Position numbers and translations under genes: made by a program
The notes under the pieces: model-generated
What the model saw: the letters and a program-made list of their open reading frames with translations, nothing else
Told to the model about the DNA's origin: nothing
Database searches by the model: none
Source: Sphingobacteriales bacterium
GTDB lineage: Bacteria > Bacteroidota > Bacteroidia > Sphingobacteriales > Sphingobacteriaceae
Assembly: GCA_015655115.1 (NCBI GenBank)
Contig: JAATFQ010000175.1
Coordinates: forward strand, 20,636 to 84,635
Reading direction: 5' to 3'
Length of the DNA stretch: 64,000 nucleotides
Part shown: in pieces, positions 1-64,000 of the stretch
Numbering within the stretch: position 1 is the stretch's first letter
Layout: every line of letters starts with the position of its first letter

Positions 1-1
1 T

Positions 2-967
2 TATCAGATAAAAATTTTAAATACGCGCCCTTTACTATATCAAAATATAAGAATAGAGCCTTTAACTTACGATCCGCTCAACACATCGGCCGACTATGTA
101 GCGACGGAGATTACGCTGCCTGGTCCTTTCTCAGAATATAAGCTGTATTTCATATCGGCAAAGTCATTTGTTGATAAAGAGATCCTGAGTTACTTTTTGC
201 CGATAGCCATCACCATGCTTGTATTTTATAGTATTTTAGTGCTGGTTGCTTTTTTAATTTACAGAAATCTGAATATCAACCAGAAGATGTTTAAGCTGCA
301 GTATGATTTTGTGAATAACCTTACCCATGAATTTAAAACGCCTGTAAGCGTAATAAAAATAGCCGGTAACAATATAAAGAGTGCAAGTTCGCTTACTGAG
401 CGCGAATTAAAACTCTATGGAAAGATACTTGATGAAGAGGCCGATAAACTAAATGGGCTGATGAATAAACTGCTGGCCTTCACGCAGATTGAAAATCAGG
501 CAATAGAGCTCAACCAGGACGAGATCAATATAGAAGATTTTATTGAAAGTACCGTAGAGTCGCACAAGCTCAAACATCCCGATTTTAAATTTACCTATGA
601 AGTGTCGGGCTTCAGCACGTTTATTACCGATCCGGTATTACTGGGTAGCCTTTTTGATAACCTGGCAGAAAATGCCTATAAATATTCGCCGGCCGAGCAT
701 AAAAAACTTCATATTACGGCGCGAATGATTAAGAATAAAGTTATTTTTAGATTTGCTGATCAGGGGATAGGTATTCCCGCATCGGAGATCAATAATGTGT
801 TTAAGAAATTTTATCGGATACAGAACCTGTATAACCAGAATGGGAGCGTAGGCTTAGGGCTTGCTTTCTGTAAGGAGCTGGTGAATTTTATGAAGGGCGA
901 GATAACAGTAAAAAGTAAAGTAAATAAAGGGACGGAATTTAAGATCGTACTCCCTTATAATAACTAA
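2..967 (+). CDS. Sensor histidine kinase, 5' truncated by window edge
   Basis: Frame stays open from base 2 through the listed ORF (YQIKILNTRPLLYQNIRIEPL...); TM segment, H-box VNNLTHEFKTPVSVIK, HATPase motifs (DNLAENAYKYS, DQGIGIP, GLGLAFCKELV). Confidence 0.93.
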   Translation, partial: YQIKILNTRPLLYQNIRIEPLTYDPLNTSADYVATEITLPGPFSEYKLYFISAKSFVDKEILSYFLPIAITMLVFYSILVLVAFLIYRNLNINQKMFKLQYDFVNNLTHEFKTPVSVIKIAGNNIKSASSLTERELKLYGKILDEEADKLNGLMNKLLAFTQIENQAIELNQDEINIEDFIESTVESHKLKHPDFKFTYEVSGFSTFITDPVLLGSLFDNLAENAYKYSPAEHKKLHITARMIKNKVIFRFADQGIGIPASEINNVFKKFYRIQNLYNQNGSVGLGLAFCKELVNFMKGEITVKSKVNKGTEFKIVLPYNN

Positions 968-972
968 ATGAT

Positions 973-1662
973 ATGTCTAAAGGAATTAAAATACTTATTG
1001 TAGAGGATGATGAAAACTTAAGGTTTTTAGTAGTGCACCGTTTGAAGTCGGAAGGGTATAGTATCATCGAAACAGGGGATGGCGAAGAAGCTGAAAAGAC
1101 TATACTTGCTGAGAAGCCGGATATAGTATTGCTGGACTGGATGCTGCCTGGTAAACAGGGGGCCGACATTTGTGAATCTGTACGTAAGCAGGGCTTTGAT
1201 AACCTGATTATCATGATGACAGCCAAGGCACAGGATGTAGATAAGATTGATGCCTACAGCTTTGGTGCATCAGATTACGTAACAAAGCCTTTCAATATGG
1301 ATGTGCTCGTAGCCATGCTCGAAAGTAAGGTGAAGTTTCTGCTGAATAATGACCGCTCTGAGATCCATCGCTTTGGCGAGATGGAGCACCACCCGAATAT
1401 CCATACGCTTTATCGTAACGGCAAGAAAATAGAGCTGACGATATTAGAGAACAGAATACTATTATACTTCCTTAGAAACCCTAATAAGGTCATTAACCGC
1501 GACGAGCTGATGCTTGAAGTATGGGGGTATAATTCGGATGTGAATACACGTACACTCGACATGCATATAGTACGGTTGAGGAAAAAGATTGAGCTTAACC
1601 CTGATAACCCACAGTTACTGCAGACAGTGAGGGGAATAGGTTACAGGTTTAATGCCGGATAA
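973..1662 (+). CDS. OmpR-family response regulator
   Basis: Receiver domain (ILIVEDDENLRFLV, DIVLLDWMLPG, TKPFN) plus winged-helix C-terminus (RTLDMHIVRLRKKIE...VRGIGYRF); 5 nt downstream of the kinase. Confidence 0.95.
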   Translation: MSKGIKILIVEDDENLRFLVVHRLKSEGYSIIETGDGEEAEKTILAEKPDIVLLDWMLPGKQGADICESVRKQGFDNLIIMMTAKAQDVDKIDAYSFGASDYVTKPFNMDVLVAMLESKVKFLLNNDRSEIHRFGEMEHHPNIHTLYRNGKKIELTILENRILLYFLRNPNKVINRDELMLEVWGYNSDVNTRTLDMHIVRLRKKIELNPDNPQLLQTVRGIGYRFNAG

Positions 1663-1736
1663 GCTTACTGATATAATTGGATGAGCTCATCGATATAAAA
1701 GAATACAGTTTGTTGTTTTAAGGAAAACAAAATACT

Positions 1737-1786
1737 GATTTAAAAGAAAAGGAACTGCCGAAAGACAGTTCCTTTTCTTTTAAATC
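1737..1786. terminator. 21-bp perfect inverted repeat, bidirectional terminator-like
   Basis: gatttaaaagaaaaggaactg / cagttccttttcttttaaatc, 8-nt loop, between convergent genes. Confidence 0.8.
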
Positions 1787-1800
1787 CCTTTAATGCTCTC

Positions 1801-3057
1801 TTAAGCCCTTTTAAGCGTAAATATGGTGATTTCTGGCAGGATGCCTACTCTGCCGGGATAACCCAAAAATCCGTATCCTACATTTACATACAGCTGTTGG
1901 TGCTGTTCCTGGTACAACCCTGCCCATTCCTTATAAATATACTGGATAGGGCTCCATTCAAAATCTTTGGTACGTACGCCAAATTGCATACCATGCGTAT
2001 GCCCGCTGAACATAGCGTCTATCTGAGGGTATTTAGGCAATACCTCTGCCCGCCAATGCGAGGGATCATGAGATAGCAATAATTTAACAGGCAGGTCATC
2101 TGTATTTTTTGTGGCAAGATCCATGCGTCCATATTTTGGAAAGCGGCCCATCCCCCAGTTTTCGATGCCCAGGATACCTATTTCCTCACCATTTACTTTT
2201 AGGCGTCGGTGTTCATTCATTAACAGGTCCCAGCCCATCAGCTCATGGGTTTTGATCACGTCTTTAAGGTTTTTAGCTTTGGCTGGCGAAGCCTCCTTAC
2301 CGAAGTGATAATCGCCATAATCATGGTTTCCTAATGAGGAGAATACCCCCAAAGGTGCTTTCACCTTTGAAAATATATCCTGATAATCGCGCATTTCTGT
2401 AGCCATATCGTTAACAATATCGCCAGTAAAAAAGATAAAATCAGGTTTTTGTGCCAGTAGCAGCTCTACCCCACCTTTAACAGCTTTGGGGTTATAAAAA
2501 CTACCTGAATGTATATCAGAAATCTGTCCCATCGTAATCCCGTCAAATGCAGCAGGGAGGTTGGGCAATATCAATGTTTTTCTCCTTACCTGGTAATCGT
2601 AAGCACCGGAAGTAATGCCCCAGGTCAGAGAGGTGAGCGGTACAGCCGCTGCAACAAGTCCGGCTTTCACAATAAATGCAGACCTGCTGATCGGTTCTGC
2701 TGAAGTATGAGGTTTTTCATCAGTACCTGCTGTTGCAGTTTCAGGTTTCCTAAAGATCCTGATCAGCAATCTGCGCAGGTCGTCTACCAATAAAAAAGGC
2801 AGCATCACCATTTTACATCCCGTAAGGAGGAAAAATGCCACCAGGATAACAGCGCGCAGGGAGAGGAAAATATTAACAAATATACCAGCAAATATACCGG
2901 CGATCAGCAACAGGCTGATTGTCCAGTAAATGATAGAAAACCTTTGTTTAGCTTTGTCGCTCCAGGTTTTAAAAACGGCCAGTAAGGCTGTTAAGCAGTA
3001 ATAATCAAATGCAACAATTAAAGCACATCCTGCAATAAGAAAGGGTAGTCGTCCCAT
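1801..3057 (-). CDS. Membrane-anchored metallophosphoesterase
   Basis: N-terminal TM segments; calcineurin-like motifs GQISDIHSG, FTGDIVND, SLGNHDYG, LLSHDP, SGHTHGMQFG. Confidence 0.92.
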   Translation of the reverse strand: MGRLPFLIAGCALIVAFDYYCLTALLAVFKTWSDKAKQRFSIIYWTISLLLIAGIFAGIFVNIFLSLRAVILVAFFLLTGCKMVMLPFLLVDDLRRLLIRIFRKPETATAGTDEKPHTSAEPISRSAFIVKAGLVAAAVPLTSLTWGITSGAYDYQVRRKTLILPNLPAAFDGITMGQISDIHSGSFYNPKAVKGGVELLLAQKPDFIFFTGDIVNDMATEMRDYQDIFSKVKAPLGVFSSLGNHDYGDYHFGKEASPAKAKNLKDVIKTHELMGWDLLMNEHRRLKVNGEEIGILGIENWGMGRFPKYGRMDLATKNTDDLPVKLLLSHDPSHWRAEVLPKYPQIDAMFSGHTHGMQFGVRTKDFEWSPIQYIYKEWAGLYQEQHQQLYVNVGYGFLGYPGRVGILPEITIFTLKRA

Positions 3058-3084
3058 TAATTGATATTAAAATTATATATTAAA

Positions 3085-4599
3085 CTAGCGGAAATCCGTC
3101 TGTTCATCATCTTCCTCATCTTCCTCATCATCAGTATTGAAAAGGCTATCGAACATATCCGAGAAGCCGAAACCGCCGTCGAGATATTTCTTGTTCAGCT
3201 GAGAGTATTCTGCCAGTCCGTGTAAAGCAAATTCCATCAACAGCAGCGTCTGGTTTGCACTTAGTTTAGGGTGGAACTTTTTGACAAGATCGTTCAGTCC
3301 GTCTACCTGCATCAGTTCTTTTTTATATTGTGCAGCGGTTAAGCTATCCGGGATATCAAGGTGGTGATCTTCAGCGAACCAGTCCAGTATTTTTTCATAA
3401 GGGCTGGCGGTTTTACTTTTTTTAGCCTTTTCCGGATCAGGGAAAAAGCGGCTGAAAAGTGTTTTTATCGCTTTGCCGATCAATGTATTAGCCACTTTGG
3501 CCGGCCCTTCCAATTCTCCTTCATAAACAAGCTCTATTTTTCCTGTTACTGCCGGAATAATGCCGGTAAGGTCGGAGAGTCTGACGAATGTGCTTTTCTC
3601 TCTGTTGATGAGCATTCTTCGTTCAGCAGAGCTGATCAGGTTTTCATAGGCAGAGATCGTCAGCCTTGCAGAAACACCCGATTTCTGGTCAATGAATTCG
3701 CTCTTGCGCGCTTCAAAGGCCACCTGTTCTATTAAGTCTTTTACCAGTCCATCCGCTTCAATAGTCGCTTTTTGTGATTCTGTTATTTTGGCTTCCTGGA
3801 AAGTTATCTTTCTGGAAATGGCAATTGTCTTTGGATAGTGGGTAAGGATCTGGCTTTCAATCCTGTCTTTTAGCGGAGTAACAATAGAGCCCCTGTTTGT
3901 ATAATCTTCCGGGTTGGCGGTAAATACAAACTGTACATCCAGCGGAAGGCGTAGCTTAAACCCTCTGATCTGAATATCTTTCTCCTGCAGCATATTAAAT
4001 AAAGCTACCTGGATACGTGCCTGTAAGTCGGGCAGTTCATTAATTACGAAAATACTGCGGTGAGCTCTGGGAATCAGTCCGAAATGTATTACCCTTTCAT
4101 CATTGTAAGTAAGCTTTAATGTCGCTGCTTTGATAGGGTCAACATCACCAATTAAATCAGCTACAGTTACATCCGGCGTAGCCAGTTTTTCGGTATAGCG
4201 GTCCGAGCGGTGCTGCCAGCTGATAGATGTATTATCGCCATGGATTTCAATTTCACGGTGGGCATACCACGATATCGGGTTCAGCGGGTCGTCGAAGATC
4301 TCACTACCTGTTACGTAAGGAATGTATTCATCAAGCAAGTTTACCATTAACCTGGCGATACGTGTTTTAGCCTGTCCGCGTAAGCCGAGCAGCAGAATAT
4401 TATGTCTCGATAAAATTGCTGTCTGCAGTTCTGGGATAACAGTGTCGTCATATCCCAGAATACCTTCGAAGCCCGCATCTTTATTTTGCAGTTGCTGAAT
4501 AAGATTTTTGCGTAATTCGTCTTTTACAGAAAGTGAAATATAGTTTGAGGCTTTTAACTGGCCAAGAGTTTGAATGAGATTGTGCTCCATATGATTCAT
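3085..4599 (-). CDS. MoxR/ChlI-like AAA+ ATPase
   Basis: Walker A GLRGQAKT, VINELPDLQARIQVALFNMLQEKDIQIRG, FTANPEDYTNRGSIVTPLKDRI; acidic C-terminal tail; adjacent VWA gene. Confidence 0.9.
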   Translation of the reverse strand: MNHMEHNLIQTLGQLKASNYISLSVKDELRKNLIQQLQNKDAGFEGILGYDDTVIPELQTAILSRHNILLLGLRGQAKTRIARLMVNLLDEYIPYVTGSEIFDDPLNPISWYAHREIEIHGDNTSISWQHRSDRYTEKLATPDVTVADLIGDVDPIKAATLKLTYNDERVIHFGLIPRAHRSIFVINELPDLQARIQVALFNMLQEKDIQIRGFKLRLPLDVQFVFTANPEDYTNRGSIVTPLKDRIESQILTHYPKTIAISRKITFQEAKITESQKATIEADGLVKDLIEQVAFEARKSEFIDQKSGVSARLTISAYENLISSAERRMLINREKSTFVRLSDLTGIIPAVTGKIELVYEGELEGPAKVANTLIGKAIKTLFSRFFPDPEKAKKSKTASPYEKILDWFAEDHHLDIPDSLTAAQYKKELMQVDGLNDLVKKFHPKLSANQTLLLMEFALHGLAEYSQLNKKYLDGGFGFSDMFDSLFNTDDEEDEEDDEQTDFR

Positions 4600-4608
4600 G
4601 TGTCCGGA

Positions 4609-5706
4609 CTAGCGAACTGTTTTTCTTCTGTTTTTAATGTAATCTTCAAAGATATATTCTCCCAGGCCTGTCAGAGAGCTATAAAATGCCCTTCCACCGT
4701 TTGTTCTGGTAAAATCCCTGACAAACTGCTGTAAATATGGATCCTGGGCAATCATAAATGTAGTAATAGGAATATTAAGGCGTTTACATTGCGCCGCCAT
4801 ATTCAGTGTTTTGTTGATCACTTTTCTGTCCAGCCCCATACTGTTTTTGTAATAACGCCCATTTTCTTTCAGGCAGGTAGGCTTTCCGTCGGTGATCATG
4901 AAAATCTGCTTGTTATGCGTCTTGCGGCGGCGTAGTAAATCTGCTGCAAGCTCCAGTCCTGCCAGCGTATTGGTATGGTATGGCCCTACCTGCAGATAAG
5001 GAAGATCTTTCACTGTAATCGGGTAGGCATCATTGCCAAAGGCAACGATATCTAACGTGTCTTTAGGGTAACGTGTGCTGATGAGTTCTGCAAGGGCCAT
5101 AGCCACTTTCTTTGCAGGAGTAATACGATCCTCTCCATACAAGATCATAGAATGAGAGATGTCGATCATCAGGACCGTGGAAGTCAGTGTTTTGTAGTCC
5201 TTTTCTTCCACCTCCAGATCGCGCTCCGTCAGTGTAAAGTTTCCTATACCATGGTTAATCTGTGCATTCTGTATAGATGCGGTCATATCAATCTGATCCA
5301 GGCTGTCGCCAAAAGTGTACTCGCGGCGGTCGGCATTTTTCTCTTCTCCGATTCCGGAAATATTGCTGTTATGATTGCCTTTACCCGCTTTTTTAAGCTT
5401 GCCAAAGATTTCTTCAAGGGCCGACTTACGGATGGTTTGTTCAGTTTTGGAGGTAATATCTACCCCCCCATTATCTTTATTTTCTTTAATATAACCTTTC
5501 TCTTTAAGCTCGTCAATAAAATCGCCCATACCATATTCGCCGGTAGTGAATTTATATTGTTTATCGAGCTCGTTCATCCATGCCAGGGTTTCTCCGGCAT
5601 CCCCGGCAGTATAATTTAATAACTGTGTAAACATATTCAGCATTTCATCGAACCCACCCTTAGGCAATTCGTCTGGCTGGTATTTTGAAAATTGGAATCC
5701 CCTCAT
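4609..5706 (-). CDS. VWA-domain protein (MoxR partner)
   Basis: MIDAS motif DISHS (DxSxS), FMITDGKPT; immediately upstream of the AAA+ gene on the same strand. Confidence 0.88.
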   Translation of the reverse strand: MRGFQFSKYQPDELPKGGFDEMLNMFTQLLNYTAGDAGETLAWMNELDKQYKFTTGEYGMGDFIDELKEKGYIKENKDNGGVDITSKTEQTIRKSALEEIFGKLKKAGKGNHNSNISGIGEEKNADRREYTFGDSLDQIDMTASIQNAQINHGIGNFTLTERDLEVEEKDYKTLTSTVLMIDISHSMILYGEDRITPAKKVAMALAELISTRYPKDTLDIVAFGNDAYPITVKDLPYLQVGPYHTNTLAGLELAADLLRRRKTHNKQIFMITDGKPTCLKENGRYYKNSMGLDRKVINKTLNMAAQCKRLNIPITTFMIAQDPYLQQFVRDFTRTNGGRAFYSSLTGLGEYIFEDYIKNRRKTVR

Positions 5707-5791
5707 GTTATTAGTCTTAACGATATACCGAAGATAAAATTTTACGGACTGAATAGTGTTACTTACTTGTAAAAATACAAGTATAAATTAT

Positions 5792-6675
5792 TTACCGGGT
5801 TGGGCGTCCTTTGGCTAGTGCTGCTTCGGCTCGTTTAATGGCTAGTTTTTCTCTGAATTTAGCATATGGTGCTTTAAGCCACATTTTTAAAAGACTATCA
5901 AGGCCTCCTTTTACAGCCAGATTAAAGATGCTTTGTGTTTTTCTCAGCAGAGAAGCATCCCAGGCGCGTAAGCTTAAGGAGAACGAGCCATCCAGGTATT
6001 TCATCCAGTGCCACATGCCTGTGGGCATAAAAAGAGTGTCACCATGTTCAAGGAAGACTTCATAGCCTTCCACACCTTTTAAAGCAGGGAATTTTTCAAA
6101 GTCAGGATTTGATACATCATAATCTTCAAGCGCATACGTAGCATTTGGAATACAGTACAAGCGTTCTTTCCATTTGTTATCGAAGAGGATGATATGTTTT
6201 CTGCCACCAAAATGGGTATGGAAAAGGTGAGGCAGGTCTATATCATAATGCAGAAAGGTAACGGAGTTGGAACCTCCGAAAAACATTGCCGGCATGCTCT
6301 CTATAAATCCACCCATGAGATCTTTTGGCAATACAATGTCGTTGATCAGATTGTGACGTGTTTAAAAAGGTTAAAGAAAAATATCCGGAGCTCTGTCGGC
6401 TGGGTTTTAATCAGGTCGAGGTATTCACCCAGGCGCATGTGTGTAACGGCAGAATTAATAGGTTTGGAGGGGTCTGCCTTTGCATTGTCGTACAAGGGTA
6501 CTTCCAGCTGTCCGCCAATTTCTTTCAGATATTCAGTGGTCCATTTTTCGCGGGCAGGCCATGTTTTTGTCAGGCCTTTGATGACTAATGGCCTTCTGCG
6601 GTCTAAATAGTTCTTTTTAAAGTCTGCAGGACTGATGTTCTCAACGGTATCTACCGGCTTTAGTATAAAGCTCAT
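5792..6675 (-). pseudogene. Frameshifted cupin_8/JmjC-like protein (two ORFs 6346..6675 and 5792..6331)
   Basis: Collinear with the intact neighbour 6773..7654. N-terminal ORF ends RIFFFNLFKHVTI*; adding one A in the minus-strand AAA at 6361-6363 restores NLFKTRHNLINDIVLPKDLMGGF, the same length as paralog DPIKYAPKLLRDYIAPKNLMGGF. Confidence 0.8.
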
Positions 6676-6772
6676 AAAGGTATGTTCATCTTGTTAGCCA
6701 ACAAAAGTGTAAAATATTTATTGCTTATTTACAAAATATTGGGCCCGGCAGATGTGATCAGCTATAACATTA

Positions 6773-7654
6773 CTATTGAGGCCGATGTTTCGCTAATGCT
6801 TTATTTGCGCGTTTAACAGCCAGTTTTTCCTTCCAGGACATATACTGTGCCCTGAAATTTGATTTCATAAAGTTGTCGAACTTACGTTGAATGGTCAGGT
6901 TATAAAGGCTGTTTATTTTTACAGCCCATGATTTATCCCAGGCTCTGAGGCTGATAGAGAAAGAGCCGTCCAGGTATTTCATCCAGTGCCAGTAACCGGT
7001 AGGCATAAACAGCGTATCCCCATGTTCGAGATAGGCTTCAATACCTTTAACGCCTTTCAGTGCCGGGAACTTGTCAAAGTCCGGATTTTCAATATCATAG
7101 TCCTCCAGGGCATACGTAGCAAAAGGGATTTTGTACAGACGGTCTTTCCATTTATTTTCAAAAAGGATCACATGTTTACGTCCATTGAAATGCGTATGAA
7201 AGATATGGGCAAGGTCTATATCGTAATGCAGGAATGTTATAGATCCCTTGCCACCAAAAAACAGATTGGGGTAGCTATCGAGGAAACCGCCCATTAAGTT
7301 TTTTGGGGCGATATAGTCCCTCAGCAGTTTCGGTGCATATTTTATGGGGTCGAACAAAAAGATACGGAGGTCCGTAGGCTTGCGTTTAATCAGGTCTATA
7401 TAATCAGCAAACTTCATTTCAGCTACAGCTGCATTTATAGGCTTGGAAGGGTCTGCTTTGGCGCTGTCATATAGTGGTACAATTTTATCACCAACAACAG
7501 TTTTCATGTATTCCATTGACCATTTTTCATAAGCAGGCCAATTTTTAGACATGTTTTTGATGATTAAAGGTTTACGCGCCTTCAGGTAGTTCTTTTCAAA
7601 ATCTTCTTTTGAAATATCGTCTACGCAATCGATTTGAGATAAATCAAACTTCAT
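6773..7654 (-). CDS. Cupin-like (cupin_8/JmjC-type) domain protein
   Basis: Motifs SITFLHYDIDLAHIFHTHFNGRKHVILF, LEHGDTLFMPTGYWHWMKYLDGSFSISLRAW. Confidence 0.88.
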   Translation of the reverse strand: MKFDLSQIDCVDDISKEDFEKNYLKARKPLIIKNMSKNWPAYEKWSMEYMKTVVGDKIVPLYDSAKADPSKPINAAVAEMKFADYIDLIKRKPTDLRIFLFDPIKYAPKLLRDYIAPKNLMGGFLDSYPNLFFGGKGSITFLHYDIDLAHIFHTHFNGRKHVILFENKWKDRLYKIPFATYALEDYDIENPDFDKFPALKGVKGIEAYLEHGDTLFMPTGYWHWMKYLDGSFSISLRAWDKSWAVKINSLYNLTIQRKFDNFMKSNFRAQYMSWKEKLAVKRANKALAKHRPQ

Positions 7655-7914
7655 GTTATCTTAATATAGGGTTTATAAAGTAAAATTATGTAAAAATGAA
7701 ATTGCTAGCTAAACCGCTAATTTAAAATCTCAGATTCTGACAAAATTAACACACATCTGCGGGTTAAGTTTTATGAATAACAGCTCGTTTTGTTTGCTTT
7801 TTATAATCAAGCATAATATACGCAAATAGCTGGTGCAGCATTTGAGGTTATTGCAATAAATCGTAAGATAGGTTATAGTTCAACCTACATGGAGTCGGTA
7901 GGCTTCCCGGCTAA

Positions 7915-9054
7915 TTATTCATGATGTTCATTAATCAGAAATATTTCTGAGGCAATATAATCTGCGAAAAGCTTGCCATCCTGGGTGAGTACGAGTGTGT
8001 TATTTTCATTTTTAAGCCAGTCCCTTTTTAGAAAGGGCTTGATATTTTCGAGCGTTTCTGCCAAAAAGATGGAGCCAAAATCATTTTTTATCTTTTGGAG
8101 ATCTGTTCCCCACATGGTACGAAGGGAGGTCATGACATATTCATTGAACCTGTCATATTTATCCAGTTCTTCTACTGTTTCGGCAAGTTGGCCCAGTGCC
8201 AGTTGCTGTAGATATTTGGCATTATTAGCCACATTAAGATACCTGACATTGCCGTTGAAGCCATGCGCTGAAGGGCCAATTCCCAGGTAGGGAATGCCGC
8301 GCCAGTAATTGGTATTATGAACGGCATGGCGGCCAGGGAGGCTGAAATTGGAAATTTCATAATGATCAAATGCTGCAAGGCCAAGCTTTTCTGCCAGGAA
8401 GATAAATTGTGCAGCACTTTGCTCCTCATTTACTGGTATTTGCCGGCCTTTTTTTATGGAATATGCCAGAGCAGTGCGCGGTTCTACGGTTAAGGAATAG
8501 GCAGAGATATGCGGGATCTGCAGGCTAAGTACTGTATTGATGTTGCTCAGCCATTTTTCGTCTGTTAGTAAAGGATAGCCATAGATCAGATCAATACTAA
8601 GATTTTCAAATCCTGCATCCTGACTACGTTTGATGCAGGTTTCGGCCTCGGTAGCGTTATGCGCTCTGTTCATCCAAAGCAGGTCTTCATTAAAGAACGA
8701 CTGTACACCGATACTGAAACGGTTGACAGGCAGTTGTCGCAGCTCTGCGATTTTTTTTGCGTCAAGGTCATCGGGATTAGTCTCGATGGTGATTTCTGCA
8801 TCTGCAGCAATAGAAAAGTGGGTGGTTAATGTATCAAATATTTTCGCCAGTGCCGCTGTAGGCAGTACTGAAGGAGTTCCACCACCGAAATAGATACTGC
8901 CCACCTGTTCTGTAATCCTATCCTTTTTAAGGATTATTTCTTTGCAAATCGCATCAACCATTTCATCAGCATATTTCAGTGAGGTGCTGAAATGAAAATC
9001 ACAGTAGTGGCATGCTTGTTTACAGAAGGGGATATGGATATAAATTCCGGCCAT
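7915..9054 (-). CDS. hemW: HemW-like radical SAM protein (coproporphyrinogen III oxidase-like)
   Basis: MAGIYIHIPFCKQACHYCDF (CxxxCxxC), IYFGGGTPSVLP, SIGVQSF, FDHYEISNF. Confidence 0.93.
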   Translation of the reverse strand: MAGIYIHIPFCKQACHYCDFHFSTSLKYADEMVDAICKEIILKKDRITEQVGSIYFGGGTPSVLPTAALAKIFDTLTTHFSIAADAEITIETNPDDLDAKKIAELRQLPVNRFSIGVQSFFNEDLLWMNRAHNATEAETCIKRSQDAGFENLSIDLIYGYPLLTDEKWLSNINTVLSLQIPHISAYSLTVEPRTALAYSIKKGRQIPVNEEQSAAQFIFLAEKLGLAAFDHYEISNFSLPGRHAVHNTNYWRGIPYLGIGPSAHGFNGNVRYLNVANNAKYLQQLALGQLAETVEELDKYDRFNEYVMTSLRTMWGTDLQKIKNDFGSIFLAETLENIKPFLKRDWLKNENNTLVLTQDGKLFADYIASEIFLINEHHE

Positions 9055-9135
9055 TTGGCAAAGATCGTGAAATATTATTCTTTAATTTCAATTTGCATTG
9101 CGTAACGCCCTATTTAAAACTAAATAATAATAACC

Positions 9136-9143
9136 TACTTTTG
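9136..9143 (+). promoter_or_regulatory. Bacteroidota -7 element (TAnnTTTG)
   Basis: TACTTTTG 38 nt before the 9181 ORF start. Confidence 0.55.
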
Positions 9144-9180
9144 TGCAAAGTTAATCCCAAACCGTCGTTTAACAGATTAG

Positions 9181-10164
9181 ATGTATAAATACCTTCTTGT
9201 TTTTTTTCTTCTTTTATCTTTAGGATCTCGAAAAGTAAATGCGCAGAATGTGCCATTAGCTGCAGATTCTACTGTGGAGCAAAGGGTTTACAGGCCGCGG
9301 GTGCTGCGGGATTCTGCCTTTTTGGCCAGGCAGAAGTTCGTGACCGATTCTATCATGACCCATACCTGGATCTTACCCGACTCGCTGATTGACCGGTCAA
9401 TTTTAATTGACAGCATTATGAAGGCAAATGTATTTCCAACGCTTGATCTCGACGCATGGTTTAAGAAGTACGGCAAGTTTAAAAAAGAGAGCAGGTTCAG
9501 AGTAGGGACTCCGATGCCTAAAGGGAAAGTGTGGGTGCTGGGGTTTATTGCTTTTCTGCTGGTTGTATTCGGCGTATTAAGGATTTCTTTTGCCAAGCAA
9601 TTACAAGGGATAGTACAGGCTTTTTATAGCGAAAGGGGATTAAATAATCTGAATAAAGAGGACAATGCTTTTACGTCCTGGCCTTTTTTACTTCTATTTA
9701 TACAGTTTGGCTTTACTATTGGTATGTTTTTTTATCTGGTAGCCCAATACTACAAACTAGCTTATATAGACAAAGGATTTAGCTTTTTTGTCAGTATTTC
9801 TATTTTGATCATTATCCTGTATGCACTTAAACTTTTCCTGCTGCGGGCGATGGGTCACCTCTTTAATATTCAAAAAGCGGTACATGAATATATTTCAATA
9901 TTATATTTAAGTTATTTTAACATTTCCCTGATTTTTATTCCGTTAGTGGTCGCTTTTGCCTTATCTCCTCTTAAATATGGTATCTATTACATAGTTATCT
10001 CATTTGGATTGCTGGCCTTAATCTTTACGTTTCAATTCATTAGGGCAGGAGTTAATATTTTATCTCATTATCGGTTTTCAAAAGTCTATTTATTTATGTA
10101 CTTTTGTGCCCTCGAAATATGTCCTATTTTGATATTAATCAAGGCGATAGGATTTGAGATGTAA
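9181..10164 (+). CDS. DUF4271-like multi-TM membrane protein
   Basis: Signal peptide, proline-rich periplasmic N-terminus, several C-terminal TM helices; upstream of hemD-like gene and gldKLMN. Confidence 0.72.
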   Translation: MYKYLLVFFLLLSLGSRKVNAQNVPLAADSTVEQRVYRPRVLRDSAFLARQKFVTDSIMTHTWILPDSLIDRSILIDSIMKANVFPTLDLDAWFKKYGKFKKESRFRVGTPMPKGKVWVLGFIAFLLVVFGVLRISFAKQLQGIVQAFYSERGLNNLNKEDNAFTSWPFLLLFIQFGFTIGMFFYLVAQYYKLAYIDKGFSFFVSISILIIILYALKLFLLRAMGHLFNIQKAVHEYISILYLSYFNISLIFIPLVVAFALSPLKYGIYYIVISFGLLALIFTFQFIRAGVNILSHYRFSKVYLFMYFCALEICPILILIKAIGFEM

Positions 10165-10173
10165 CTAGGTAAA

Positions 10174-10944
10174 ATGCAAGAAAAAACAGAAGATAGGTTG
10201 CGTAAAGTAAAAAGTATACTGATAACTTTGCCTAAACCCGAGACAGAGAAATCTCCTTATTTTGATTTGGCTAAGAAATACAACGTAAAAGTTGATTTCA
10301 GGTCGTTCATTCATGTGGAAGGTGTACCTGCAAGAGATTTTAGGAAAGAGAAAATCAGTTTAGGTGATTTTACAGCTGTTGTTTTTACAAGTAGAAACGC
10401 AGTGGATCATTTCTTTAGGATTTGTGAAGAGATGCGGTATGAGGTGAAGGCAGATTTAAAATATTTCTGTATTTCAGAATCTACAGCATTGTATCTTCAG
10501 AAATATATTCAGTACCGGAAGCGGAAGATTTTCTTCGGAAAACAAACTGCTGCCGATCTGGCTGATGTATTGAAAAAACATGCGACGGAGAAATTCCTTT
10601 ATCCGTGTTCGGATGTTGCAACGGAGGATACAATGAATTTCCTGTTGAAAAATGGGTACGCTATTACTCCGGCAGTTTTATTTAAAACTGTAGTAAGCGA
10701 TTTGTCTGACCTTGCTGATGTAACTTACGATGTCATTGGATTTTTCAGTCCTTCAAGCATCCAGTCGCTGTATATAAATTTCCCCAATTTTCAACAAAAT
10801 AATACCCGTCTGGCTGCGTTTGGTGTGAACACACACAAAGCAGTTAAAGACGCAGGATTGATTGTCGATATTGCTGCTCCATCGCCGGAATCGCCCTCAA
10901 TGATCATGGCAATTGAGAACTATATCAAGAAATCCAATAAATAG
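10174..10944 (+). CDS. hemD: Uroporphyrinogen-III synthase family protein
   Basis: HemD-like layout: KSILITLPKPE, AVVFTSRNAVDHFF, YPCSDVATEDTMNFL, IGFFSPSSIQSL, AAFGVNTHKAVKDAGL. Confidence 0.8.
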   Translation: MQEKTEDRLRKVKSILITLPKPETEKSPYFDLAKKYNVKVDFRSFIHVEGVPARDFRKEKISLGDFTAVVFTSRNAVDHFFRICEEMRYEVKADLKYFCISESTALYLQKYIQYRKRKIFFGKQTAADLADVLKKHATEKFLYPCSDVATEDTMNFLLKNGYAITPAVLFKTVVSDLSDLADVTYDVIGFFSPSSIQSLYINFPNFQQNNTRLAAFGVNTHKAVKDAGLIVDIAAPSPESPSMIMAIENYIKKSNK

Positions 10945-11135
10945 ACTGATAATTACAAGGTTACAAACCAAGCTTTTAGTGCTTAATAGGTTAATCTTTT
11001 AATTTCGATTGAGCAAGTTGTTGTGTATATGTTAACATCTTGCTCAATTTGCGTTTAAGACAGAATTTTTGTCTGTTTATATTGTTTATATCAAGGATAT
11101 TCGATAAAATTGTTGTAAAATTGCTCTAAGGACTT

Positions 11136-12509
11136 ATGAGGAAAATTTACACACTTGGTATTATATTAGTTGCTGCACTGTTTTCAGGTTGCGGGAAAGG
11201 CGGCCAGGGAGAATTACTTGGTGTATATAACAGAAAATTCAATAATAAAAAAATGCCGCTGGGAATGGTTTATATTCCTCAGGGAAAAACGCTTATTGGT
11301 ATGTCTGATGAGGATATAAACAATACGCAGAGTTCACCTGCAAGAATGACTTCATTCAGCGCTTTTTATATGGATGAGACAGAGATTACAAATGCAGAAT
11401 ACAGGCAATTTGTAAACTGGGTCAGAGATTCTGTTGCACTGACATCCTTAGGTCCCGGAGCTGCGCCTGCCTATTTCACTATACCTAAAGGTGGTGCTGC
11501 TACTCCCGGAGGAGCAACACTTTCTTCTCAGAGAAATATCAATTGGAATAAAGTAGGTAATGGTTCTGCGCTATGGAGCAATAAAAGCGGCGGACTAGGT
11601 GGCAAACTTGAAAATATGTACTATACCGGGGATGATGCTTTGCCCGGGCGTAAAGAGTTTGATATTCGAAAATTCAGATACTCCTATAGTTTTGTAAATC
11701 TTGATCTGGCGGAAGCAGGCAGAAAGGATCCCTCAAAAAAGCGTAAAGATTTTATTGAGAGTTATGTAGATTCTCCTGATCCTAATAATCCTAACCAGTT
11801 TCCTTCTGTAAGTGTTTACCCCGACACAATGGTTTGGAAAATAGATTATTCCTATTCACAGAATGACCCTATGGTCAAAGCCTATTTTAATCACCCCTCA
11901 TATGATAATTATCCCGTAGTTGGCGTTTCGTGGGAGCAGGCACAGGCTTTTTGTGTATGGCGTACCCGCTTGTATGAGCCTGTAGCGGCACAACGGAAAA
12001 TCCCCATAAGTTCCAGACCGGAATACAGATTGCCCACTGAAGCTGAGTTTGAATATGCAGCACGTGGTGGTAATGTTAAAACAAAATATCCATGGGGGGG
12101 GCCTTATGTGAGAAATACAAAAGGCTGTATGCAGGCTAACTTTAAGGTCGGAAGAGGAAATTATTCTGATGACGGCGGTTTGTATACCGTAAATGTCAGA
12201 TCGTATTTCCCTAATGATTACGGGTTGTACAATATGGCAGGAAATGTTGCCGAATGGACTGTAACAGCATATAATCAATCTGCAGCACCTTTGTTGCTCG
12301 ATTTCAATCCTAACTTTACCTATGTAGCGAAAGGTGCTGATAGTAAATACCTTAAACGTAAGGTTGTAAGAGGCGGATCGTGGAAAGATATAGGTTTCTT
12401 TCTTCAGAATTCTGTAGGCACTTACGAATATCAGGATCAGGCGCGGTCTTATATTGGTTTCAGATGTGTTTCCTCATATGCAGGAACGGATATCAATTTC
12501 AGAAACTAA
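11136..12509 (+). CDS. gldK: Gliding motility/T9SS lipoprotein GldK
   Basis: Lipobox ALFSGCGKG, FGE-sulfatase-like fold (MDETEITNAEYRQFV, RLPTEAEFEYAARGG, MAGNVAEWT, RGGSW, GFRCV); followed by gldLMN. Confidence 0.95.
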   Translation: MRKIYTLGIILVAALFSGCGKGGQGELLGVYNRKFNNKKMPLGMVYIPQGKTLIGMSDEDINNTQSSPARMTSFSAFYMDETEITNAEYRQFVNWVRDSVALTSLGPGAAPAYFTIPKGGAATPGGATLSSQRNINWNKVGNGSALWSNKSGGLGGKLENMYYTGDDALPGRKEFDIRKFRYSYSFVNLDLAEAGRKDPSKKRKDFIESYVDSPDPNNPNQFPSVSVYPDTMVWKIDYSYSQNDPMVKAYFNHPSYDNYPVVGVSWEQAQAFCVWRTRLYEPVAAQRKIPISSRPEYRLPTEAEFEYAARGGNVKTKYPWGGPYVRNTKGCMQANFKVGRGNYSDDGGLYTVNVRSYFPNDYGLYNMAGNVAEWTVTAYNQSAAPLLLDFNPNFTYVAKGADSKYLKRKVVRGGSWKDIGFFLQNSVGTYEYQDQARSYIGFRCVSSYAGTDINFRN

Positions 12510-12565
12510 TTTCTCGGGCAATATAAAAATCAACATATACCACACAACAATTATCTAAGAAAAAC

Positions 12566-13378
12566 ATGGCAGCAAAAAAGAAGTTTGATTGGTTACACGT
12601 AGCAATATCATGGGGAGCGAGTATCGTTATTATCGGGGCTTTGTTTAAAATCCTTCACCTTGGTGGAATATGGGGAAATTACATGATCGGAATCGGTTTG
12701 GGTGTAGAGGCATTTTTGTTCTTTCTGACCGGTTTATTTCCACCTGCACCAGAAGTTGCCTGGGAAAAGGTATATCCTGAACTGAACGACGATTTTACAG
12801 GTGAATTGCCGAAGGCTACAGTAAGACCTGCTGCAGTAGCCAGTGCCGGATTTTCTTCAACAGCAGCGTTAGACAAGATGCTGGTTGATGCTAAAATTGG
12901 TCCTGAGTTAATTGAAAGCCTTGGTAATGGCTTACGCACTTTTGGTGATAAAGTAGCTGCCATATCTGGTGTTGCAGATGCTTCTGCAGCAACTACTGAA
13001 TTTACAGGTAAAGTGAAACAAGCTTCTGCAAGTTTCGATGGTTTAAACAGTGCCTTTGGTAAGGCGACAGCTCAGCTGGTTGAAATGGGCGAGAGCAGTG
13101 GTGATTCGAAAGTATATCACGAACAGGTAATCAGTCTTGGAAAGAATTTAGCTGCCCTGAATGCTGTTTATGAACTGGAGTTACAAGATTCCAGTGCTCA
13201 CTTAAAATCGATGAATACTTTCTACTCGAATCTGTCTTTAACTATGCACAACTTTAATGAGTCGCTTGACGATTCCAAACAATTTAAAGAAGAAGTGGGT
13301 AAGCTGGCTAAAAATCTGTCTTCGCTGAATGCGATTTATGGCAATATGCTTACGGCTATGAATCAGCCACGTATTTAA
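12566..13378 (+). CDS. gldL: T9SS motor protein GldL
   Basis: Two N-terminal TM helices with conserved Glu (GLGVEAFLFF, E48), cytoplasmic helical tail. Confidence 0.95.
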   Translation: MAAKKKFDWLHVAISWGASIVIIGALFKILHLGGIWGNYMIGIGLGVEAFLFFLTGLFPPAPEVAWEKVYPELNDDFTGELPKATVRPAAVASAGFSSTAALDKMLVDAKIGPELIESLGNGLRTFGDKVAAISGVADASAATTEFTGKVKQASASFDGLNSAFGKATAQLVEMGESSGDSKVYHEQVISLGKNLAALNAVYELELQDSSAHLKSMNTFYSNLSLTMHNFNESLDDSKQFKEEVGKLAKNLSSLNAIYGNMLTAMNQPRI

Positions 13379-13426
13379 TCAGAGGTAACCAATTATTTAA
13401 TAATTAACCAGAGATACCTATAAATA

Positions 13427-14965
13427 ATGGCAGGAGGAAAAGAAACCGCGAGGCAGAAGATGATCAATATCATGTATTTGGTATTATTAGCCATGCTCGC
13501 TTTGAACGTGTCTGATACGATACTAAATGCATTTAAGAATATCAATGATAGTCTTGAATCATCAAGGTCGAATGTAAATACGAGTATAGATCAGTTGTTT
13601 ACAGCTTTTCAAAATACTAAACTGAAAGAAGAACCTGCAAGGGCACAGCCTATTTGGGAAAAAGCCAATAAAGCAAAAGTATACGCGGATGAGCTGAATG
13701 TGTATGTTCAAAAATTGAAAGATGAATTTGAGAGGGCTGGTGGCGGCAAAAGTGAAGAAACAGGCGACCTTGTAGAACGAGGAAACCTTGACATTGCTCA
13801 GGGGATCATGATTAACAAGAAAGAAGGGGAAAAGCTGAAGGCGAAAATTAATGAAACCCGTACAAAACTGATTGCTTTGCTGGATACTAAGGATCAGGCA
13901 AGTGTTACCTTTACCCTGGAGGCTAAAGATGCAGTAAAGAGTACTGACGGTAAAAAATTATGGCAGGATATCAACTTCGGTGAAGGCACTCCGCTTACTG
14001 CTGCAAATACAGTGTTGACGAAAATACAGTCTGACACAAAAAATGCAGAGGCAGAAATTGTGAAAAAGTTGTTTGGCAATATGGATAAGTCGCTGGTTAA
14101 CCTGGATCAATTTGATGCAGTAGCTGTTGCGCCAACGTCATATGTAATCCAGGGGCAACCGTATGTTGCACAGGTATTCCTGACAGCGAGTGACTCGAAA
14201 TCAAGTCCCGAAATTACCGTTGGAGGTAGCCGTTTAGCTACGAAAGACGGTAAAGGAACTTATACTGGTAGTACTGGATCTGTAGGGGTGTTTAAATGGG
14301 TTGGAACGATCCGCGTAAAACAAACCGATGGACAAATTAAAGAGTATAAAACGGCAGAACAAAGCTATCAGGTGGCAAAACCTTCTGCTACAGTATCTCC
14401 GGATAAGATGAACGTTATTTATGCGGGTATTCCTAATCCGTTTTCTGTATCTGCTGCAGGCTTTCCTTTAGAGAGCGTAAGGGCAAATATCTCTGGCGGA
14501 TCTATCAGAGGTGGTAATGGTAAATTCATGGTTTCTGTAGGTAGTGATCAGGTTGGTAAAGTGGTTAACATTACTGTATCTGCAAATAATGCAGGTAAAA
14601 CGGTGAACATGGGGTCGCAACCCTTCAGGGTAAAAGCATTGCCGACACCTAAAGCCTTTGTTAAAGGTAAGTCTGGCGGTAACGTGGACTTGGAATGGTT
14701 AGAGCGCTCTAATGTGATCGATACTGAGCTGGATGATTTCGTATTTGATATTAAATACAGAGTAATCAGATTTTCTGTTACTTTCATCAATCCAAGGTCT
14801 GATGCTGTTACCATGCAAAATAGTGGCGGCTCATTCAGCGGTTCGGTAAAAGGAGCTTTGAATTCAATTAAACCTGGAGCCATAGTTATTTTTAAAGATA
14901 TTATCGCTGAAGGACCTGACGGCAGACAAAAAAGTCTGGATGCAATAACATTTACAGCTAAATAG
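13427..14965 (+). CDS. gldM: T9SS motor protein GldM
   Basis: MAGGKETARQKMINIMYLVLLAMLALNVS single TM plus large periplasmic region. Confidence 0.96.
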   Translation: MAGGKETARQKMINIMYLVLLAMLALNVSDTILNAFKNINDSLESSRSNVNTSIDQLFTAFQNTKLKEEPARAQPIWEKANKAKVYADELNVYVQKLKDEFERAGGGKSEETGDLVERGNLDIAQGIMINKKEGEKLKAKINETRTKLIALLDTKDQASVTFTLEAKDAVKSTDGKKLWQDINFGEGTPLTAANTVLTKIQSDTKNAEAEIVKKLFGNMDKSLVNLDQFDAVAVAPTSYVIQGQPYVAQVFLTASDSKSSPEITVGGSRLATKDGKGTYTGSTGSVGVFKWVGTIRVKQTDGQIKEYKTAEQSYQVAKPSATVSPDKMNVIYAGIPNPFSVSAAGFPLESVRANISGGSIRGGNGKFMVSVGSDQVGKVVNITVSANNAGKTVNMGSQPFRVKALPTPKAFVKGKSGGNVDLEWLERSNVIDTELDDFVFDIKYRVIRFSVTFINPRSDAVTMQNSGGSFSGSVKGALNSIKPGAIVIFKDIIAEGPDGRQKSLDAITFTAK

Positions 14966-14971
14966 AATCAA

Positions 14972-15919
14972 ATGAAACAAGTACTGTACATTATCATTCT
15001 TTTGTTTTTCGGAACAGTGGCTTTCGCACAAAAGCGCAGGGTGCCAGCTAAGAAGGCCGGGGCTGCTGTAGCAGTATCTCCTGTGGCTGTAGCCCCTGTA
15101 ATTGCAGATACGGTAGCAGCAGCAAAACCGTTAAAAAAGGTTAAGATAAAGACGCCGCCGAAAGATGGTTTTTTTGCCAGGAAAGATGTAGACAGCAGTG
15201 TCATGGTTCCTTTTGCTGACGTAAGGGAAGAGGATGTTTTTTACTCTAAGCGTGTTTGGAGAGAAATTGATCTGCGCGATACAATTAATTCAGTACTGAA
15301 ATCTGAAAATTCAAAGCTGATTGATATCATTATGGAGGCGGTTGCAAACGAAGAACTGACAGTGTATTCTCCAAAAGATACTACCCAGGGCAAACTGCTG
15401 GAAGATAATGATTCCTTCCGCATCGCAATGACTGCCCAGGAAGCACTGATGAGTGCAAGGGGTACTTCAGAAGGTGAACCTGATGCAAATGGTAAAATCG
15501 GAGCCCCTACATTGAGGAGGCTAAGGCCGGACGAGTTTATGAAATACAGGATTAAGGAAGACTGGATTTTTGATATTAAAAGATCCGTTTTTGAACCGCG
15601 TATTGTAGGTATTGCACCTATGAAAATGGTAGAAGGAAACTGGCAGCCTGTATTCTGGATATATTACGACGAGGCCAGGCCACTGCTGAGTAAGTCAAAG
15701 CTGACCAACCCCGGTAATGATGCATCGGTATTAACTTATGATGATTTCTTTGTAAGGCGTTTGTTTGCCAGTAATATTGTGAAGGAAACGAATCCTGCAA
15801 ATAAAACGATCATCGAAATATTGAATCAGACGGATCCTAAAGATCCGCGAAAGCTATATGAATCTGAACGTATTAAGAAAGGCATAGCAGACTACGAACA
15901 AAGTCTGTGGGAATATTAA
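14972..15919 (+). CDS. gldN: T9SS protein GldN
   Basis: Signal peptide, Ala/Val/Pro linker, conserved core ADVREEDVFYSKRVWREIDLRDTIN; last gene of gldKLMN. Confidence 0.95.
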   Translation: MKQVLYIIILLFFGTVAFAQKRRVPAKKAGAAVAVSPVAVAPVIADTVAAAKPLKKVKIKTPPKDGFFARKDVDSSVMVPFADVREEDVFYSKRVWREIDLRDTINSVLKSENSKLIDIIMEAVANEELTVYSPKDTTQGKLLEDNDSFRIAMTAQEALMSARGTSEGEPDANGKIGAPTLRRLRPDEFMKYRIKEDWIFDIKRSVFEPRIVGIAPMKMVEGNWQPVFWIYYDEARPLLSKSKLTNPGNDASVLTYDDFFVRRLFASNIVKETNPANKTIIEILNQTDPKDPRKLYESERIKKGIADYEQSLWEY

Positions 15920-15923
15920 AATC

Positions 15924-15953
15924 AACCCTGGTGAGTATCTCATCAGGGTTTTT
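15924..15953 (+). terminator. Intrinsic terminator after gldN
   Basis: aaccctg...cagggttttt stem with T-tract and inner tgag/ctca pairing. Confidence 0.75.
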
Positions 15954-15972
15954 GCTTTTACAGCAGGCTGGT

Positions 15973-17778
15973 TTATTCTGTTTTTGCTCTGAAATAATCC
16001 AGCAGCGTTTTTAATTGTGCCTTGTTTACTACCTGTGCCAACTCGCTTTCACTTGCCTCTTTAATTCTTTTAACGGATTTAAACTGTCTCAGCAGATTAT
16101 CGGCAGTGGTTTTTCCGATGCCGGAAATAGCCTCCAGTTGTGTTTTCAGGGTTCCCTGATCTCTTTTCTTTCTGTGAAAAGTAATTCCAAAGCGGTGTGC
16201 TTCATCGCGAAGCTGCTGGATTACCTTTAATGTTTCTGACTTTTTATCCAGGTGTAAAGGATAGCTGTCTCCCGGATAATATAATTCCTCCAGCCGTTTC
16301 GCAATTCCAATAACGGTAACTTTTTTATCAATACCGAGCTTTTTAAGACTGCTTACGGCTGATGATAGCTGCCCTTTACCTCCGTCAATGATGATGAGCT
16401 GAGGCAATGTGCCCTCTTCCTCAAGCATGCGCTTATAGCGCCTGTAAACGGCTTCTTCCATTGTGGCAAAATCATTAGGCCCTTCAACTGTCTTTACATT
16501 GAAGTGCCGGTAGTCTTTTTTGGATGGTTTTGCGTCTTTGAAGACAACAATAGCGGAAACAGGATACTGTCCCTGAAAGTTGGAATTATCAAAGCATTCT
16601 ATATGTACAGGGAGCTGCGTAAGCATCAGGTCTTTCTGCATCTGAGTTAATATGCGTTCTGATCTAAGGTCAGGATTAAGTTTTTCGTACTGATTGAGCT
16701 TCTCCCTTTTAAAGAAGAGCACATTTTTATGTGAAAGATCCAGCAGGTTTTTTTTCTCACCAAGCTTAGGGACGGTAAACTTCAGATTTTCATCTGCTAT
16801 AGTGAGCTCAAAAGGAACAATAATCTCTCTTGATGTACTGTTGAACTTGGTGCGGAATTCAGTAATAGCTATACTAAGCAGCTCCTCATCAGATTCATCC
16901 AGCTTTTTTTTGATTTCGATTGTCTGTGTCTGAATGATACTGCCATTCATGATCTTGAGGTAGTTGACGAAGGCATAGCGTTCATCTGAAGCAATGCTGA
17001 CTACATCGACATTGGTAATTGAGCTGTTTACTACAGTAGACTTGCTTTGGTATTTTTCCAGCACCAGTAATTTTCGCTGGTATTGATGTGCATATTCAAA
17101 ATTCAACTCTGCAACAGCATTTTTAATGATCTGTTTTACCTCGCGGATCACATTACTGATCTTCCCGTTGAGGATATCTTTTATTTCTTCAATACTTTGA
17201 TCATAATCTTCAGCCGGCTGAAATGCCTGGCATGGGCATTTGCAGTTGCCGATCTGGTATTCCAGGCACACTTTAAATTTCCCGCTTTCGATATTCTCCT
17301 GGGTAAGGGGCAGATTGCAGGTGCGGAGTGGATATGTTTCCTTAATCAGGTCAAGAATAGTATGCATCATACCTACAGAGGCATATGGCCCAAAATAGGT
17401 AGAGCCGTCCTTCACCATTTTCCTTGTCCAGTATAAACGTGGGAATGGTTCTTTTTTGATAATAATCCATGGATAGGTCTTATCATCTTTAAGCATGATA
17501 TTATACCGGGGCTGATGTTTTTTGATCAGGCTGTTTTCCAGCAGCCATGCATCGATTTCGGTATCTACTATGGTAAAAGTTATCTTGCGGATCTTAGAAA
17601 CCAGTACTTTGGTCTTACCGTTCATCTGGTTATCCTGATTGAAATAGGAGCCCACACGGTTTCTCAGATCTTTGGCCTTGCCGATATAAATCAGTATTTC
17701 ATCCTGGTCCCAGTATTGATAGATCCCGGGCTTATGTGGAATATCGGCTAATGCCTTTTTGTAATCAAAAGCGCTCAT
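15973..17778 (-). CDS. uvrC: Excinuclease ABC subunit C
   Basis: GIYxxxD GIY-YIG domain (KPGIYQYWDQDEILIYIGKAKDLRNRV), IIIDGGKGQLSSA, C-terminal HhH. Confidence 0.98.
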   Translation of the reverse strand: MSAFDYKKALADIPHKPGIYQYWDQDEILIYIGKAKDLRNRVGSYFNQDNQMNGKTKVLVSKIRKITFTIVDTEIDAWLLENSLIKKHQPRYNIMLKDDKTYPWIIIKKEPFPRLYWTRKMVKDGSTYFGPYASVGMMHTILDLIKETYPLRTCNLPLTQENIESGKFKVCLEYQIGNCKCPCQAFQPAEDYDQSIEEIKDILNGKISNVIREVKQIIKNAVAELNFEYAHQYQRKLLVLEKYQSKSTVVNSSITNVDVVSIASDERYAFVNYLKIMNGSIIQTQTIEIKKKLDESDEELLSIAITEFRTKFNSTSREIIVPFELTIADENLKFTVPKLGEKKNLLDLSHKNVLFFKREKLNQYEKLNPDLRSERILTQMQKDLMLTQLPVHIECFDNSNFQGQYPVSAIVVFKDAKPSKKDYRHFNVKTVEGPNDFATMEEAVYRRYKRMLEEEGTLPQLIIIDGGKGQLSSAVSSLKKLGIDKKVTVIGIAKRLEELYYPGDSYPLHLDKKSETLKVIQQLRDEAHRFGITFHRKKRDQGTLKTQLEAISGIGKTTADNLLRQFKSVKRIKEASESELAQVVNKAQLKTLLDYFRAKTE

Positions 17779-20004
17779 TTAAAACCCTAACTTCTGGTCC
17801 AATTCTGTCGTATCTGTTTGCTGTTGCTGATATTGATTGCAGTCGTATGTGATAGATACCCCATTTTTAGGCATTTCAAAATCACCTTTGCTTACTTTAA
17901 GCTTTGGATTGGCATATACTTTTTTCAGAAAGCCTCCAAAAATAGGCAATGCAGTTTTGGCACCCTCACCCTGGGTGGTATTGATAAAGTGAAATGCACG
18001 GTCCTCACAACCTGTCCACACACCCGCAACGAGGTCTGGAGTGATCCCAACAAACCAGCCATCAGAGTTATTCTGTGTAGTTCCTGTTTTACCACCCACA
18101 GGATTTTTGATGCCAAATTTGCTGATCAGGCTGTATCCATAGCCATTTCTAACCACACCTTCCAGCATACGTGTCATTACATAAGCCACTTCTTCATTCA
18201 TTGCCGGATGTTTTTGCGGTGTTTGGGAGAATAAAACTACGCCATTCTTATCTTCAATTTTTAAAATGTACGTTGGCTGTGTCCATATCCCTTTGTTGGC
18301 GAACACAGAATAGGCGCCTACCATATCAAATACAGATGCATCAAATGTGCCCAGTGCGATAGAAGGATAGGCGGGTACATTGGAAGTAATACCCATTTTT
18401 TTTGCCAGTGTAGCCACGGCTGTTGGTCCTACCTGTTTCATCAGGAAAGCAGCGATAAAGTTTTGTGAATATGCCAGCGCTTTTTGCAGCGTAATATATC
18501 CTGGTAAAGTACCGCCGGATTTTGGGGTCCATGGTGCACTGCCGGGAACTTCTATGGTTACAGGTTCATTTAACACCTGGTAACAAGGTGAATATCCATT
18601 TTCTATAGCTACAGAATAGGTAAATGGTTTTGCAGTAGATCCCACTTGTCTGGTACCCATCTTTACCTGGTCGTATTTGAAATGTTCATAGTTAATACCT
18701 CCAACCCATGCTTTGACATATCCTGTTTTTGGATCCATGGCCATCATGGCATTTCTCAATAATAATTTATAATACTTAACAGAGTCAATAGGCTTCATCA
18801 GTGTATCAATATCGCCCTTCCAGGTGAAAATACTCATTTCTACAGGCGTGTTGAAATCAGTTTTGATCTCATCATCCGATTTCCCTTCCAGTTGGAGGGC
18901 TTTGTAACGGTCAGACCTTTTCATTCCCTGGTCGATCTGTAATTCTTTATCTTTAAACGGATTCTTACCTTTCCAGCTTTTAAGGAATTGGGCCTGCAGG
19001 AGCTTCATCGCTTCTTTTTGTGCTTCTTCTGCATATACCTGCATATCGTAGTTGATCGTTGTGATAACCCTTAGTCCATCTCTGTCCAAATCATATGGGG
19101 TACCATCTGCTTTGAGAATAGAGCGCTCCACAAAAATCCTTTTGATATCATTTTTAAGCACAGCCCTGAAATAAGGGGCAATTCCGTCATTTACCGTTGC
19201 GGCATTAAATTGCAGGTTAAGAGGCGTTTGTTTTTGTGTCTCAAAGTCCTGTTCAGTCAGCATACCTTCTTTAACCATGTTGGACATCACCGTATTCCGG
19301 CGGGCCAGAGATCTTTCCGGATTCCGGGTGGGAGAATACCTGGTAATACCTTTTTGCAATCCAACCAGCGTTGCTGCCTGTGGTACGGTAAGCTTATCGG
19401 GGGTGGTATTAAAATATACTCTTGCAGCAGATTTAATACCGAAGGCCTGGTTACCAAAATCGACTGTATTCAAGTACATGGTAATAATTTCTTCTTTGGT
19501 GTAGTTCCTTTCCAGCTTAACGGCGACAATCCATTCCTGGAATTTTTGCATCAGGCGTTTAAAAACATTGCGCTGCCTTCCCTCTTCAGAAAAAAGGTTA
19601 AGTGCCAGCTGTTGTGTGATTGTACTTGCCCCCTGTTTCTTGCCTATCAGATTGTAGAAAATAATAGTGAACGTACGCTTAAAGTCTATTCCGGAGTGTT
19701 CTTTAAAACGGGTATCTTCAGTTGAAATCAGCGCATTGATCACATTTGGTGAGATCTCAGTATAAGTTACATTAGAGCGGTTTTGCACGAAATAGGTACC
19801 CAGTACTCTTTTATCTTCGGTTAATATTTCTGTGGCCTGGTTACTTTTAGGATGCTCTATATCCCTGAATGAAGGCAAAGGGCCAAATAGGCTGAAGCCA
19901 ATGGCAATGATAAAGAGAGAAAAGAGCACCAGTGCCCCGATTAATATTTTCCAGAGTGTCAGGTTGTAATGTTTTATCTCTGCAGCTGAAATATCTTTGG
20001 TCAT
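17779..20004 (-). CDS. Class A penicillin-binding protein (PBP1a-like)
   Basis: Glycosyltransferase motifs EDTRFKEHSGID, GASTITQQLALN; transpeptidase KTGTT, STAKPFTYSVAIE. Confidence 0.97.
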   Translation of the reverse strand: MTKDISAAEIKHYNLTLWKILIGALVLFSLFIIAIGFSLFGPLPSFRDIEHPKSNQATEILTEDKRVLGTYFVQNRSNVTYTEISPNVINALISTEDTRFKEHSGIDFKRTFTIIFYNLIGKKQGASTITQQLALNLFSEEGRQRNVFKRLMQKFQEWIVAVKLERNYTKEEIITMYLNTVDFGNQAFGIKSAARVYFNTTPDKLTVPQAATLVGLQKGITRYSPTRNPERSLARRNTVMSNMVKEGMLTEQDFETQKQTPLNLQFNAATVNDGIAPYFRAVLKNDIKRIFVERSILKADGTPYDLDRDGLRVITTINYDMQVYAEEAQKEAMKLLQAQFLKSWKGKNPFKDKELQIDQGMKRSDRYKALQLEGKSDDEIKTDFNTPVEMSIFTWKGDIDTLMKPIDSVKYYKLLLRNAMMAMDPKTGYVKAWVGGINYEHFKYDQVKMGTRQVGSTAKPFTYSVAIENGYSPCYQVLNEPVTIEVPGSAPWTPKSGGTLPGYITLQKALAYSQNFIAAFLMKQVGPTAVATLAKKMGITSNVPAYPSIALGTFDASVFDMVGAYSVFANKGIWTQPTYILKIEDKNGVVLFSQTPQKHPAMNEEVAYVMTRMLEGVVRNGYGYSLISKFGIKNPVGGKTGTTQNNSDGWFVGITPDLVAGVWTGCEDRAFHFINTTQGEGAKTALPIFGGFLKKVYANPKLKVSKGDFEMPKNGVSITYDCNQYQQQQTDTTELDQKLGF

Positions 20005-22769
20005 TTTGCGTAATTATTTTTGAAGAATTCTAAGTATTGGGTTACGACACCTTTGCTCTGAAGTTTTTCGAAATTTTCCTTACTGATGATGAAACTGGAA
20101 TAGATGCCAGCAGGTACTTTCATAATTTGTTTCAGATAAGGTATTATTCCTTCAGCGTAACTTTTTACTTCTGCAAAACTACTAAAGTTCCCTATATATA
20201 TCAGTTGATCATTGTCAAATTCTAATAATCGATGCTTTAGTCCGCTATCTGCATAATTTCCCCTGTTAAACTGGCCAATTCCGAAGCGTGAGGAGCTCAG
20301 TGTAAGGCTGGCATCTTCCACATCAATTACAAAGTAATAAGTTTCAGAAATTGCGGTACTGAATATTTCTCCGGGTTGCACGGGTTTGTTTGCTGTATGA
20401 TTCCCACTCTCCGGTGTAGGAGGTATTATTTCAGGTAGTGCAGTGCTTAGCAATGCTGCTACAGGTTGTGCAGCCGGGTTGACGGCTTTCCTGGCTGCCA
20501 GGATCGGAGGAGCATAAAAACGGGGCTCATTGCTATCGAAATCTGGCAGGGCAACCTTTCTTTTTCTGAATTCTCCTATATGCTGCGCGATATAAGCAAG
20601 ATGGTCATTGATGAGCGGGACGATTATCCTGTCTTCAGGATACTGTTCGGTAATCTGTCTGAATGCTTTTACTAAACTGTCCACTGGTTGCATTCTTCCA
20701 ATGGCAATAGCTTTAAGGTATGCAGCTTGTGTATTGATCTCATTGCCTGGATATTCGGAAGCTATAGCATTCGCACCTGTGATCACCTGAGGAAATTGCT
20801 TCTCCTCGTATTTACTGAAAAGGGTATTATATTTTTGTAGTACTGCAACCTGCATTTCAGACTGTCTGACTGAAAATTGAGGATCTTTAATCGTTTTGGC
20901 ATAAATGCTGTTTGGAAATTGGTTGAGCACTAAGTCTTTGTATTTGTTGCTTTTTACAGGATCACTATTTTTGTTTGCCAGATACAAACTATAATAAATA
21001 GATGGCAGCCGGTTATTTTGTGGGAAACGTGTTAGCAGGAGTTCGTAAATTCTGATCGCTTCCTGCTGATCGTTCAGCTCCTGCAGGTAGAAATTAGCGA
21101 TTTCATCATATGCGCCAATTATTTTCTGATTTGACTGTGCGAGCGAATCTGCCGAAAGTGGAAGTGCCTGCAGATATTGGCTGATCTCATTCATATTGGC
21201 TGTTGTTTTCGTATACTGAATACTGACAGGCACTATGGTGGAGTCTTCTGCTCTCGCTATATTTTCAGCAGTACTCTGAGCAGAAGATTTTATACTTTGG
21301 CGCCAGTTATCTTCTAAAGCTCTGTTTCCCCATCTTTTCAGGAAGTCTGAGTAGCCATTGGAGATGGCAGTATTGTTATTAAAATAAAAGGTGCTCTGAG
21401 CGGAAGTACCAGGTGATAAAAGCCCAAGAGGTACTGGTTGGTTAGCAGGGGCTGCTGTCTCCAGTCTGAGTGCTGCCTTCGTTTTGGCATTGATTATTTT
21501 TTGAATCCTTGCAACGCGTTCATCTGCCGGGGTTGCTGCGAGCAGCTGAAGTGTATCCTGCATAGATATAATACCATATCTCTTGGTCAGGTATTCCAGA
21601 TTCTGGCTTTTTTTTAATACCAGTGCATAGCCTGCATAGTTTTTAGGTAAGGTGCTCACCGCACTGTCATAGTACAGTTTTGCCTTCAGAAAGTCGTGCA
21701 TTTCTTTGAAATTCAAATCTGCAATCTTAAGATATGATAGGCCTTTCTGGTATCTGTTTTTTGTACTATTGCGGACAGAGAGGTTATAATACTTTTCGGC
21801 CGCCGGATAGTCACTGTCGCCTGCATAGCTTTCAGCAACCTGGAAGTAAATCTGGTCTTTGTAGTCCAGATTTTTATCGTCTTTCAGCAATACCAGTAAT
21901 TGTTTTTTTCTGTTTAATTTTTCACCGTTAAGGAAGCCATTGATTTTAATTTTGTTGAGATTCGCATTAAAGTACAATTCAAAGGCTGCATTGCTTTTCT
22001 GTACTTCAGTATAATTGCGCAGCGCTTCCTGATAATTTTTTTGTTTTTCATACAGCTGGGCGAGGATGTAGGTCCACCTGATGCGGTTACGTTTCAGCTC
22101 TGATTCCTTAACTGCTCTTTCCAGCATGGGTATTGCCTGTTCTATTTTATCCTGATAGATATACATTTGGGCAATGGTGGCCATAGGCTCAGCGGTATGT
22201 GCTTTTACCAAGGGCAGGTTGTTGTAAACGGTATCCAGCAGCAGAGCGGCATCCGTTAAGTTATTCAACTGCATCAGGCATCTCGCTTTCCAGGTTATTG
22301 CACTCATCAGCACATCCGGATCATTTGCATAAGTTTTGGCCGTATAGTCGAAAAACTCCTGTGCTATAAAATAATTTGCTTTAAGATAATTGCTCTTTCC
22401 TAGTAAAAGATAAGATTCATCGATATAATTGCTGAACGATTTCTCGGCAATGATAACCCTGGCCTTTACGATGACAGCGTCCAGTTCCTTTTCGTTTGGC
22501 TGAGGAGCTGCAACAGCAGAAGGGTTGAACTTTTCCGGATTGGTATATACGGGTAAAATGTCATTGTAATTATCTTCGTAGCTTTGGTATAATACCTCTT
22601 CATAATTGTTCAGGATCAGGTTTGAATTATAGATGTAATTATACCTTGCGGTAAGATTCTGCATTCCCCTGCTCATGGCAGTATCTTTTTGGCTGCCGCA
22701 TGCAAAAAGGAAACAGCTTCCTATATAAAATAAGAGTAACTTTAAATTTAATTGGCTGGAATTCTTCAA
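20001..22769 (-). CDS. TPR lipoprotein, SprE/PorW-like
   Basis: Lipobox FLFACGSQ, TPR-like repeats, long C-terminal region; overlaps the PBP gene by 4 nt. Confidence 0.8.
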   Translation of the reverse strand: MKNSSQLNLKLLLFYIGSCFLFACGSQKDTAMSRGMQNLTARYNYIYNSNLILNNYEEVLYQSYEDNYNDILPVYTNPEKFNPSAVAAPQPNEKELDAVIVKARVIIAEKSFSNYIDESYLLLGKSNYLKANYFIAQEFFDYTAKTYANDPDVLMSAITWKARCLMQLNNLTDAALLLDTVYNNLPLVKAHTAEPMATIAQMYIYQDKIEQAIPMLERAVKESELKRNRIRWTYILAQLYEKQKNYQEALRNYTEVQKSNAAFELYFNANLNKIKINGFLNGEKLNRKKQLLVLLKDDKNLDYKDQIYFQVAESYAGDSDYPAAEKYYNLSVRNSTKNRYQKGLSYLKIADLNFKEMHDFLKAKLYYDSAVSTLPKNYAGYALVLKKSQNLEYLTKRYGIISMQDTLQLLAATPADERVARIQKIINAKTKAALRLETAAPANQPVPLGLLSPGTSAQSTFYFNNNTAISNGYSDFLKRWGNRALEDNWRQSIKSSAQSTAENIARAEDSTIVPVSIQYTKTTANMNEISQYLQALPLSADSLAQSNQKIIGAYDEIANFYLQELNDQQEAIRIYELLLTRFPQNNRLPSIYYSLYLANKNSDPVKSNKYKDLVLNQFPNSIYAKTIKDPQFSVRQSEMQVAVLQKYNTLFSKYEEKQFPQVITGANAIASEYPGNEINTQAAYLKAIAIGRMQPVDSLVKAFRQITEQYPEDRIIVPLINDHLAYIAQHIGEFRKRKVALPDFDSNEPRFYAPPILAARKAVNPAAQPVAALLSTALPEIIPPTPESGNHTANKPVQPGEIFSTAISETYYFVIDVEDASLTLSSSRFGIGQFNRGNYADSGLKHRLLEFDNDQLIYIGNFSSFAEVKSYAEGIIPYLKQIMKVPAGIYSSFIISKENFEKLQSKGVVTQYLEFFKNNYAK

Positions 22770-22873
22770 AATGTTTTCGAGTCAGTACTTAAAAGGATAG
22801 AATGTATGTAAAATATTTTATTCCCCAATATTTCTAAATAAAGGTAGATTAATTATTTATAGAATATACGAGA

Positions 22874-23092
22874 ATGGACAACGAAGAGAAAGATAAAAGT
22901 TCGGCAACTTATGTAAAATACACCAGTATGGGATTTCAGATGCTGGTGATTATAGGTGTATTTGCCTTTGCGGGAAATAAAATTGATCATTACCGCGGGA
23001 GCAAAACACCACTTTTCACTGCTCTGTTAAGTTTGATAGGTGTAGTTATTTCACTTTATCAGGTGATACGGCAGCTGAATGCTAAAAAGTAA
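22874..23092 (+). CDS. AtpZ/AtpI-family small membrane protein
   Basis: Two TM helices (FQMLVIIGVFAFAGNKIDHY, LFTALLSLIGVVISLYQVIRQL), first gene of the ATP synthase cluster. Confidence 0.8.
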   Translation: MDNEEKDKSSATYVKYTSMGFQMLVIIGVFAFAGNKIDHYRGSKTPLFTALLSLIGVVISLYQVIRQLNAKK

Positions 23093-23135
23093 TTCAAGAT
23101 CCGGCTGTTTTTTATATTTTTGTTAAAAAATAGCT

Positions 23136-23522
23136 TTGAGTATACGTAAGTTTTCCCTCTACTACCTGGTCTATAGCTTGCTGCTGGCAGCAATAGTTTT
23201 CCTGATGACAAGTGTTTTTAAGGATACAGATCTGATCGTCGATAAATTCTGGCTGATCTTTTTTTTCCTGGGTGGACTGACCTATATTGCATATGTTGTA
23301 GCTTCCAGCGGCATTAAAAAGAACCCTGAAATAGGTGTAATGACAATAATGGGGTCTATTGTGATTAAAATCATATTTTCATTAGCTTTCGTACTGATTT
23401 ACAGTATAAATACGGGTGATAAAGGTCACATTTTTATATTAAATTTTTTTTCTTTATATTTCTTGTTCAGCTTCTTTGAAATATACTCCCTGTTATGTAA
23501 CTTGCGCCACCAAAATAAATAG
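23136..23522 (+). CDS. Small four-TM membrane protein, AtpI-like position
   Basis: Hydrophobic 128-aa protein between AtpZ-like gene and atpB; TTG start. Confidence 0.65.
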   Translation: MSIRKFSLYYLVYSLLLAAIVFLMTSVFKDTDLIVDKFWLIFFFLGGLTYIAYVVASSGIKKNPEIGVMTIMGSIVIKIIFSLAFVLIYSINTGDKGHIFILNFFSLYFLFSFFEIYSLLCNLRHQNK

Positions 23523-23538
23523 TAAAATCTGCGAGTAA

Positions 23539-24672
23539 ATGGATTGTAACCACGTTTTTGATTTCAAAGTGAAAAGGTTAATTGTTGTTGTTGCGCTTTT
23601 ATCAGCGTTTTTATCTATAAGGTCAAGCGCCTATGCGCAGACCGATAGCCTCGCTGCTGTAGCCGGTAATGAGGTTCCTTCCACTGAAGTTCATGCTGAG
23701 GGCGCAGGTCACGGTGCCCCGGGCGGAGAAGAGAAATTTGAACCGACAAAAGTGATTGTGGAGCACATTGCGGATTCGCACATGTGGCATATGTGGGGTG
23801 AGACTTCTATCCCTCTTCCTGTAATTGTATATACAGCCAACGGCGGACTGGATTTATTTTCTTCAGCTCATTTTCATCATGGCAAAGAAGATTATAAAGG
23901 AGCTGTAAACACTTATCGTCTGGTAGAAGATAAGGTGAAAGTTGTGGGAGCGGACGGAAAAATAGATGAGGCAGCTTCCGCTTCACTGATTGATATTTCA
24001 ATCACCAAAAATGTGGCGGCTATGTTTGTTTCCGTTGTGGTTATCCTGCTGGTGTTTATCTCAGCAGCCGGAGCTTATAAAAGGCGTACTGGTAAAGGGC
24101 CGAGAGGAATACAATCCATCGTTGAACCTTTTATTGTTTTTGTGAGAGATGATATTGCCCGTCCTAATATCGGCCACAAGTATGCTAAATTCATGCCTTA
24201 CCTGCTGACCATATTTTTCTTTATCTGGATTAATAATATGCTGGGCCTGATCCCTATATTTCCGGGAGGTGCCAATGTTACGGGTAACATTGCATTAACA
24301 CTTGTACTTTCCGTGGCTACCCTGATTATTGTCAATCTGAATGGTAACAAACATTACTGGAAACACATCTTTTTTCCTGACGTTCCATTCTGGTTATGGC
24401 CACTAATGGTCGTTGTTGAAGTAGTAGGTGTAATTTCAAAGCCCTTCGCATTGATGATTCGTTTGTTTGCAAACATCACTGCAGGCCACATTATCGTATT
24501 AAGTTTAATCTCTTTAATATTTATCTTTAAAACAATGGCAATTGCTCCGGTATCTATCGCATTTGTATTGTTTATGGATGTACTGGAGTTATTGGTAGCA
24601 TTTTTACAGGCGTTTATTTTTACATTGCTTACTGCTTTATTTATCGGTATGGCAGTAGATGAGCACCATTAA
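23539..24672 (+). CDS. atpB: F0F1 ATP synthase subunit a
   Basis: IRLFANITAGHIIVLSLI with essential Arg, ADL-type TM layout; unusual N-terminal extension. Confidence 0.97.
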   Translation: MDCNHVFDFKVKRLIVVVALLSAFLSIRSSAYAQTDSLAAVAGNEVPSTEVHAEGAGHGAPGGEEKFEPTKVIVEHIADSHMWHMWGETSIPLPVIVYTANGGLDLFSSAHFHHGKEDYKGAVNTYRLVEDKVKVVGADGKIDEAASASLIDISITKNVAAMFVSVVVILLVFISAAGAYKRRTGKGPRGIQSIVEPFIVFVRDDIARPNIGHKYAKFMPYLLTIFFFIWINNMLGLIPIFPGGANVTGNIALTLVLSVATLIIVNLNGNKHYWKHIFFPDVPFWLWPLMVVVEVVGVISKPFALMIRLFANITAGHIIVLSLISLIFIFKTMAIAPVSIAFVLFMDVLELLVAFLQAFIFTLLTALFIGMAVDEHH

Positions 24673-24707
24673 TATTAAATAGAAACCTTTTTTTACAAAT
24701 TATATAA

Positions 24708-24935
<228 letters not shown>

Positions 24936-25020
24936 TTCAAACTGAAAATTTTAAGCAGGTATTTGGCGATTGGCCATTTACCTGCTTTAATATAGAAAAC
25001 AAGTTTAAAAGTATCATATA

Positions 25021-25515
25021 ATGGAATTAGTAACCCCGAGCATTGGAATAATTTTTTGGACAGTTATAGCGTTTGTCTTCTTATTAATATTACTGAGGAT
25101 ATTTGCCTGGAAACCTATACTGGAAGCAATCAGAGAACGTGAGCAATCAATCGATGACGCTTTAAACCAGGCTGAACTTGCAAAAGTTGAGATGAGCCGT
25201 TTAACTGCTCAAAATGAGGAATTGATGAAATCAGCACGTGCTGAACGTGACCTGATCCTTAAAGAGGCGAAAACGCTGAAGGATAACATTGTTAACGAAG
25301 CTAAAACACAAGCTCATAATGAAGGTGTTAAACTGATTGAGAAAGCAAGGATTGAAATTGATAACCAGAAGAAAGCTGCTTTAGCCGAATTGAAAGATCA
25401 GGTTTCTACACTTTCAATTGAAATTGCGGAACGCGTATTGCGTGGCCAGTTATCTGACAAAGCTAAGCAACAGGATTTAGTTGCAAATTTGTTGAAAGAG
25501 GTTGAGCTAAACTAA
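25021..25515 (+). CDS. atpF: F0F1 ATP synthase subunit b
   Basis: N-terminal TM then charged helix (LRIFAWKPILEAIREREQSIDDAL). Confidence 0.97.
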   Translation: MELVTPSIGIIFWTVIAFVFLLILLRIFAWKPILEAIREREQSIDDALNQAELAKVEMSRLTAQNEELMKSARAERDLILKEAKTLKDNIVNEAKTQAHNEGVKLIEKARIEIDNQKKAALAELKDQVSTLSIEIAERVLRGQLSDKAKQQDLVANLLKEVELN

Positions 25516-25543
25516 TTACTTGTTTTAGTTAAAGAAAATTAAA

Positions 25544-26092
25544 ATGTCACAAAATAAAGCATCAGCCAGATACGCCAAATCGTTAATTGATCTCTCTATT
25601 GAGCAAAAAGCTTTTGAAGAAATCAGAAATGATATGGTACTTATTGAGCAGACTATCGACAAAAACAGCTTATTGGAGGCTATCCTCCAAAACCCTGTGA
25701 TCCCTTTGGGTAAGAAGTCCGGTATTTTAGATCAGATCTTCGGCGATAAGATCCATGCTGTCACCAGGTCTTTTCTAAAGTTAGTGGTTAATAAAGGCCG
25801 GTCTGCCATTTTATTTGATACCACAAAGGCTTTCGTTACGCAATATAATCTGATCAAAGGTATCGTTACTGCTGAAGTTTCGTCGGCCAGTGCTCTTACT
25901 GACGAAAACAGAGCTGAAATAATTGCTGTAGTTGCAAAGGAAACAGGTGCAAACCAGGTGCTCATTAAAGAAAAGGTAAATGAAGACCTTATCGGTGGTT
26001 TCATCCTTAAAGTTGGTGACAAACAGTTTGACGCCAGTATTGCAGGCAGCTTGAATAAATTAAAAAAGGAATTGTCATTGGTAACAATGTAA
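25544..26092 (+). CDS. atpH: F0F1 ATP synthase subunit delta
   Basis: ASARYAKSLIDLSIEQ; NPVIPLGKKSGILDQIF; IGGFILKVGDKQFDASIAGSLNKLKKEL. Confidence 0.96.
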   Translation: MSQNKASARYAKSLIDLSIEQKAFEEIRNDMVLIEQTIDKNSLLEAILQNPVIPLGKKSGILDQIFGDKIHAVTRSFLKLVVNKGRSAILFDTTKAFVTQYNLIKGIVTAEVSSASALTDENRAEIIAVVAKETGANQVLIKEKVNEDLIGGFILKVGDKQFDASIAGSLNKLKKELSLVTM

Positions 26093-26137
26093 TCCTGAAT
26101 AACCAAATAAGAATTACAAAAGAAATAACATAAAACT

Positions 26138-27712
26138 ATGGTAGAGGTAAGACCAGACGAAGTTTCGGCAATTATCAGGCAACAATTGTCGGGCTTCAAA
26201 TCAGAAGCTGAACTTGAAGAAGTTGGTACCGTATTACAAGTGGGGGATGGTATTGCCCGTGTATATGGTTTAACTAAAGTTCAATCAGGCGAGTTAGTTG
26301 AATTTGAAAACGGCTTGCAAGGTATTGTTTTGAACCTTGAAGAAGATAATGTTGGTGTGGTTTTATTAGGCCCATCCAGCACGATTAAAGAAGGGGATAC
26401 GATTAAACGTACTAAGAAAATCGCCTCTATCAGAGTTGGTGAAGGTATGTTAGGACGTGTTGTAAATACTTTGGGCGAACCAATTGATGGCAAAGGCCCG
26501 ATTCTTGGCGAGACTTATGAAATGCCGATCGAGCGTAAAGCTCCTGGGGTAATTTACCGTCAGCCGGTTAATGAGCCATTACAAACTGGTATCAAAGCTA
26601 TTGATGCAATGATCCCTATCGGACGTGGTCAGCGTGAGCTGGTTATCGGCGACCGTCAGACTGGTAAGAGTGCGGTTTGTATCGATACGATTATCAACCA
26701 GAAAGAATTTTATGAAGCGGGAAATCCTGTTTTATGTATATATGTTGCCTGCGGCCAGAAAGCAAGTACAGTAGCAAACGTTGTCCGTACTTTAGAAGAG
26801 AATGGTGCAATGGCTTATACTGTTGTTGTTTCAGCCTCTGCGGCAGACCCTGCTCCATTGCAGTTTTATGCTCCTTTCTCTGGTGCCGCAATTGGTGAGT
26901 ACTTCCGTGATACAGGTCGCCCTGCACTGATTGTTTATGATGATTTGTCTAAACAAGCTGTTGCTTATCGTGAAGTGTCATTGTTACTTCGTCGCCCACC
27001 GGGCCGTGAAGCTTATCCTGGAGACGTATTTTATCTGCACAGCCGTTTATTAGAGCGTGCAGCGAAAATCAACTCTAATGATGAGATTGCAAAAAATATG
27101 AACGACTTACCAGAGTCATTAAGAGCAATTGTAAAAGGTGGAGGTTCACTGACTGCATTGCCAATTATTGAAACTCAGGCTGGTGACGTTTCCGCTTATA
27201 TCCCTACTAACGTAATTTCAATTACTGACGGTCAGATATTCTTGGAATCTAACTTATTTAATGCAGGTGTTCGTCCGGCTATTAACGTAGGTATTTCGGT
27301 ATCACGTGTTGGTGGTAACGCACAAATTAAATCAATGAAAAAGGTAGCTGGTACATTAAAATTAGACCAGGCTCAATACCGTGAATTGGAGGCTTTCTCT
27401 AAGTTCGGATCTGATTTGGACGCGGCTACTAAATCTGTACTGGACAAAGGATCAAGAAACGTTGAGATCCTGAAACAAGGACAATTCTCGCCAATGACTG
27501 TTGAGAAACAGGTAGCGATTATATATGTTGGTACAAAAAACCTGATGCGTTCTGTTCCTGTGAATAAGGTAAAGGAATTTGAGGCAGAATATGTACAGCA
27601 ATTAGAATTACGTCACCCGCAAACTTTAGCTGCTTTAAAAGCCGGTAAACTGGATGATGAGATTACAGGCGTATTAGAGGCTGTAGCTAAAGAATTAGCT
27701 GGTAAATACTAA
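26138..27712 (+). CDS. atpA: F0F1 ATP synthase subunit alpha
   Basis: Walker [53 protein letters not shown]. Confidence 0.99.
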
Positions 27713-27737
27713 GTAAAAAGGAGAAGACTAAAAGAGC

Positions 27738-28640
27738 ATGGCAAATTTAAAAGAAGTAAGAATTCGTATAGCATCGGTGCAATCTACGCAGCAGATTACC
27801 AAAGCCATGAAAATGGTTTCGGCAGCGAAGCTGAAACGTGCAACTAATGCTATTGTTCAGTTACGTCCGTATGCTACGAAGCTTAAAGAGATCTTAGCGA
27901 ATCTTTCTGCTAGTCTGGAAGGATCTTCATCTCCTTATGTACAGGAACGCGAGCCCAATAAAGTGTTGATCGTTGTCGTATCGTCGAATCGTGGTTTAGC
28001 AGGTGCATTCAATATGAATGTAATCAAAGCTACAAATAACCTGATTACAGATAAATACACCGAACAGTACAAAAAAGGAAACGTAAGTATTGTTGCTATT
28101 GGTAAAAAGGCTCATGATTTTTATGAAAAGCGTGGCTATAATGTTATTGGAAACAATAATGAACTTTACGCTGATTTAACTTTTGCTAATGTAACCAGCA
28201 TTACAGAGGCAATCATGACTGGATTTAAAAAGGGAGACTTTGATAAAGTTGAAGTTGTTTATAACCAGTTCAAGAATGCTGTTGTTCAAATCCTGACTAC
28301 AGAACAGTTATTGCCATTGCCCAAAACTGCAATTGAACAGGCTGCTAAATCTGAAAATACAAAGGTTGCAAAAACACAGATCGATTATATCATTGAGCCT
28401 TCTGAAAAGGAGATCGTTGAGGAGTTGATACCAAAATCTATTAAAATTCAATTGTATAAAGCAGTACTGGACTCTCATGCTTCAGAGCATGGTGCAAGGA
28501 TGACTTCAATGGAGAAAGCAACGGAAAATGCCGGTGATCTAATCAAAGCATTGAAACTGTCTTACAACCAGGCACGTCAGGCTGCCATTACTACTGAGCT
28601 TACAGAGATTGTGAGTGGTGCGGCAGCTCTTAACGGCTAA
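27738..28640 (+). CDS. atpG: F0F1 ATP synthase subunit gamma
   Basis: IRIASVQSTQQITKAMKMVSAAKL; C-terminal MTSMEKATENAGDLIKALKLSYNQARQAAITTELTEIVSGA. Confidence 0.98.
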   Translation: MANLKEVRIRIASVQSTQQITKAMKMVSAAKLKRATNAIVQLRPYATKLKEILANLSASLEGSSSPYVQEREPNKVLIVVVSSNRGLAGAFNMNVIKATNNLITDKYTEQYKKGNVSIVAIGKKAHDFYEKRGYNVIGNNNELYADLTFANVTSITEAIMTGFKKGDFDKVEVVYNQFKNAVVQILTTEQLLPLPKTAIEQAAKSENTKVAKTQIDYIIEPSEKEIVEELIPKSIKIQLYKAVLDSHASEHGARMTSMEKATENAGDLIKALKLSYNQARQAAITTELTEIVSGAAALNG

Positions 28641-28658
28641 GCATTCTAAACCTATAAT

Positions 28659-28693
28659 AAAGGCTCTTATCAATACTTGGTAAGGGCCTTTTT
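28659..28693 (+). terminator. Intrinsic terminator after atpG
   Basis: aaaggctctta...taagggccttttt, 11-bp stem with one G-U. Confidence 0.7.
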
Positions 28694-28727
28694 ACATAGC
28701 GGCTATTTTTATCGCTTGCGTTTTATC

Positions 28728-28735
28728 TATTTTTG
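28728..28735 (+). promoter_or_regulatory. Bacteroidota -7 element (TAnnTTTG)
   Basis: TATTTTTG 15 nt before the 28751 ORF. Confidence 0.5.
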
Positions 28736-28750
28736 TAGAAACATTAAGAT

Positions 28751-29536
28751 ATGAAACTCAAGATCATCCCTGCGGTACTTACTTTACTTTCCCCAATATG
28801 CTTATTTGCACAAAGCAACCCACTGGCTGTAGCGGCTAAGGACTATACTATGGCAGTTGCATGGCAGCAGCATTCCGGAGAGTACCGCGCATTGTGTTTC
28901 CAGGCTTATAATTTTGCAAGACTCTCTTTAACGGAGCAGCTCAAATCTGCGGATACCATAAAACCGAAATGTGTAATTGTGGATATTGATGAGACTGTGC
29001 TTGATAATTCCCCTTTTCAGGGGTATGAACTGAAGAAAGGGGTAAGCTATGATTTGAAAGATTGGACAGACTGGACGGGGAAGGCGGCCGCAGATACTGT
29101 CCCCGGAGCACTGAATTTTCTGAAGTATGCCGGATCACAGAAGGTCGAGACTTTTTATGTGAGCAACCGCTCTGAACCTGAATACAAGGCAACATTGAAA
29201 AACCTCCAGCATTTTGGTTTTCCTGATGCTGATGAGGCGCACCTGATGGTGAAATCGACTACTTCTGACAAGGAGCCCCGTAGGCAAAAGATAATGGAGA
29301 AGTATACTATCCTGTTGCTTTGCGGCGATAACCTGAGCGATTTCTCCAATGTTTTCTACAGAGAAGGGAAGGATACCAAAGCTGAAGTAGGAAAGGCTAT
29401 GGAAGATTTCGGGAGCCGTTTCATTGTATTGCCTAACCCAATGTACGGCGACTGGGAAAAGCTGCTTTATAAAGGAGAACATCTGGATGAAATGGAGAAA
29501 TCAAAACAACGTACCGAGGGGCTAAAAGCGTATTAA
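28751..29536 (+). CDS. HAD-superfamily acid phosphatase, 5'-nucleotidase lipoprotein e(P4)-like
   Basis: Signal peptide; VIVDIDETVLDNSPF, YVSNRSE, KEPRRQKI, LLCGDNLSDF. Confidence 0.9.
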   Translation: MKLKIIPAVLTLLSPICLFAQSNPLAVAAKDYTMAVAWQQHSGEYRALCFQAYNFARLSLTEQLKSADTIKPKCVIVDIDETVLDNSPFQGYELKKGVSYDLKDWTDWTGKAAADTVPGALNFLKYAGSQKVETFYVSNRSEPEYKATLKNLQHFGFPDADEAHLMVKSTTSDKEPRRQKIMEKYTILLLCGDNLSDFSNVFYREGKDTKAEVGKAMEDFGSRFIVLPNPMYGDWEKLLYKGEHLDEMEKSKQRTEGLKAY

Positions 29537-29624
29537 TAAGCGGGTAATTGAAATTATTCTCTACAGATCGTGCCGCTTTTATATAAATAATATTAATTTT
29601 GTACAGCAATTAAAAAATAAACAA

Positions 29625-29840
29625 ATGGAGATAAACCCGAAACAAAATACTAAAAGCATGGAAAATGCTAATCAGGCGTCAATATATAAATTATTGATTG
29701 TAGGTGTCGTAGTTAGCATGGTTGGGGTATATTTACGTTTCGCCTTTGATTCCAGTATGTTATCACTTGTATCCTGGATAATTTTATTCTTAGGTGCATT
29801 TATCTGCTGTAAGGCAGTATTTAAAATCTTAGGATCCTAG
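29625..29840 (+). CDS. Small two-TM hypothetical membrane protein
   Basis: 71 aa, two hydrophobic helices; TAATTTTG promoter-like element at 29594-29601. Confidence 0.65.
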   Translation: MEINPKQNTKSMENANQASIYKLLIVGVVVSMVGVYLRFAFDSSMLSLVSWIILFLGAFICCKAVFKILGS

Positions 29841-29846
29841 ATATTT

Positions 29847-29918
29847 AAAATACTCATAAATACTAAAAGCCTGGAATAGTTGATGCTATTGCAGGCTTTT
29901 AGTATTTATGAGTATTTT
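29847..29918. terminator. 27-bp perfect inverted repeat, convergent bidirectional terminator
   Basis: aaaatactcataaatactaaaagcctg / caggcttttagtatttatgagtatttt; loop has an extra aatag/ctatt pairing; overlaps ruvC stop. Confidence 0.85.
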
Positions 29919-30480
29919 ATTTTAATCTTTTCTGATTGTCCTTGGCAAAGGCAGCCCAGCCAGAATATGATTTGCCGCTACCGCTTGTGCTCACCCGCTG
30001 AAATGAATGGCATACTGCCACTGCAAGTCCGTCAGTAGCATCTAAAAATTCGGGTGTCTCTTTAAAGTTCAATAACCGCTGCAGCATAGCTGCAACCTGC
30101 TCTTTACCGGCGCTGCCGTTCCCTGTAATAGCTTGTTTGACTTTCCGCGGTGCATATTCAGTAATTGGGATATCCCTCGACAGAGCGGCTGCCATAGCGA
30201 TTCCCTGGGCTCTGCCTAATTTCAGCATTACCTGGATGTTCTTTCCATAAAACGGAGCTTCAAGTGCAACTACATCGGGCTTATATTCATCAACCAATCC
30301 CACGGTTTTTGCGAAAATCCGTTGCAGCTTTAGAAAGTGGTCGTCTAAATGGTCCATGCGCACAATGCCCATGGTGATCAGTTCTATCTTACTCCCCTTT
30401 TCTAAAATAACCCCATATCCCATGATAGATGTTCCCGGATCTATGCCCATGATCACTCTTTCCTTTTTTTCAGCCAACAT
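29917..30480 (-). CDS. ruvC: Holliday junction resolvase RuvC
   Basis: IMGIDPGTSIMGYGV, ALEAPFYGKNIQVMLKLGRAQG, DATDGLAVAVCH. Confidence 0.98.
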   Translation of the reverse strand: MLAEKKERVIMGIDPGTSIMGYGVILEKGSKIELITMGIVRMDHLDDHFLKLQRIFAKTVGLVDEYKPDVVALEAPFYGKNIQVMLKLGRAQGIAMAAALSRDIPITEYAPRKVKQAITGNGSAGKEQVAAMLQRLLNFKETPEFLDATDGLAVAVCHSFQRVSTSGSGKSYSGWAAFAKDNQKRLK

Positions 30481-30526
30481 AAAACAATATTAAGCATATT
30501 TGCACAGAGTAAAAGCATAAAAAAAA

Positions 30527-31504
30527 TTGTTAGCTAAGCATAAGGTATTATTTTCTTATTTTCTGAAATTTGCGATAGTCATCTTTGCATTCTGGTTTAT
30601 CTATGATAAACTATCTAATAACAATAACCTCAAAGATTTTAAGCATATCCTCGAAGGAATTCCGGCAACTCAAATTACTGTGGTACTAACTGTCGTAGTG
30701 GTGCTGATGCTGGTTAACTGGGGATTGGAATGCCTGAAGTGGAAGAGGCTATTGCGACAGATTGAGCGGATTTCTTTATGGCAAGCTGTGGCATCTGTTT
30801 TCTGCGGACTCACCTGGGCGGTATTTACGCCCAACAGAATAGGTGAGTATGGTGGACGGGTATTCTTCCTGTCTTCAAAAAGGCGGATCATTGGGATTGT
30901 TGCTATGGCGGTTGGAAACATCGGGCAGATGGTGCTGACAAATATTTTTGGCGCTATAGCACTTTGCATATTTATCTATCGGTTTGTAGGTCTTGATTAC
31001 CGGTTAAACTATGCACTTATTATATTATCTGTCATGTTCTGCCTGTTTTTTATCATTTTCTTTTTTAATATACGCTGGCTTAACGGTCTGTTGCTATCCA
31101 TGCGCTTTACCCGTAAATACAAGAAGTTTTACAGCATATTAGGGCGGTATCAAAAAAACGAGCTTTTGAAGATTCTTTTATTTTGCCTGGCACGTTATGT
31201 CGTTTTTAGTACGCAGTATTTCATCATGTTTTATTGGTTAATTCCAGACATTCATTATCTCGATATTTTGATGATGGTCTGCATTTTATTTTTTGTACAA
31301 TCTACCTTACCATCATTAGATTTATTTGATATTGGTGTAAGGAGTGTAACTGCCTCTTATTTTTTTAGCTTTGTAACCCATCAGGATGTAGCAGTCATAG
31401 CATGTACCGCCAGTATCTGGCTGATAAATATTATTATTCCTGCTATATTAGGTTCATATTTTGTCTTTAAATTAAATTTTTTTGGAAGTCTGCAGCGTCG
31501 TTAG
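30527..31504 (+). CDS. LPG synthase TM-domain-like (flippase-like) membrane protein
   Basis: About 8 TM helices, FTPNRIGEYGGRVFFL motif of the UPF0104/LPG_synthase_TM family; TTG start. Confidence 0.75.
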   Translation: MLAKHKVLFSYFLKFAIVIFAFWFIYDKLSNNNNLKDFKHILEGIPATQITVVLTVVVVLMLVNWGLECLKWKRLLRQIERISLWQAVASVFCGLTWAVFTPNRIGEYGGRVFFLSSKRRIIGIVAMAVGNIGQMVLTNIFGAIALCIFIYRFVGLDYRLNYALIILSVMFCLFFIIFFFNIRWLNGLLLSMRFTRKYKKFYSILGRYQKNELLKILLFCLARYVVFSTQYFIMFYWLIPDIHYLDILMMVCILFFVQSTLPSLDLFDIGVRSVTASYFFSFVTHQDVAVIACTASIWLINIIIPAILGSYFVFKLNFFGSLQRR

Positions 31505-32618
31505 TTACCTATCATTATTTTTAACCATTATATATCTGGCTGTTGTGATCTCTTTTATCAGAGGCTGGCACCGTTTAATCCCATTTCAATATCAACCAGC
31601 AACAGCGTCTACTTCTGTATCCATCATTGTTGCGGCACGTAATGAAGCGCTTAAAATTCACGAGACTATTGAGGCCTTACTGGCACAGGATTTTCCTAAG
31701 GAACTCGTAGAGATTATTTTTATAGACGACCATTCCACAGATGATACTGCCGGAATCATCAGGTGTTTTGCTGCTCAGGGAGTAAAGCTGATTTCCTTAA
31801 AAGAAGACAGGGCTTTGAATTCTTATAAAAAGAAAGCTATACAGACTGCCATTGCAGGAGCAAGCGGAAAATTGATTATTACTACAGATGCGGACTGCCG
31901 GATGGGTATAAACTGGTTGAAGACTATAGTGTCTTTTTATGAAAAGCATAACTATAAAATGATTTCGTCGCCTGTGGCATACGACCAGGAACAGAGTTTC
32001 TTTGAAAGATCACAGTCGCTCGAGTTTTTATACCTTATCGGTTTAGGAGCCTCAACTATTGGAAATGGCAAGCCTTCAACATGTAACGGTGCAAACTTAG
32101 CTTATGAGAGGGACGCTTTTTACGAAGTGGGAGGGTTCCAGGGAATAGATGATCTTGCATCGGGAGATGATGAGCTGTTGCTTCATAAAATAGCAGCCCG
32201 TTATGATGGCCATATCGGATTTCTTAAAAACCGCGATGCCATAGTATATACTCATGCTAAACCTACGCTTGCAGAATTTATTCAGCAGCGCAAGCGATGG
32301 GCTTCAAAAAGTACGCGTTATAAAAATAAAGCCATTATTGTGCTTGGTGTTTTTATCTGGTTCTTTAATGTAAGTATTTTGCTGAATCTGCTGGCGGGGA
32401 TCTTCCTGATCGCTTATCTTAAAATAGCATTACTCCAGCTGATATTTAAAATTGCTATTGAATTGATATTCCTGGTCGATGTGACCGGATTTGCTAAAAG
32501 AAGAAGTCTGCTCGTTCTCCTGCCTCTACTGAATGTTTTTCATGTGCTGTATATTATCTATATTGGCATAGCAGGAAATTCAGGTAAATACAACTGGAAG
32601 GGTAGAATGGTTAGATAA
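31482..32618 (+). CDS. Family 2 glycosyltransferase
   Basis: SIIVAARNEALKIHETIEALLAQDFP, FIDDHSTDDT, TTDADC, QRKRWASK, C-terminal TM helices. Confidence 0.92.
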   Translation: MEVCSVVSYLSLFLTIIYLAVVISFIRGWHRLIPFQYQPATASTSVSIIVAARNEALKIHETIEALLAQDFPKELVEIIFIDDHSTDDTAGIIRCFAAQGVKLISLKEDRALNSYKKKAIQTAIAGASGKLIITTDADCRMGINWLKTIVSFYEKHNYKMISSPVAYDQEQSFFERSQSLEFLYLIGLGASTIGNGKPSTCNGANLAYERDAFYEVGGFQGIDDLASGDDELLLHKIAARYDGHIGFLKNRDAIVYTHAKPTLAEFIQQRKRWASKSTRYKNKAIIVLGVFIWFFNVSILLNLLAGIFLIAYLKIALLQLIFKIAIELIFLVDVTGFAKRRSLLVLLPLLNVFHVLYIIYIGIAGNSGKYNWKGRMVR

Positions 32619-33727
32619 TGGAGAAAAGCAATAGTCCGACGAGAAAAATATGGATTAAGTTTAAGCGGAACAAGCTTGCTTTGGGAGGACTTGTATTCCT
32701 GATTTTATTGTTGTTAATGGCTGTTTCAGGGTACCTGATTACACCCGATCAAACGCCAATGGCAAATACGATGCATTTACAGTTGAGCAATAAAAAGCCG
32801 GGGAGGACATTTAACTTTTTAATTATCAGTACTAATCCCTCTGTCAGGAAGGTAAACCTGTTTGAAAAAATGATCTATGGTCAGGAGGTTGCTTTTAAGA
32901 GTATCCCTATCAGCAGCTACAGGATTTCCGGAAATCAGCTCATGGTCAGAGAATACATAGGAGACGACGAGCAAGCTGTTGAAAGCAGCTACCCTGCAGG
33001 AACTCATCCGCAGGAATTTATCCATACCCATATTTATAAGCAGACATTTTTATTCGGTACGGATGGATATGGCCGTGACTTACTTAGCAGGATGATCATC
33101 GGCATCCGCGTTTCACTTTCAGTGGGACTGATGGCTGTACTGATTTCTATCAGTATAGGTATTACCCTTGGGGCTATCGCGGGTTACTTTGGTGGCAAAG
33201 CTGATATATTTATCAGCTGGCTCATGAATGTGATCTGGTCGCTCCCTTCCTTGTTGCTGGTTATTGCAATTTCATTTGCCTTAGGAAAAGGATTCTGGCA
33301 AATATTTATTGCGGTGGGGCTTTCTACCTGGGTAGATGTTGCCAGGCTTGTGCGCGGGCAGGTGATGGCTTTAAAGGAAGTAGAATTTGTGGAGGCGGCC
33401 AAATCTCTCGGATTTTCATCGCCGCGCATTATCATCAAACATATCCTGCCTAATATCGCCGGTCCTGTACTTGTGATGGCTTCGGCAAACTTTGCCTCAG
33501 CCATACTTTTAGAAACTGGTCTAAGTTTTCTGGGATTTGGTGCACAGCCTCCTATGCCAAGCTGGGGTGGGATGATTAAAGAAAACTATGGCTATATCAT
33601 TATGGATGCGGCCTATCTGGCCATATTCCCGGGTATGGCAATTATGTTAACAGTTTATGCGTTTAATTTAATTGCTATGGGCCTGCAGGATGTATTTGAT
33701 GTAAAATCTCAAAATACTACTATCTGA
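32618..33727 (+). CDS. ABC transporter permease, DppC/OppC family
   Basis: [68 protein letters not shown]. Confidence 0.94.
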
Positions 33728-33755
33728 TTTATTACATAATTTATTAAATTGCCAA

Positions 33756-34373
33756 ATGTTATTGAACTGTTATCAACTGGAATTTTTAGAAGCAGGGTGT
33801 GATGAAGCAGGAAGAGGCTGTTTAGCCGGGCCTGTGTATGCTGCAGCTGTAATTTTACCTGCAGATTTTTTGGCCGGAGAATTAAATGACTCGAAACAAG
33901 TTACACATAAGCAACGGGTAGCCCTAAGGCACATCATAGAAAAAGAGGCAATAGCCTGGGCTGTAGCCTCCGTAGACAATAATGAAATCGACGAAATCAA
34001 TATACTCAATGCTTCTTTTCTGGCGATGCACAGGGCAGTAGAAAAACTGAAAATCCAGCCTCAGTATTTAAGTATAGATGGAAACCGTTTCAAACAATAT
34101 CCCGGTATTCCACATGCGTGTATTGTTAAAGGAGATGGGAAATACTTGAATATCGCTGCTGCCTCAATTCTGGCAAAAACACACCGTGATGAATACATGG
34201 ACAACCTTTCTGTTGAATACCCTGTATACCAATGGCATCAGAATAAAGGTTACCCTACCAAAGTGCATCGGCTGGCAGCAATAGAACATGGTATAACTCC
34301 TTTTCACCGTAAAACTTTTAACCTTAGTGATCCAGGGCTTGTTCTTGTCTCAGATCTGGAGGGTAATCAGTAA
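33756..34373 (+). CDS. rnhB: Ribonuclease HII
   Basis: [52 protein letters not shown]. Confidence 0.97.
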
Positions 34374-34410
34374 TTTTTCGTGCAATTTAAATAGTAATTT
34401 TCATACAAAT

Positions 34411-35613
34411 TTGAAAGCTTTAATACTAACTAACAGAGTTCCTTTTCCACCCAACAGCGGCTATCCTATTGTGGTTTATAATACTATAAATGGGCTGTTA
34501 AAATTGGGTGTAGAGATTACTTTGTTTAGTATCAACACGAATAAACATAATGTTGACATAGACGATATCTACGATCCTGTATATGAGAAGATCAAATTTT
34601 ATTCTTTTGATATCGATACAGATGTAAATCTCTGGGGTGCTTTTTTTAATATTTTTTCTAATGAATCTTACAATGTGTCGCGTTTTTACGATGAAAATGC
34701 AGCTAAATTGCTTGAAAATATTCTCCGTGAAAGTGAATTTGATATCATTCAGTTTGAAGGGCTGCATGTTGTGCCTTATCTCGATGTAGTTAAGCATTAC
34801 AGTAAGGCAAAGCTTATCTACCGTGCGCATAATGTTTTGTTTGATGTATGGGAAAGACTGGCCAACTCTGAGCGGTTTACACCCCGGCGTCACTATCTTC
34901 ATTTCCTCGCGCGCAGACTGAAGGTGTATGAGACAGAGCAGATCAATCGTTTTCATCAGATTTTTGCGATCAGCGAGCAGGACAGGCAGAGCATTCTTCA
35001 GTTTGGTTGCGAAACCTGTCTGGATGTTTTTCCTGTGGCACTGGATCTGGATAAATATGTGATTGATAAAACTAAAACAAGCTTTCCTACGCTATTTCAT
35101 TTAGGAGCTATGGACTGGCGTCCGAATAAAGAAGGACTGGAATGGTTTATAGACGAAATATGGCCCGACATTGAAAAGCTGAATTCTGAACTCCGGTTTT
35201 ATATCGCCGGGAAATCTATGCCCGAACATTTTTATGAGTACGACTCGGATAACCTTGTAGTAGAAGGAGAGGTTCTTGATGCCATAGAATTTATCAATTC
35301 CAAAGCAATAATGATAGTGCCAATCTTGTCAGGCAGCGGCATGCGGGTAAAGATTATTGAGGGGATGGCCATGAAGAAATGTATCATCGCTACCAGCTAT
35401 GCCGCCGAGGGGATTAATTGTAAAAATGGTAAAGATATCCTGATTGCGAATACTAAAGACGAGTTTTACAGATCAATTTTACAATGTATTACACACCCCA
35501 ACCGCTGGCATGAAATAGGTGAGAATGCGCGAAAAACCGCAGAAAGGGATCATAATATATCCTCCAGTTCAGAAAGGATGCTAAGTGTTTATCACCGATT
35601 AGTAAATGGCTAA
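34411..35613 (+). CDS. Family 1/4-type glycosyltransferase
   Basis: KALILTNRVPFPPNSGYPIVVYNTINGLL; FHLGAMDWRPNKEGLEWFIDEIWP; IVPILSGSGMRVKIIEGMAMKK. TTG at 34411 preferred over the track start at 34327. Confidence 0.88.
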   Translation: MKALILTNRVPFPPNSGYPIVVYNTINGLLKLGVEITLFSINTNKHNVDIDDIYDPVYEKIKFYSFDIDTDVNLWGAFFNIFSNESYNVSRFYDENAAKLLENILRESEFDIIQFEGLHVVPYLDVVKHYSKAKLIYRAHNVLFDVWERLANSERFTPRRHYLHFLARRLKVYETEQINRFHQIFAISEQDRQSILQFGCETCLDVFPVALDLDKYVIDKTKTSFPTLFHLGAMDWRPNKEGLEWFIDEIWPDIEKLNSELRFYIAGKSMPEHFYEYDSDNLVVEGEVLDAIEFINSKAIMIVPILSGSGMRVKIIEGMAMKKCIIATSYAAEGINCKNGKDILIANTKDEFYRSILQCITHPNRWHEIGENARKTAERDHNISSSSERMLSVYHRLVNG

Positions 35614-35621
35614 ATTTTATG

Positions 35622-35629
35622 TACTTTTG
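35622..35629 (+). promoter_or_regulatory. Bacteroidota -7 element (TAnnTTTG)
   Basis: TACTTTTG 26 nt before gcvT start. Confidence 0.55.
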
Positions 35630-35655
35630 CCCTCGATTTTTAAGCGCAACAGCAC

Positions 35656-36735
35656 ATGAACAATACCGCACTAACCAATAAACACATTTCATTGGGCGCC
35701 AAAATGGTGCCATTCGCAGGCTACAATATGCCCGTTCAATACGAAGGTATTAACGCCGAACACGCTACAGTAAGAAAAAGCGTAGGTGTTTTTGATGTCA
35801 GCCATATGGGAGAATTTATCCTTAAAGGTGAAAATGCTTTAGATTTAATCCAAAGGGTCATCAGTAACGATGCTTCAAAATTATACGATGGAAAAGTACA
35901 ATATGCGTACCTTCCCAATGAAGATGGCGGTATTGTAGACGATTTACTGGTATACAGGATCGATGAAAAAAGCTATATGCTTGTTGTCAATGCATCGAAC
36001 ATTGAAAAAGACTGGAACTGGATTCAAAAATTCAATACAAAAGGAGTGGAGATGCACAATATCTCTGATAAAACTTCTCTTTTAGCTATCCAGGGACCAA
36101 AAGCTGCAGAGGCATTGCAAAGTTTAACTAGCATCGACCTTGCTTCTATGGAATACTATAATTTCAAAAAAGGAACTTTTGCAGGTGTTGACAATGTGGT
36201 AGTTTCTGCTACAGGATATACTGGTGCAGGAGGGTTTGAGATTTATTGTGACAATGAGCATGCTGAGAAAGTTTGGGATGCTGTATTTGAAGCAGGAAAA
36301 CCATTCAACATCAAACCTATTGGCCTGGGTGCACGTGATACACTCCGTTTAGAAATGGGTTTCTGTTTATATGGAAATGATATTGACGATACGAGTTCAC
36401 CAATCGAAGCTGGTTTAGGCTGGGTAACAAAGTTTACCAAGACGTTTACCAATTCTGAAGCACTGCTGGCACAAAAAGAAGCTGGCGTGAAGCGTAAACT
36501 GGTTGGTTTCGAAATGATTGACCGAGGTATTCCCCGCCATGATTATGAGATTGTTGATGAGGCTGGCACCGTAATTGGAAAAGTAACTTCGGGTACTCAG
36601 TCTCCTTCGCTGCAAAAAGCAATCGGAATGGGTTATGTAGCTAAAGAACATGCTAAAGAAGGTGCTGACATCTTTATCCTGATCCGCAACAATAAGATCA
36701 AAGCTAAAATTGTAAAATTCCCTTTTTATAAATAA
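35656..36735 (+). CDS. gcvT: Glycine cleavage system T protein
   Basis: [56 protein letters not shown]. Confidence 0.98.
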
Positions 36736-36749
36736 TACGCTTTCTCTAC

Positions 36750-37463
36750 ATGCAAAGAAAAATAGAAGTCTGCCTTACGCCTGCTCTTATAAATTTATAT
36801 ACGATCACAGAAAGTATCGTTGTGGTAATTGATATTTTAAGGGCTACCTCTTCCATAGTTTATGGAATAGACAATGGTGCAGAGGCAATTATTCCTGTCG
36901 CCCAGGTTGAAGAGTGCCTAACCTATGCCGATAAAGGGTTCTTACTGGCCGCAGAAAGAAACGGGGAGGTTGTTGCCGGGTACGACTTTGGCAATTCTCC
37001 ATTCTCCTACACGCCTGATAAAGTCGCAGGTAAGACAGTAGTACTTACTACCACAAACGGTACAAAGGCTTTACATCTCGCCAGGAAGGCCCATCAGGTA
37101 GTTATAGGTTCATTCCTCAATCTGGAATCTTTGTGCAGCTGGTTAAAAACGCAGGACAGAGATATTTTGTTACTTTGTGCAGGATGGAAAGACCAGTTTA
37201 ACCTGGAAGATACCATTTTTGCAGGTGCTGTTGTTCAGCAGTTACGTTCTTCATTTGTCTTATCTGATGATGCGAGTGTCGCTGCCGAAGATCTATATAT
37301 TCTTGCTAAAGATAACTTAAGGGCCTACGTTGGTAAATCTTCACATAGCAATAGGATGGTAGCGCTGAATATTGAAGAAGACGTACAGTTCTGCCTGCAA
37401 TTAAATATTTGTACTGCAATACCGGTACTTGTTGGCGATAGTTTAGTGGCTTTAAAAAAATAG
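36750..37463 (+). CDS. comB: 2-phosphosulfolactate phosphatase family (ComB)
   Basis: VVVIDILRATSSIVYGIDNGAEAIIPV, LAAERNGEVVAGYDFGNSP, TTNGTKALHLA, LCAGWKDQFNLEDTIFAGAV. Confidence 0.92.
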   Translation: MQRKIEVCLTPALINLYTITESIVVVIDILRATSSIVYGIDNGAEAIIPVAQVEECLTYADKGFLLAAERNGEVVAGYDFGNSPFSYTPDKVAGKTVVLTTTNGTKALHLARKAHQVVIGSFLNLESLCSWLKTQDRDILLLCAGWKDQFNLEDTIFAGAVVQQLRSSFVLSDDASVAAEDLYILAKDNLRAYVGKSSHSNRMVALNIEEDVQFCLQLNICTAIPVLVGDSLVALKK

Positions 37464-37594
37464 AAATATTTCACTTCAGAATGATTTGTAAATACCAGAC
37501 CATATAGAACAGATTATTTAAAATAGATCATTTAAACGCGCCATTTAAAGCTGACGATTTGAAATGATCCCTAAACCGGTTATATATCTATTTG

Positions 37595-37641
37595 TGCTGA
37601 TTATATGAAACAACTCCTTTATGGTATTCATATAATCAGCA
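37595..37641. terminator. 15-bp perfect inverted repeat between convergent genes
   Basis: tgctgattatatgaa / ttcatataatcagca followed by T-rich sequence. Confidence 0.7.
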
Positions 37642-37676
37642 TTTTTATATCTCTATTTTAAGTTCGGTTAATCAGC

Positions 37677-38456
37677 TCAGCGATTAATCAGGCCAGTCAA
37701 GATCGGATTATTATTGATAGTCCTCAGGGTTTCCTCATAAGCAAGCCAATAAATAATTTCCGCTTTTTTAGTGTCGAATGTACTGATTTCGCCCATGCCC
37801 TTAGGCTCAATCAGGATATTACAGAAAGCTGCTTTCTGTTCCACATCTTTATTAACAGACATCACACCTGCTCTTGCTATCAATGAAGTAATATTTGTGA
37901 TCTTTTGAATAGGTTTTAGATGATTGCAGGATGAGCCGATGATAAAATCACAATTATTCAATAAGGGCTCTACCGGAAAATTATTGAGGACCCCGCCGTC
38001 AACATACATCTGGTTATCGATCATGATAGGCCTGAATATGCCGGGAATACAGCTTGATGCCAGAATCGCTCTGATCAATGGTCCTTTTGTAAAATAGACA
38101 AGCCTGCCTTCACTAAAATTTGTGGCTGCAATGGTAAGTGGGATTTTCAGATTCTCAATTTGATCATCCGGGAAATATTCCTTCAGTAAGTTAGCTGTAT
38201 TTTCTATGTTAATGAGGCCAAGCGAGCCGACAGCAGGCCTGATAAAGCGGAGGAGTTTAGCTTTTATAAAGATCTTCAGTCCTTCTTCAGGGTCAATCCC
38301 TGCTGCATAGAAGGCACCGGCAATAGAGCCGGCACTTGTGCCGCTGATATGGCTAAATGTTATGCCGGCATTGATAAATGCTTTTAAGACGCCTAAGTGG
38401 GCGATGCCCCTAATGCCACCGCCAGATAATACAATCCCTACTTTCGTTGTCTCCAT
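37677..38456 (-). CDS. Patatin-like phospholipase
   Basis: GIVLSGGGIRGIAHLGVLKAF, GTSAGSIAGAFYA (GxSxG), VDGGVLNNFPV. Confidence 0.95.
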   Translation of the reverse strand: METTKVGIVLSGGGIRGIAHLGVLKAFINAGITFSHISGTSAGSIAGAFYAAGIDPEEGLKIFIKAKLLRFIRPAVGSLGLINIENTANLLKEYFPDDQIENLKIPLTIAATNFSEGRLVYFTKGPLIRAILASSCIPGIFRPIMIDNQMYVDGGVLNNFPVEPLLNNCDFIIGSSCNHLKPIQKITNITSLIARAGVMSVNKDVEQKAAFCNILIEPKGMGEISTFDTKKAEIIYWLAYEETLRTINNNPILTGLINR

Positions 38457-38473
38457 CTTTTCAAGATATGTAT

Positions 38474-39502
38474 TTATTTTGGTTTGTACTTTGCTGTACT
38501 CAATATTTTCTGTGCATCCTGATCGTCCATTAATTGCTGTAATGATATTTCAGGATGTTCATTCATATATTTCCGCACAATCTGCCAGCCTATCCATATG
38601 CCTAATTTAGGAGCGGATTCATTTTTCTCCCCTAGTCCGGGCGTAAATGGGGCTTCACTTACATACATCTGTATTTTCTGGAAGTCTGTTTCAAACAGGA
38701 GGTCATTTTGCATGAAGTAGGACCATATATCGCCTTCAAAAGTTTTGCACCAGGTAAGCTGTTTCTCTGTATACCCGATTTTAACGGTATCAGGAACATT
38801 GTCATCCAATACTTTGTCCATGAAATAAAGGATTTTTCCATTTTCAATCATCTTGGCCAGCAACGAACGGTTTTCATCCTTTTGTGGAAAAAGTTCTTCC
38901 CTGGCATAGGTTTCCACGAGGCGCGGAACAATATATTCAGGGGCAAACCTTCTGGATAGGTATAGTGGAACACTTTTAACAATAGCAGGGTAGAACCTGC
39001 TGTTCCTGCCAAGGAACATATCGAGGCCTATGCCCATATAATTATCCCCTATGGGGGTTTGTACAGAGAATCCGGATATAAAAGAAATGAAGCGGGGCAC
39101 TCTGGCTTTCGGATAATAGTACAGGATATATTTGAACGACTGGTTCAGTGCCTGCCCTGTAGGTTTCATATCTTTAAAAACACTGTCAACATCATGGTTC
39201 AGGTCTGCGTAAGCCTGGTCTTTATATAAGGTAGCGAGTATTTGCTGATCAGTATAACTCACATTGCCAACCATGCGGTGAACATAATCGTCATAAAAAG
39301 CACCATACTTTTTCTTCAGTATCAGGTCTGTTTGTACAAGACCATCAGACTTGCCTTTATATAGGTCCTGATCAAATCTTTCAATTTTTATATCCGGGTT
39401 TATCCCCTCAACATTAGGCGTCTTGCCTTGTTTACATGAAAAAAATGTGGCTATACACAGAAAAAATAGATAAATTTGGTAATATTTTACGTTATCAATC
39501 AT
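38474..39502 (-). CDS. gldB: Gliding motility lipoprotein GldB
   Basis: Lipobox-like CIATFFSCKQ; IKIERFDQDLY, YPKARVPRFISFISGF, YMGIGLDMFLG, family-typical. Confidence 0.9.
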   Translation of the reverse strand: MIDNVKYYQIYLFFLCIATFFSCKQGKTPNVEGINPDIKIERFDQDLYKGKSDGLVQTDLILKKKYGAFYDDYVHRMVGNVSYTDQQILATLYKDQAYADLNHDVDSVFKDMKPTGQALNQSFKYILYYYPKARVPRFISFISGFSVQTPIGDNYMGIGLDMFLGRNSRFYPAIVKSVPLYLSRRFAPEYIVPRLVETYAREELFPQKDENRSLLAKMIENGKILYFMDKVLDDNVPDTVKIGYTEKQLTWCKTFEGDIWSYFMQNDLLFETDFQKIQMYVSEAPFTPGLGEKNESAPKLGIWIGWQIVRKYMNEHPEISLQQLMDDQDAQKILSTAKYKPK

Positions 39503-39694
39503 TGTATAGCAAATATAAAAAGTTGTAAGATCAAACCACCATCAGCAAGTGGTTATAATCCAAAACAAACACAGTTTTAATCGCTTTTTAACATATAGTC
39601 TGAATTCAGGGAATAAACATTCTGAATGCAATATGCTGAGCGTAAATATCTTGAGGTATAAAGTAAATAAAGAATAATTGAAAATCAATATATA

Positions 39695-40366
39695 ATGATG
39701 AAACACATTTTTACGGGATTACTATTACTTATTTTAACAGGCAGTGCCTTTGCTCAATATAATCAGAGACCAAATTATGGCTTTAGGTTAGGCCTTACTG
39801 CCTCTCCAACTATTGGATGGGCAAAGCCCGAAACCGGAAAAAGCAATGGTGTCAATCTTGGCTTTTCTTATGGCCTGCTGGCCGATTTCAACTTCGCGGA
39901 AAACTATAGTTTTTCAACGGGCTTAACGATCACAACAATCAATGGAAGGACTACTGAGATCAATCCGAGTCCTTATGCTACAGGAGTAACTGAGCCCACA
40001 GCATACGATTTAAAATATATGCTGCAGTATGTAGAGATTCCATTTACCTTAAAGCTGAAAACTGATAAGGTTGAAGGTATGCGCTGGTATGGACAGTTTG
40101 GCCTGTCGAACGACTTCAACATTGGTGCAAGGCAGGATGTTGAGCTTAATGGAAAGAGTGTGGCGAAAGATATAGGGGTTAAGAAAGACATTAACTTTTA
40201 CCGTGCCGGACTGATTATTGGCGGGGGAGTAGAATACGATGTTGCCCGAAGTACAAGTGTCGCTGCCGGGCTAACATTCAACAATGGTTTTACCGATATA
40301 TCTGACGATAAAAACAGAAGCGTACGCAACCATTACCTGGGCATAACTTTAGGAGTTTTCTTTTAA
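39695..40366 (+). CDS. Outer-membrane beta-barrel protein, PorT-family-like
   Basis: Signal peptide, alternating beta-strands, terminal F (YLGITLGVFF). Confidence 0.75.
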   Translation: MMKHIFTGLLLLILTGSAFAQYNQRPNYGFRLGLTASPTIGWAKPETGKSNGVNLGFSYGLLADFNFAENYSFSTGLTITTINGRTTEINPSPYATGVTEPTAYDLKYMLQYVEIPFTLKLKTDKVEGMRWYGQFGLSNDFNIGARQDVELNGKSVAKDIGVKKDINFYRAGLIIGGGVEYDVARSTSVAAGLTFNNGFTDISDDKNRSVRNHYLGITLGVFF

Positions 40367-40372
40367 CAAATT

Positions 40373-42013
40373 ATGAAGATAGCATTAGCACAACTCAATT
40401 ACCATATCGGTAATTTTGAAAGCAATACAAAAAAGATAATTGAGCATATCGCATTAGCTAAGGCAGATGGGGCAGACCTGGTTGTGTTTGCAGAGCTTGC
40501 AGTATGCGGTTATCCTCCGCGCGATTTTCTAGAGTTCGAAGAGTTTATCTCGCTCTGTGAGGATGCAGCAAAGGAAATTGCAGCACATTGTATAGGTATT
40601 GCCTGTATTGTAGGGCTGCCGGTAAAAAACGAACAGATTGCCGGTAAGGATCTGTACAATGCCGCCTATTTTATTGAAGATGGAGAGGTGAAAGCGATTG
40701 CCAAAAAAGCATTGCTGCCTAACTATGATGTATTTGATGAGTACCGTTATTTTGAGCCTGCCACACAGTTTAGCTGTATAGATTTTAAGGGAACAAAGAT
40801 CGCCCTGACTATCTGTGAAGACCTGTGGAATATCAATAATAATCCTTTATATGTTTCCAATCCTATGGATGTGCTGATCACAGAAAATCCTGATGTGATG
40901 ATCAATATTGCGGCTTCACCATTTTCTTATCAGCATGATGATGAACGTCTGGCGGTGCTCTCCGGAAATGCAAAAAAATATCGGCTTCCATTGTTGTATG
41001 TAAACCAGGTGGGTTCACAAACTGAGATCATCTTTGACGGCGGATCTATGGTCTTCGATAAGGAAGGTAACCTGCTGGATGAAATGCATTATTTTAAGGA
41101 GCATTTAAGGGTGTATGAGCTACTCGACCATAAAATACAGGGATATACCCCGATAATACATAAAGATGCGTCAGATGTTGCGCAAATCCACGACGCATTG
41201 GTATTGGGTATCACGGATTATTTTAGTAAGTCGGGTTTTTCCAAAGCAGTTTTAGGCTTGTCAGGAGGGATAGATTCCGCCATTGTATGTGCTTTGGCCT
41301 GCCGCGCGCTTGGCCCCGAAAACGTAATGGCGGTATTGATGCCTTCAAAATACTCTTCGGACCATTCTATTAAAGATGCGCTGGACCTGGTAGAAAACTT
41401 TGGCTGTAAACATGAAATTATTTCTATTGCTGCTGCGGCTGATGCATTTGACAGTATGATGGCCGGAGCTTTTGATGGCCTTCCTTTTAATTTAACGGAA
41501 GAAAATATACAGGCACGCAGCAGGGGGATAGTGGTGATGGCGATGTCTAATAAGTTCGGCTATATTCTTCTAAATACGTCTAATAAAAGCGAGTGTGCAG
41601 TAGGATACGGTACACTGTATGGTGATATGTGCGGTGCAATCGGTGTTATCGGCGACGTATATAAAACACAGATTTATGAACTGGCTCATTATATCAATAA
41701 AGATAGGGAGGTCATTCCTGAGAATACAATTGTAAAACCACCGTCTGCAGAACTTAGGCCGGGACAGAAGGATTCGGACTCATTGCCGGATTACGATATA
41801 CTGGATGCTATCCTTTATCAGTTTATAGAGCTTAAGAAAAGCTCTTCAGCGATTATCGCTTTAGGGTATGAGGAGGCTTTGGTAAAAAGGATTATGAAAA
41901 TGGTCAATGCGGCTGAGTTTAAGCGTTACCAGACGCCGCCGATTTTACGGGTGTCGCCCAAGGCTTTCGGCATGGGGCGGAGGATGCCGATTGTCGGCAA
42001 GTACTTAGCATAA
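40373..42013 (+). CDS. nadE: Glutamine-dependent NAD+ synthetase
   Basis: N-terminal nitrilase domain (FAELAVCGYPPRDFLE, ICEDLW) plus synthetase (LGLSGGIDSAIVCALA, NKSECAVGYGTLYGDMCGA). Confidence 0.98.
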   Translation: MKIALAQLNYHIGNFESNTKKIIEHIALAKADGADLVVFAELAVCGYPPRDFLEFEEFISLCEDAAKEIAAHCIGIACIVGLPVKNEQIAGKDLYNAAYFIEDGEVKAIAKKALLPNYDVFDEYRYFEPATQFSCIDFKGTKIALTICEDLWNINNNPLYVSNPMDVLITENPDVMINIAASPFSYQHDDERLAVLSGNAKKYRLPLLYVNQVGSQTEIIFDGGSMVFDKEGNLLDEMHYFKEHLRVYELLDHKIQGYTPIIHKDASDVAQIHDALVLGITDYFSKSGFSKAVLGLSGGIDSAIVCALACRALGPENVMAVLMPSKYSSDHSIKDALDLVENFGCKHEIISIAAAADAFDSMMAGAFDGLPFNLTEENIQARSRGIVVMAMSNKFGYILLNTSNKSECAVGYGTLYGDMCGAIGVIGDVYKTQIYELAHYINKDREVIPENTIVKPPSAELRPGQKDSDSLPDYDILDAILYQFIELKKSSSAIIALGYEEALVKRIMKMVNAAEFKRYQTPPILRVSPKAFGMGRRMPIVGKYLA

Positions 42014-42208
42014 AGATTTTGTAAAAGATCATCCTGCGTAAAAAAGATAAGCCAGGGATTTAATTAAAGATGAACTGAAGAGTTTTTCATCCATTGCAGT
42101 TGAGTTGCGGGATCATTGAATTTGAGCTAATCTGCAATGGATTTACCAGGTTTCTTTCTATTTGGTTTGCCCCTGTACCTGATACGTGTGGTGGAAGATC
42201 ATCTTTAA

Positions 42209-42287
42209 AAAAAGACTGTGTCCTGTTTGCAGGCCTTGGCCCTTTTCTTCAAAGGGGCGTAGTCGGCAAACAGGATACAGTCTTTTT
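42209..42287. terminator. Compound hairpin between convergent nadE and lnt
   Basis: 22-nt arms aaaaagactgtgtcctgtttgc / gcaaacaggatacagtcttttt (one G-U) enclosing an inner ccctttt...aaaggg hairpin. Confidence 0.75.
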
Positions 42288-42354
42288 ATACAAAATCTTT
42301 ATGAATCCTGCCAGTCAGACCTAACAGTCAATCCGGCTGGTTTACCCAATCAGA

Positions 42355-43992
42355 TCAACCTTTAACAGTTTGTTTCTTCCTGAAAAAAGTAAAATATGGA
42401 ATAAACAATGCAAGTACAATTCCGGCAAGGCATAGCAGTTGCGCGATAATATCGCCACTTTTCGCGTACAGTGTAAGCTTGTCGTTCAGGTTAATATCCA
42501 TTTTAAGTGCATCACGCGTCCACCATTTAGAAGCTTTAATCACATCGCCACGCTGGTTAATAAAACCCGAAATCCCTGTGTTTGCCGAGCGTACCACCCA
42601 TCTGCGTGTTTCAATAGCCCTCAGTTTAGCATACATGAAATGCTGGTCTTTGCCCGAAGTATTCCCCCACCATCCGTCATTGGTGATAATCGCAATAAAC
42701 TGTGCACCATCCCTTACAGATTCAGCAATCCAGCTTCCCCATAAAGACTCATAGCAGATCACGGGGGCAACACCCACGCCGCTCTGCGAGTAAAACACAC
42801 CCGGTTTATCCTGCCATCCCCAGCCAGAAACTGTACCACCCAGTCCCGCGAAAACCGGTGCCAGGAAAGACAGCGTTTTAGGGAAAGGCATTTTCTCCAC
42901 TCCTGGTACCAGTTTAGATTTATGGTAAAACTGTACATTGGCAGAATTTTCCACCTGCATGGCCGAGTTAAAGTTATCGTAGAAAGTACTGCTATTGCCA
43001 TCTTGTTTGGCAGACAATGTCTTCTTCTCCGTATAAAATTTGACACTTTCGATTCCCGTGATCAGCGTTCCGTTTTTGTATTTACTTAAAAACTGCTGTG
43101 CAAAAAGATACTCACCCGTGCTGCGGATGTGGTCCTCATCAGCATAACTTGGAATAGCCGTTTCAGGCCATATAAAATATTCAGTATTCACCTGTGCTAC
43201 TGAGTCCGACAAATGTGTGAGTGTGCGTAGCTGTTCTGCCGGGGTAATGCCGCCATTTTTCTCATAAGGGTCGATGTTAGGCTGCACAACAATAACATTC
43301 ACAGGCATAGATTTTTCTTCATAGCCGTAATACTTAATCAGTGAAATTCCGATTGGGATAATTACCACCAGCAGCCATCCCAGGGCAGGCCTGATCTTAA
43401 GGTACCCAGTATTGGATTTAAAGCTCTTATAAGCTTCAAAGGCCATAATATTGCTCAGCATGATCCATACAGAACCTCCGTATACGCCTGTGCTTTCATA
43501 CCACTGTGCCAACTGGTGCATCCCGGCAAAGCCATTCCCCAGCGTCATCCATGGAAAGGCGAGGTCCCAGGTCTGATGCAGGTACTCCATACCTACCCAA
43601 AAGCATATCAATGCAAAATAAGCGAGCCCTTTACGGCCAACCACAACACGGAAGCGATAATAGAGCCAGAAAGCAAACGTCATCAGCAATGCACCCAGGC
43701 CAAAAGGGATGATAGAGATAGGTAATGCCACAATGGGGCTATTATAGGCACTTATCGCATTATAAACCCAGTAAATACAAGCCGTATTCCACACCAGGAA
43801 AGTTAATCCAGCAGTAAGGAAAACCTTTTTGCCTGTTTTCCTCTCATTTGCGAGAATAATACTATCCAGGGCAATAAAAAGCGGGACAAGTCCGACGAGT
43901 AAAAGTGGGGCTGCAAAAGTATGCGGTGGCCAGGCCAGCCACATCAAGAATGCACTTAATAAGGCAGGCAGGAAATAGGATTTAGCTTTCAT
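42355..43992 (-). CDS. lnt: Apolipoprotein N-acyltransferase
   Basis: Multi-TM N-terminus; nitrilase domain with YFIWPETAIP, PVICYESLWG, ITNDGWWGNTSGKDQHF. Confidence 0.96.
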   Translation of the reverse strand: MKAKSYFLPALLSAFLMWLAWPPHTFAAPLLLVGLVPLFIALDSIILANERKTGKKVFLTAGLTFLVWNTACIYWVYNAISAYNSPIVALPISIIPFGLGALLMTFAFWLYYRFRVVVGRKGLAYFALICFWVGMEYLHQTWDLAFPWMTLGNGFAGMHQLAQWYESTGVYGGSVWIMLSNIMAFEAYKSFKSNTGYLKIRPALGWLLVVIIPIGISLIKYYGYEEKSMPVNVIVVQPNIDPYEKNGGITPAEQLRTLTHLSDSVAQVNTEYFIWPETAIPSYADEDHIRSTGEYLFAQQFLSKYKNGTLITGIESVKFYTEKKTLSAKQDGNSSTFYDNFNSAMQVENSANVQFYHKSKLVPGVEKMPFPKTLSFLAPVFAGLGGTVSGWGWQDKPGVFYSQSGVGVAPVICYESLWGSWIAESVRDGAQFIAIITNDGWWGNTSGKDQHFMYAKLRAIETRRWVVRSANTGISGFINQRGDVIKASKWWTRDALKMDINLNDKLTLYAKSGDIIAQLLCLAGIVLALFIPYFTFFRKKQTVKG

Positions 43993-44036
43993 TGCTATGT
44001 TAGTGGTATATAATTATTTATCGGCGGGCAATGCCG

Positions 44037-44705
44037 TTAGAAACTATCTAAGATATCCGCTTTTTTTGCCTCATACTCATCCTGAGTAATCAGCTGCTTA
44101 TCATAAAGAGTTTTAAGCTTTCTTAATCTCAGTGTCGTTTCATCCTCTGGTTCTTCAGTGTGTGGAACTACGGCCGCAGGTGTTACAGCGGCAGGCACTG
44201 GAATTTCAACATCAGCGCTGTTTGCGGCAGTAGTGTCCACAATAGCTACAGGTATCTCTACAGCAGGAGGAGTATGTAATCTTTTTTCTTCACGGTCGGC
44301 CGCTCCCTGTGCTTCTTTAAACGCCTCCAATTGTTCATATGCCGCCTGGTATAATTTACGTGCCTGAACTTTAGGGATATACTCCGTAATGATATTTTCG
44401 CCATGCTGCGGCACACAGATAAACTTAGAACCAAATAACTCTTCTTTAAAAGAGACCTCCTTAATGCTTTTCCAGGAAATATCTTTAAAGTTCATGGTGA
44501 TACCAAAATTTGCAGGTACACAATAAAATATACGTTTTGTACTTACTGCAATACAATCAGGCAGTAAATTTACTGCTGGTCTTTTTTGCACTGCGAGATA
44601 AATCAGTTCCTCATTCGTACTGAGCATATCATTTAATTTACCCAGGACCTTTTCAACAGCCTTAGGGTCTTGTTCATCGCTCAAAAATCTATCGATTAAA
44701 ATCAT
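44037..44705 (-). CDS. PH-like plus SHOCT domain protein
   Basis: bPH-like N-terminus (CIAVSTKRIFYCVP...ISWKSIKEVSF), C-terminal LRKLKTLYDKQLITQDEYEAKKADIL (SHOCT). Confidence 0.82.
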   Translation of the reverse strand: MILIDRFLSDEQDPKAVEKVLGKLNDMLSTNEELIYLAVQKRPAVNLLPDCIAVSTKRIFYCVPANFGITMNFKDISWKSIKEVSFKEELFGSKFICVPQHGENIITEYIPKVQARKLYQAAYEQLEAFKEAQGAADREEKRLHTPPAVEIPVAIVDTTAANSADVEIPVPAAVTPAAVVPHTEEPEDETTLRLRKLKTLYDKQLITQDEYEAKKADILDSF

Positions 44706-44967
44706 ATCTTCTTTTTTAATACTATTTTGAATTCATTCTTTTTTTAGTGCTCAGCTTTTTCCCGGGAGATGCTGATGTATTGACAGGAATTCCTTTCATT
44801 TTAAAATGTATTGAAATAACCGCTCTTCAATAACAACATCCCTGCATTAAACAAAAACTACCTAAAAAAAAACCACACTAAAGAAAACTACACTAAGCAA
44901 CAATCATGCATCAAAAATTAAGGACATCTCAATCTTCTGCTATGCAAGAAAATCATGCTATAAAAAC

Positions 44968-45690
44968 CTAGTCCTTATCGTAAGAGCGTTTTTCTTTTTT
45001 CACTTCTTCCTTACCAGCCACACAAATTACGAATTCGCCTTTTAATATATTGTTTTCAAAGTGTGATTTTATTGTAGTTAAAGTACCCCTTACCGTTTCC
45101 TCATACATTTTCGTTAGTTCCCTGCTTACCGAGGCCTGTCTTTCTGCGCCAAAGAATTGTGCAAACTCCTCCAGGGTTTTCAGCAGGCGGTGCGGACTCT
45201 CATATAAAACTATGGTGCGGTCTTCTTCGGCCAGTTTTTTCAGCCGTGTTTGCCGTCCTTTTTTTACAGGTAGAAATCCTTCAAACACAAAAGCATCCGT
45301 TGGCAGGCCAGAATTTACCAGTGCCGGCACAAAAGCTGTGGCACCAGGTAAACACTCTACCGGCAGGTCATGTTTAAGCACCTCCCTCACCAGGAAAAAG
45401 CCAGGATCAGATATGGCAGGTGTTCCGGCATCGGATATTAAAGCCACATTTTTTCCTTCCTTCAGAAACTTAATAATCTCAGACGTAGCCTGATGCTCAT
45501 TATGCTGATGGTGCGAGTATGCTTTTTTGTCAATCCCGAAATGCTTAAGCAATGGAGCACTCGTACGGGTATCTTCAGCAAGAATTATATCTGCCTCTTT
45601 CAGGATGCGGATAGCCCTGAAAGTCATATCTTCAAGGTTACCGATAGGGGTAGGAACCAGAAATAGTTTGCCGTCCATATTATTCTCCAA
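44968..45690 (-). CDS. rsmI: 16S rRNA 2'-O-methyltransferase RsmI
   Basis: LFLVPTPIGNLEDMTFRAIRILKEADIILAEDTRTSAPLLKHFGI; ISDAGTPAISDPG; ALVNSGLPTDAFVFEGFLP. Confidence 0.97.
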   Translation of the reverse strand: MENNMDGKLFLVPTPIGNLEDMTFRAIRILKEADIILAEDTRTSAPLLKHFGIDKKAYSHHQHNEHQATSEIIKFLKEGKNVALISDAGTPAISDPGFFLVREVLKHDLPVECLPGATAFVPALVNSGLPTDAFVFEGFLPVKKGRQTRLKKLAEEDRTIVLYESPHRLLKTLEEFAQFFGAERQASVSRELTKMYEETVRGTLTTIKSHFENNILKGEFVICVAGKEEVKKEKRSYDKD

Positions 45691-45721
45691 ACTCTTGTTA
45701 TATTTGTTAAAAAATTAAATA

Positions 45722-46990
45722 ATGTTGCAAGTTAACTATATCCGCGAAAATAGAGAGAAAGTTTTAGAACGCCTGAGTCTCCGTAACTTTAAACAGACAG
45801 AACTGGTTGATGAAATTATTAAATTAGATGAAGAACGCCGTCAGACTCAAACATCGCTGGATAACCTGTCCGCTATAGCCAATGCAAGCGCCAAGCAAGT
45901 CGGGGAGCTGATGCGTAGTGGTAAAAAGGAAGAAGCCGAAGTACTTAAAGCAGAAACTACATCTAACAAGGAGAGCATTAAAAAGTTGTCCGATCAGTTA
46001 GCTGTGCTGGAACTACATTTATATAATGCACAGGTTCAGCTGCCCAATTTACCAGCAGAACAAGTGCCTGCCGGCAGCACTCCCGAAGACAATGAAGTGG
46101 TATACTTACATGGTGAGCCTGCTGTCCTGCCAGAAAATGCACTGCCACACTGGGAGCTGACTGCTAAATATGATATTATAGATTTTGAACTGGGAACAAA
46201 GATCACAGGGGCTGGTTTCCCGGTATATAAAGGTAAGGGTGCCCGTTTACAGCGTGCACTGATCAACTTCTTCCTCGATCGTGCTACAGCACACGGCTAC
46301 AGAGAAATGCAGGTTCCACATCTGGTTAATGAAGCATCCGGATTTGGAACAGGACAACTGCCAGATAAAGAAGGACAGATGTATCATTCTACTGTAGATA
46401 ATTTATACCTGATTCCGACAGCAGAAGTGCCGGTAACCAATCTATACCGTGACGTGATCCTTAAAGAAGAAGAGCTGCCCATTAAGAATACCGCTTATAC
46501 CCCATGTTTCAGTCGTGAGGCAGGATCTTATGGCGCCCATGTGCGCGGACTAAACAGGCTGCATCAGTTTGATAAAGTAGAGCTGGTACAAATTGTGCAC
46601 CCGGACAAATCATATGAGGTGCTCGAACAGATGAGTGTTTATGTGCAATCGTTACTGCAGGAACTGGGTTTACACTACCGTGTATTGCGTTTATGTGGCG
46701 GCGATATGTCGTTTACCTCTGCAATGACTTATGATATGGAAGTATGGAGTGCTGCACAGCAGCGCTGGTTAGAAGTGTCTTCAGTATCGAACTTCGAGAC
46801 TTACCAGGCAAACCGGCTGAAACTAAGATATAAAGGTGCTGGTAAAACACAGCTTGCACACACCTTAAACGGTAGTGCACTGGCGCTGCCACGTATTGTA
46901 GCCGCAATTTTAGAAAACTATCAGACAGCAGATGGTATTCAAATTCCAGCGGCACTGGTACCATATACCGGGTTCGACAAAATAGATTAA
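45722..46990 (+). CDS. serS: Seryl-tRNA synthetase
   Basis: Coiled-coil N-terminus; TAEVPVTNLYRD, CFSREAGSYG, class II motif 3 LNGSALALPRIVAAILENYQ. Confidence 0.98.
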   Translation: MLQVNYIRENREKVLERLSLRNFKQTELVDEIIKLDEERRQTQTSLDNLSAIANASAKQVGELMRSGKKEEAEVLKAETTSNKESIKKLSDQLAVLELHLYNAQVQLPNLPAEQVPAGSTPEDNEVVYLHGEPAVLPENALPHWELTAKYDIIDFELGTKITGAGFPVYKGKGARLQRALINFFLDRATAHGYREMQVPHLVNEASGFGTGQLPDKEGQMYHSTVDNLYLIPTAEVPVTNLYRDVILKEEELPIKNTAYTPCFSREAGSYGAHVRGLNRLHQFDKVELVQIVHPDKSYEVLEQMSVYVQSLLQELGLHYRVLRLCGGDMSFTSAMTYDMEVWSAAQQRWLEVSSVSNFETYQANRLKLRYKGAGKTQLAHTLNGSALALPRIVAAILENYQTADGIQIPAALVPYTGFDKID

Positions 46991-46998
46991 GCAAGCTT

Positions 46999-47052
46999 AA
47001 TATAACAAAAGCGGGCGGTAATCATTTGATTACCGCCCGCTTTTGTTATATT
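46999..47052. terminator. 26-bp perfect inverted repeat with 2-nt loop
   Basis: aatataacaaaagcgggcggtaatca-tt-tgattaccgcccgcttttgttatatt, 3' of serS. Confidence 0.88.
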
Positions 47053-47169
47053 TTGTCCCTGAGGTATGTCAATAGATAATAATATAGGCTCTTAAGTATG
47101 CGACCTGTTAACTGCGTTGCACTTTCAACTTGATCAACAGCCCATACTGTAAGAGTAATCCAATAATCT

Positions 47170-48291
47170 TTATATGGGCTCTTTTTTAAAAGAAAGCACA
47201 AAAGTAGTGCCCACATTTACCTTACTTTCCACAATTATAGCCCCACCTAAGGCAGTGAGATGTGTATGTACCAAATACAAGCCAATACCTTTGCTCTCCT
47301 TGTTTTGATGGAATACCTGATAAAGGCCAAATATCCTGTCCTTCACTTTCTCGGTATCAAAGCCCAGTCCGTTGTCTGAAAATACAAGATGGTTAGTTTG
47401 GTCCTTTACTTCAGTATGAATAGAAATCACGGGCAGTCTGTCTGGATGTGCATATTTAATGGCATTGGTAATTAAATTCAAAAAGATACTTTCCAGGTAG
47501 GCCCTGTTAAAAGAAATAGTTTCATAAGCGGAAAAATCGCATTCAATAGTCGTACTCGAATCTGTGATTAAAGAATTAATAGAGGTGGTTACTGTTTTGA
47601 GCGTAGTGATTAATTTCAATTCCTCTACAGGTGCATTAAACTTATCGTCGCTGATCGTCATGTCCACAAAATTATTCACCGTGTCATTCAATCGCTGGCT
47701 AGTTGCTTTCAGCATTTCTATCAGTTCCTGTGTCTCCTGATCGGTAATTTTAGAAACATTCAAAAGGTTAAAAATGGACAGTAGATTCCGTACCGGAGAC
47801 CTGATGTCATGTGAAGTCATCCGTGTAAACTGTTTCAGGTCTTCATTTAGCTTAGCGAGATTAGCTGTGAAAATACTTCTCTCTTCTTCCTGCAGCTTTT
47901 TTATAGTAATATTTTTGGCTATGGCGAACACTATTTTTTTATCATTTTCGGGCATAGATGTCCATGAAAGCCATACAATTTCGCCATCCTTTGTTAAATA
48001 ACGGTTCTCAAAATTCAGCAAGGGTGTCCCCTTATGAACATCATTCCTAACTATAGAAGTAACATTTTTATCATCACTAAATACAAAATCATTTACAGGT
48101 CTTGATAGCAGTTCCTCTTCGGTATAACCCAGTAATTTAGACACTGCCGGATTTATTTTCTTGAAGTATCCATCAAAGCCCGCTATACATAACAAATCAG
48201 GAGATAAATTAAATAGCGTGTTTAGAAGCTCATATTCATGGTACTGCTCTTTTAAAATACTGATGTATTCCAGATCATTGTTTTTTCCCAT
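47170..48291 (-). CDS. PAS-domain sensor histidine kinase
   Basis: PAS (LLCIAGFDGYFKKINPAVSKLLGYTEEELL), H-box MTSHDIRSPVRNLLSIF, HATPase (NLITNAIKYAHPD, DNGLGFD, KGIGLYLVH). Confidence 0.94.
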   Translation of the reverse strand: MGKNNDLEYISILKEQYHEYELLNTLFNLSPDLLCIAGFDGYFKKINPAVSKLLGYTEEELLSRPVNDFVFSDDKNVTSIVRNDVHKGTPLLNFENRYLTKDGEIVWLSWTSMPENDKKIVFAIAKNITIKKLQEEERSIFTANLAKLNEDLKQFTRMTSHDIRSPVRNLLSIFNLLNVSKITDQETQELIEMLKATSQRLNDTVNNFVDMTISDDKFNAPVEELKLITTLKTVTTSINSLITDSSTTIECDFSAYETISFNRAYLESIFLNLITNAIKYAHPDRLPVISIHTEVKDQTNHLVFSDNGLGFDTEKVKDRIFGLYQVFHQNKESKGIGLYLVHTHLTALGGAIIVESKVNVGTTFVLSFKKEPI

Positions 48292-48445
48292 ACTGATCAG
48301 CTTTTAAAAGATAAGTTTATATTGGTTTATACAGTATAGATTGTCATTTCAGGCCTTATAAGAACACACTAAACCATTCTGTTCTAAAAGGTAGTATTTT
48401 ATGTTAATATATCCTCATTTTTCTTCCCTAGGGAACAGGGCATAA

Positions 48446-48476
48446 AAAAAGGGCAGTTCAGAGAGCTGCCCTTTTT
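48446..48476 (-). terminator. Intrinsic terminator downstream of 48493 gene
   Basis: aaaaagggcag...ctgcccttttt stem. Confidence 0.75.
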
Positions 48477-48492
48477 AAAAGATATTTTTAGA

Positions 48493-48801
48493 TTACAGGA
48501 TCAGGATCAGTAACAAGATAATAATAATGATTGCACCAACAGAAAGGTAAACACCACCACCCATAGCGCGGGCTTGTTGTTTCATTTCTTTTAGTTCTTT
48601 ACGTAATTCTTTTCTTTCAGATCTTGATAAATCTGATTTATCCATTGCTTTTATTTCTTCAACACGATTAGTGATCTTTTCTAATTGAACTTTTTGGTCT
48701 GCTGTTAATTCAACTTTGTCTTTAACAGTTGCAGCAGAAACAGAATTTGAACTAACACCTAAAGTGAAAATTAACGCGAGTGTGTAAATTAGTTTTTTCA
48801 T
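48493..48801 (-). CDS. Small secreted/C-tail-anchored coiled-coil protein
   Basis: 102 aa: signal peptide, charged helix, GGG then VYLSVGAIIIIILLLILIL at C-terminus; flanked by hairpins. Confidence 0.75.
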   Translation of the reverse strand: MKKLIYTLALIFTLGVSSNSVSAATVKDKVELTADQKVQLEKITNRVEEIKAMDKSDLSRSERKELRKELKEMKQQARAMGGGVYLSVGAIIIIILLLILIL

Positions 48802-48851
48802 AATTGTTGATTTGAAGGGTTTGAAATATTATACAGTGAGCCAATAACAAA

Positions 48852-48878
48852 AAACCTACCAAAAGCTTTGGTAGGTTT
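48852..48878. repeat. 12-bp perfect inverted repeat with 3-nt loop
   Basis: aaacctaccaaa-agc-tttggtaggttt. Confidence 0.7.
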
Positions 48879-48976
48879 GATTATGGTCTATATAGACCTT
48901 TAATAGATGTTAATCAATGTTTTTATTCGCGTTGTCCAATAAACACTGTTCAGAAAACTGTCCACTCTTTAAGGCA

Positions 48977-49681
48977 TTATTGAATTTCAAAAACAGTGTT
49001 CATCGTGTAGCTAAGCTTGATTTTTTTGAAGTCAATCTCAGGGGAAGAGGCCGACATGTCAGCACTTTCAGCCGTTCTCATCATCATTGTGTTGCGGTAA
49101 ACAGGTTGTGGGAAAGATTCATTATTCAATTCCTGAATGTCAATTACACTTCCCAGCTTGTTGCCCAGGCTTTCTACAAGGTACACCGCTTTAGCTTTTG
49201 CTGCCTGCAAAGCCTTAACCTTCAATTCTTTTTTCAGCACTTCAATCTTGGAATAATCATAGCTGTCGATATTAGTATAAGCAACACCTTTTGGGTCAAC
49301 TGCACCAATAATAGAATTCCATTTATTCAGGTCAGTAACTTTCAGCCTGTACTGTTTGCTCACTAAAAACTCAGGGTTTTTCTTTTTCTCAGCTACAGTA
49401 TTATAGCTTGATAAATTGTTGATCATTAAATTATCCTTTGTGATCCCAGCCCCCTGCACTGCATTGAACAATTGTGTTTCCAGCTCAGCGATTTCTACTT
49501 TTTTCTTGCTGTTACCATCCTTCAGGTATTCCTTCAGCGAAATACTGATATAAATAATGTCCGGTGTAACCTCAGTTTCGGCAGTACCGCTAACGGTAAT
49601 TTTCTTACGTAAATCTACTTGTTGGGCCATGGCACTTATACTTAATAAGGCTATAAAGGCTAGAGTGAATAATTTTCTCAT
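48977..49681 (-). CDS. SIMPL (DUF541) domain periplasmic protein
   Basis: Signal peptide; KITVSGTAETEVTPDIIYISISLKEY; KVKALQAAKAKAVYLVESLGNKLG. Confidence 0.92.
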   Translation of the reverse strand: MRKLFTLAFIALLSISAMAQQVDLRKKITVSGTAETEVTPDIIYISISLKEYLKDGNSKKKVEIAELETQLFNAVQGAGITKDNLMINNLSSYNTVAEKKKNPEFLVSKQYRLKVTDLNKWNSIIGAVDPKGVAYTNIDSYDYSKIEVLKKELKVKALQAAKAKAVYLVESLGNKLGSVIDIQELNNESFPQPVYRNTMMMRTAESADMSASSPEIDFKKIKLSYTMNTVFEIQ

Positions 49682-49998
49682 TATAATTTTATTTGTGTGT
49701 TGTTATTGGATAGATGTAAAAACCGTACCGTTTCCATACTATCCGGAAAAAAATATCATTAATATTTTCAACGGACCGTCCATCGGCCCTATCAAATAAG
49801 CATCGGAGGCTATTAATAACAATGTACCGCATCTAAGAAAGGGCGGTATTTCACCGTTGTAATCCAGTCAATAAGGTAAATTCAGGATTTCCCTTTGGTC
49901 AGGCACAATATTCATATAACAAAGCAATACCATATAGCAAAAAAGAGGCCGCGTCACGATTAATGATGCAGCCTCTTCAAGATCTTTGAACGTTAAGC

Positions 49999-50601
49999 CT
50001 AATCTTCTACAATCTCATTATTAGGCCCTATATCTTCCTTCACCTCTTCCTTAAAATATGTTTTCTGAAAAATCAGGATCAGGATTACGCCCACAGAAAT
50101 GGCGGCATCAGCAACATTAAACACAGGCCTGAAAAATACATAATCCTCACCGCCCCAGATAGGGACCCATTTAGGGAAAAAACCTTCCAGGATAGGGAAA
50201 TAAAACATATCTACCACCTTGCCATGGAACAGCGTAGAATAGCCGTATATTTTTCCGTACAATACAGAGTCGATAATATTTCCCAATGCGCCGGCAAAGA
50301 TCAGCGCCACATTCAGGATCAATCCCCTATGGTATTTATTTTTAATTAAATAATATAGGCCATACCCAATCCCAGCCACGGCACCGATTCTAAACAGAGA
50401 TAAAGCAAGCTTTCCAAACTCCCCGCCAAACTCCATGCCGAAGGCCATGCCATTGTTTTCTGTGAAATGTATAATGAACCAGTTACCGATGATTTTAAAT
50501 TCCTGACCGATATACATATTGGTCTTAATCCAGGTTTTCAAAACCTGGTCGGCAAGTAATACCAGAAAAATAACCAGTATCGGTTTAGTATAGCCTTTCA
50601 T
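49999..50601 (-). CDS. lspA: Lipoprotein signal peptidase
   Basis: Four TM; ENNGMAFGM; ALIFAGALGNIIDSVLYG...VVDMFYFP; FNVADAAISVGVILI (catalytic Asp pair). Confidence 0.97.
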   Translation of the reverse strand: MKGYTKPILVIFLVLLADQVLKTWIKTNMYIGQEFKIIGNWFIIHFTENNGMAFGMEFGGEFGKLALSLFRIGAVAGIGYGLYYLIKNKYHRGLILNVALIFAGALGNIIDSVLYGKIYGYSTLFHGKVVDMFYFPILEGFFPKWVPIWGGEDYVFFRPVFNVADAAISVGVILILIFQKTYFKEEVKEDIGPNNEIVED

Positions 50602-50984
50602 TATGCCTGCTTCAATTTAGCTTCCATACTTAAAGTAGCGTGAGGCACCGCACGTAAGCGTTCTTTCTGAATCAGTTTACCTGTTTCGCGGCAAATACCG
50701 TAAGTTTTATTTTCGATCCTTACCAGTGCAGCTTCCAGGTTATCTATAAACTTTTTCTGACGGGCAGCTAATTGGTTCAATTGTTCTTTTTCCATCGTAG
50801 CAGATCCATCTTCCAGTGTTTTATATGCACCCGAGGTATCCTCTGTTCCATTAGAATTGGGGCTGCTCAGTGACTTAGTCAGGGAGAGGAATTCTTCTCT
50901 GGCCATACGAAGTTTATCCTGGATCAGCTCTTTAAATTCTTGAAGCTCAGCATCTGAGTAACGTGTTTTTGTAGGTTTTTCCAT
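50601..50984 (-). CDS. DksA/TraR family protein with degenerate zinc finger
   Basis: YGICRETGKLIQKERLRAVPHATLSMEAK; start moved to ATG at 50984 since the longer ORF overlaps ileS. Confidence 0.88.
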   Translation of the reverse strand: MEKPTKTRYSDAELQEFKELIQDKLRMAREEFLSLTKSLSSPNSNGTEDTSGAYKTLEDGSATMEKEQLNQLAARQKKFIDNLEAALVRIENKTYGICRETGKLIQKERLRAVPHATLSMEAKLKQA

Positions 50985-50991
50985 AATTAAA

Positions 50992-53900
50992 TTATTGTTT
51001 TGCAATCGAGATCTGCAGTTCAACATCCTCGATTACTATTTTGTTTCCTGTATCTATTTGCGCTAGCAAATTAATCTGATCCGCTAAAACCTCCGTGCAA
51101 ATGTAGGCTTTATTCTGTTCTACAGCAGCGGTAATCAAATTATCCTTCTGTAAATTAACTGTGATGCGGTCAGTCACCTCAAAGTTCAGTTCCTTTCTTA
51201 AATTCTGTATCCTGTTTACCAGCTCGCGGGATAAACCTTCCTGCTTCAATTCGTCTGTCAATGTAACATCCAAAGCAACAGTGAGGTTACCTAAGTTCGT
51301 CACCTGCCATCCCGGAATATCCTCAGCAATAATTTCCACATCTTCAAGCAGTATAATATAGTCAGTTTCCGGCACAAAATATTTGCCTTCTGATTCAAAA
51401 AGTGTTAAATCTTCTGCACTCATTCCAGTAACCTTTTCTGCTACAGATTTCATGTCTTTCCCCACCTTCGGGCCTAAGGCCTTAAAGTTTGGCTTAATCT
51501 TTTTCTTAATGAAACCTGCAGTATCTGTAATATATTCAATATTTTTGACATTTGTTTCAGATAATATAATTTCTTTAACCAGTTCAACTCTTTCTTTAAA
51601 GGTGTTGTCTAAGACAGGGATTAATATTTTTGCGAGAGGCTGGCGGACATTGATGCCAGACTTCTTTCTTAGCGAAAGTACCATTGAAGAGATGTTCTGT
51701 GCAAGTAACATACGCTCATTCAGTTCTATGTCTATTAGCGAAGTATCGCCCTCTTTCCACAAACTTAAATGTACGGATTGTTCGGCACCAGCAGTTTTTG
51801 AGACAGTTAAGTTCTGGTACAGCCAGTCTGCAAAGAATGGTGCTATGGGCGCCATCAGTTGGGAAACGCTCGTCAGGCAAGTATACAATGTTTCATAAGC
51901 AGCTTTCTTATCTGCAGTCATCTCACCCTTCCAGAAGCGGCGGCGCGACAAGCGGATATACCAGTCGCTCAGGTGTTCGTCAACAAAAGCCTGGATAGCC
52001 CTGGCAGCTTTTGTAGGCTCATACGTATTGTAGCTGTCATCCACTTCATCGATCAGGTTTTGCAGTAGCGATAAAATCCAGCGGTCAAGTTCAGAACGTT
52101 CCTCTACAGGTGTTTCATTGTTCTCATCAATCTCAAACTGATCTATATTTGCATATAGTGCAAAGAAAGCATAAGTATTATATAAAGTGCCGAAGAATTT
52201 GCGGCGCACCTCTTCAATTCCCTCCGTATTGAACTTCAGGTTATCCCAGGGCGACGCATTGCTGATCATATACCATCTTGTGGCATCAGCACTGTATGTG
52301 TCTATCGTATGGAAAGGATCAACTCCATTTCCAAGGCGCTTAGACATTTTGTTCCCGTTTTTATCCAGTACCAGTCCGTTGGATACCACATTTTTATACG
52401 CAATACCTTTATTCCCGACGCGCTCATTTATTTCTTTAATCTCATCACTCGTCTTACTCAGCATCACTGCGATAGCGTGCAGGGTAAAAAACCAGCCTCG
52501 GGTCTGATCCACACCTTCAGCAATAAAATCTGCCGGGTAAGCATTCTCAAACTCTTCTTTATTTTCAAAAGGGAAATGCCATTGTGCATAGGGCATTGCA
52601 CCACTATCAAACCAAACGTCGATCAGGTCCAGCTCGCGGACCATTTTTTCGCCTTTATCAGAAACCAGGATCACATCATCCACAAACGGACGGTGCATAT
52701 CCTTCAGCTCAAAAGCAGCCTCCATAAAGCCAGCGTCGACAGCCTTTTTGATCTCTGCATTCAGCTCTGCAATAGAACCTATACATTTCTCCTCAGTACC
52801 ATCCGCTGTTCTCCAGATCGGCAGGGGCGTGCCCCAGTACCTTGAACGGGATAAATTCCAGTCCACCAGATTTTCCAGCCAGTTGCCGAAACGGCCTGTT
52901 CCAGTAGCTTCTGGTTTCCAGTTAATGGATTTATTAAGCTCCACCATTTTCTCTTTTACTGCTGTAGTCCTGATAAACCAGCTATCCAGCGGATAGTATA
53001 AAACAGGCTTATCCGTTCTCCAGCAATGTGGATAACTGTGTTCATATTTCTTAACGTCGAATGCTTTATTCTCTTCTTTCAGCTTAATCGCGATCAATAC
53101 ATCCGTAGGCTTAAAATCCGGAGCACGACGTTCTTCGTCAGTATAATATTCCTCTTTAACATAGTAGCCGGCAAAGTCAGACACCTCGTCTACAAACTTA
53201 CCTTGTTTGTTCACTAAAGGCAGTTCATTTCCCTGCTCGTCAAATACCATCACTGCAGGCACGCCATTTTCTTTGGCCACCCTGAAATCGTCTGCACCAA
53301 ACACCGAAGCGATGTGTACAATACCAGTACCATCTTCCGTAGTTACATAATCTGCCGGAATAACGCGGAAAGCATTTTCCTCCAGATCAGCATTAGTTAC
53401 ATAGGGCATCAGCTGGTGGTACCGTAAGCCTACCAGCTCCTTGCCGGTAAACTCAGCAGTTACTGTCCATGGGATCAATTTATCACCGCCTTTATAGTCC
53501 TCAAAAGAAAGATTTTCTGCTTCGCTTTTAAAATGTTTAGCCACAAGGTCCTTCGCCAGGATAACGCTAACCGGTAAAAATGTATACTGGTTAAAAGTTT
53601 TCACCTTCACATAGGTGATCTTCTCACCTACGGCTAAAGCACCGTTAGAAGGCAATGTCCATGGCGTAGTCGTCCATGCTATAAATGCTGTTTCCTCTGT
53701 GTCATTTTCAAAAATCACAGGTATAAGCGTATGCTGCTGCTCTCTTTTGATAAAAAACTGACCTGTTACAGAAGTATCCTTCAGCATTTTGTAGCAGCCC
53801 GGCTGGTTCAGCTCATGCGAGCTCAGCCCGGTGCCTGCGGCAGGGGAATACGGCTGCACGGTATACCCTTTATACAAAAGGCCTTTATCATAAAAAGTCT

Positions 53901-54390
53901 TCAGGATCCACCAGAGCGACTCAATATATTCATTTTCATATGTGATATATGGTTTTTCCAGGTCAACCCAGTAGCCCATTTTTTCAGTAAGGTCATTCCA
54001 TATATCCGTATAGCGCATCACTTCCTCACGGCAGGCTGCGTTATACTCTTCAACAGTAATCTTAGTGCCTATATCAATTTTGGTAATGCCCAGTTTCTTC
54101 TCTACGGCAAGCTCAATAGGCAGTCCATGTGTATCCCATCCACCTTTACGTTTCACCTGGAAACCTTTGAGGGTTTTATAACGACAGAAAATATCCTTAA
54201 TCGCACGTGCCATCACATGGTGTATGCCAGGCATTCCATTCGCTGAAGGCGGGCCTTCATAAAAAGTAAAAGGGTTTGCTTTTGATCTGGTAGAAATACT
54301 TTTTTCAAAGATGTTTTCCGCTTTCCAAAATTCGAGTATCTCCTTACCTATTTTCGGTAGTTCTAGTTGTTTAAATTCCCTATACATCAA
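50992..54390 (-). CDS. ileS: Isoleucyl-tRNA synthetase (type 2-like, swapped HIGH motif)
   Basis: 1132 aa; PFTFYEGPPSANGMPGIHHVMARAIKDIF; KMSKR motif NKMSKRLGNG; RKEL...C-terminal anticodon domain. Confidence 0.97.
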   Translation of the reverse strand: MMYREFKQLELPKIGKEILEFWKAENIFEKSISTRSKANPFTFYEGPPSANGMPGIHHVMARAIKDIFCRYKTLKGFQVKRKGGWDTHGLPIELAVEKKLGITKIDIGTKITVEEYNAACREEVMRYTDIWNDLTEKMGYWVDLEKPYITYENEYIESLWWILKTFYDKGLLYKGYTVQPYSPAAGTGLSSHELNQPGCYKMLKDTSVTGQFFIKREQQHTLIPVIFENDTEETAFIAWTTTPWTLPSNGALAVGEKITYVKVKTFNQYTFLPVSVILAKDLVAKHFKSEAENLSFEDYKGGDKLIPWTVTAEFTGKELVGLRYHQLMPYVTNADLEENAFRVIPADYVTTEDGTGIVHIASVFGADDFRVAKENGVPAVMVFDEQGNELPLVNKQGKFVDEVSDFAGYYVKEEYYTDEERRAPDFKPTDVLIAIKLKEENKAFDVKKYEHSYPHCWRTDKPVLYYPLDSWFIRTTAVKEKMVELNKSINWKPEATGTGRFGNWLENLVDWNLSRSRYWGTPLPIWRTADGTEEKCIGSIAELNAEIKKAVDAGFMEAAFELKDMHRPFVDDVILVSDKGEKMVRELDLIDVWFDSGAMPYAQWHFPFENKEEFENAYPADFIAEGVDQTRGWFFTLHAIAVMLSKTSDEIKEINERVGNKGIAYKNVVSNGLVLDKNGNKMSKRLGNGVDPFHTIDTYSADATRWYMISNASPWDNLKFNTEGIEEVRRKFFGTLYNTYAFFALYANIDQFEIDENNETPVEERSELDRWILSLLQNLIDEVDDSYNTYEPTKAARAIQAFVDEHLSDWYIRLSRRRFWKGEMTADKKAAYETLYTCLTSVSQLMAPIAPFFADWLYQNLTVSKTAGAEQSVHLSLWKEGDTSLIDIELNERMLLAQNISSMVLSLRKKSGINVRQPLAKILIPVLDNTFKERVELVKEIILSETNVKNIEYITDTAGFIKKKIKPNFKALGPKVGKDMKSVAEKVTGMSAEDLTLFESEGKYFVPETDYIILLEDVEIIAEDIPGWQVTNLGNLTVALDVTLTDELKQEGLSRELVNRIQNLRKELNFEVTDRITVNLQKDNLITAAVEQNKAYICTEVLADQINLLAQIDTGNKIVIEDVELQISIAKQ

Positions 54391-54583
54391 TCCGGTATCT
54401 TAAAAAAATAAGGATGCAAAGTTACAAATTAAGAATGGGAAAAGATAGAAGTGGAAGGAAATCATTGTCACCAAAAAACCAAAACATGATTATGTATCTC
54501 TTTGCCATAAAAAATTGCGGAGGGAATTTTGGTTTAGTTTTTGTTATCTTTAACGACAAATAATAAGCTAATCATCTACCGTT

Positions 54584-54853
54584 ATGATAAAGATAATGAA
54601 ACTTCAGAAAGCTGTATTAGCTTTTATACTTGGCGTATTTGCATTAGTTGCTTTTCTGATCCTCAATGCCAATGATATTGAATGGAGCAAGTATATACTT
54701 GAGCTGTCAGGTGTGTTTTTGATGCTGGGCGCTTTGTTATTCTTTTATCCTATTTTATTTGCCCGTAAAGATAAAGATGGAACTGTAGAGCTTGATCCTG
54801 AGGTGGCTATAGATAAACCCTCAGAGAAAGATGAAAGTAATTCTGGCAGCTAA
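54584..54853 (+). CDS. Small two-TM hypothetical membrane protein
   Basis: 89 aa with two TM helices and acidic tail. Confidence 0.65.
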   Translation: MIKIMKLQKAVLAFILGVFALVAFLILNANDIEWSKYILELSGVFLMLGALLFFYPILFARKDKDGTVELDPEVAIDKPSEKDESNSGS

Positions 54854-54947
54854 TCAGCTAACCAGAATTTAGAAACAGGACTTTCAAAGACAACAATATT
54901 TTTTATTCAGGCATAGTTTTAAATATGTTTATTAGATTTATGTCATT

Positions 54948-56822
54948 CTACTTTTTCGCGCTAAACAGCTGCACTATCTTGTGGAATATTTCACTATTCT
55001 GATAAGTACCAGTAAAGTCTTCTGAGTGTGGGCCATAAGCATACACTGGGACCATAATGTTAGTATGGTCGTTTGTACTGAATTCGCCTTGTATCCTTCC
55101 ATCGGCAGACGATGCTTCGAGTAGTGTTAATCCCCCGGTTTCATGGTCTGCTGTGATCAATACCAATGTTTCCCCGTCTTCATCTGCAAAGCGCAAAGCC
55201 TCAGCTACCATTTTATCAAAGTCATGCAGCTCTGTAACCACATATTTTAAGTCATTCGCATGTCCACCGTAATCAATCTGTGCACCTTCTGCCATCACAA
55301 AAAAGCCTTTTTTGTTTTGCGCTAAAAGCCGTATAGTCTGGTTTAGGGACTGTGTAAGCATGTCACCTCTGCCATCTTTTATGGGCCGTGTAGCAGTATC
55401 CGGCAGCAGCACAATTTGTTTTCCATGATCTTGCTGCTTGAATGCTGCAAGAGACTTACTTATGGTATATCCTTTATCTTCCAGTTTAGTCATCAGCTGC
55501 GCGTCAGTATTCTCAAAGAAACTTTTTTGGTTAGAGCCTACAAGGATATCTACGTGACTGTTCAGAAAGTCCGCCGCGATTAATTTGCTGAATGAGCGGT
55601 CGGTCTGGTGCGCATAAAACACCGCAGGTGTGGCATCGGTGATATCACCCGAGCTGATGATCCCATTTTTTAAGCCATAAGTCGCTAAAGTATCGGCCAG
55701 GTTAGTCCGTTTTTTATCATCGGTACCCATACCGATATAGCGGTTATTTGTTTTCTCGCCCATGGCAATAGCCGATCCTCCTGCTGCCGAATCTGTATTT
55801 CCGGAGTTTGCTGCTGCGGTTTGAGCAAAGCCGCTATGGCGCAGCATCGTTATATTCAGATTGCCATGGTTAGCAATCCAACCAGCATGGATCTGTGCCA
55901 GTCCCATGCCATCACCAATAAGGAGAATTACATTTTTAACTTTCCTGTTCTGCCCGTCTGATTTATAAGTAGGCGTATAAACTGGGTAAGGGACGGGGTT
56001 GGTATAGCTCAGCTTGTCCCTGTGCAGGTAGAAGTCGTGCATTTTCTCCGGCGCATCCGTATTGATCCAGTCTACTCCAAATTTTTCCAGTTCCACCCAG
56101 GTATTCGGGCTATCCTGTGTAGCCCAGAAGCGGAATGGTTTATTTTTCTGATGTGCAGCAGCAATTACCGCTTTTAATTTAAGCTCATCCGGTTTTGTAG
56201 GTGTCCCTTTACCATTCCAAACCGTATAGTTGCTCAGGTCATCGCTGATCATCGCTACCCTTTTCAGTTGGTCGGCAGTGTATCCCGTTGCCGGGCGGCC
56301 ATCAAAAGAGATAAAGTCAGGATAATCTTTAAAATCTGCCGGTGCCGGCATATCGCCGCTGATCACCAGGCGTATGGCATCGGGATTGGCACGCCAGTCG
56401 ACCATAGCCATATAAGGTTTCAGCTCTTTTAACAGTTGTGGCAGCACCTGCTGATGGTCTTCTTTAATATCAATCACCAGCTGCAATTTCAATCCTTGCT
56501 CTGTATAAGGACGGTTTCCATTTTTGAGGAACAATTGATATAGAGGCTCCAGGTATTTATTTACGAGCGTAAGCTGCGGATCGATCTCCCTGAGTTCATG
56601 CGCTACAAAAAGCTGTCCGTCTTTTAGAAAAACATCTGCTTCAATAGAGCCCATTTCAGCATAATAAGCCCTTAATAGCGGGATATTTTGCTTATAGTCA
56701 TTATGGCTATGCCCGCGGTTAAATGATAAAGGTTGTTGTGCCTGTACCTTTCCTGCGTAACAAAGCAGGGAAAAGGGGAGCAGCACTTTCATGGAACAAG
56801 ATAATAATTGTTTCTTCAGCAT
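54948..56822 (-). CDS. Secreted GDPD/PI-PLC-like phosphodiesterase fused to alkaline phosphatase
   Basis: N-terminal domain FNRGHSHNDYKQNIPLLRAYYAEMGSIEADVFLKDGQLFVAHE...GVDWINTDAPEKM; C-terminal NVILLIGDGMG, TDSAAGGSA, FFVMAEGAQIDYGGHAND, LITADHETGG. Confidence 0.9.
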   Translation of the reverse strand: MLKKQLLSCSMKVLLPFSLLCYAGKVQAQQPLSFNRGHSHNDYKQNIPLLRAYYAEMGSIEADVFLKDGQLFVAHELREIDPQLTLVNKYLEPLYQLFLKNGNRPYTEQGLKLQLVIDIKEDHQQVLPQLLKELKPYMAMVDWRANPDAIRLVISGDMPAPADFKDYPDFISFDGRPATGYTADQLKRVAMISDDLSNYTVWNGKGTPTKPDELKLKAVIAAAHQKNKPFRFWATQDSPNTWVELEKFGVDWINTDAPEKMHDFYLHRDKLSYTNPVPYPVYTPTYKSDGQNRKVKNVILLIGDGMGLAQIHAGWIANHGNLNITMLRHSGFAQTAAANSGNTDSAAGGSAIAMGEKTNNRYIGMGTDDKKRTNLADTLATYGLKNGIISSGDITDATPAVFYAHQTDRSFSKLIAADFLNSHVDILVGSNQKSFFENTDAQLMTKLEDKGYTISKSLAAFKQQDHGKQIVLLPDTATRPIKDGRGDMLTQSLNQTIRLLAQNKKGFFVMAEGAQIDYGGHANDLKYVVTELHDFDKMVAEALRFADEDGETLVLITADHETGGLTLLEASSADGRIQGEFSTNDHTNIMVPVYAYGPHSEDFTGTYQNSEIFHKIVQLFSAKK

Positions 56823-56891
56823 ATATTAAATTTAAAACGTCAGTCCCGCTATTTAAAGGGACTATTAAAAAGGGGACTGGCGCGATGAGGA

Positions 56892-58415
56892 TTACCAGCC
56901 GGCGTTTTGTGTAATTACACCGCCACTATTGTCAATTTCTTTCTGTGGTACTGCCCATACATCATGGACAAGCGGATTAAATTTCCTTGCAGGCCATACC
57001 ACTATACCACCAAACCCATGGGCAGGTATTGCATATGCAGCCTGCGCATCGCCCCAGCGTACCATATCGCGGTGCCTGTCGGCCCATTCACCTGCAAGCT
57101 CATTGCGTCGCTCCCGTTTAAGGTCGCTCAGGGACATCCCCGTTACCGCCGTCAGTTTCGCCCTCAGGCGGATTCTGTTCAGTGCAGCATCTCCTGCGCC
57201 AGCACCACGCAGCATAATTGCTGCTTCAGCTTTGATCAGTAAGACTTCTGCAAAACGCAACAGCGGAACATTCAGATCCGTAGTCGGATGGTCGCCATTC
57301 GGACTGATATGACTTCCCACAGGATCAGCAAAAGTAAAAGGGTCCATATATTTTCTAAACTGATAACCCGACAGGCTGTTTGCAGAGCTGTAAACCCTGT
57401 CCTCGCCAAAAAACATAAAGTGGTCGCCTGGTTTTAAGATGGTAGCCTCCCGGCGCACATCACCCGCCTGATAAGAGTCATATAACTCTTTTGTCGGCAT
57501 ATAATATCCCCAGCCATTGTATTTTCCCCATCCTTTATTTTCCAACATTACACCTGGAAGAATACTTCCCCAGCCACCTGCACCTTTAGGGGTAGACAAG
57601 GCAGACCAGATATATTCAGGCCCCCAGTTATTTGTTGCTTTAAACACATCGGCAAATTCAGGCATCAGGTCGCGCTTACCGAAATTAATTACCGAGTCGG
57701 CATATTTCTCAGCATTGTCATAATCCTTCTTATACAAGTAAACTTTAGATAACACTGCCCAGGCAGCAACCTTATGTGGTCTGCCGTAATCAGTAACTGC
57801 CAGTTCATCAAAATAAGGAAGGTGGCTTGCCGCCTGTTTTAATTCGCTAATGATATAATCATAGTTCATATCTACATTTGCTGCCCTCGGTGTAGGATTA
57901 GGGTCGTCCATATTTTCGCGGGTTACGATAGGTACACCTGCTTTCGCGTTCCCATAATTCCCTGCCAGCTGGAAGTACATATATCCGCTTGTAAAATAAG
58001 CCTCGCCCAGCAGACGGTTTTTCAGGGCGCCATCCATTTCTATAGCAGGCACATAACGGATCACGTCATTCGCCCTTTTGATGGTCGAATAGCGCATTTT
58101 CCATTGGTCTTCCGTATAGTCGCCGCCTATATAGGCAGAGTTAAAATCCCTCACATTATCACCCTGCGCCTTTACGCGGCCTGTAATCATATCATCACTG
58201 GCATTGATAAACCAGAAGAACCCGCGGCCGTAAAAATTTTCATTGTCATATAGCTCGTACATTGCATTTGCACCCTTCAGTGCGTCGCTGCTGGTTTTCC
58301 AGAAGTTTCCTTTTGAGGCAGCACCTTCAGGAGTAATGTCTAATTGTTTCTGGCAGGAGCTGATGGTTATAGTCGTTAAGCCAGCTATTAATAGGTAAAA
58401 TAAAGTCCTTTTCAT
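56892..58415 (-). CDS. SusD/RagB family nutrient-binding lipoprotein
   Basis: Lipobox ITISSCQKQ, KRANDVIRYVPAI, LLGEAYFTSGYMYFQLAGNYG, LRFAEVLLIKAEA, RRNELAGEWADRHRDMVRWG. Confidence 0.96.
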   Translation of the reverse strand: MKRTLFYLLIAGLTTITISSCQKQLDITPEGAASKGNFWKTSSDALKGANAMYELYDNENFYGRGFFWFINASDDMITGRVKAQGDNVRDFNSAYIGGDYTEDQWKMRYSTIKRANDVIRYVPAIEMDGALKNRLLGEAYFTSGYMYFQLAGNYGNAKAGVPIVTRENMDDPNPTPRAANVDMNYDYIISELKQAASHLPYFDELAVTDYGRPHKVAAWAVLSKVYLYKKDYDNAEKYADSVINFGKRDLMPEFADVFKATNNWGPEYIWSALSTPKGAGGWGSILPGVMLENKGWGKYNGWGYYMPTKELYDSYQAGDVRREATILKPGDHFMFFGEDRVYSSANSLSGYQFRKYMDPFTFADPVGSHISPNGDHPTTDLNVPLLRFAEVLLIKAEAAIMLRGAGAGDAALNRIRLRAKLTAVTGMSLSDLKRERRNELAGEWADRHRDMVRWGDAQAAYAIPAHGFGGIVVWPARKFNPLVHDVWAVPQKEIDNSGGVITQNAGW

Positions 58416-58441
58416 TTTGTGATTGTTAAAATAAATGCGAT

Positions 58442-61400
58442 TTAAAAATTCAGGCTTGCACCAAACAGGAAGGTCCTGGCTTGCGGATAGCGGCCCATAT
58501 CTACACCATACTGGTCCATACCCACCTCAGGGTCAAAGCCTTTATAATTGGTAATGGTAAACAGGTTATTTGAAGTAACAAACAAACGCAGGTTACTCAC
58601 CTTAACAGATTTCACTATACTTTTCGGAAAAGTATAACCCAGGGTTGCACTTTTTAACCTCATATAAGAGCCATTCTCAATATAAAAATCAGAGGTAGTG
58701 GTGAAGTTACCGTTTGAATCACTGGCCGAAATACGCGGTAATGTACTCCCGGTATTGGTAGGGCTCCATGCATCCAATACGCCCGACAGCAGGTTATAAT
58801 TCTGTCCGCTACCTGCATTCAGCCCTGTATATTTTAAAGCATTAAATAGTTTATTCCCTTGTACCCCCTGAGCAAAAATGTTCAGATCAAACCCTTTATA
58901 GCTTGCATTGAAGCTGATGCCATAAGAGAAATCGGGATAGGCACTCCCTTTAAATACACGGTCATTGTTGTCTATCTTGCCATCATTATTATGGTCTATA
59001 AAGCGGAAGTCGCCTGCTTTGGCATTAGGCTGGATCATACTACCAGCGGTATTTTTATAGTTCTGTGCTTCAGCATCACTCTGAAAAATGCCATTGGTTT
59101 CTACCACATAATAAGAATACAATGGCTGACCTACCTGCAGGCGTACCGGGGTCAGTGTACCACGGACGTTAAAGTCTACCGACTGACTGGTTAAGTTCGC
59201 TGGTAAAGAAATCAGCTTGTTTGTCATCTTAGTGAGGGATACATTTACGCTGTATTGAAATGCGGCTTCCGGTCTGTTGGTATAATTCAGTCCAATCTCA
59301 ATACCTTTATCTCTGGAAAGGCCTCCATTTTTCCATTGCCCGTCAACCCCTGTAGTGCCAGACAGCGGTTGATAAATCAACATATCTTTGGTGTCCTTAA
59401 TAAAATAATCGGCAACCAGCGTTAACCTGTTCTTCAGCACGCTAAAGTCAAGACCAAAGTTCGTTTGCTTAGATTTAGCCCATGTCAGGTCGGAATTTGA
59501 TAATACATTTTCATAATATCCAAGCAGCTGTGCAGGATCCTGCCCCATATAGATTGTACTTTTCAGCAAAGTCGGGCTCACTGCCGAGCTGCTCACACTT
59601 GCAAGGTTCCCTAAAACACCATAACTGCCCCTGATTTTCAGATTGCTGATCCAGTCGGCACTGCTCATGAAATCTTCCCTATTGATCACCCATCCTGCAG
59701 AAGCAGAACCATAATTAGCATACCTGTTTTGCGCCGCTACCAGAGAGCTACCATCTCTTCTGCCGATCAGTGAAAGCAGGTATTTACTTTTATAATCATA
59801 ATTGGCCCTCGTAAAGAAAGACGTCAGGGCAGTTTTAGACATATAGCTATCCGGCAAAAAGGCTGTAGACGCATTTACCATATAGCGGTACTGCGGCGAT
59901 TCATCGTCAAAACCCTGTGCATATACTGACGTTCCTTCGTTTTTGCTTTTCTGGAAAGAGAAACCGCCAATAACATTTAAGTGATGATTGCCAAATAACC
60001 TGTCATAAGTCAGTACCTGTTCCGCTAAAAGATCATTCGTGGTACTGGAAGATATGTTCAGCTGATTGAAATCGAAGATCTTACCAATCTCAGGAACCTT
60101 GGTCTGGAAGCTTTTACTATTGTTGAACTTCTTAGTAATAGAAAGGTTGGAGCGGAATTTCAAACCTTTTACCAGGTCGATTTCAGCATAGGGGTTAACT
60201 ACAATCGTATTTACAGGATTGCTCACATCCAGGCGCTTTAAATAAGCAACAGGGTTAATCACGTCACCATATGCGCCAGCATAGTCGACCGGCAAACCAG
60301 AGAAAGCGCCCGTAGAGGTATAAGGAGCAACACTTGAAGGATAAAAAATAGCCGACAAGATAGCGCCTGTATAACCACTTGTGGTATTTGCACCATTTCC
60401 ATTGGTGTAATCATAAAACAGATTCTCTCCAACTTTCATCCATGAATTGATGTGATGTTCAGAATTGATACGGAAATTATAACGGTTACTTGACGTATTC
60501 AGTAAGATACCTTCAGCCTTGCGGTAATTAAAACTGAGATAAAAGCTGGATTTATCATTTCCGCCGCTGATGCCTGCATTATAGTCCTGCACCATACCGG
60601 TCCTGAAGATCTCATCCACCCAGTCGGCTTGTGTAATCTGGCCTTCGGGATAGACGGCGGCATTAAAAGCGTCTTTTCTTGGCACCCCTGCATTGTCCGC
60701 TGCCAGGTTAGAAACGTCGGCAAATTCTTTAGCATTAAGTGCTTTAAGCTGCTTCCATGCCGATTGTACACCTACTTTAGCATCAAAAGTAATGCTGATC
60801 GGTTTATTGACACCTTTTTTTGTGGTTATCAGGATTACGCCGCCAGAAGCGCGTGCACCATAAATTGCTGCTGCACCATCTTTTAACACAGAGATAGATT
60901 CAATATCATTGGGGTTTAAAACAGGAGTGCCATTATATAAAGATCCGTCAATTACATACAGAGGACTCTCGCCATTGATACCGCCCTGACCGCGGATATT
61001 TACTTTCGGCGTTGCTGTAGGGTCGCCACTTTCTGTCACCACTACCACACCGGGTGCTTTTCCCTGTAAGATACTTCCTATATCATTTACAGATCTGGAG
61101 TTCAGCTGATCGAGTGCCACATCAGTTACAGCTCCAGAGATAGTAACTTTCTTCTGCGTTCCATAACCTACCACAACCACCTCGTTAAGCTGTGAGTTGT
61201 CCTCTTTCAGGACAATGTTTATTGCAGTACTTGCTGTTACTTTAACCTGCTGCGTTTTATAGCCGATCATAGAGAAGATCAGCATGGTATTTTCCGGCAC
61301 AGCGATGCTATACTTTCCATTTACATCAGTCGTAGTCCCTTTGCTGGTTCCCTCAATTTTAACAGATACCCCCGGCATGGCTACCCCTGCAGAGTCTTTT

Positions 61401-61801
61401 ACTGTTCCTGAAATCAGGAGATCTGCTTTTTTTGGTGCTTCGGGGGCCTTCTTTACAATCACATAGTCACCTTTCTCCATATAGGTAAACCCAAGCTTAG
61501 AGAGTACCCGGGTTACTTTTTCATTGCTGAAAGTCTGGTTCAGTGCATGCTTATTTGCTGCCAGCAGATCCTGGTTATATACAAAGCGGAGGCCTGTTTT
61601 AGCTTCAATTTCTTTCAGCAGGGCTTGCTGCGATTTGTTTCTGCTTACTGTAACAGACACCGTAACCTGATCTAATTTCTGCGCCATAGTTGACGACGCA
61701 TATAAGGTTCCGAAAAAGGTGCAAACGATAGAAAATATTAATAATGAATATTTCATGGCTTTATAAAGAGCTGATAACCTCTTATATGAGGATGTTTTCA
61801 T
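58442..61801 (-). CDS. SusC/RagA TonB-dependent transporter with STN domain
   Basis: STN (TGLRFVYNQDLLAANKHALNQTFSNEKVTRVLSKLG), CarboxypepD_reg (ISGTVKDSAGVAMPGVSVKIEGTSKGTTTDVNGKYSI), plug NEVVVVGYGTQKK. Confidence 0.97.
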   Translation of the reverse strand: MKTSSYKRLSALYKAMKYSLLIFSIVCTFFGTLYASSTMAQKLDQVTVSVTVSRNKSQQALLKEIEAKTGLRFVYNQDLLAANKHALNQTFSNEKVTRVLSKLGFTYMEKGDYVIVKKAPEAPKKADLLISGTVKDSAGVAMPGVSVKIEGTSKGTTTDVNGKYSIAVPENTMLIFSMIGYKTQQVKVTASTAINIVLKEDNSQLNEVVVVGYGTQKKVTISGAVTDVALDQLNSRSVNDIGSILQGKAPGVVVVTESGDPTATPKVNIRGQGGINGESPLYVIDGSLYNGTPVLNPNDIESISVLKDGAAAIYGARASGGVILITTKKGVNKPISITFDAKVGVQSAWKQLKALNAKEFADVSNLAADNAGVPRKDAFNAAVYPEGQITQADWVDEIFRTGMVQDYNAGISGGNDKSSFYLSFNYRKAEGILLNTSSNRYNFRINSEHHINSWMKVGENLFYDYTNGNGANTTSGYTGAILSAIFYPSSVAPYTSTGAFSGLPVDYAGAYGDVINPVAYLKRLDVSNPVNTIVVNPYAEIDLVKGLKFRSNLSITKKFNNSKSFQTKVPEIGKIFDFNQLNISSSTTNDLLAEQVLTYDRLFGNHHLNVIGGFSFQKSKNEGTSVYAQGFDDESPQYRYMVNASTAFLPDSYMSKTALTSFFTRANYDYKSKYLLSLIGRRDGSSLVAAQNRYANYGSASAGWVINREDFMSSADWISNLKIRGSYGVLGNLASVSSSAVSPTLLKSTIYMGQDPAQLLGYYENVLSNSDLTWAKSKQTNFGLDFSVLKNRLTLVADYFIKDTKDMLIYQPLSGTTGVDGQWKNGGLSRDKGIEIGLNYTNRPEAAFQYSVNVSLTKMTNKLISLPANLTSQSVDFNVRGTLTPVRLQVGQPLYSYYVVETNGIFQSDAEAQNYKNTAGSMIQPNAKAGDFRFIDHNNDGKIDNNDRVFKGSAYPDFSYGISFNASYKGFDLNIFAQGVQGNKLFNALKYTGLNAGSGQNYNLLSGVLDAWSPTNTGSTLPRISASDSNGNFTTTSDFYIENGSYMRLKSATLGYTFPKSIVKSVKVSNLRLFVTSNNLFTITNYKGFDPEVGMDQYGVDMGRYPQARTFLFGASLNF

Positions 61802-61889
61802 ATTTTTACTTTGTTTATGGCATTAATGAATGTTATTAAATAAAATCCGGATAGGGTAATTGGCGTTAAACATCCGGGTTCAGAATTTT

Positions 61890-61916
61890 GCCGGTACTGA
61901 TCTGATCAGTGCCGGC
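61890..61916. repeat. Near-perfect hairpin between fecR-like and susC-like genes
   Basis: gccggtactgatc / gatcagtgccggc (13 bp, one G-U) followed on + by a T-tract. Confidence 0.6.
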
Positions 61917-61941
61917 TCTTTTTTTGGTAGCTGTTAAATGA

Positions 61942-62889
61942 TCATATCTTATATATTTTAAAGGATTTATGGTCAGAACTCGTTGTAAATTTCAGGTTGT
62001 AAAGGCTGCAGATCACACCGATTATTTCTTCCGGTGCTTCTCTGCTATTGAATGTTGCTGTGCAACCCTGGTTCCCTAGTACAAGGGGGCGTAAGTCAAT
62101 CTTTATTGTGTAGATATATTCAAGTTCATGTAGTGCTTGTTTTAAGGTGATACCTTCAAAAGCGATTTGCATATCTGCTGCAGGGATCTGGCTGATCACG
62201 GCCGACTGGAGTTTTCTGTTGTAGGTAATTTGCTCGCCTTTAATCAGTCTGCCGAATACCTGTTTTTTATTGCCGACGGCAACCTTTCCTGTATTCACAG
62301 CAATATTCAATTCACCTGAAGCCTTGAAGGCACGGATATGAAAAGATGTCCCCAATACCTGGGTATACAGCTGGTCAGGAAGGCATACTTTAAAAGGGCG
62401 TCTTTCATCATGGGCAATTTTAAAAAATGCTTCTCCTTCTACCAGTGTTATTTCGCGTGATCCTGCACTGAATTTTACAGGATATGTAATGCGGCTCAGG
62501 GCACTCAGCGTAATTTCAGAGCCATCACTTAATACAATTGTCTTTTTGGCTCCTGCTTTAGTGCAGAATGTTAATTGAGGGACTTGCGAATGTGCTGTTG
62601 CTGCCTGCCGCCTAAGCTGACGGTAGCCGATGCCAATACTGCAGATCACCAGAATGGCTGCGGCCGTGCGCAGCAGATTATGGCGACTGAGCGAAAATAC
62701 CTGCGGATACAGGTGCTGGCGGATGCGGGCTAACATGCGCTGGCCGATGATGATCTTCTGCTCCTTTTCAGGCACTGGGTTATTCTCAAAGCCATCATAC
62801 CAGTTTTCTACCAGTTTTACTTCTTCCGGAGTTGCCCTGGCATTTAAATATTTCCCCAGCAGTTGTTCTGCTCTTTTTTTATCGTCCAT
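61942..62889 (-). CDS. FecR-family anti-sigma factor
   Basis: Cytoplasmic N-terminus, single TM, FecR core (KTIVLSDGSEITLSALSRITYPVKF...REITLVEGEAFFKIAHDERRPFKV), C-terminal STN/DUF4974-like. Confidence 0.95.
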   Translation of the reverse strand: MDDKKRAEQLLGKYLNARATPEEVKLVENWYDGFENNPVPEKEQKIIIGQRMLARIRQHLYPQVFSLSRHNLLRTAAAILVICSIGIGYRQLRRQAATAHSQVPQLTFCTKAGAKKTIVLSDGSEITLSALSRITYPVKFSAGSREITLVEGEAFFKIAHDERRPFKVCLPDQLYTQVLGTSFHIRAFKASGELNIAVNTGKVAVGNKKQVFGRLIKGEQITYNRKLQSAVISQIPAADMQIAFEGITLKQALHELEYIYTIKIDLRPLVLGNQGCTATFNSREAPEEIIGVICSLYNLKFTTSSDHKSFKIYKI

Positions 62890-62957
62890 CTATATACCTG
62901 TCAGCTAAAGCAGCAACACGTACCGGGTGGGGGTGTTAACCTTCTGTTACCTTTATG

Positions 62958-63500
62958 TTAAAAGAATAGTACTGTTAAGTAGGCCAGCCGCTTTCTGATG
63001 ATTTTCAGTGCAGCGCTGAGTTGGTTTTTTACCGTTTGTATAGACAAGTTCAGTTCTGCCGAGATCTCATCATTAGATTTCTCCTGTTTTCTGCTCATGG
63101 TAAATATCAATCCCATTCTTTCGGGAAGAACGGCGATAGCTTCGTCGAGCTCCTGACGGATTTCGTTCACTATTAGCTGATTGGTAGGGTATAAGGATGA
63201 TATACCGCCTGTTAGGGCTTTAAAATCCTCCTTGTACCTTTCACTGGTTACGTTAGCTTTAAAATAATTGATTACCCTGTATTTTACTGCACCCAGAAGG
63301 TAGGCCATTAAAGATTCCTGTATTTCCAGGGTATGTCGCTTTTCCCAAAGGGAGATAAAAATATCCTGCGTAATATCCTGTGCAATAACTTCATCACCCA
63401 CACGCTTGAAAGCTGTATCAAATACCTGCTCCCAATAGGTTTGATAAATAATTTCCATTGCTGCTTTTTCGTCCTGTTTCAGGGAAGCTATCAGATCCAT
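62958..63500 (-). CDS. ECF RNA polymerase sigma factor (FecI-like)
   Basis: IIYQTYWEQVFDTAFKRVGDEVIAQDITQDIFISLWEKR; region 4 ISAELNLSIQTVKNQLSAALKIIRKRL. Confidence 0.95.
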   Translation of the reverse strand: MDLIASLKQDEKAAMEIIYQTYWEQVFDTAFKRVGDEVIAQDITQDIFISLWEKRHTLEIQESLMAYLLGAVKYRVINYFKANVTSERYKEDFKALTGGISSLYPTNQLIVNEIRQELDEAIAVLPERMGLIFTMSRKQEKSNDEISAELNLSIQTVKNQLSAALKIIRKRLAYLTVLFF

Positions 63501-63733
63501 AACAGTAGTTTGAAATTTATTTAGGTATTTCTTTGCTACAAAGTTAGGAGGCTTATATTATCTTAATATTATGATGTTAAAACGTTTAATCAGCAGTACC
63601 TGGTTTGTTGACAGGTCCGGATGTATAGTTACATCCGGACTTCAGCACTAATTGCTATTCTTTTGAAATGGTTTTAGTGATAACCGTATTTGTTTGTGGG
63701 TACCAGTACTTATTCGCAAGTAACAGCACGACT

Positions 63734-64000
63734 TTAGTGGTAACTCTGCTCTTTAATCCTTGGTGAAACGATCAGAAAAATGACAATAACAAGTGTCATC
63801 AGACCTATAAAAAACCAGTAATACAAGGCTCCATTTAATGATGCAAAGAAACCGTTATTGGAAATACTGCGGTTGATGAATGCCGTAAAAATATTCCCTA
63901 CTGCGATGGTTAATAACCATATTGCACCCATCGTACTTTTCATTGATTTAGGAGCCTGTGTATAGGCATATTCCAGGCAGGTTACGGATACCATCACCTC
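63734..64000 (-). CDS. POT-family (proton-dependent oligopeptide) MFS transporter, partial
   Basis: EVMVSVTCLEYAYTQAPKSMKSTMGAIWLLTIAVGN; frame is open through the window edge. Confidence 0.9.
   Translation of the reverse strand, partial: EVMVSVTCLEYAYTQAPKSMKSTMGAIWLLTIAVGNIFTAFINRSISNNGFFASLNGALYYWFFIGLMTLVIVIFLIVSPRIKEQSYH

Follow-up and report, generated by a model that had tools for sequence, protein, structure and literature searches.

A probable organophosphate-use SusCD operon under ECF sigma/FecR control, orthologous to PUSII, in a Sphingobacteriales genome

The window analyzed in the current study is a stretch of 64,000 nucleotides from a Sphingobacteriales bacterium (assembly GCA_015655115.1, contig JAATFQ010000175.1). 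A preliminary description of this DNA had reported five co-oriented genes, in the order ECF sigma factor, FecR, SusC, SusD and a phosphodiesterase-phosphatase fusion, and the ORF listing and family searches bore out this layout, with all five ORFs on the minus strand at the coordinates given before. The genes, the two domains of the fusion and two non-coding elements are as follows.

63539..63572, minus strand: conserved element in the promoter of the sigma gene, ATAATATTAAGATAATAT-N8-TAACTTTG, with the Bacteroidota -7 box TAnnTTTG
62958..63500, minus strand: ECF sigma factor, FecI-like, 180 aa; TIGR02985 (Bacteroidota family 1), 137.6 bits, above cut-off
61942..62889, minus strand: FecR-like anti-sigma factor, 315 aa; PF04773 (E 1.3e-17) and PF16344 (FecR_C, E 1.3e-7)
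61890..61916, minus strand: hairpin between fecR and susC, -16.7 kcal/mol, kept, with paired changes, in related cassettes of the Pedobacter type
58442..61801, minus strand: SusC/RagA TonB-dependent transporter, 1119 aa; TIGR04056, with an N-terminal STN domain (about aa 40-120) recognized via an orthologue profile
56892..58415, minus strand: SusD-like surface lipoprotein, 507 aa; SusD_RagB PF07980 and PF14322
54948..56822, minus strand: predicted bifunctional fusion, 624 aa, made up of a signal peptide, a GDPD-like TIM barrel and a PhoA-family alkaline phosphatase
55971..56726, minus strand: GDPD-like domain of the fusion, aa 33-284, from conservation, alignment to GDPDs and fold matches
54951..55952, minus strand: alkaline phosphatase domain of the fusion, about aa 291-624

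The genes are closely spaced, with gaps of 26-69 bp between susC, susD and the fusion gene, 68 bp between the sigma gene and fecR, and 140 bp between fecR and susC. SusC scored 845.8 bits against TIGR04056 (cut-off 368.25) and carries the PF07715 plug and a PF13715 carboxypeptidase-regulatory-like domain, while a lipobox (ISSC) could be read from the SusD sequence. Domain searches of the ORFs of the cassette found no glycoside hydrolase or other CAZyme, as had been claimed.

The fusion begins with what looks like a type I signal peptide (...GKVQA/QQ), and the enzyme is therefore expected to be periplasmic. The domain borders proposed earlier (aa 30-285, and from aa 295) proved correct. In the window protein the N-domain stays under the Pfam cut-offs, both for GDPD_2 (PF13653, 21.7 vs 27 bits) and for GDPD (PF03009, 15.6 vs 23.6 bits), and it is for this reason called GDPD-like rather than GDPD; among orthologous N-domains, 42 of 46 matched GDPD_2 at E<=0.001 and 11 matched GDPD. 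The AlphaFold2 model of the domain (mean pLDDT 94.6) had its best PDB matches in GDPDs and GDPD-like phospholipases D. Eleven residues (H38, H40, N41, D42, E61, D63, H75, K120, R231, T255 and D256) were invariant in all 83 full-length fusions compared, among which domain identities fall to 34%. In alignments to solved GDPDs, including 2pz0, E61/D63 fall on the ExD metal ligands and H75 on the second histidine. H40 may stand in for the first GDPD histidine, a reading based on motif spacing to P48 (8 residues, cf. HRGxxxxxP) and not on superposition. The objection that the N-domain might lack catalytic residues thus fails, since these are intact in the 83 fusions.

The C-terminal part matched Pfam Alk_phosphatase (PF00245) at aa 296-567 (E 1.2e-45). 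The catalytic serine and arginine, two zinc sites and the magnesium site of the PhoA family are all present: D304, S345 (the nucleophile), T398, R409, E512, D517, H521, H560 and H586 were invariant in the 83 fusions, and D559 was conserved in a fraction of 0.99. For the full-length model (pLDDT 94.7) the best PDB match was TAB5 alkaline phosphatase (Foldseek E 9.9e-33, target TM 0.90). The two-step phosphodiester chemistry suggested in the preliminary description therefore stands in part: the residues of both domains are intact and monoesterase activity has been published for the orthologue of Flavobacterium johnsoniae (PMC8812569), while the diester step is a prediction from sequence. No assay of the fusion N-domain on glycerophosphodiesters was found in the literature searched, and a search for subsequent work on the GDPD-PhoA fusion yielded nothing of use.

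Of 251 genomes sampled from the family of the window, 95 encode a full-length fusion, as do 63 of 300 from Flavobacterium. Genomes of Pedobacter, Sphingobacterium, Mucilaginibacter, Chitinophaga and Flavobacterium share the order sigma-FecR-SusC-SusD-fusion. The nearest named records, from Pedobacter sp. PAMC26386 and P. cryoconitis, have fusion domains 75-83% identical to those of the window, which points to Pedobacter as the probable genus. The same arrangement is known from F. johnsoniae as PUSII, which comprises PhoA1 (Fjoh_3249, PF00245 plus PF13653), PusD2 (Fjoh_3250), PusC2 (Fjoh_3251) and a FecR-like protein (Fjoh_3252) (Lidbury et al. 2020, PMC8115612). On phosphate depletion these four members were induced with log2 values of 7.4, 8.9, 9.0 and 9.9, respectively (PMC8115612). 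The authors of that study already suggested that the extra domain of PhoA1 reaches phosphodiesters. Identities between the window and F. johnsoniae were 46 and 49% for the two domains of the fusion, 50% for SusD, 42% for SusC, 26% for FecR and 29% for the sigma factor. The genome compared, presumably that of F. johnsoniae UW101, carries the cassette at 3.88 Mb, in a gene order that fits the Fjoh tags. As in PUSII, a PhoA with an extra GDPD_2 domain adjoins a SusCD pair in the window, FecR lies in the cluster and there is no CAZyme; judged by its sequence, the window locus is a Pedobacter-type member of PUSII.

The preliminary description had also placed an STN domain on SusC and trans-envelope signalling of the FecIR type at this locus. 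The window SusC by itself gave no Pfam match to STN at E<=1. A profile built from 16 orthologous SusC N-termini matched 2a02 (E 2.4e-6), a signalling domain labelled as that of the ferric-pseudobactin 358 receptor, and 9 of the 16 N-termini matched PF07660 (STN), confirming the domain. Among 110 distinct SusCs adjoining fusions, STN and FecR were both present in 70 and both missing in 32, FecR occurred without STN in eight, and STN without FecR in none (counts uncorrected for ancestry). The joint gain and loss of the two supports the predicted signalling. Given the eight exceptions, the idea that STN strictly accompanies FecR was discarded. In Chryseobacterium, orthologous SusC (51-53% identical) and SusD (58-60%) accompany the fusion with no FecIR, either lost or never acquired, and the SusC there has no STN; in other Flavobacterium and in Belliella, a Reg_prop/AraC-type regulator replaces FecIR.

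The promoter pattern of the sigma gene (up to 3 mismatches allowed) had one match per genome in six genomes, each upstream of the cassette. A reading of this block as a Pho box was considered, as its 11-bp spacing resembles that of Pho boxes, yet it was rejected since the pattern was confined to the cassette in the six genomes. With a single, cassette-only match per genome, a PhoB site is not demonstrated, and the unique box is as compatible with autoregulation or a dedicated activator as with PhoB. PhoX was absent in 14 related genomes and pst-like matches were weak, which left no training set for a Pho box, and the literature searched offered nothing useful on such a box in Flavobacterium. 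Because the box is absent from other loci, phosphate control in the window organism is predicted by orthology alone, and the operon would be expected to respond to phosphate as its F. johnsoniae counterpart does.

Taken together, the locus is very probably a PUSII-orthologous SusCD operon that is regulated by ECF sigma/FecR and serves in the use of organophosphates. In the proposed mechanism, the SusD lipoprotein would capture a small molecule bearing a phosphodiester, which the TonB-driven SusC would bring into the periplasm. Judging from the architecture, ligand-loaded SusC would signal through STN to FecR, freeing the sigma factor and boosting the operon. The periplasmic GDPD-like domain, with its intact catalytic residues, may convert the diester to a phosphomonoester, from which the fused alkaline phosphatase would free phosphate, an activity that the F. 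johnsoniae orthologue has been shown to have towards a chromogenic monoester. Phosphate and an alcohol, for instance glycerol, would thereby become available to the cell. Glycerophosphodiesters are the likeliest substrate class, because the enzymes that replace the fusion are GDPD and PI-PLC proteins.

Several observations count against this explanation. These are the eight cassettes with FecR and no STN on SusC, the many fusions with no adjoining SusCD and the 11 orthologous SusCD operons with no adjoining fusion, the low identity of the sigma factor (29%) and FecR (26%) to those of F. johnsoniae together with a promoter box that does not recur elsewhere, and the behaviour of an F. johnsoniae phoA1 phoA2 double mutant, in which inducible monoesterase activity was only partly lost, so that PhoA1 is not regarded by its authors as essential for monoester scavenging (PMC8812569).

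The nature of the imported ester was considered further. SusCD could import phosphomonoesters such as sugar phosphates or inositol phosphates, with the GDPD-like domain a relic or serving in binding only. The proven activity of PhoA1 is that of a monoesterase only, as a phoX mutant of Pseudomonas regains phosphomonoesterase activity with it (PMC8812569); the Pfam GDPD scores of the window protein are weak, and some Pedobacter have phytase-like genes downstream. A relic, however, would not keep H40, E61, D63, H75 and K120 strictly invariant in 83 diverse fusions, and one orthologous SusCD is paired with a GDPD-GDPD protein that has no phosphatase domain. Import restricted to monoesters therefore appears unlikely.

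The organophosphate reading was also examined from the side of the transporter, by a search of the same 251 genomes for window SusD orthologues irrespective of the fusion. In 50 of the 62 genomes with a SusD orthologue the fusion adjoins it, and in 10 of the remaining 12 it is encoded elsewhere. The fusion was thus present in 60/62 genomes with the SusD orthologue vs 35/189 without it (Fisher p 3e-30, uncorrected for ancestry). Among the genes examined beside SusCD in the 12 loci with no adjoining fusion, no glycan enzyme was found; one of these loci has a GDPD-GDPD protein, one has a PI-PLC-X protein, and the others have nothing notable. Further cassettes hold or adjoin Metallophos, phytase-like, PI-PLC-X or PhoX genes.

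Glycans or peptides are the usual cargo of SusCD systems. It could be supposed that they are also the cargo of this one, the phosphatase merely stripping phosphate decorations off an imported oligomer, and one-off GH-like genes (NAGLU, alpha-L-fucosidase) do occur within a few genes at a few orthologous loci. The recurrent flanks of the cassette, however, are phosphoesterases or unrelated genes with no recurring glycan enzyme, no glycan enzyme adjoins the orthologous SusCDs that lack the fusion, and the F. johnsoniae orthologue responds to phosphate (PMC8115612). Glycan or peptide import is accordingly very improbable. The view that the homologous SusCDs normally serve glycans, with the phosphatase only incidental, was rejected on the 62-genome survey, in which SusD orthologues track the fusion. 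Organophosphate rather than glycan use, as first proposed for this locus, is supported by the SusCD tracking the fusion, by neighbours and replacements that are phosphoesterases, and by the phosphate-starvation induction of the syntenic PUSII (PMC8115612). The least credible reading of all is that chance or ancient synteny has placed the fusion next to a transporter with which it does not work. Fusions without SusCD and SusCDs without a fusion both occur, but separate lineages have distinct SusCD types immediately upstream of the fusion, several in all, and the presence of the two is correlated across genomes.

A bolder version of the organophosphate operon is doubtful at present. In it, STN-FecR sensing of one specific phosphodiester, and not phosphate starvation alone, would be the main switch, the fecR-susC hairpin would fix the amount of regulator relative to transporter, and diester would be channelled to phosphate through two coupled sites of a single polypeptide.

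The idea of a SusCD system for organophosphates is not new, as PUSII, its regulation and its proposed substrate class were published in 2020. The current study adds broad conservation, the coupling of STN to FecR, the SusD-centred test and the phosphodiesterase partner swaps, as well as the cassette-specific promoter box and the covarying fecR-susC hairpin. The occurrence of PUSII across several families, with SusCD tied to phosphodiesterases rather than glycan enzymes, strengthens the case for SusCD import beyond sugars and peptides, and the fusion is a definite candidate for a two-activity enzyme. Bacteroidota play a major part in recycling the organic phosphorus of soils, and Flavobacterium often lacks the usual high-affinity phosphate transporter (PMC8115612).

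Compared with known systems, the N-domain shares the TIM barrel of bacterial GDPDs (2pz0, 4r7o, 3no3), with the ExD metal pair and the second histidine aligned, but it has HSHNDY in place of HRG, a Pfam score below the cut-off and a phosphatase fused behind it. The phosphatase domain has the catalytic-domain fold and active-site residues of the compact TAB5-type alkaline phosphatases (2iuc/2w5v), from which it differs in its position behind a GDPD-like domain and in an Asp where TAB5 has His135. The regulatory part resembles FecI/FecR/FecA-type signalling in combining an ECF sigma factor and FecR with STN on the transporter, STN being found solely where FecR is, although the predicted cargo is an organophosphate and not ferric citrate or a glycan. 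The closest likeness is to PUSII, with five genes in identical order, a fusion of PF00245 and PF13653 and no glycan enzymes; the window locus is set apart by its genus, its diverged sigma factor and FecR (26-29% identity) and a different conserved promoter box.

Three features within or next to the cassette (the ECF sigma, fecR, susC, susD and phosphatase fusion operon), and one from an orthologous SusCD locus in another genome, L307, are as follows:

Window 63735-64000, minus strand: end part of a POT-family transporter gene (weak PTR2 match)
Window 63539-63572, minus strand: conserved AT-rich box of 18 bp, then TAnnTTTG
Window 61890-61916, minus strand: hairpin in the fecR-susC gap (-16.7 kcal/mol)
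L307, 6447-7991, minus strand: 515-aa protein following the orthologous SusCD pair, GDPD-like N-domain plus PF03009

The box with TAnnTTTG lies 5' of the sigma gene, and in each of six genomes this pattern had a single match, found only at the cassette. Flavobacterium cassettes carry another conserved block, ATTAATGTAAACGTAACC, which differs from the window-type box. The transporter gene lies on the 5' side of the cassette, runs in the same direction and is probably unrelated to it.

Across 16 related cassettes, pairing in the inner stem of the fecR-susC hairpin was retained in 98.8% of cells, a figure that is biased upwards because the sequences were selected for having the hairpin; three of the five positions showed paired changes. 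The hairpin is possibly a site of processing, stability or attenuation.

The regulatory components also vary between cassettes. At L073-L077, L098, L100 and L173, sigma and FecR are present and SusC lacks the STN domain. In Belliella and some Flavobacterium (L208, L231-L235), FecIR is replaced by a regulator, encoded 5' of SusC, that combines Reg_prop propellers with an HTH of AraC type. The partner enzyme is exchanged at L307: the protein there has the same GDPD-like N-domain as the fusion, joined to a canonical GDPD (PF03009), with no phosphatase.

Published assignments of PF13653 among the F. johnsoniae PhoA proteins are conflicting, as the 2020 paper (PMC8115612) placed it in Fjoh_3249 and a 2022 table (PMC8812569) in fjoh_3187. 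The Flavobacterium cassette at L221 supports Fjoh_3249 as the PF13653-bearing PhoA.
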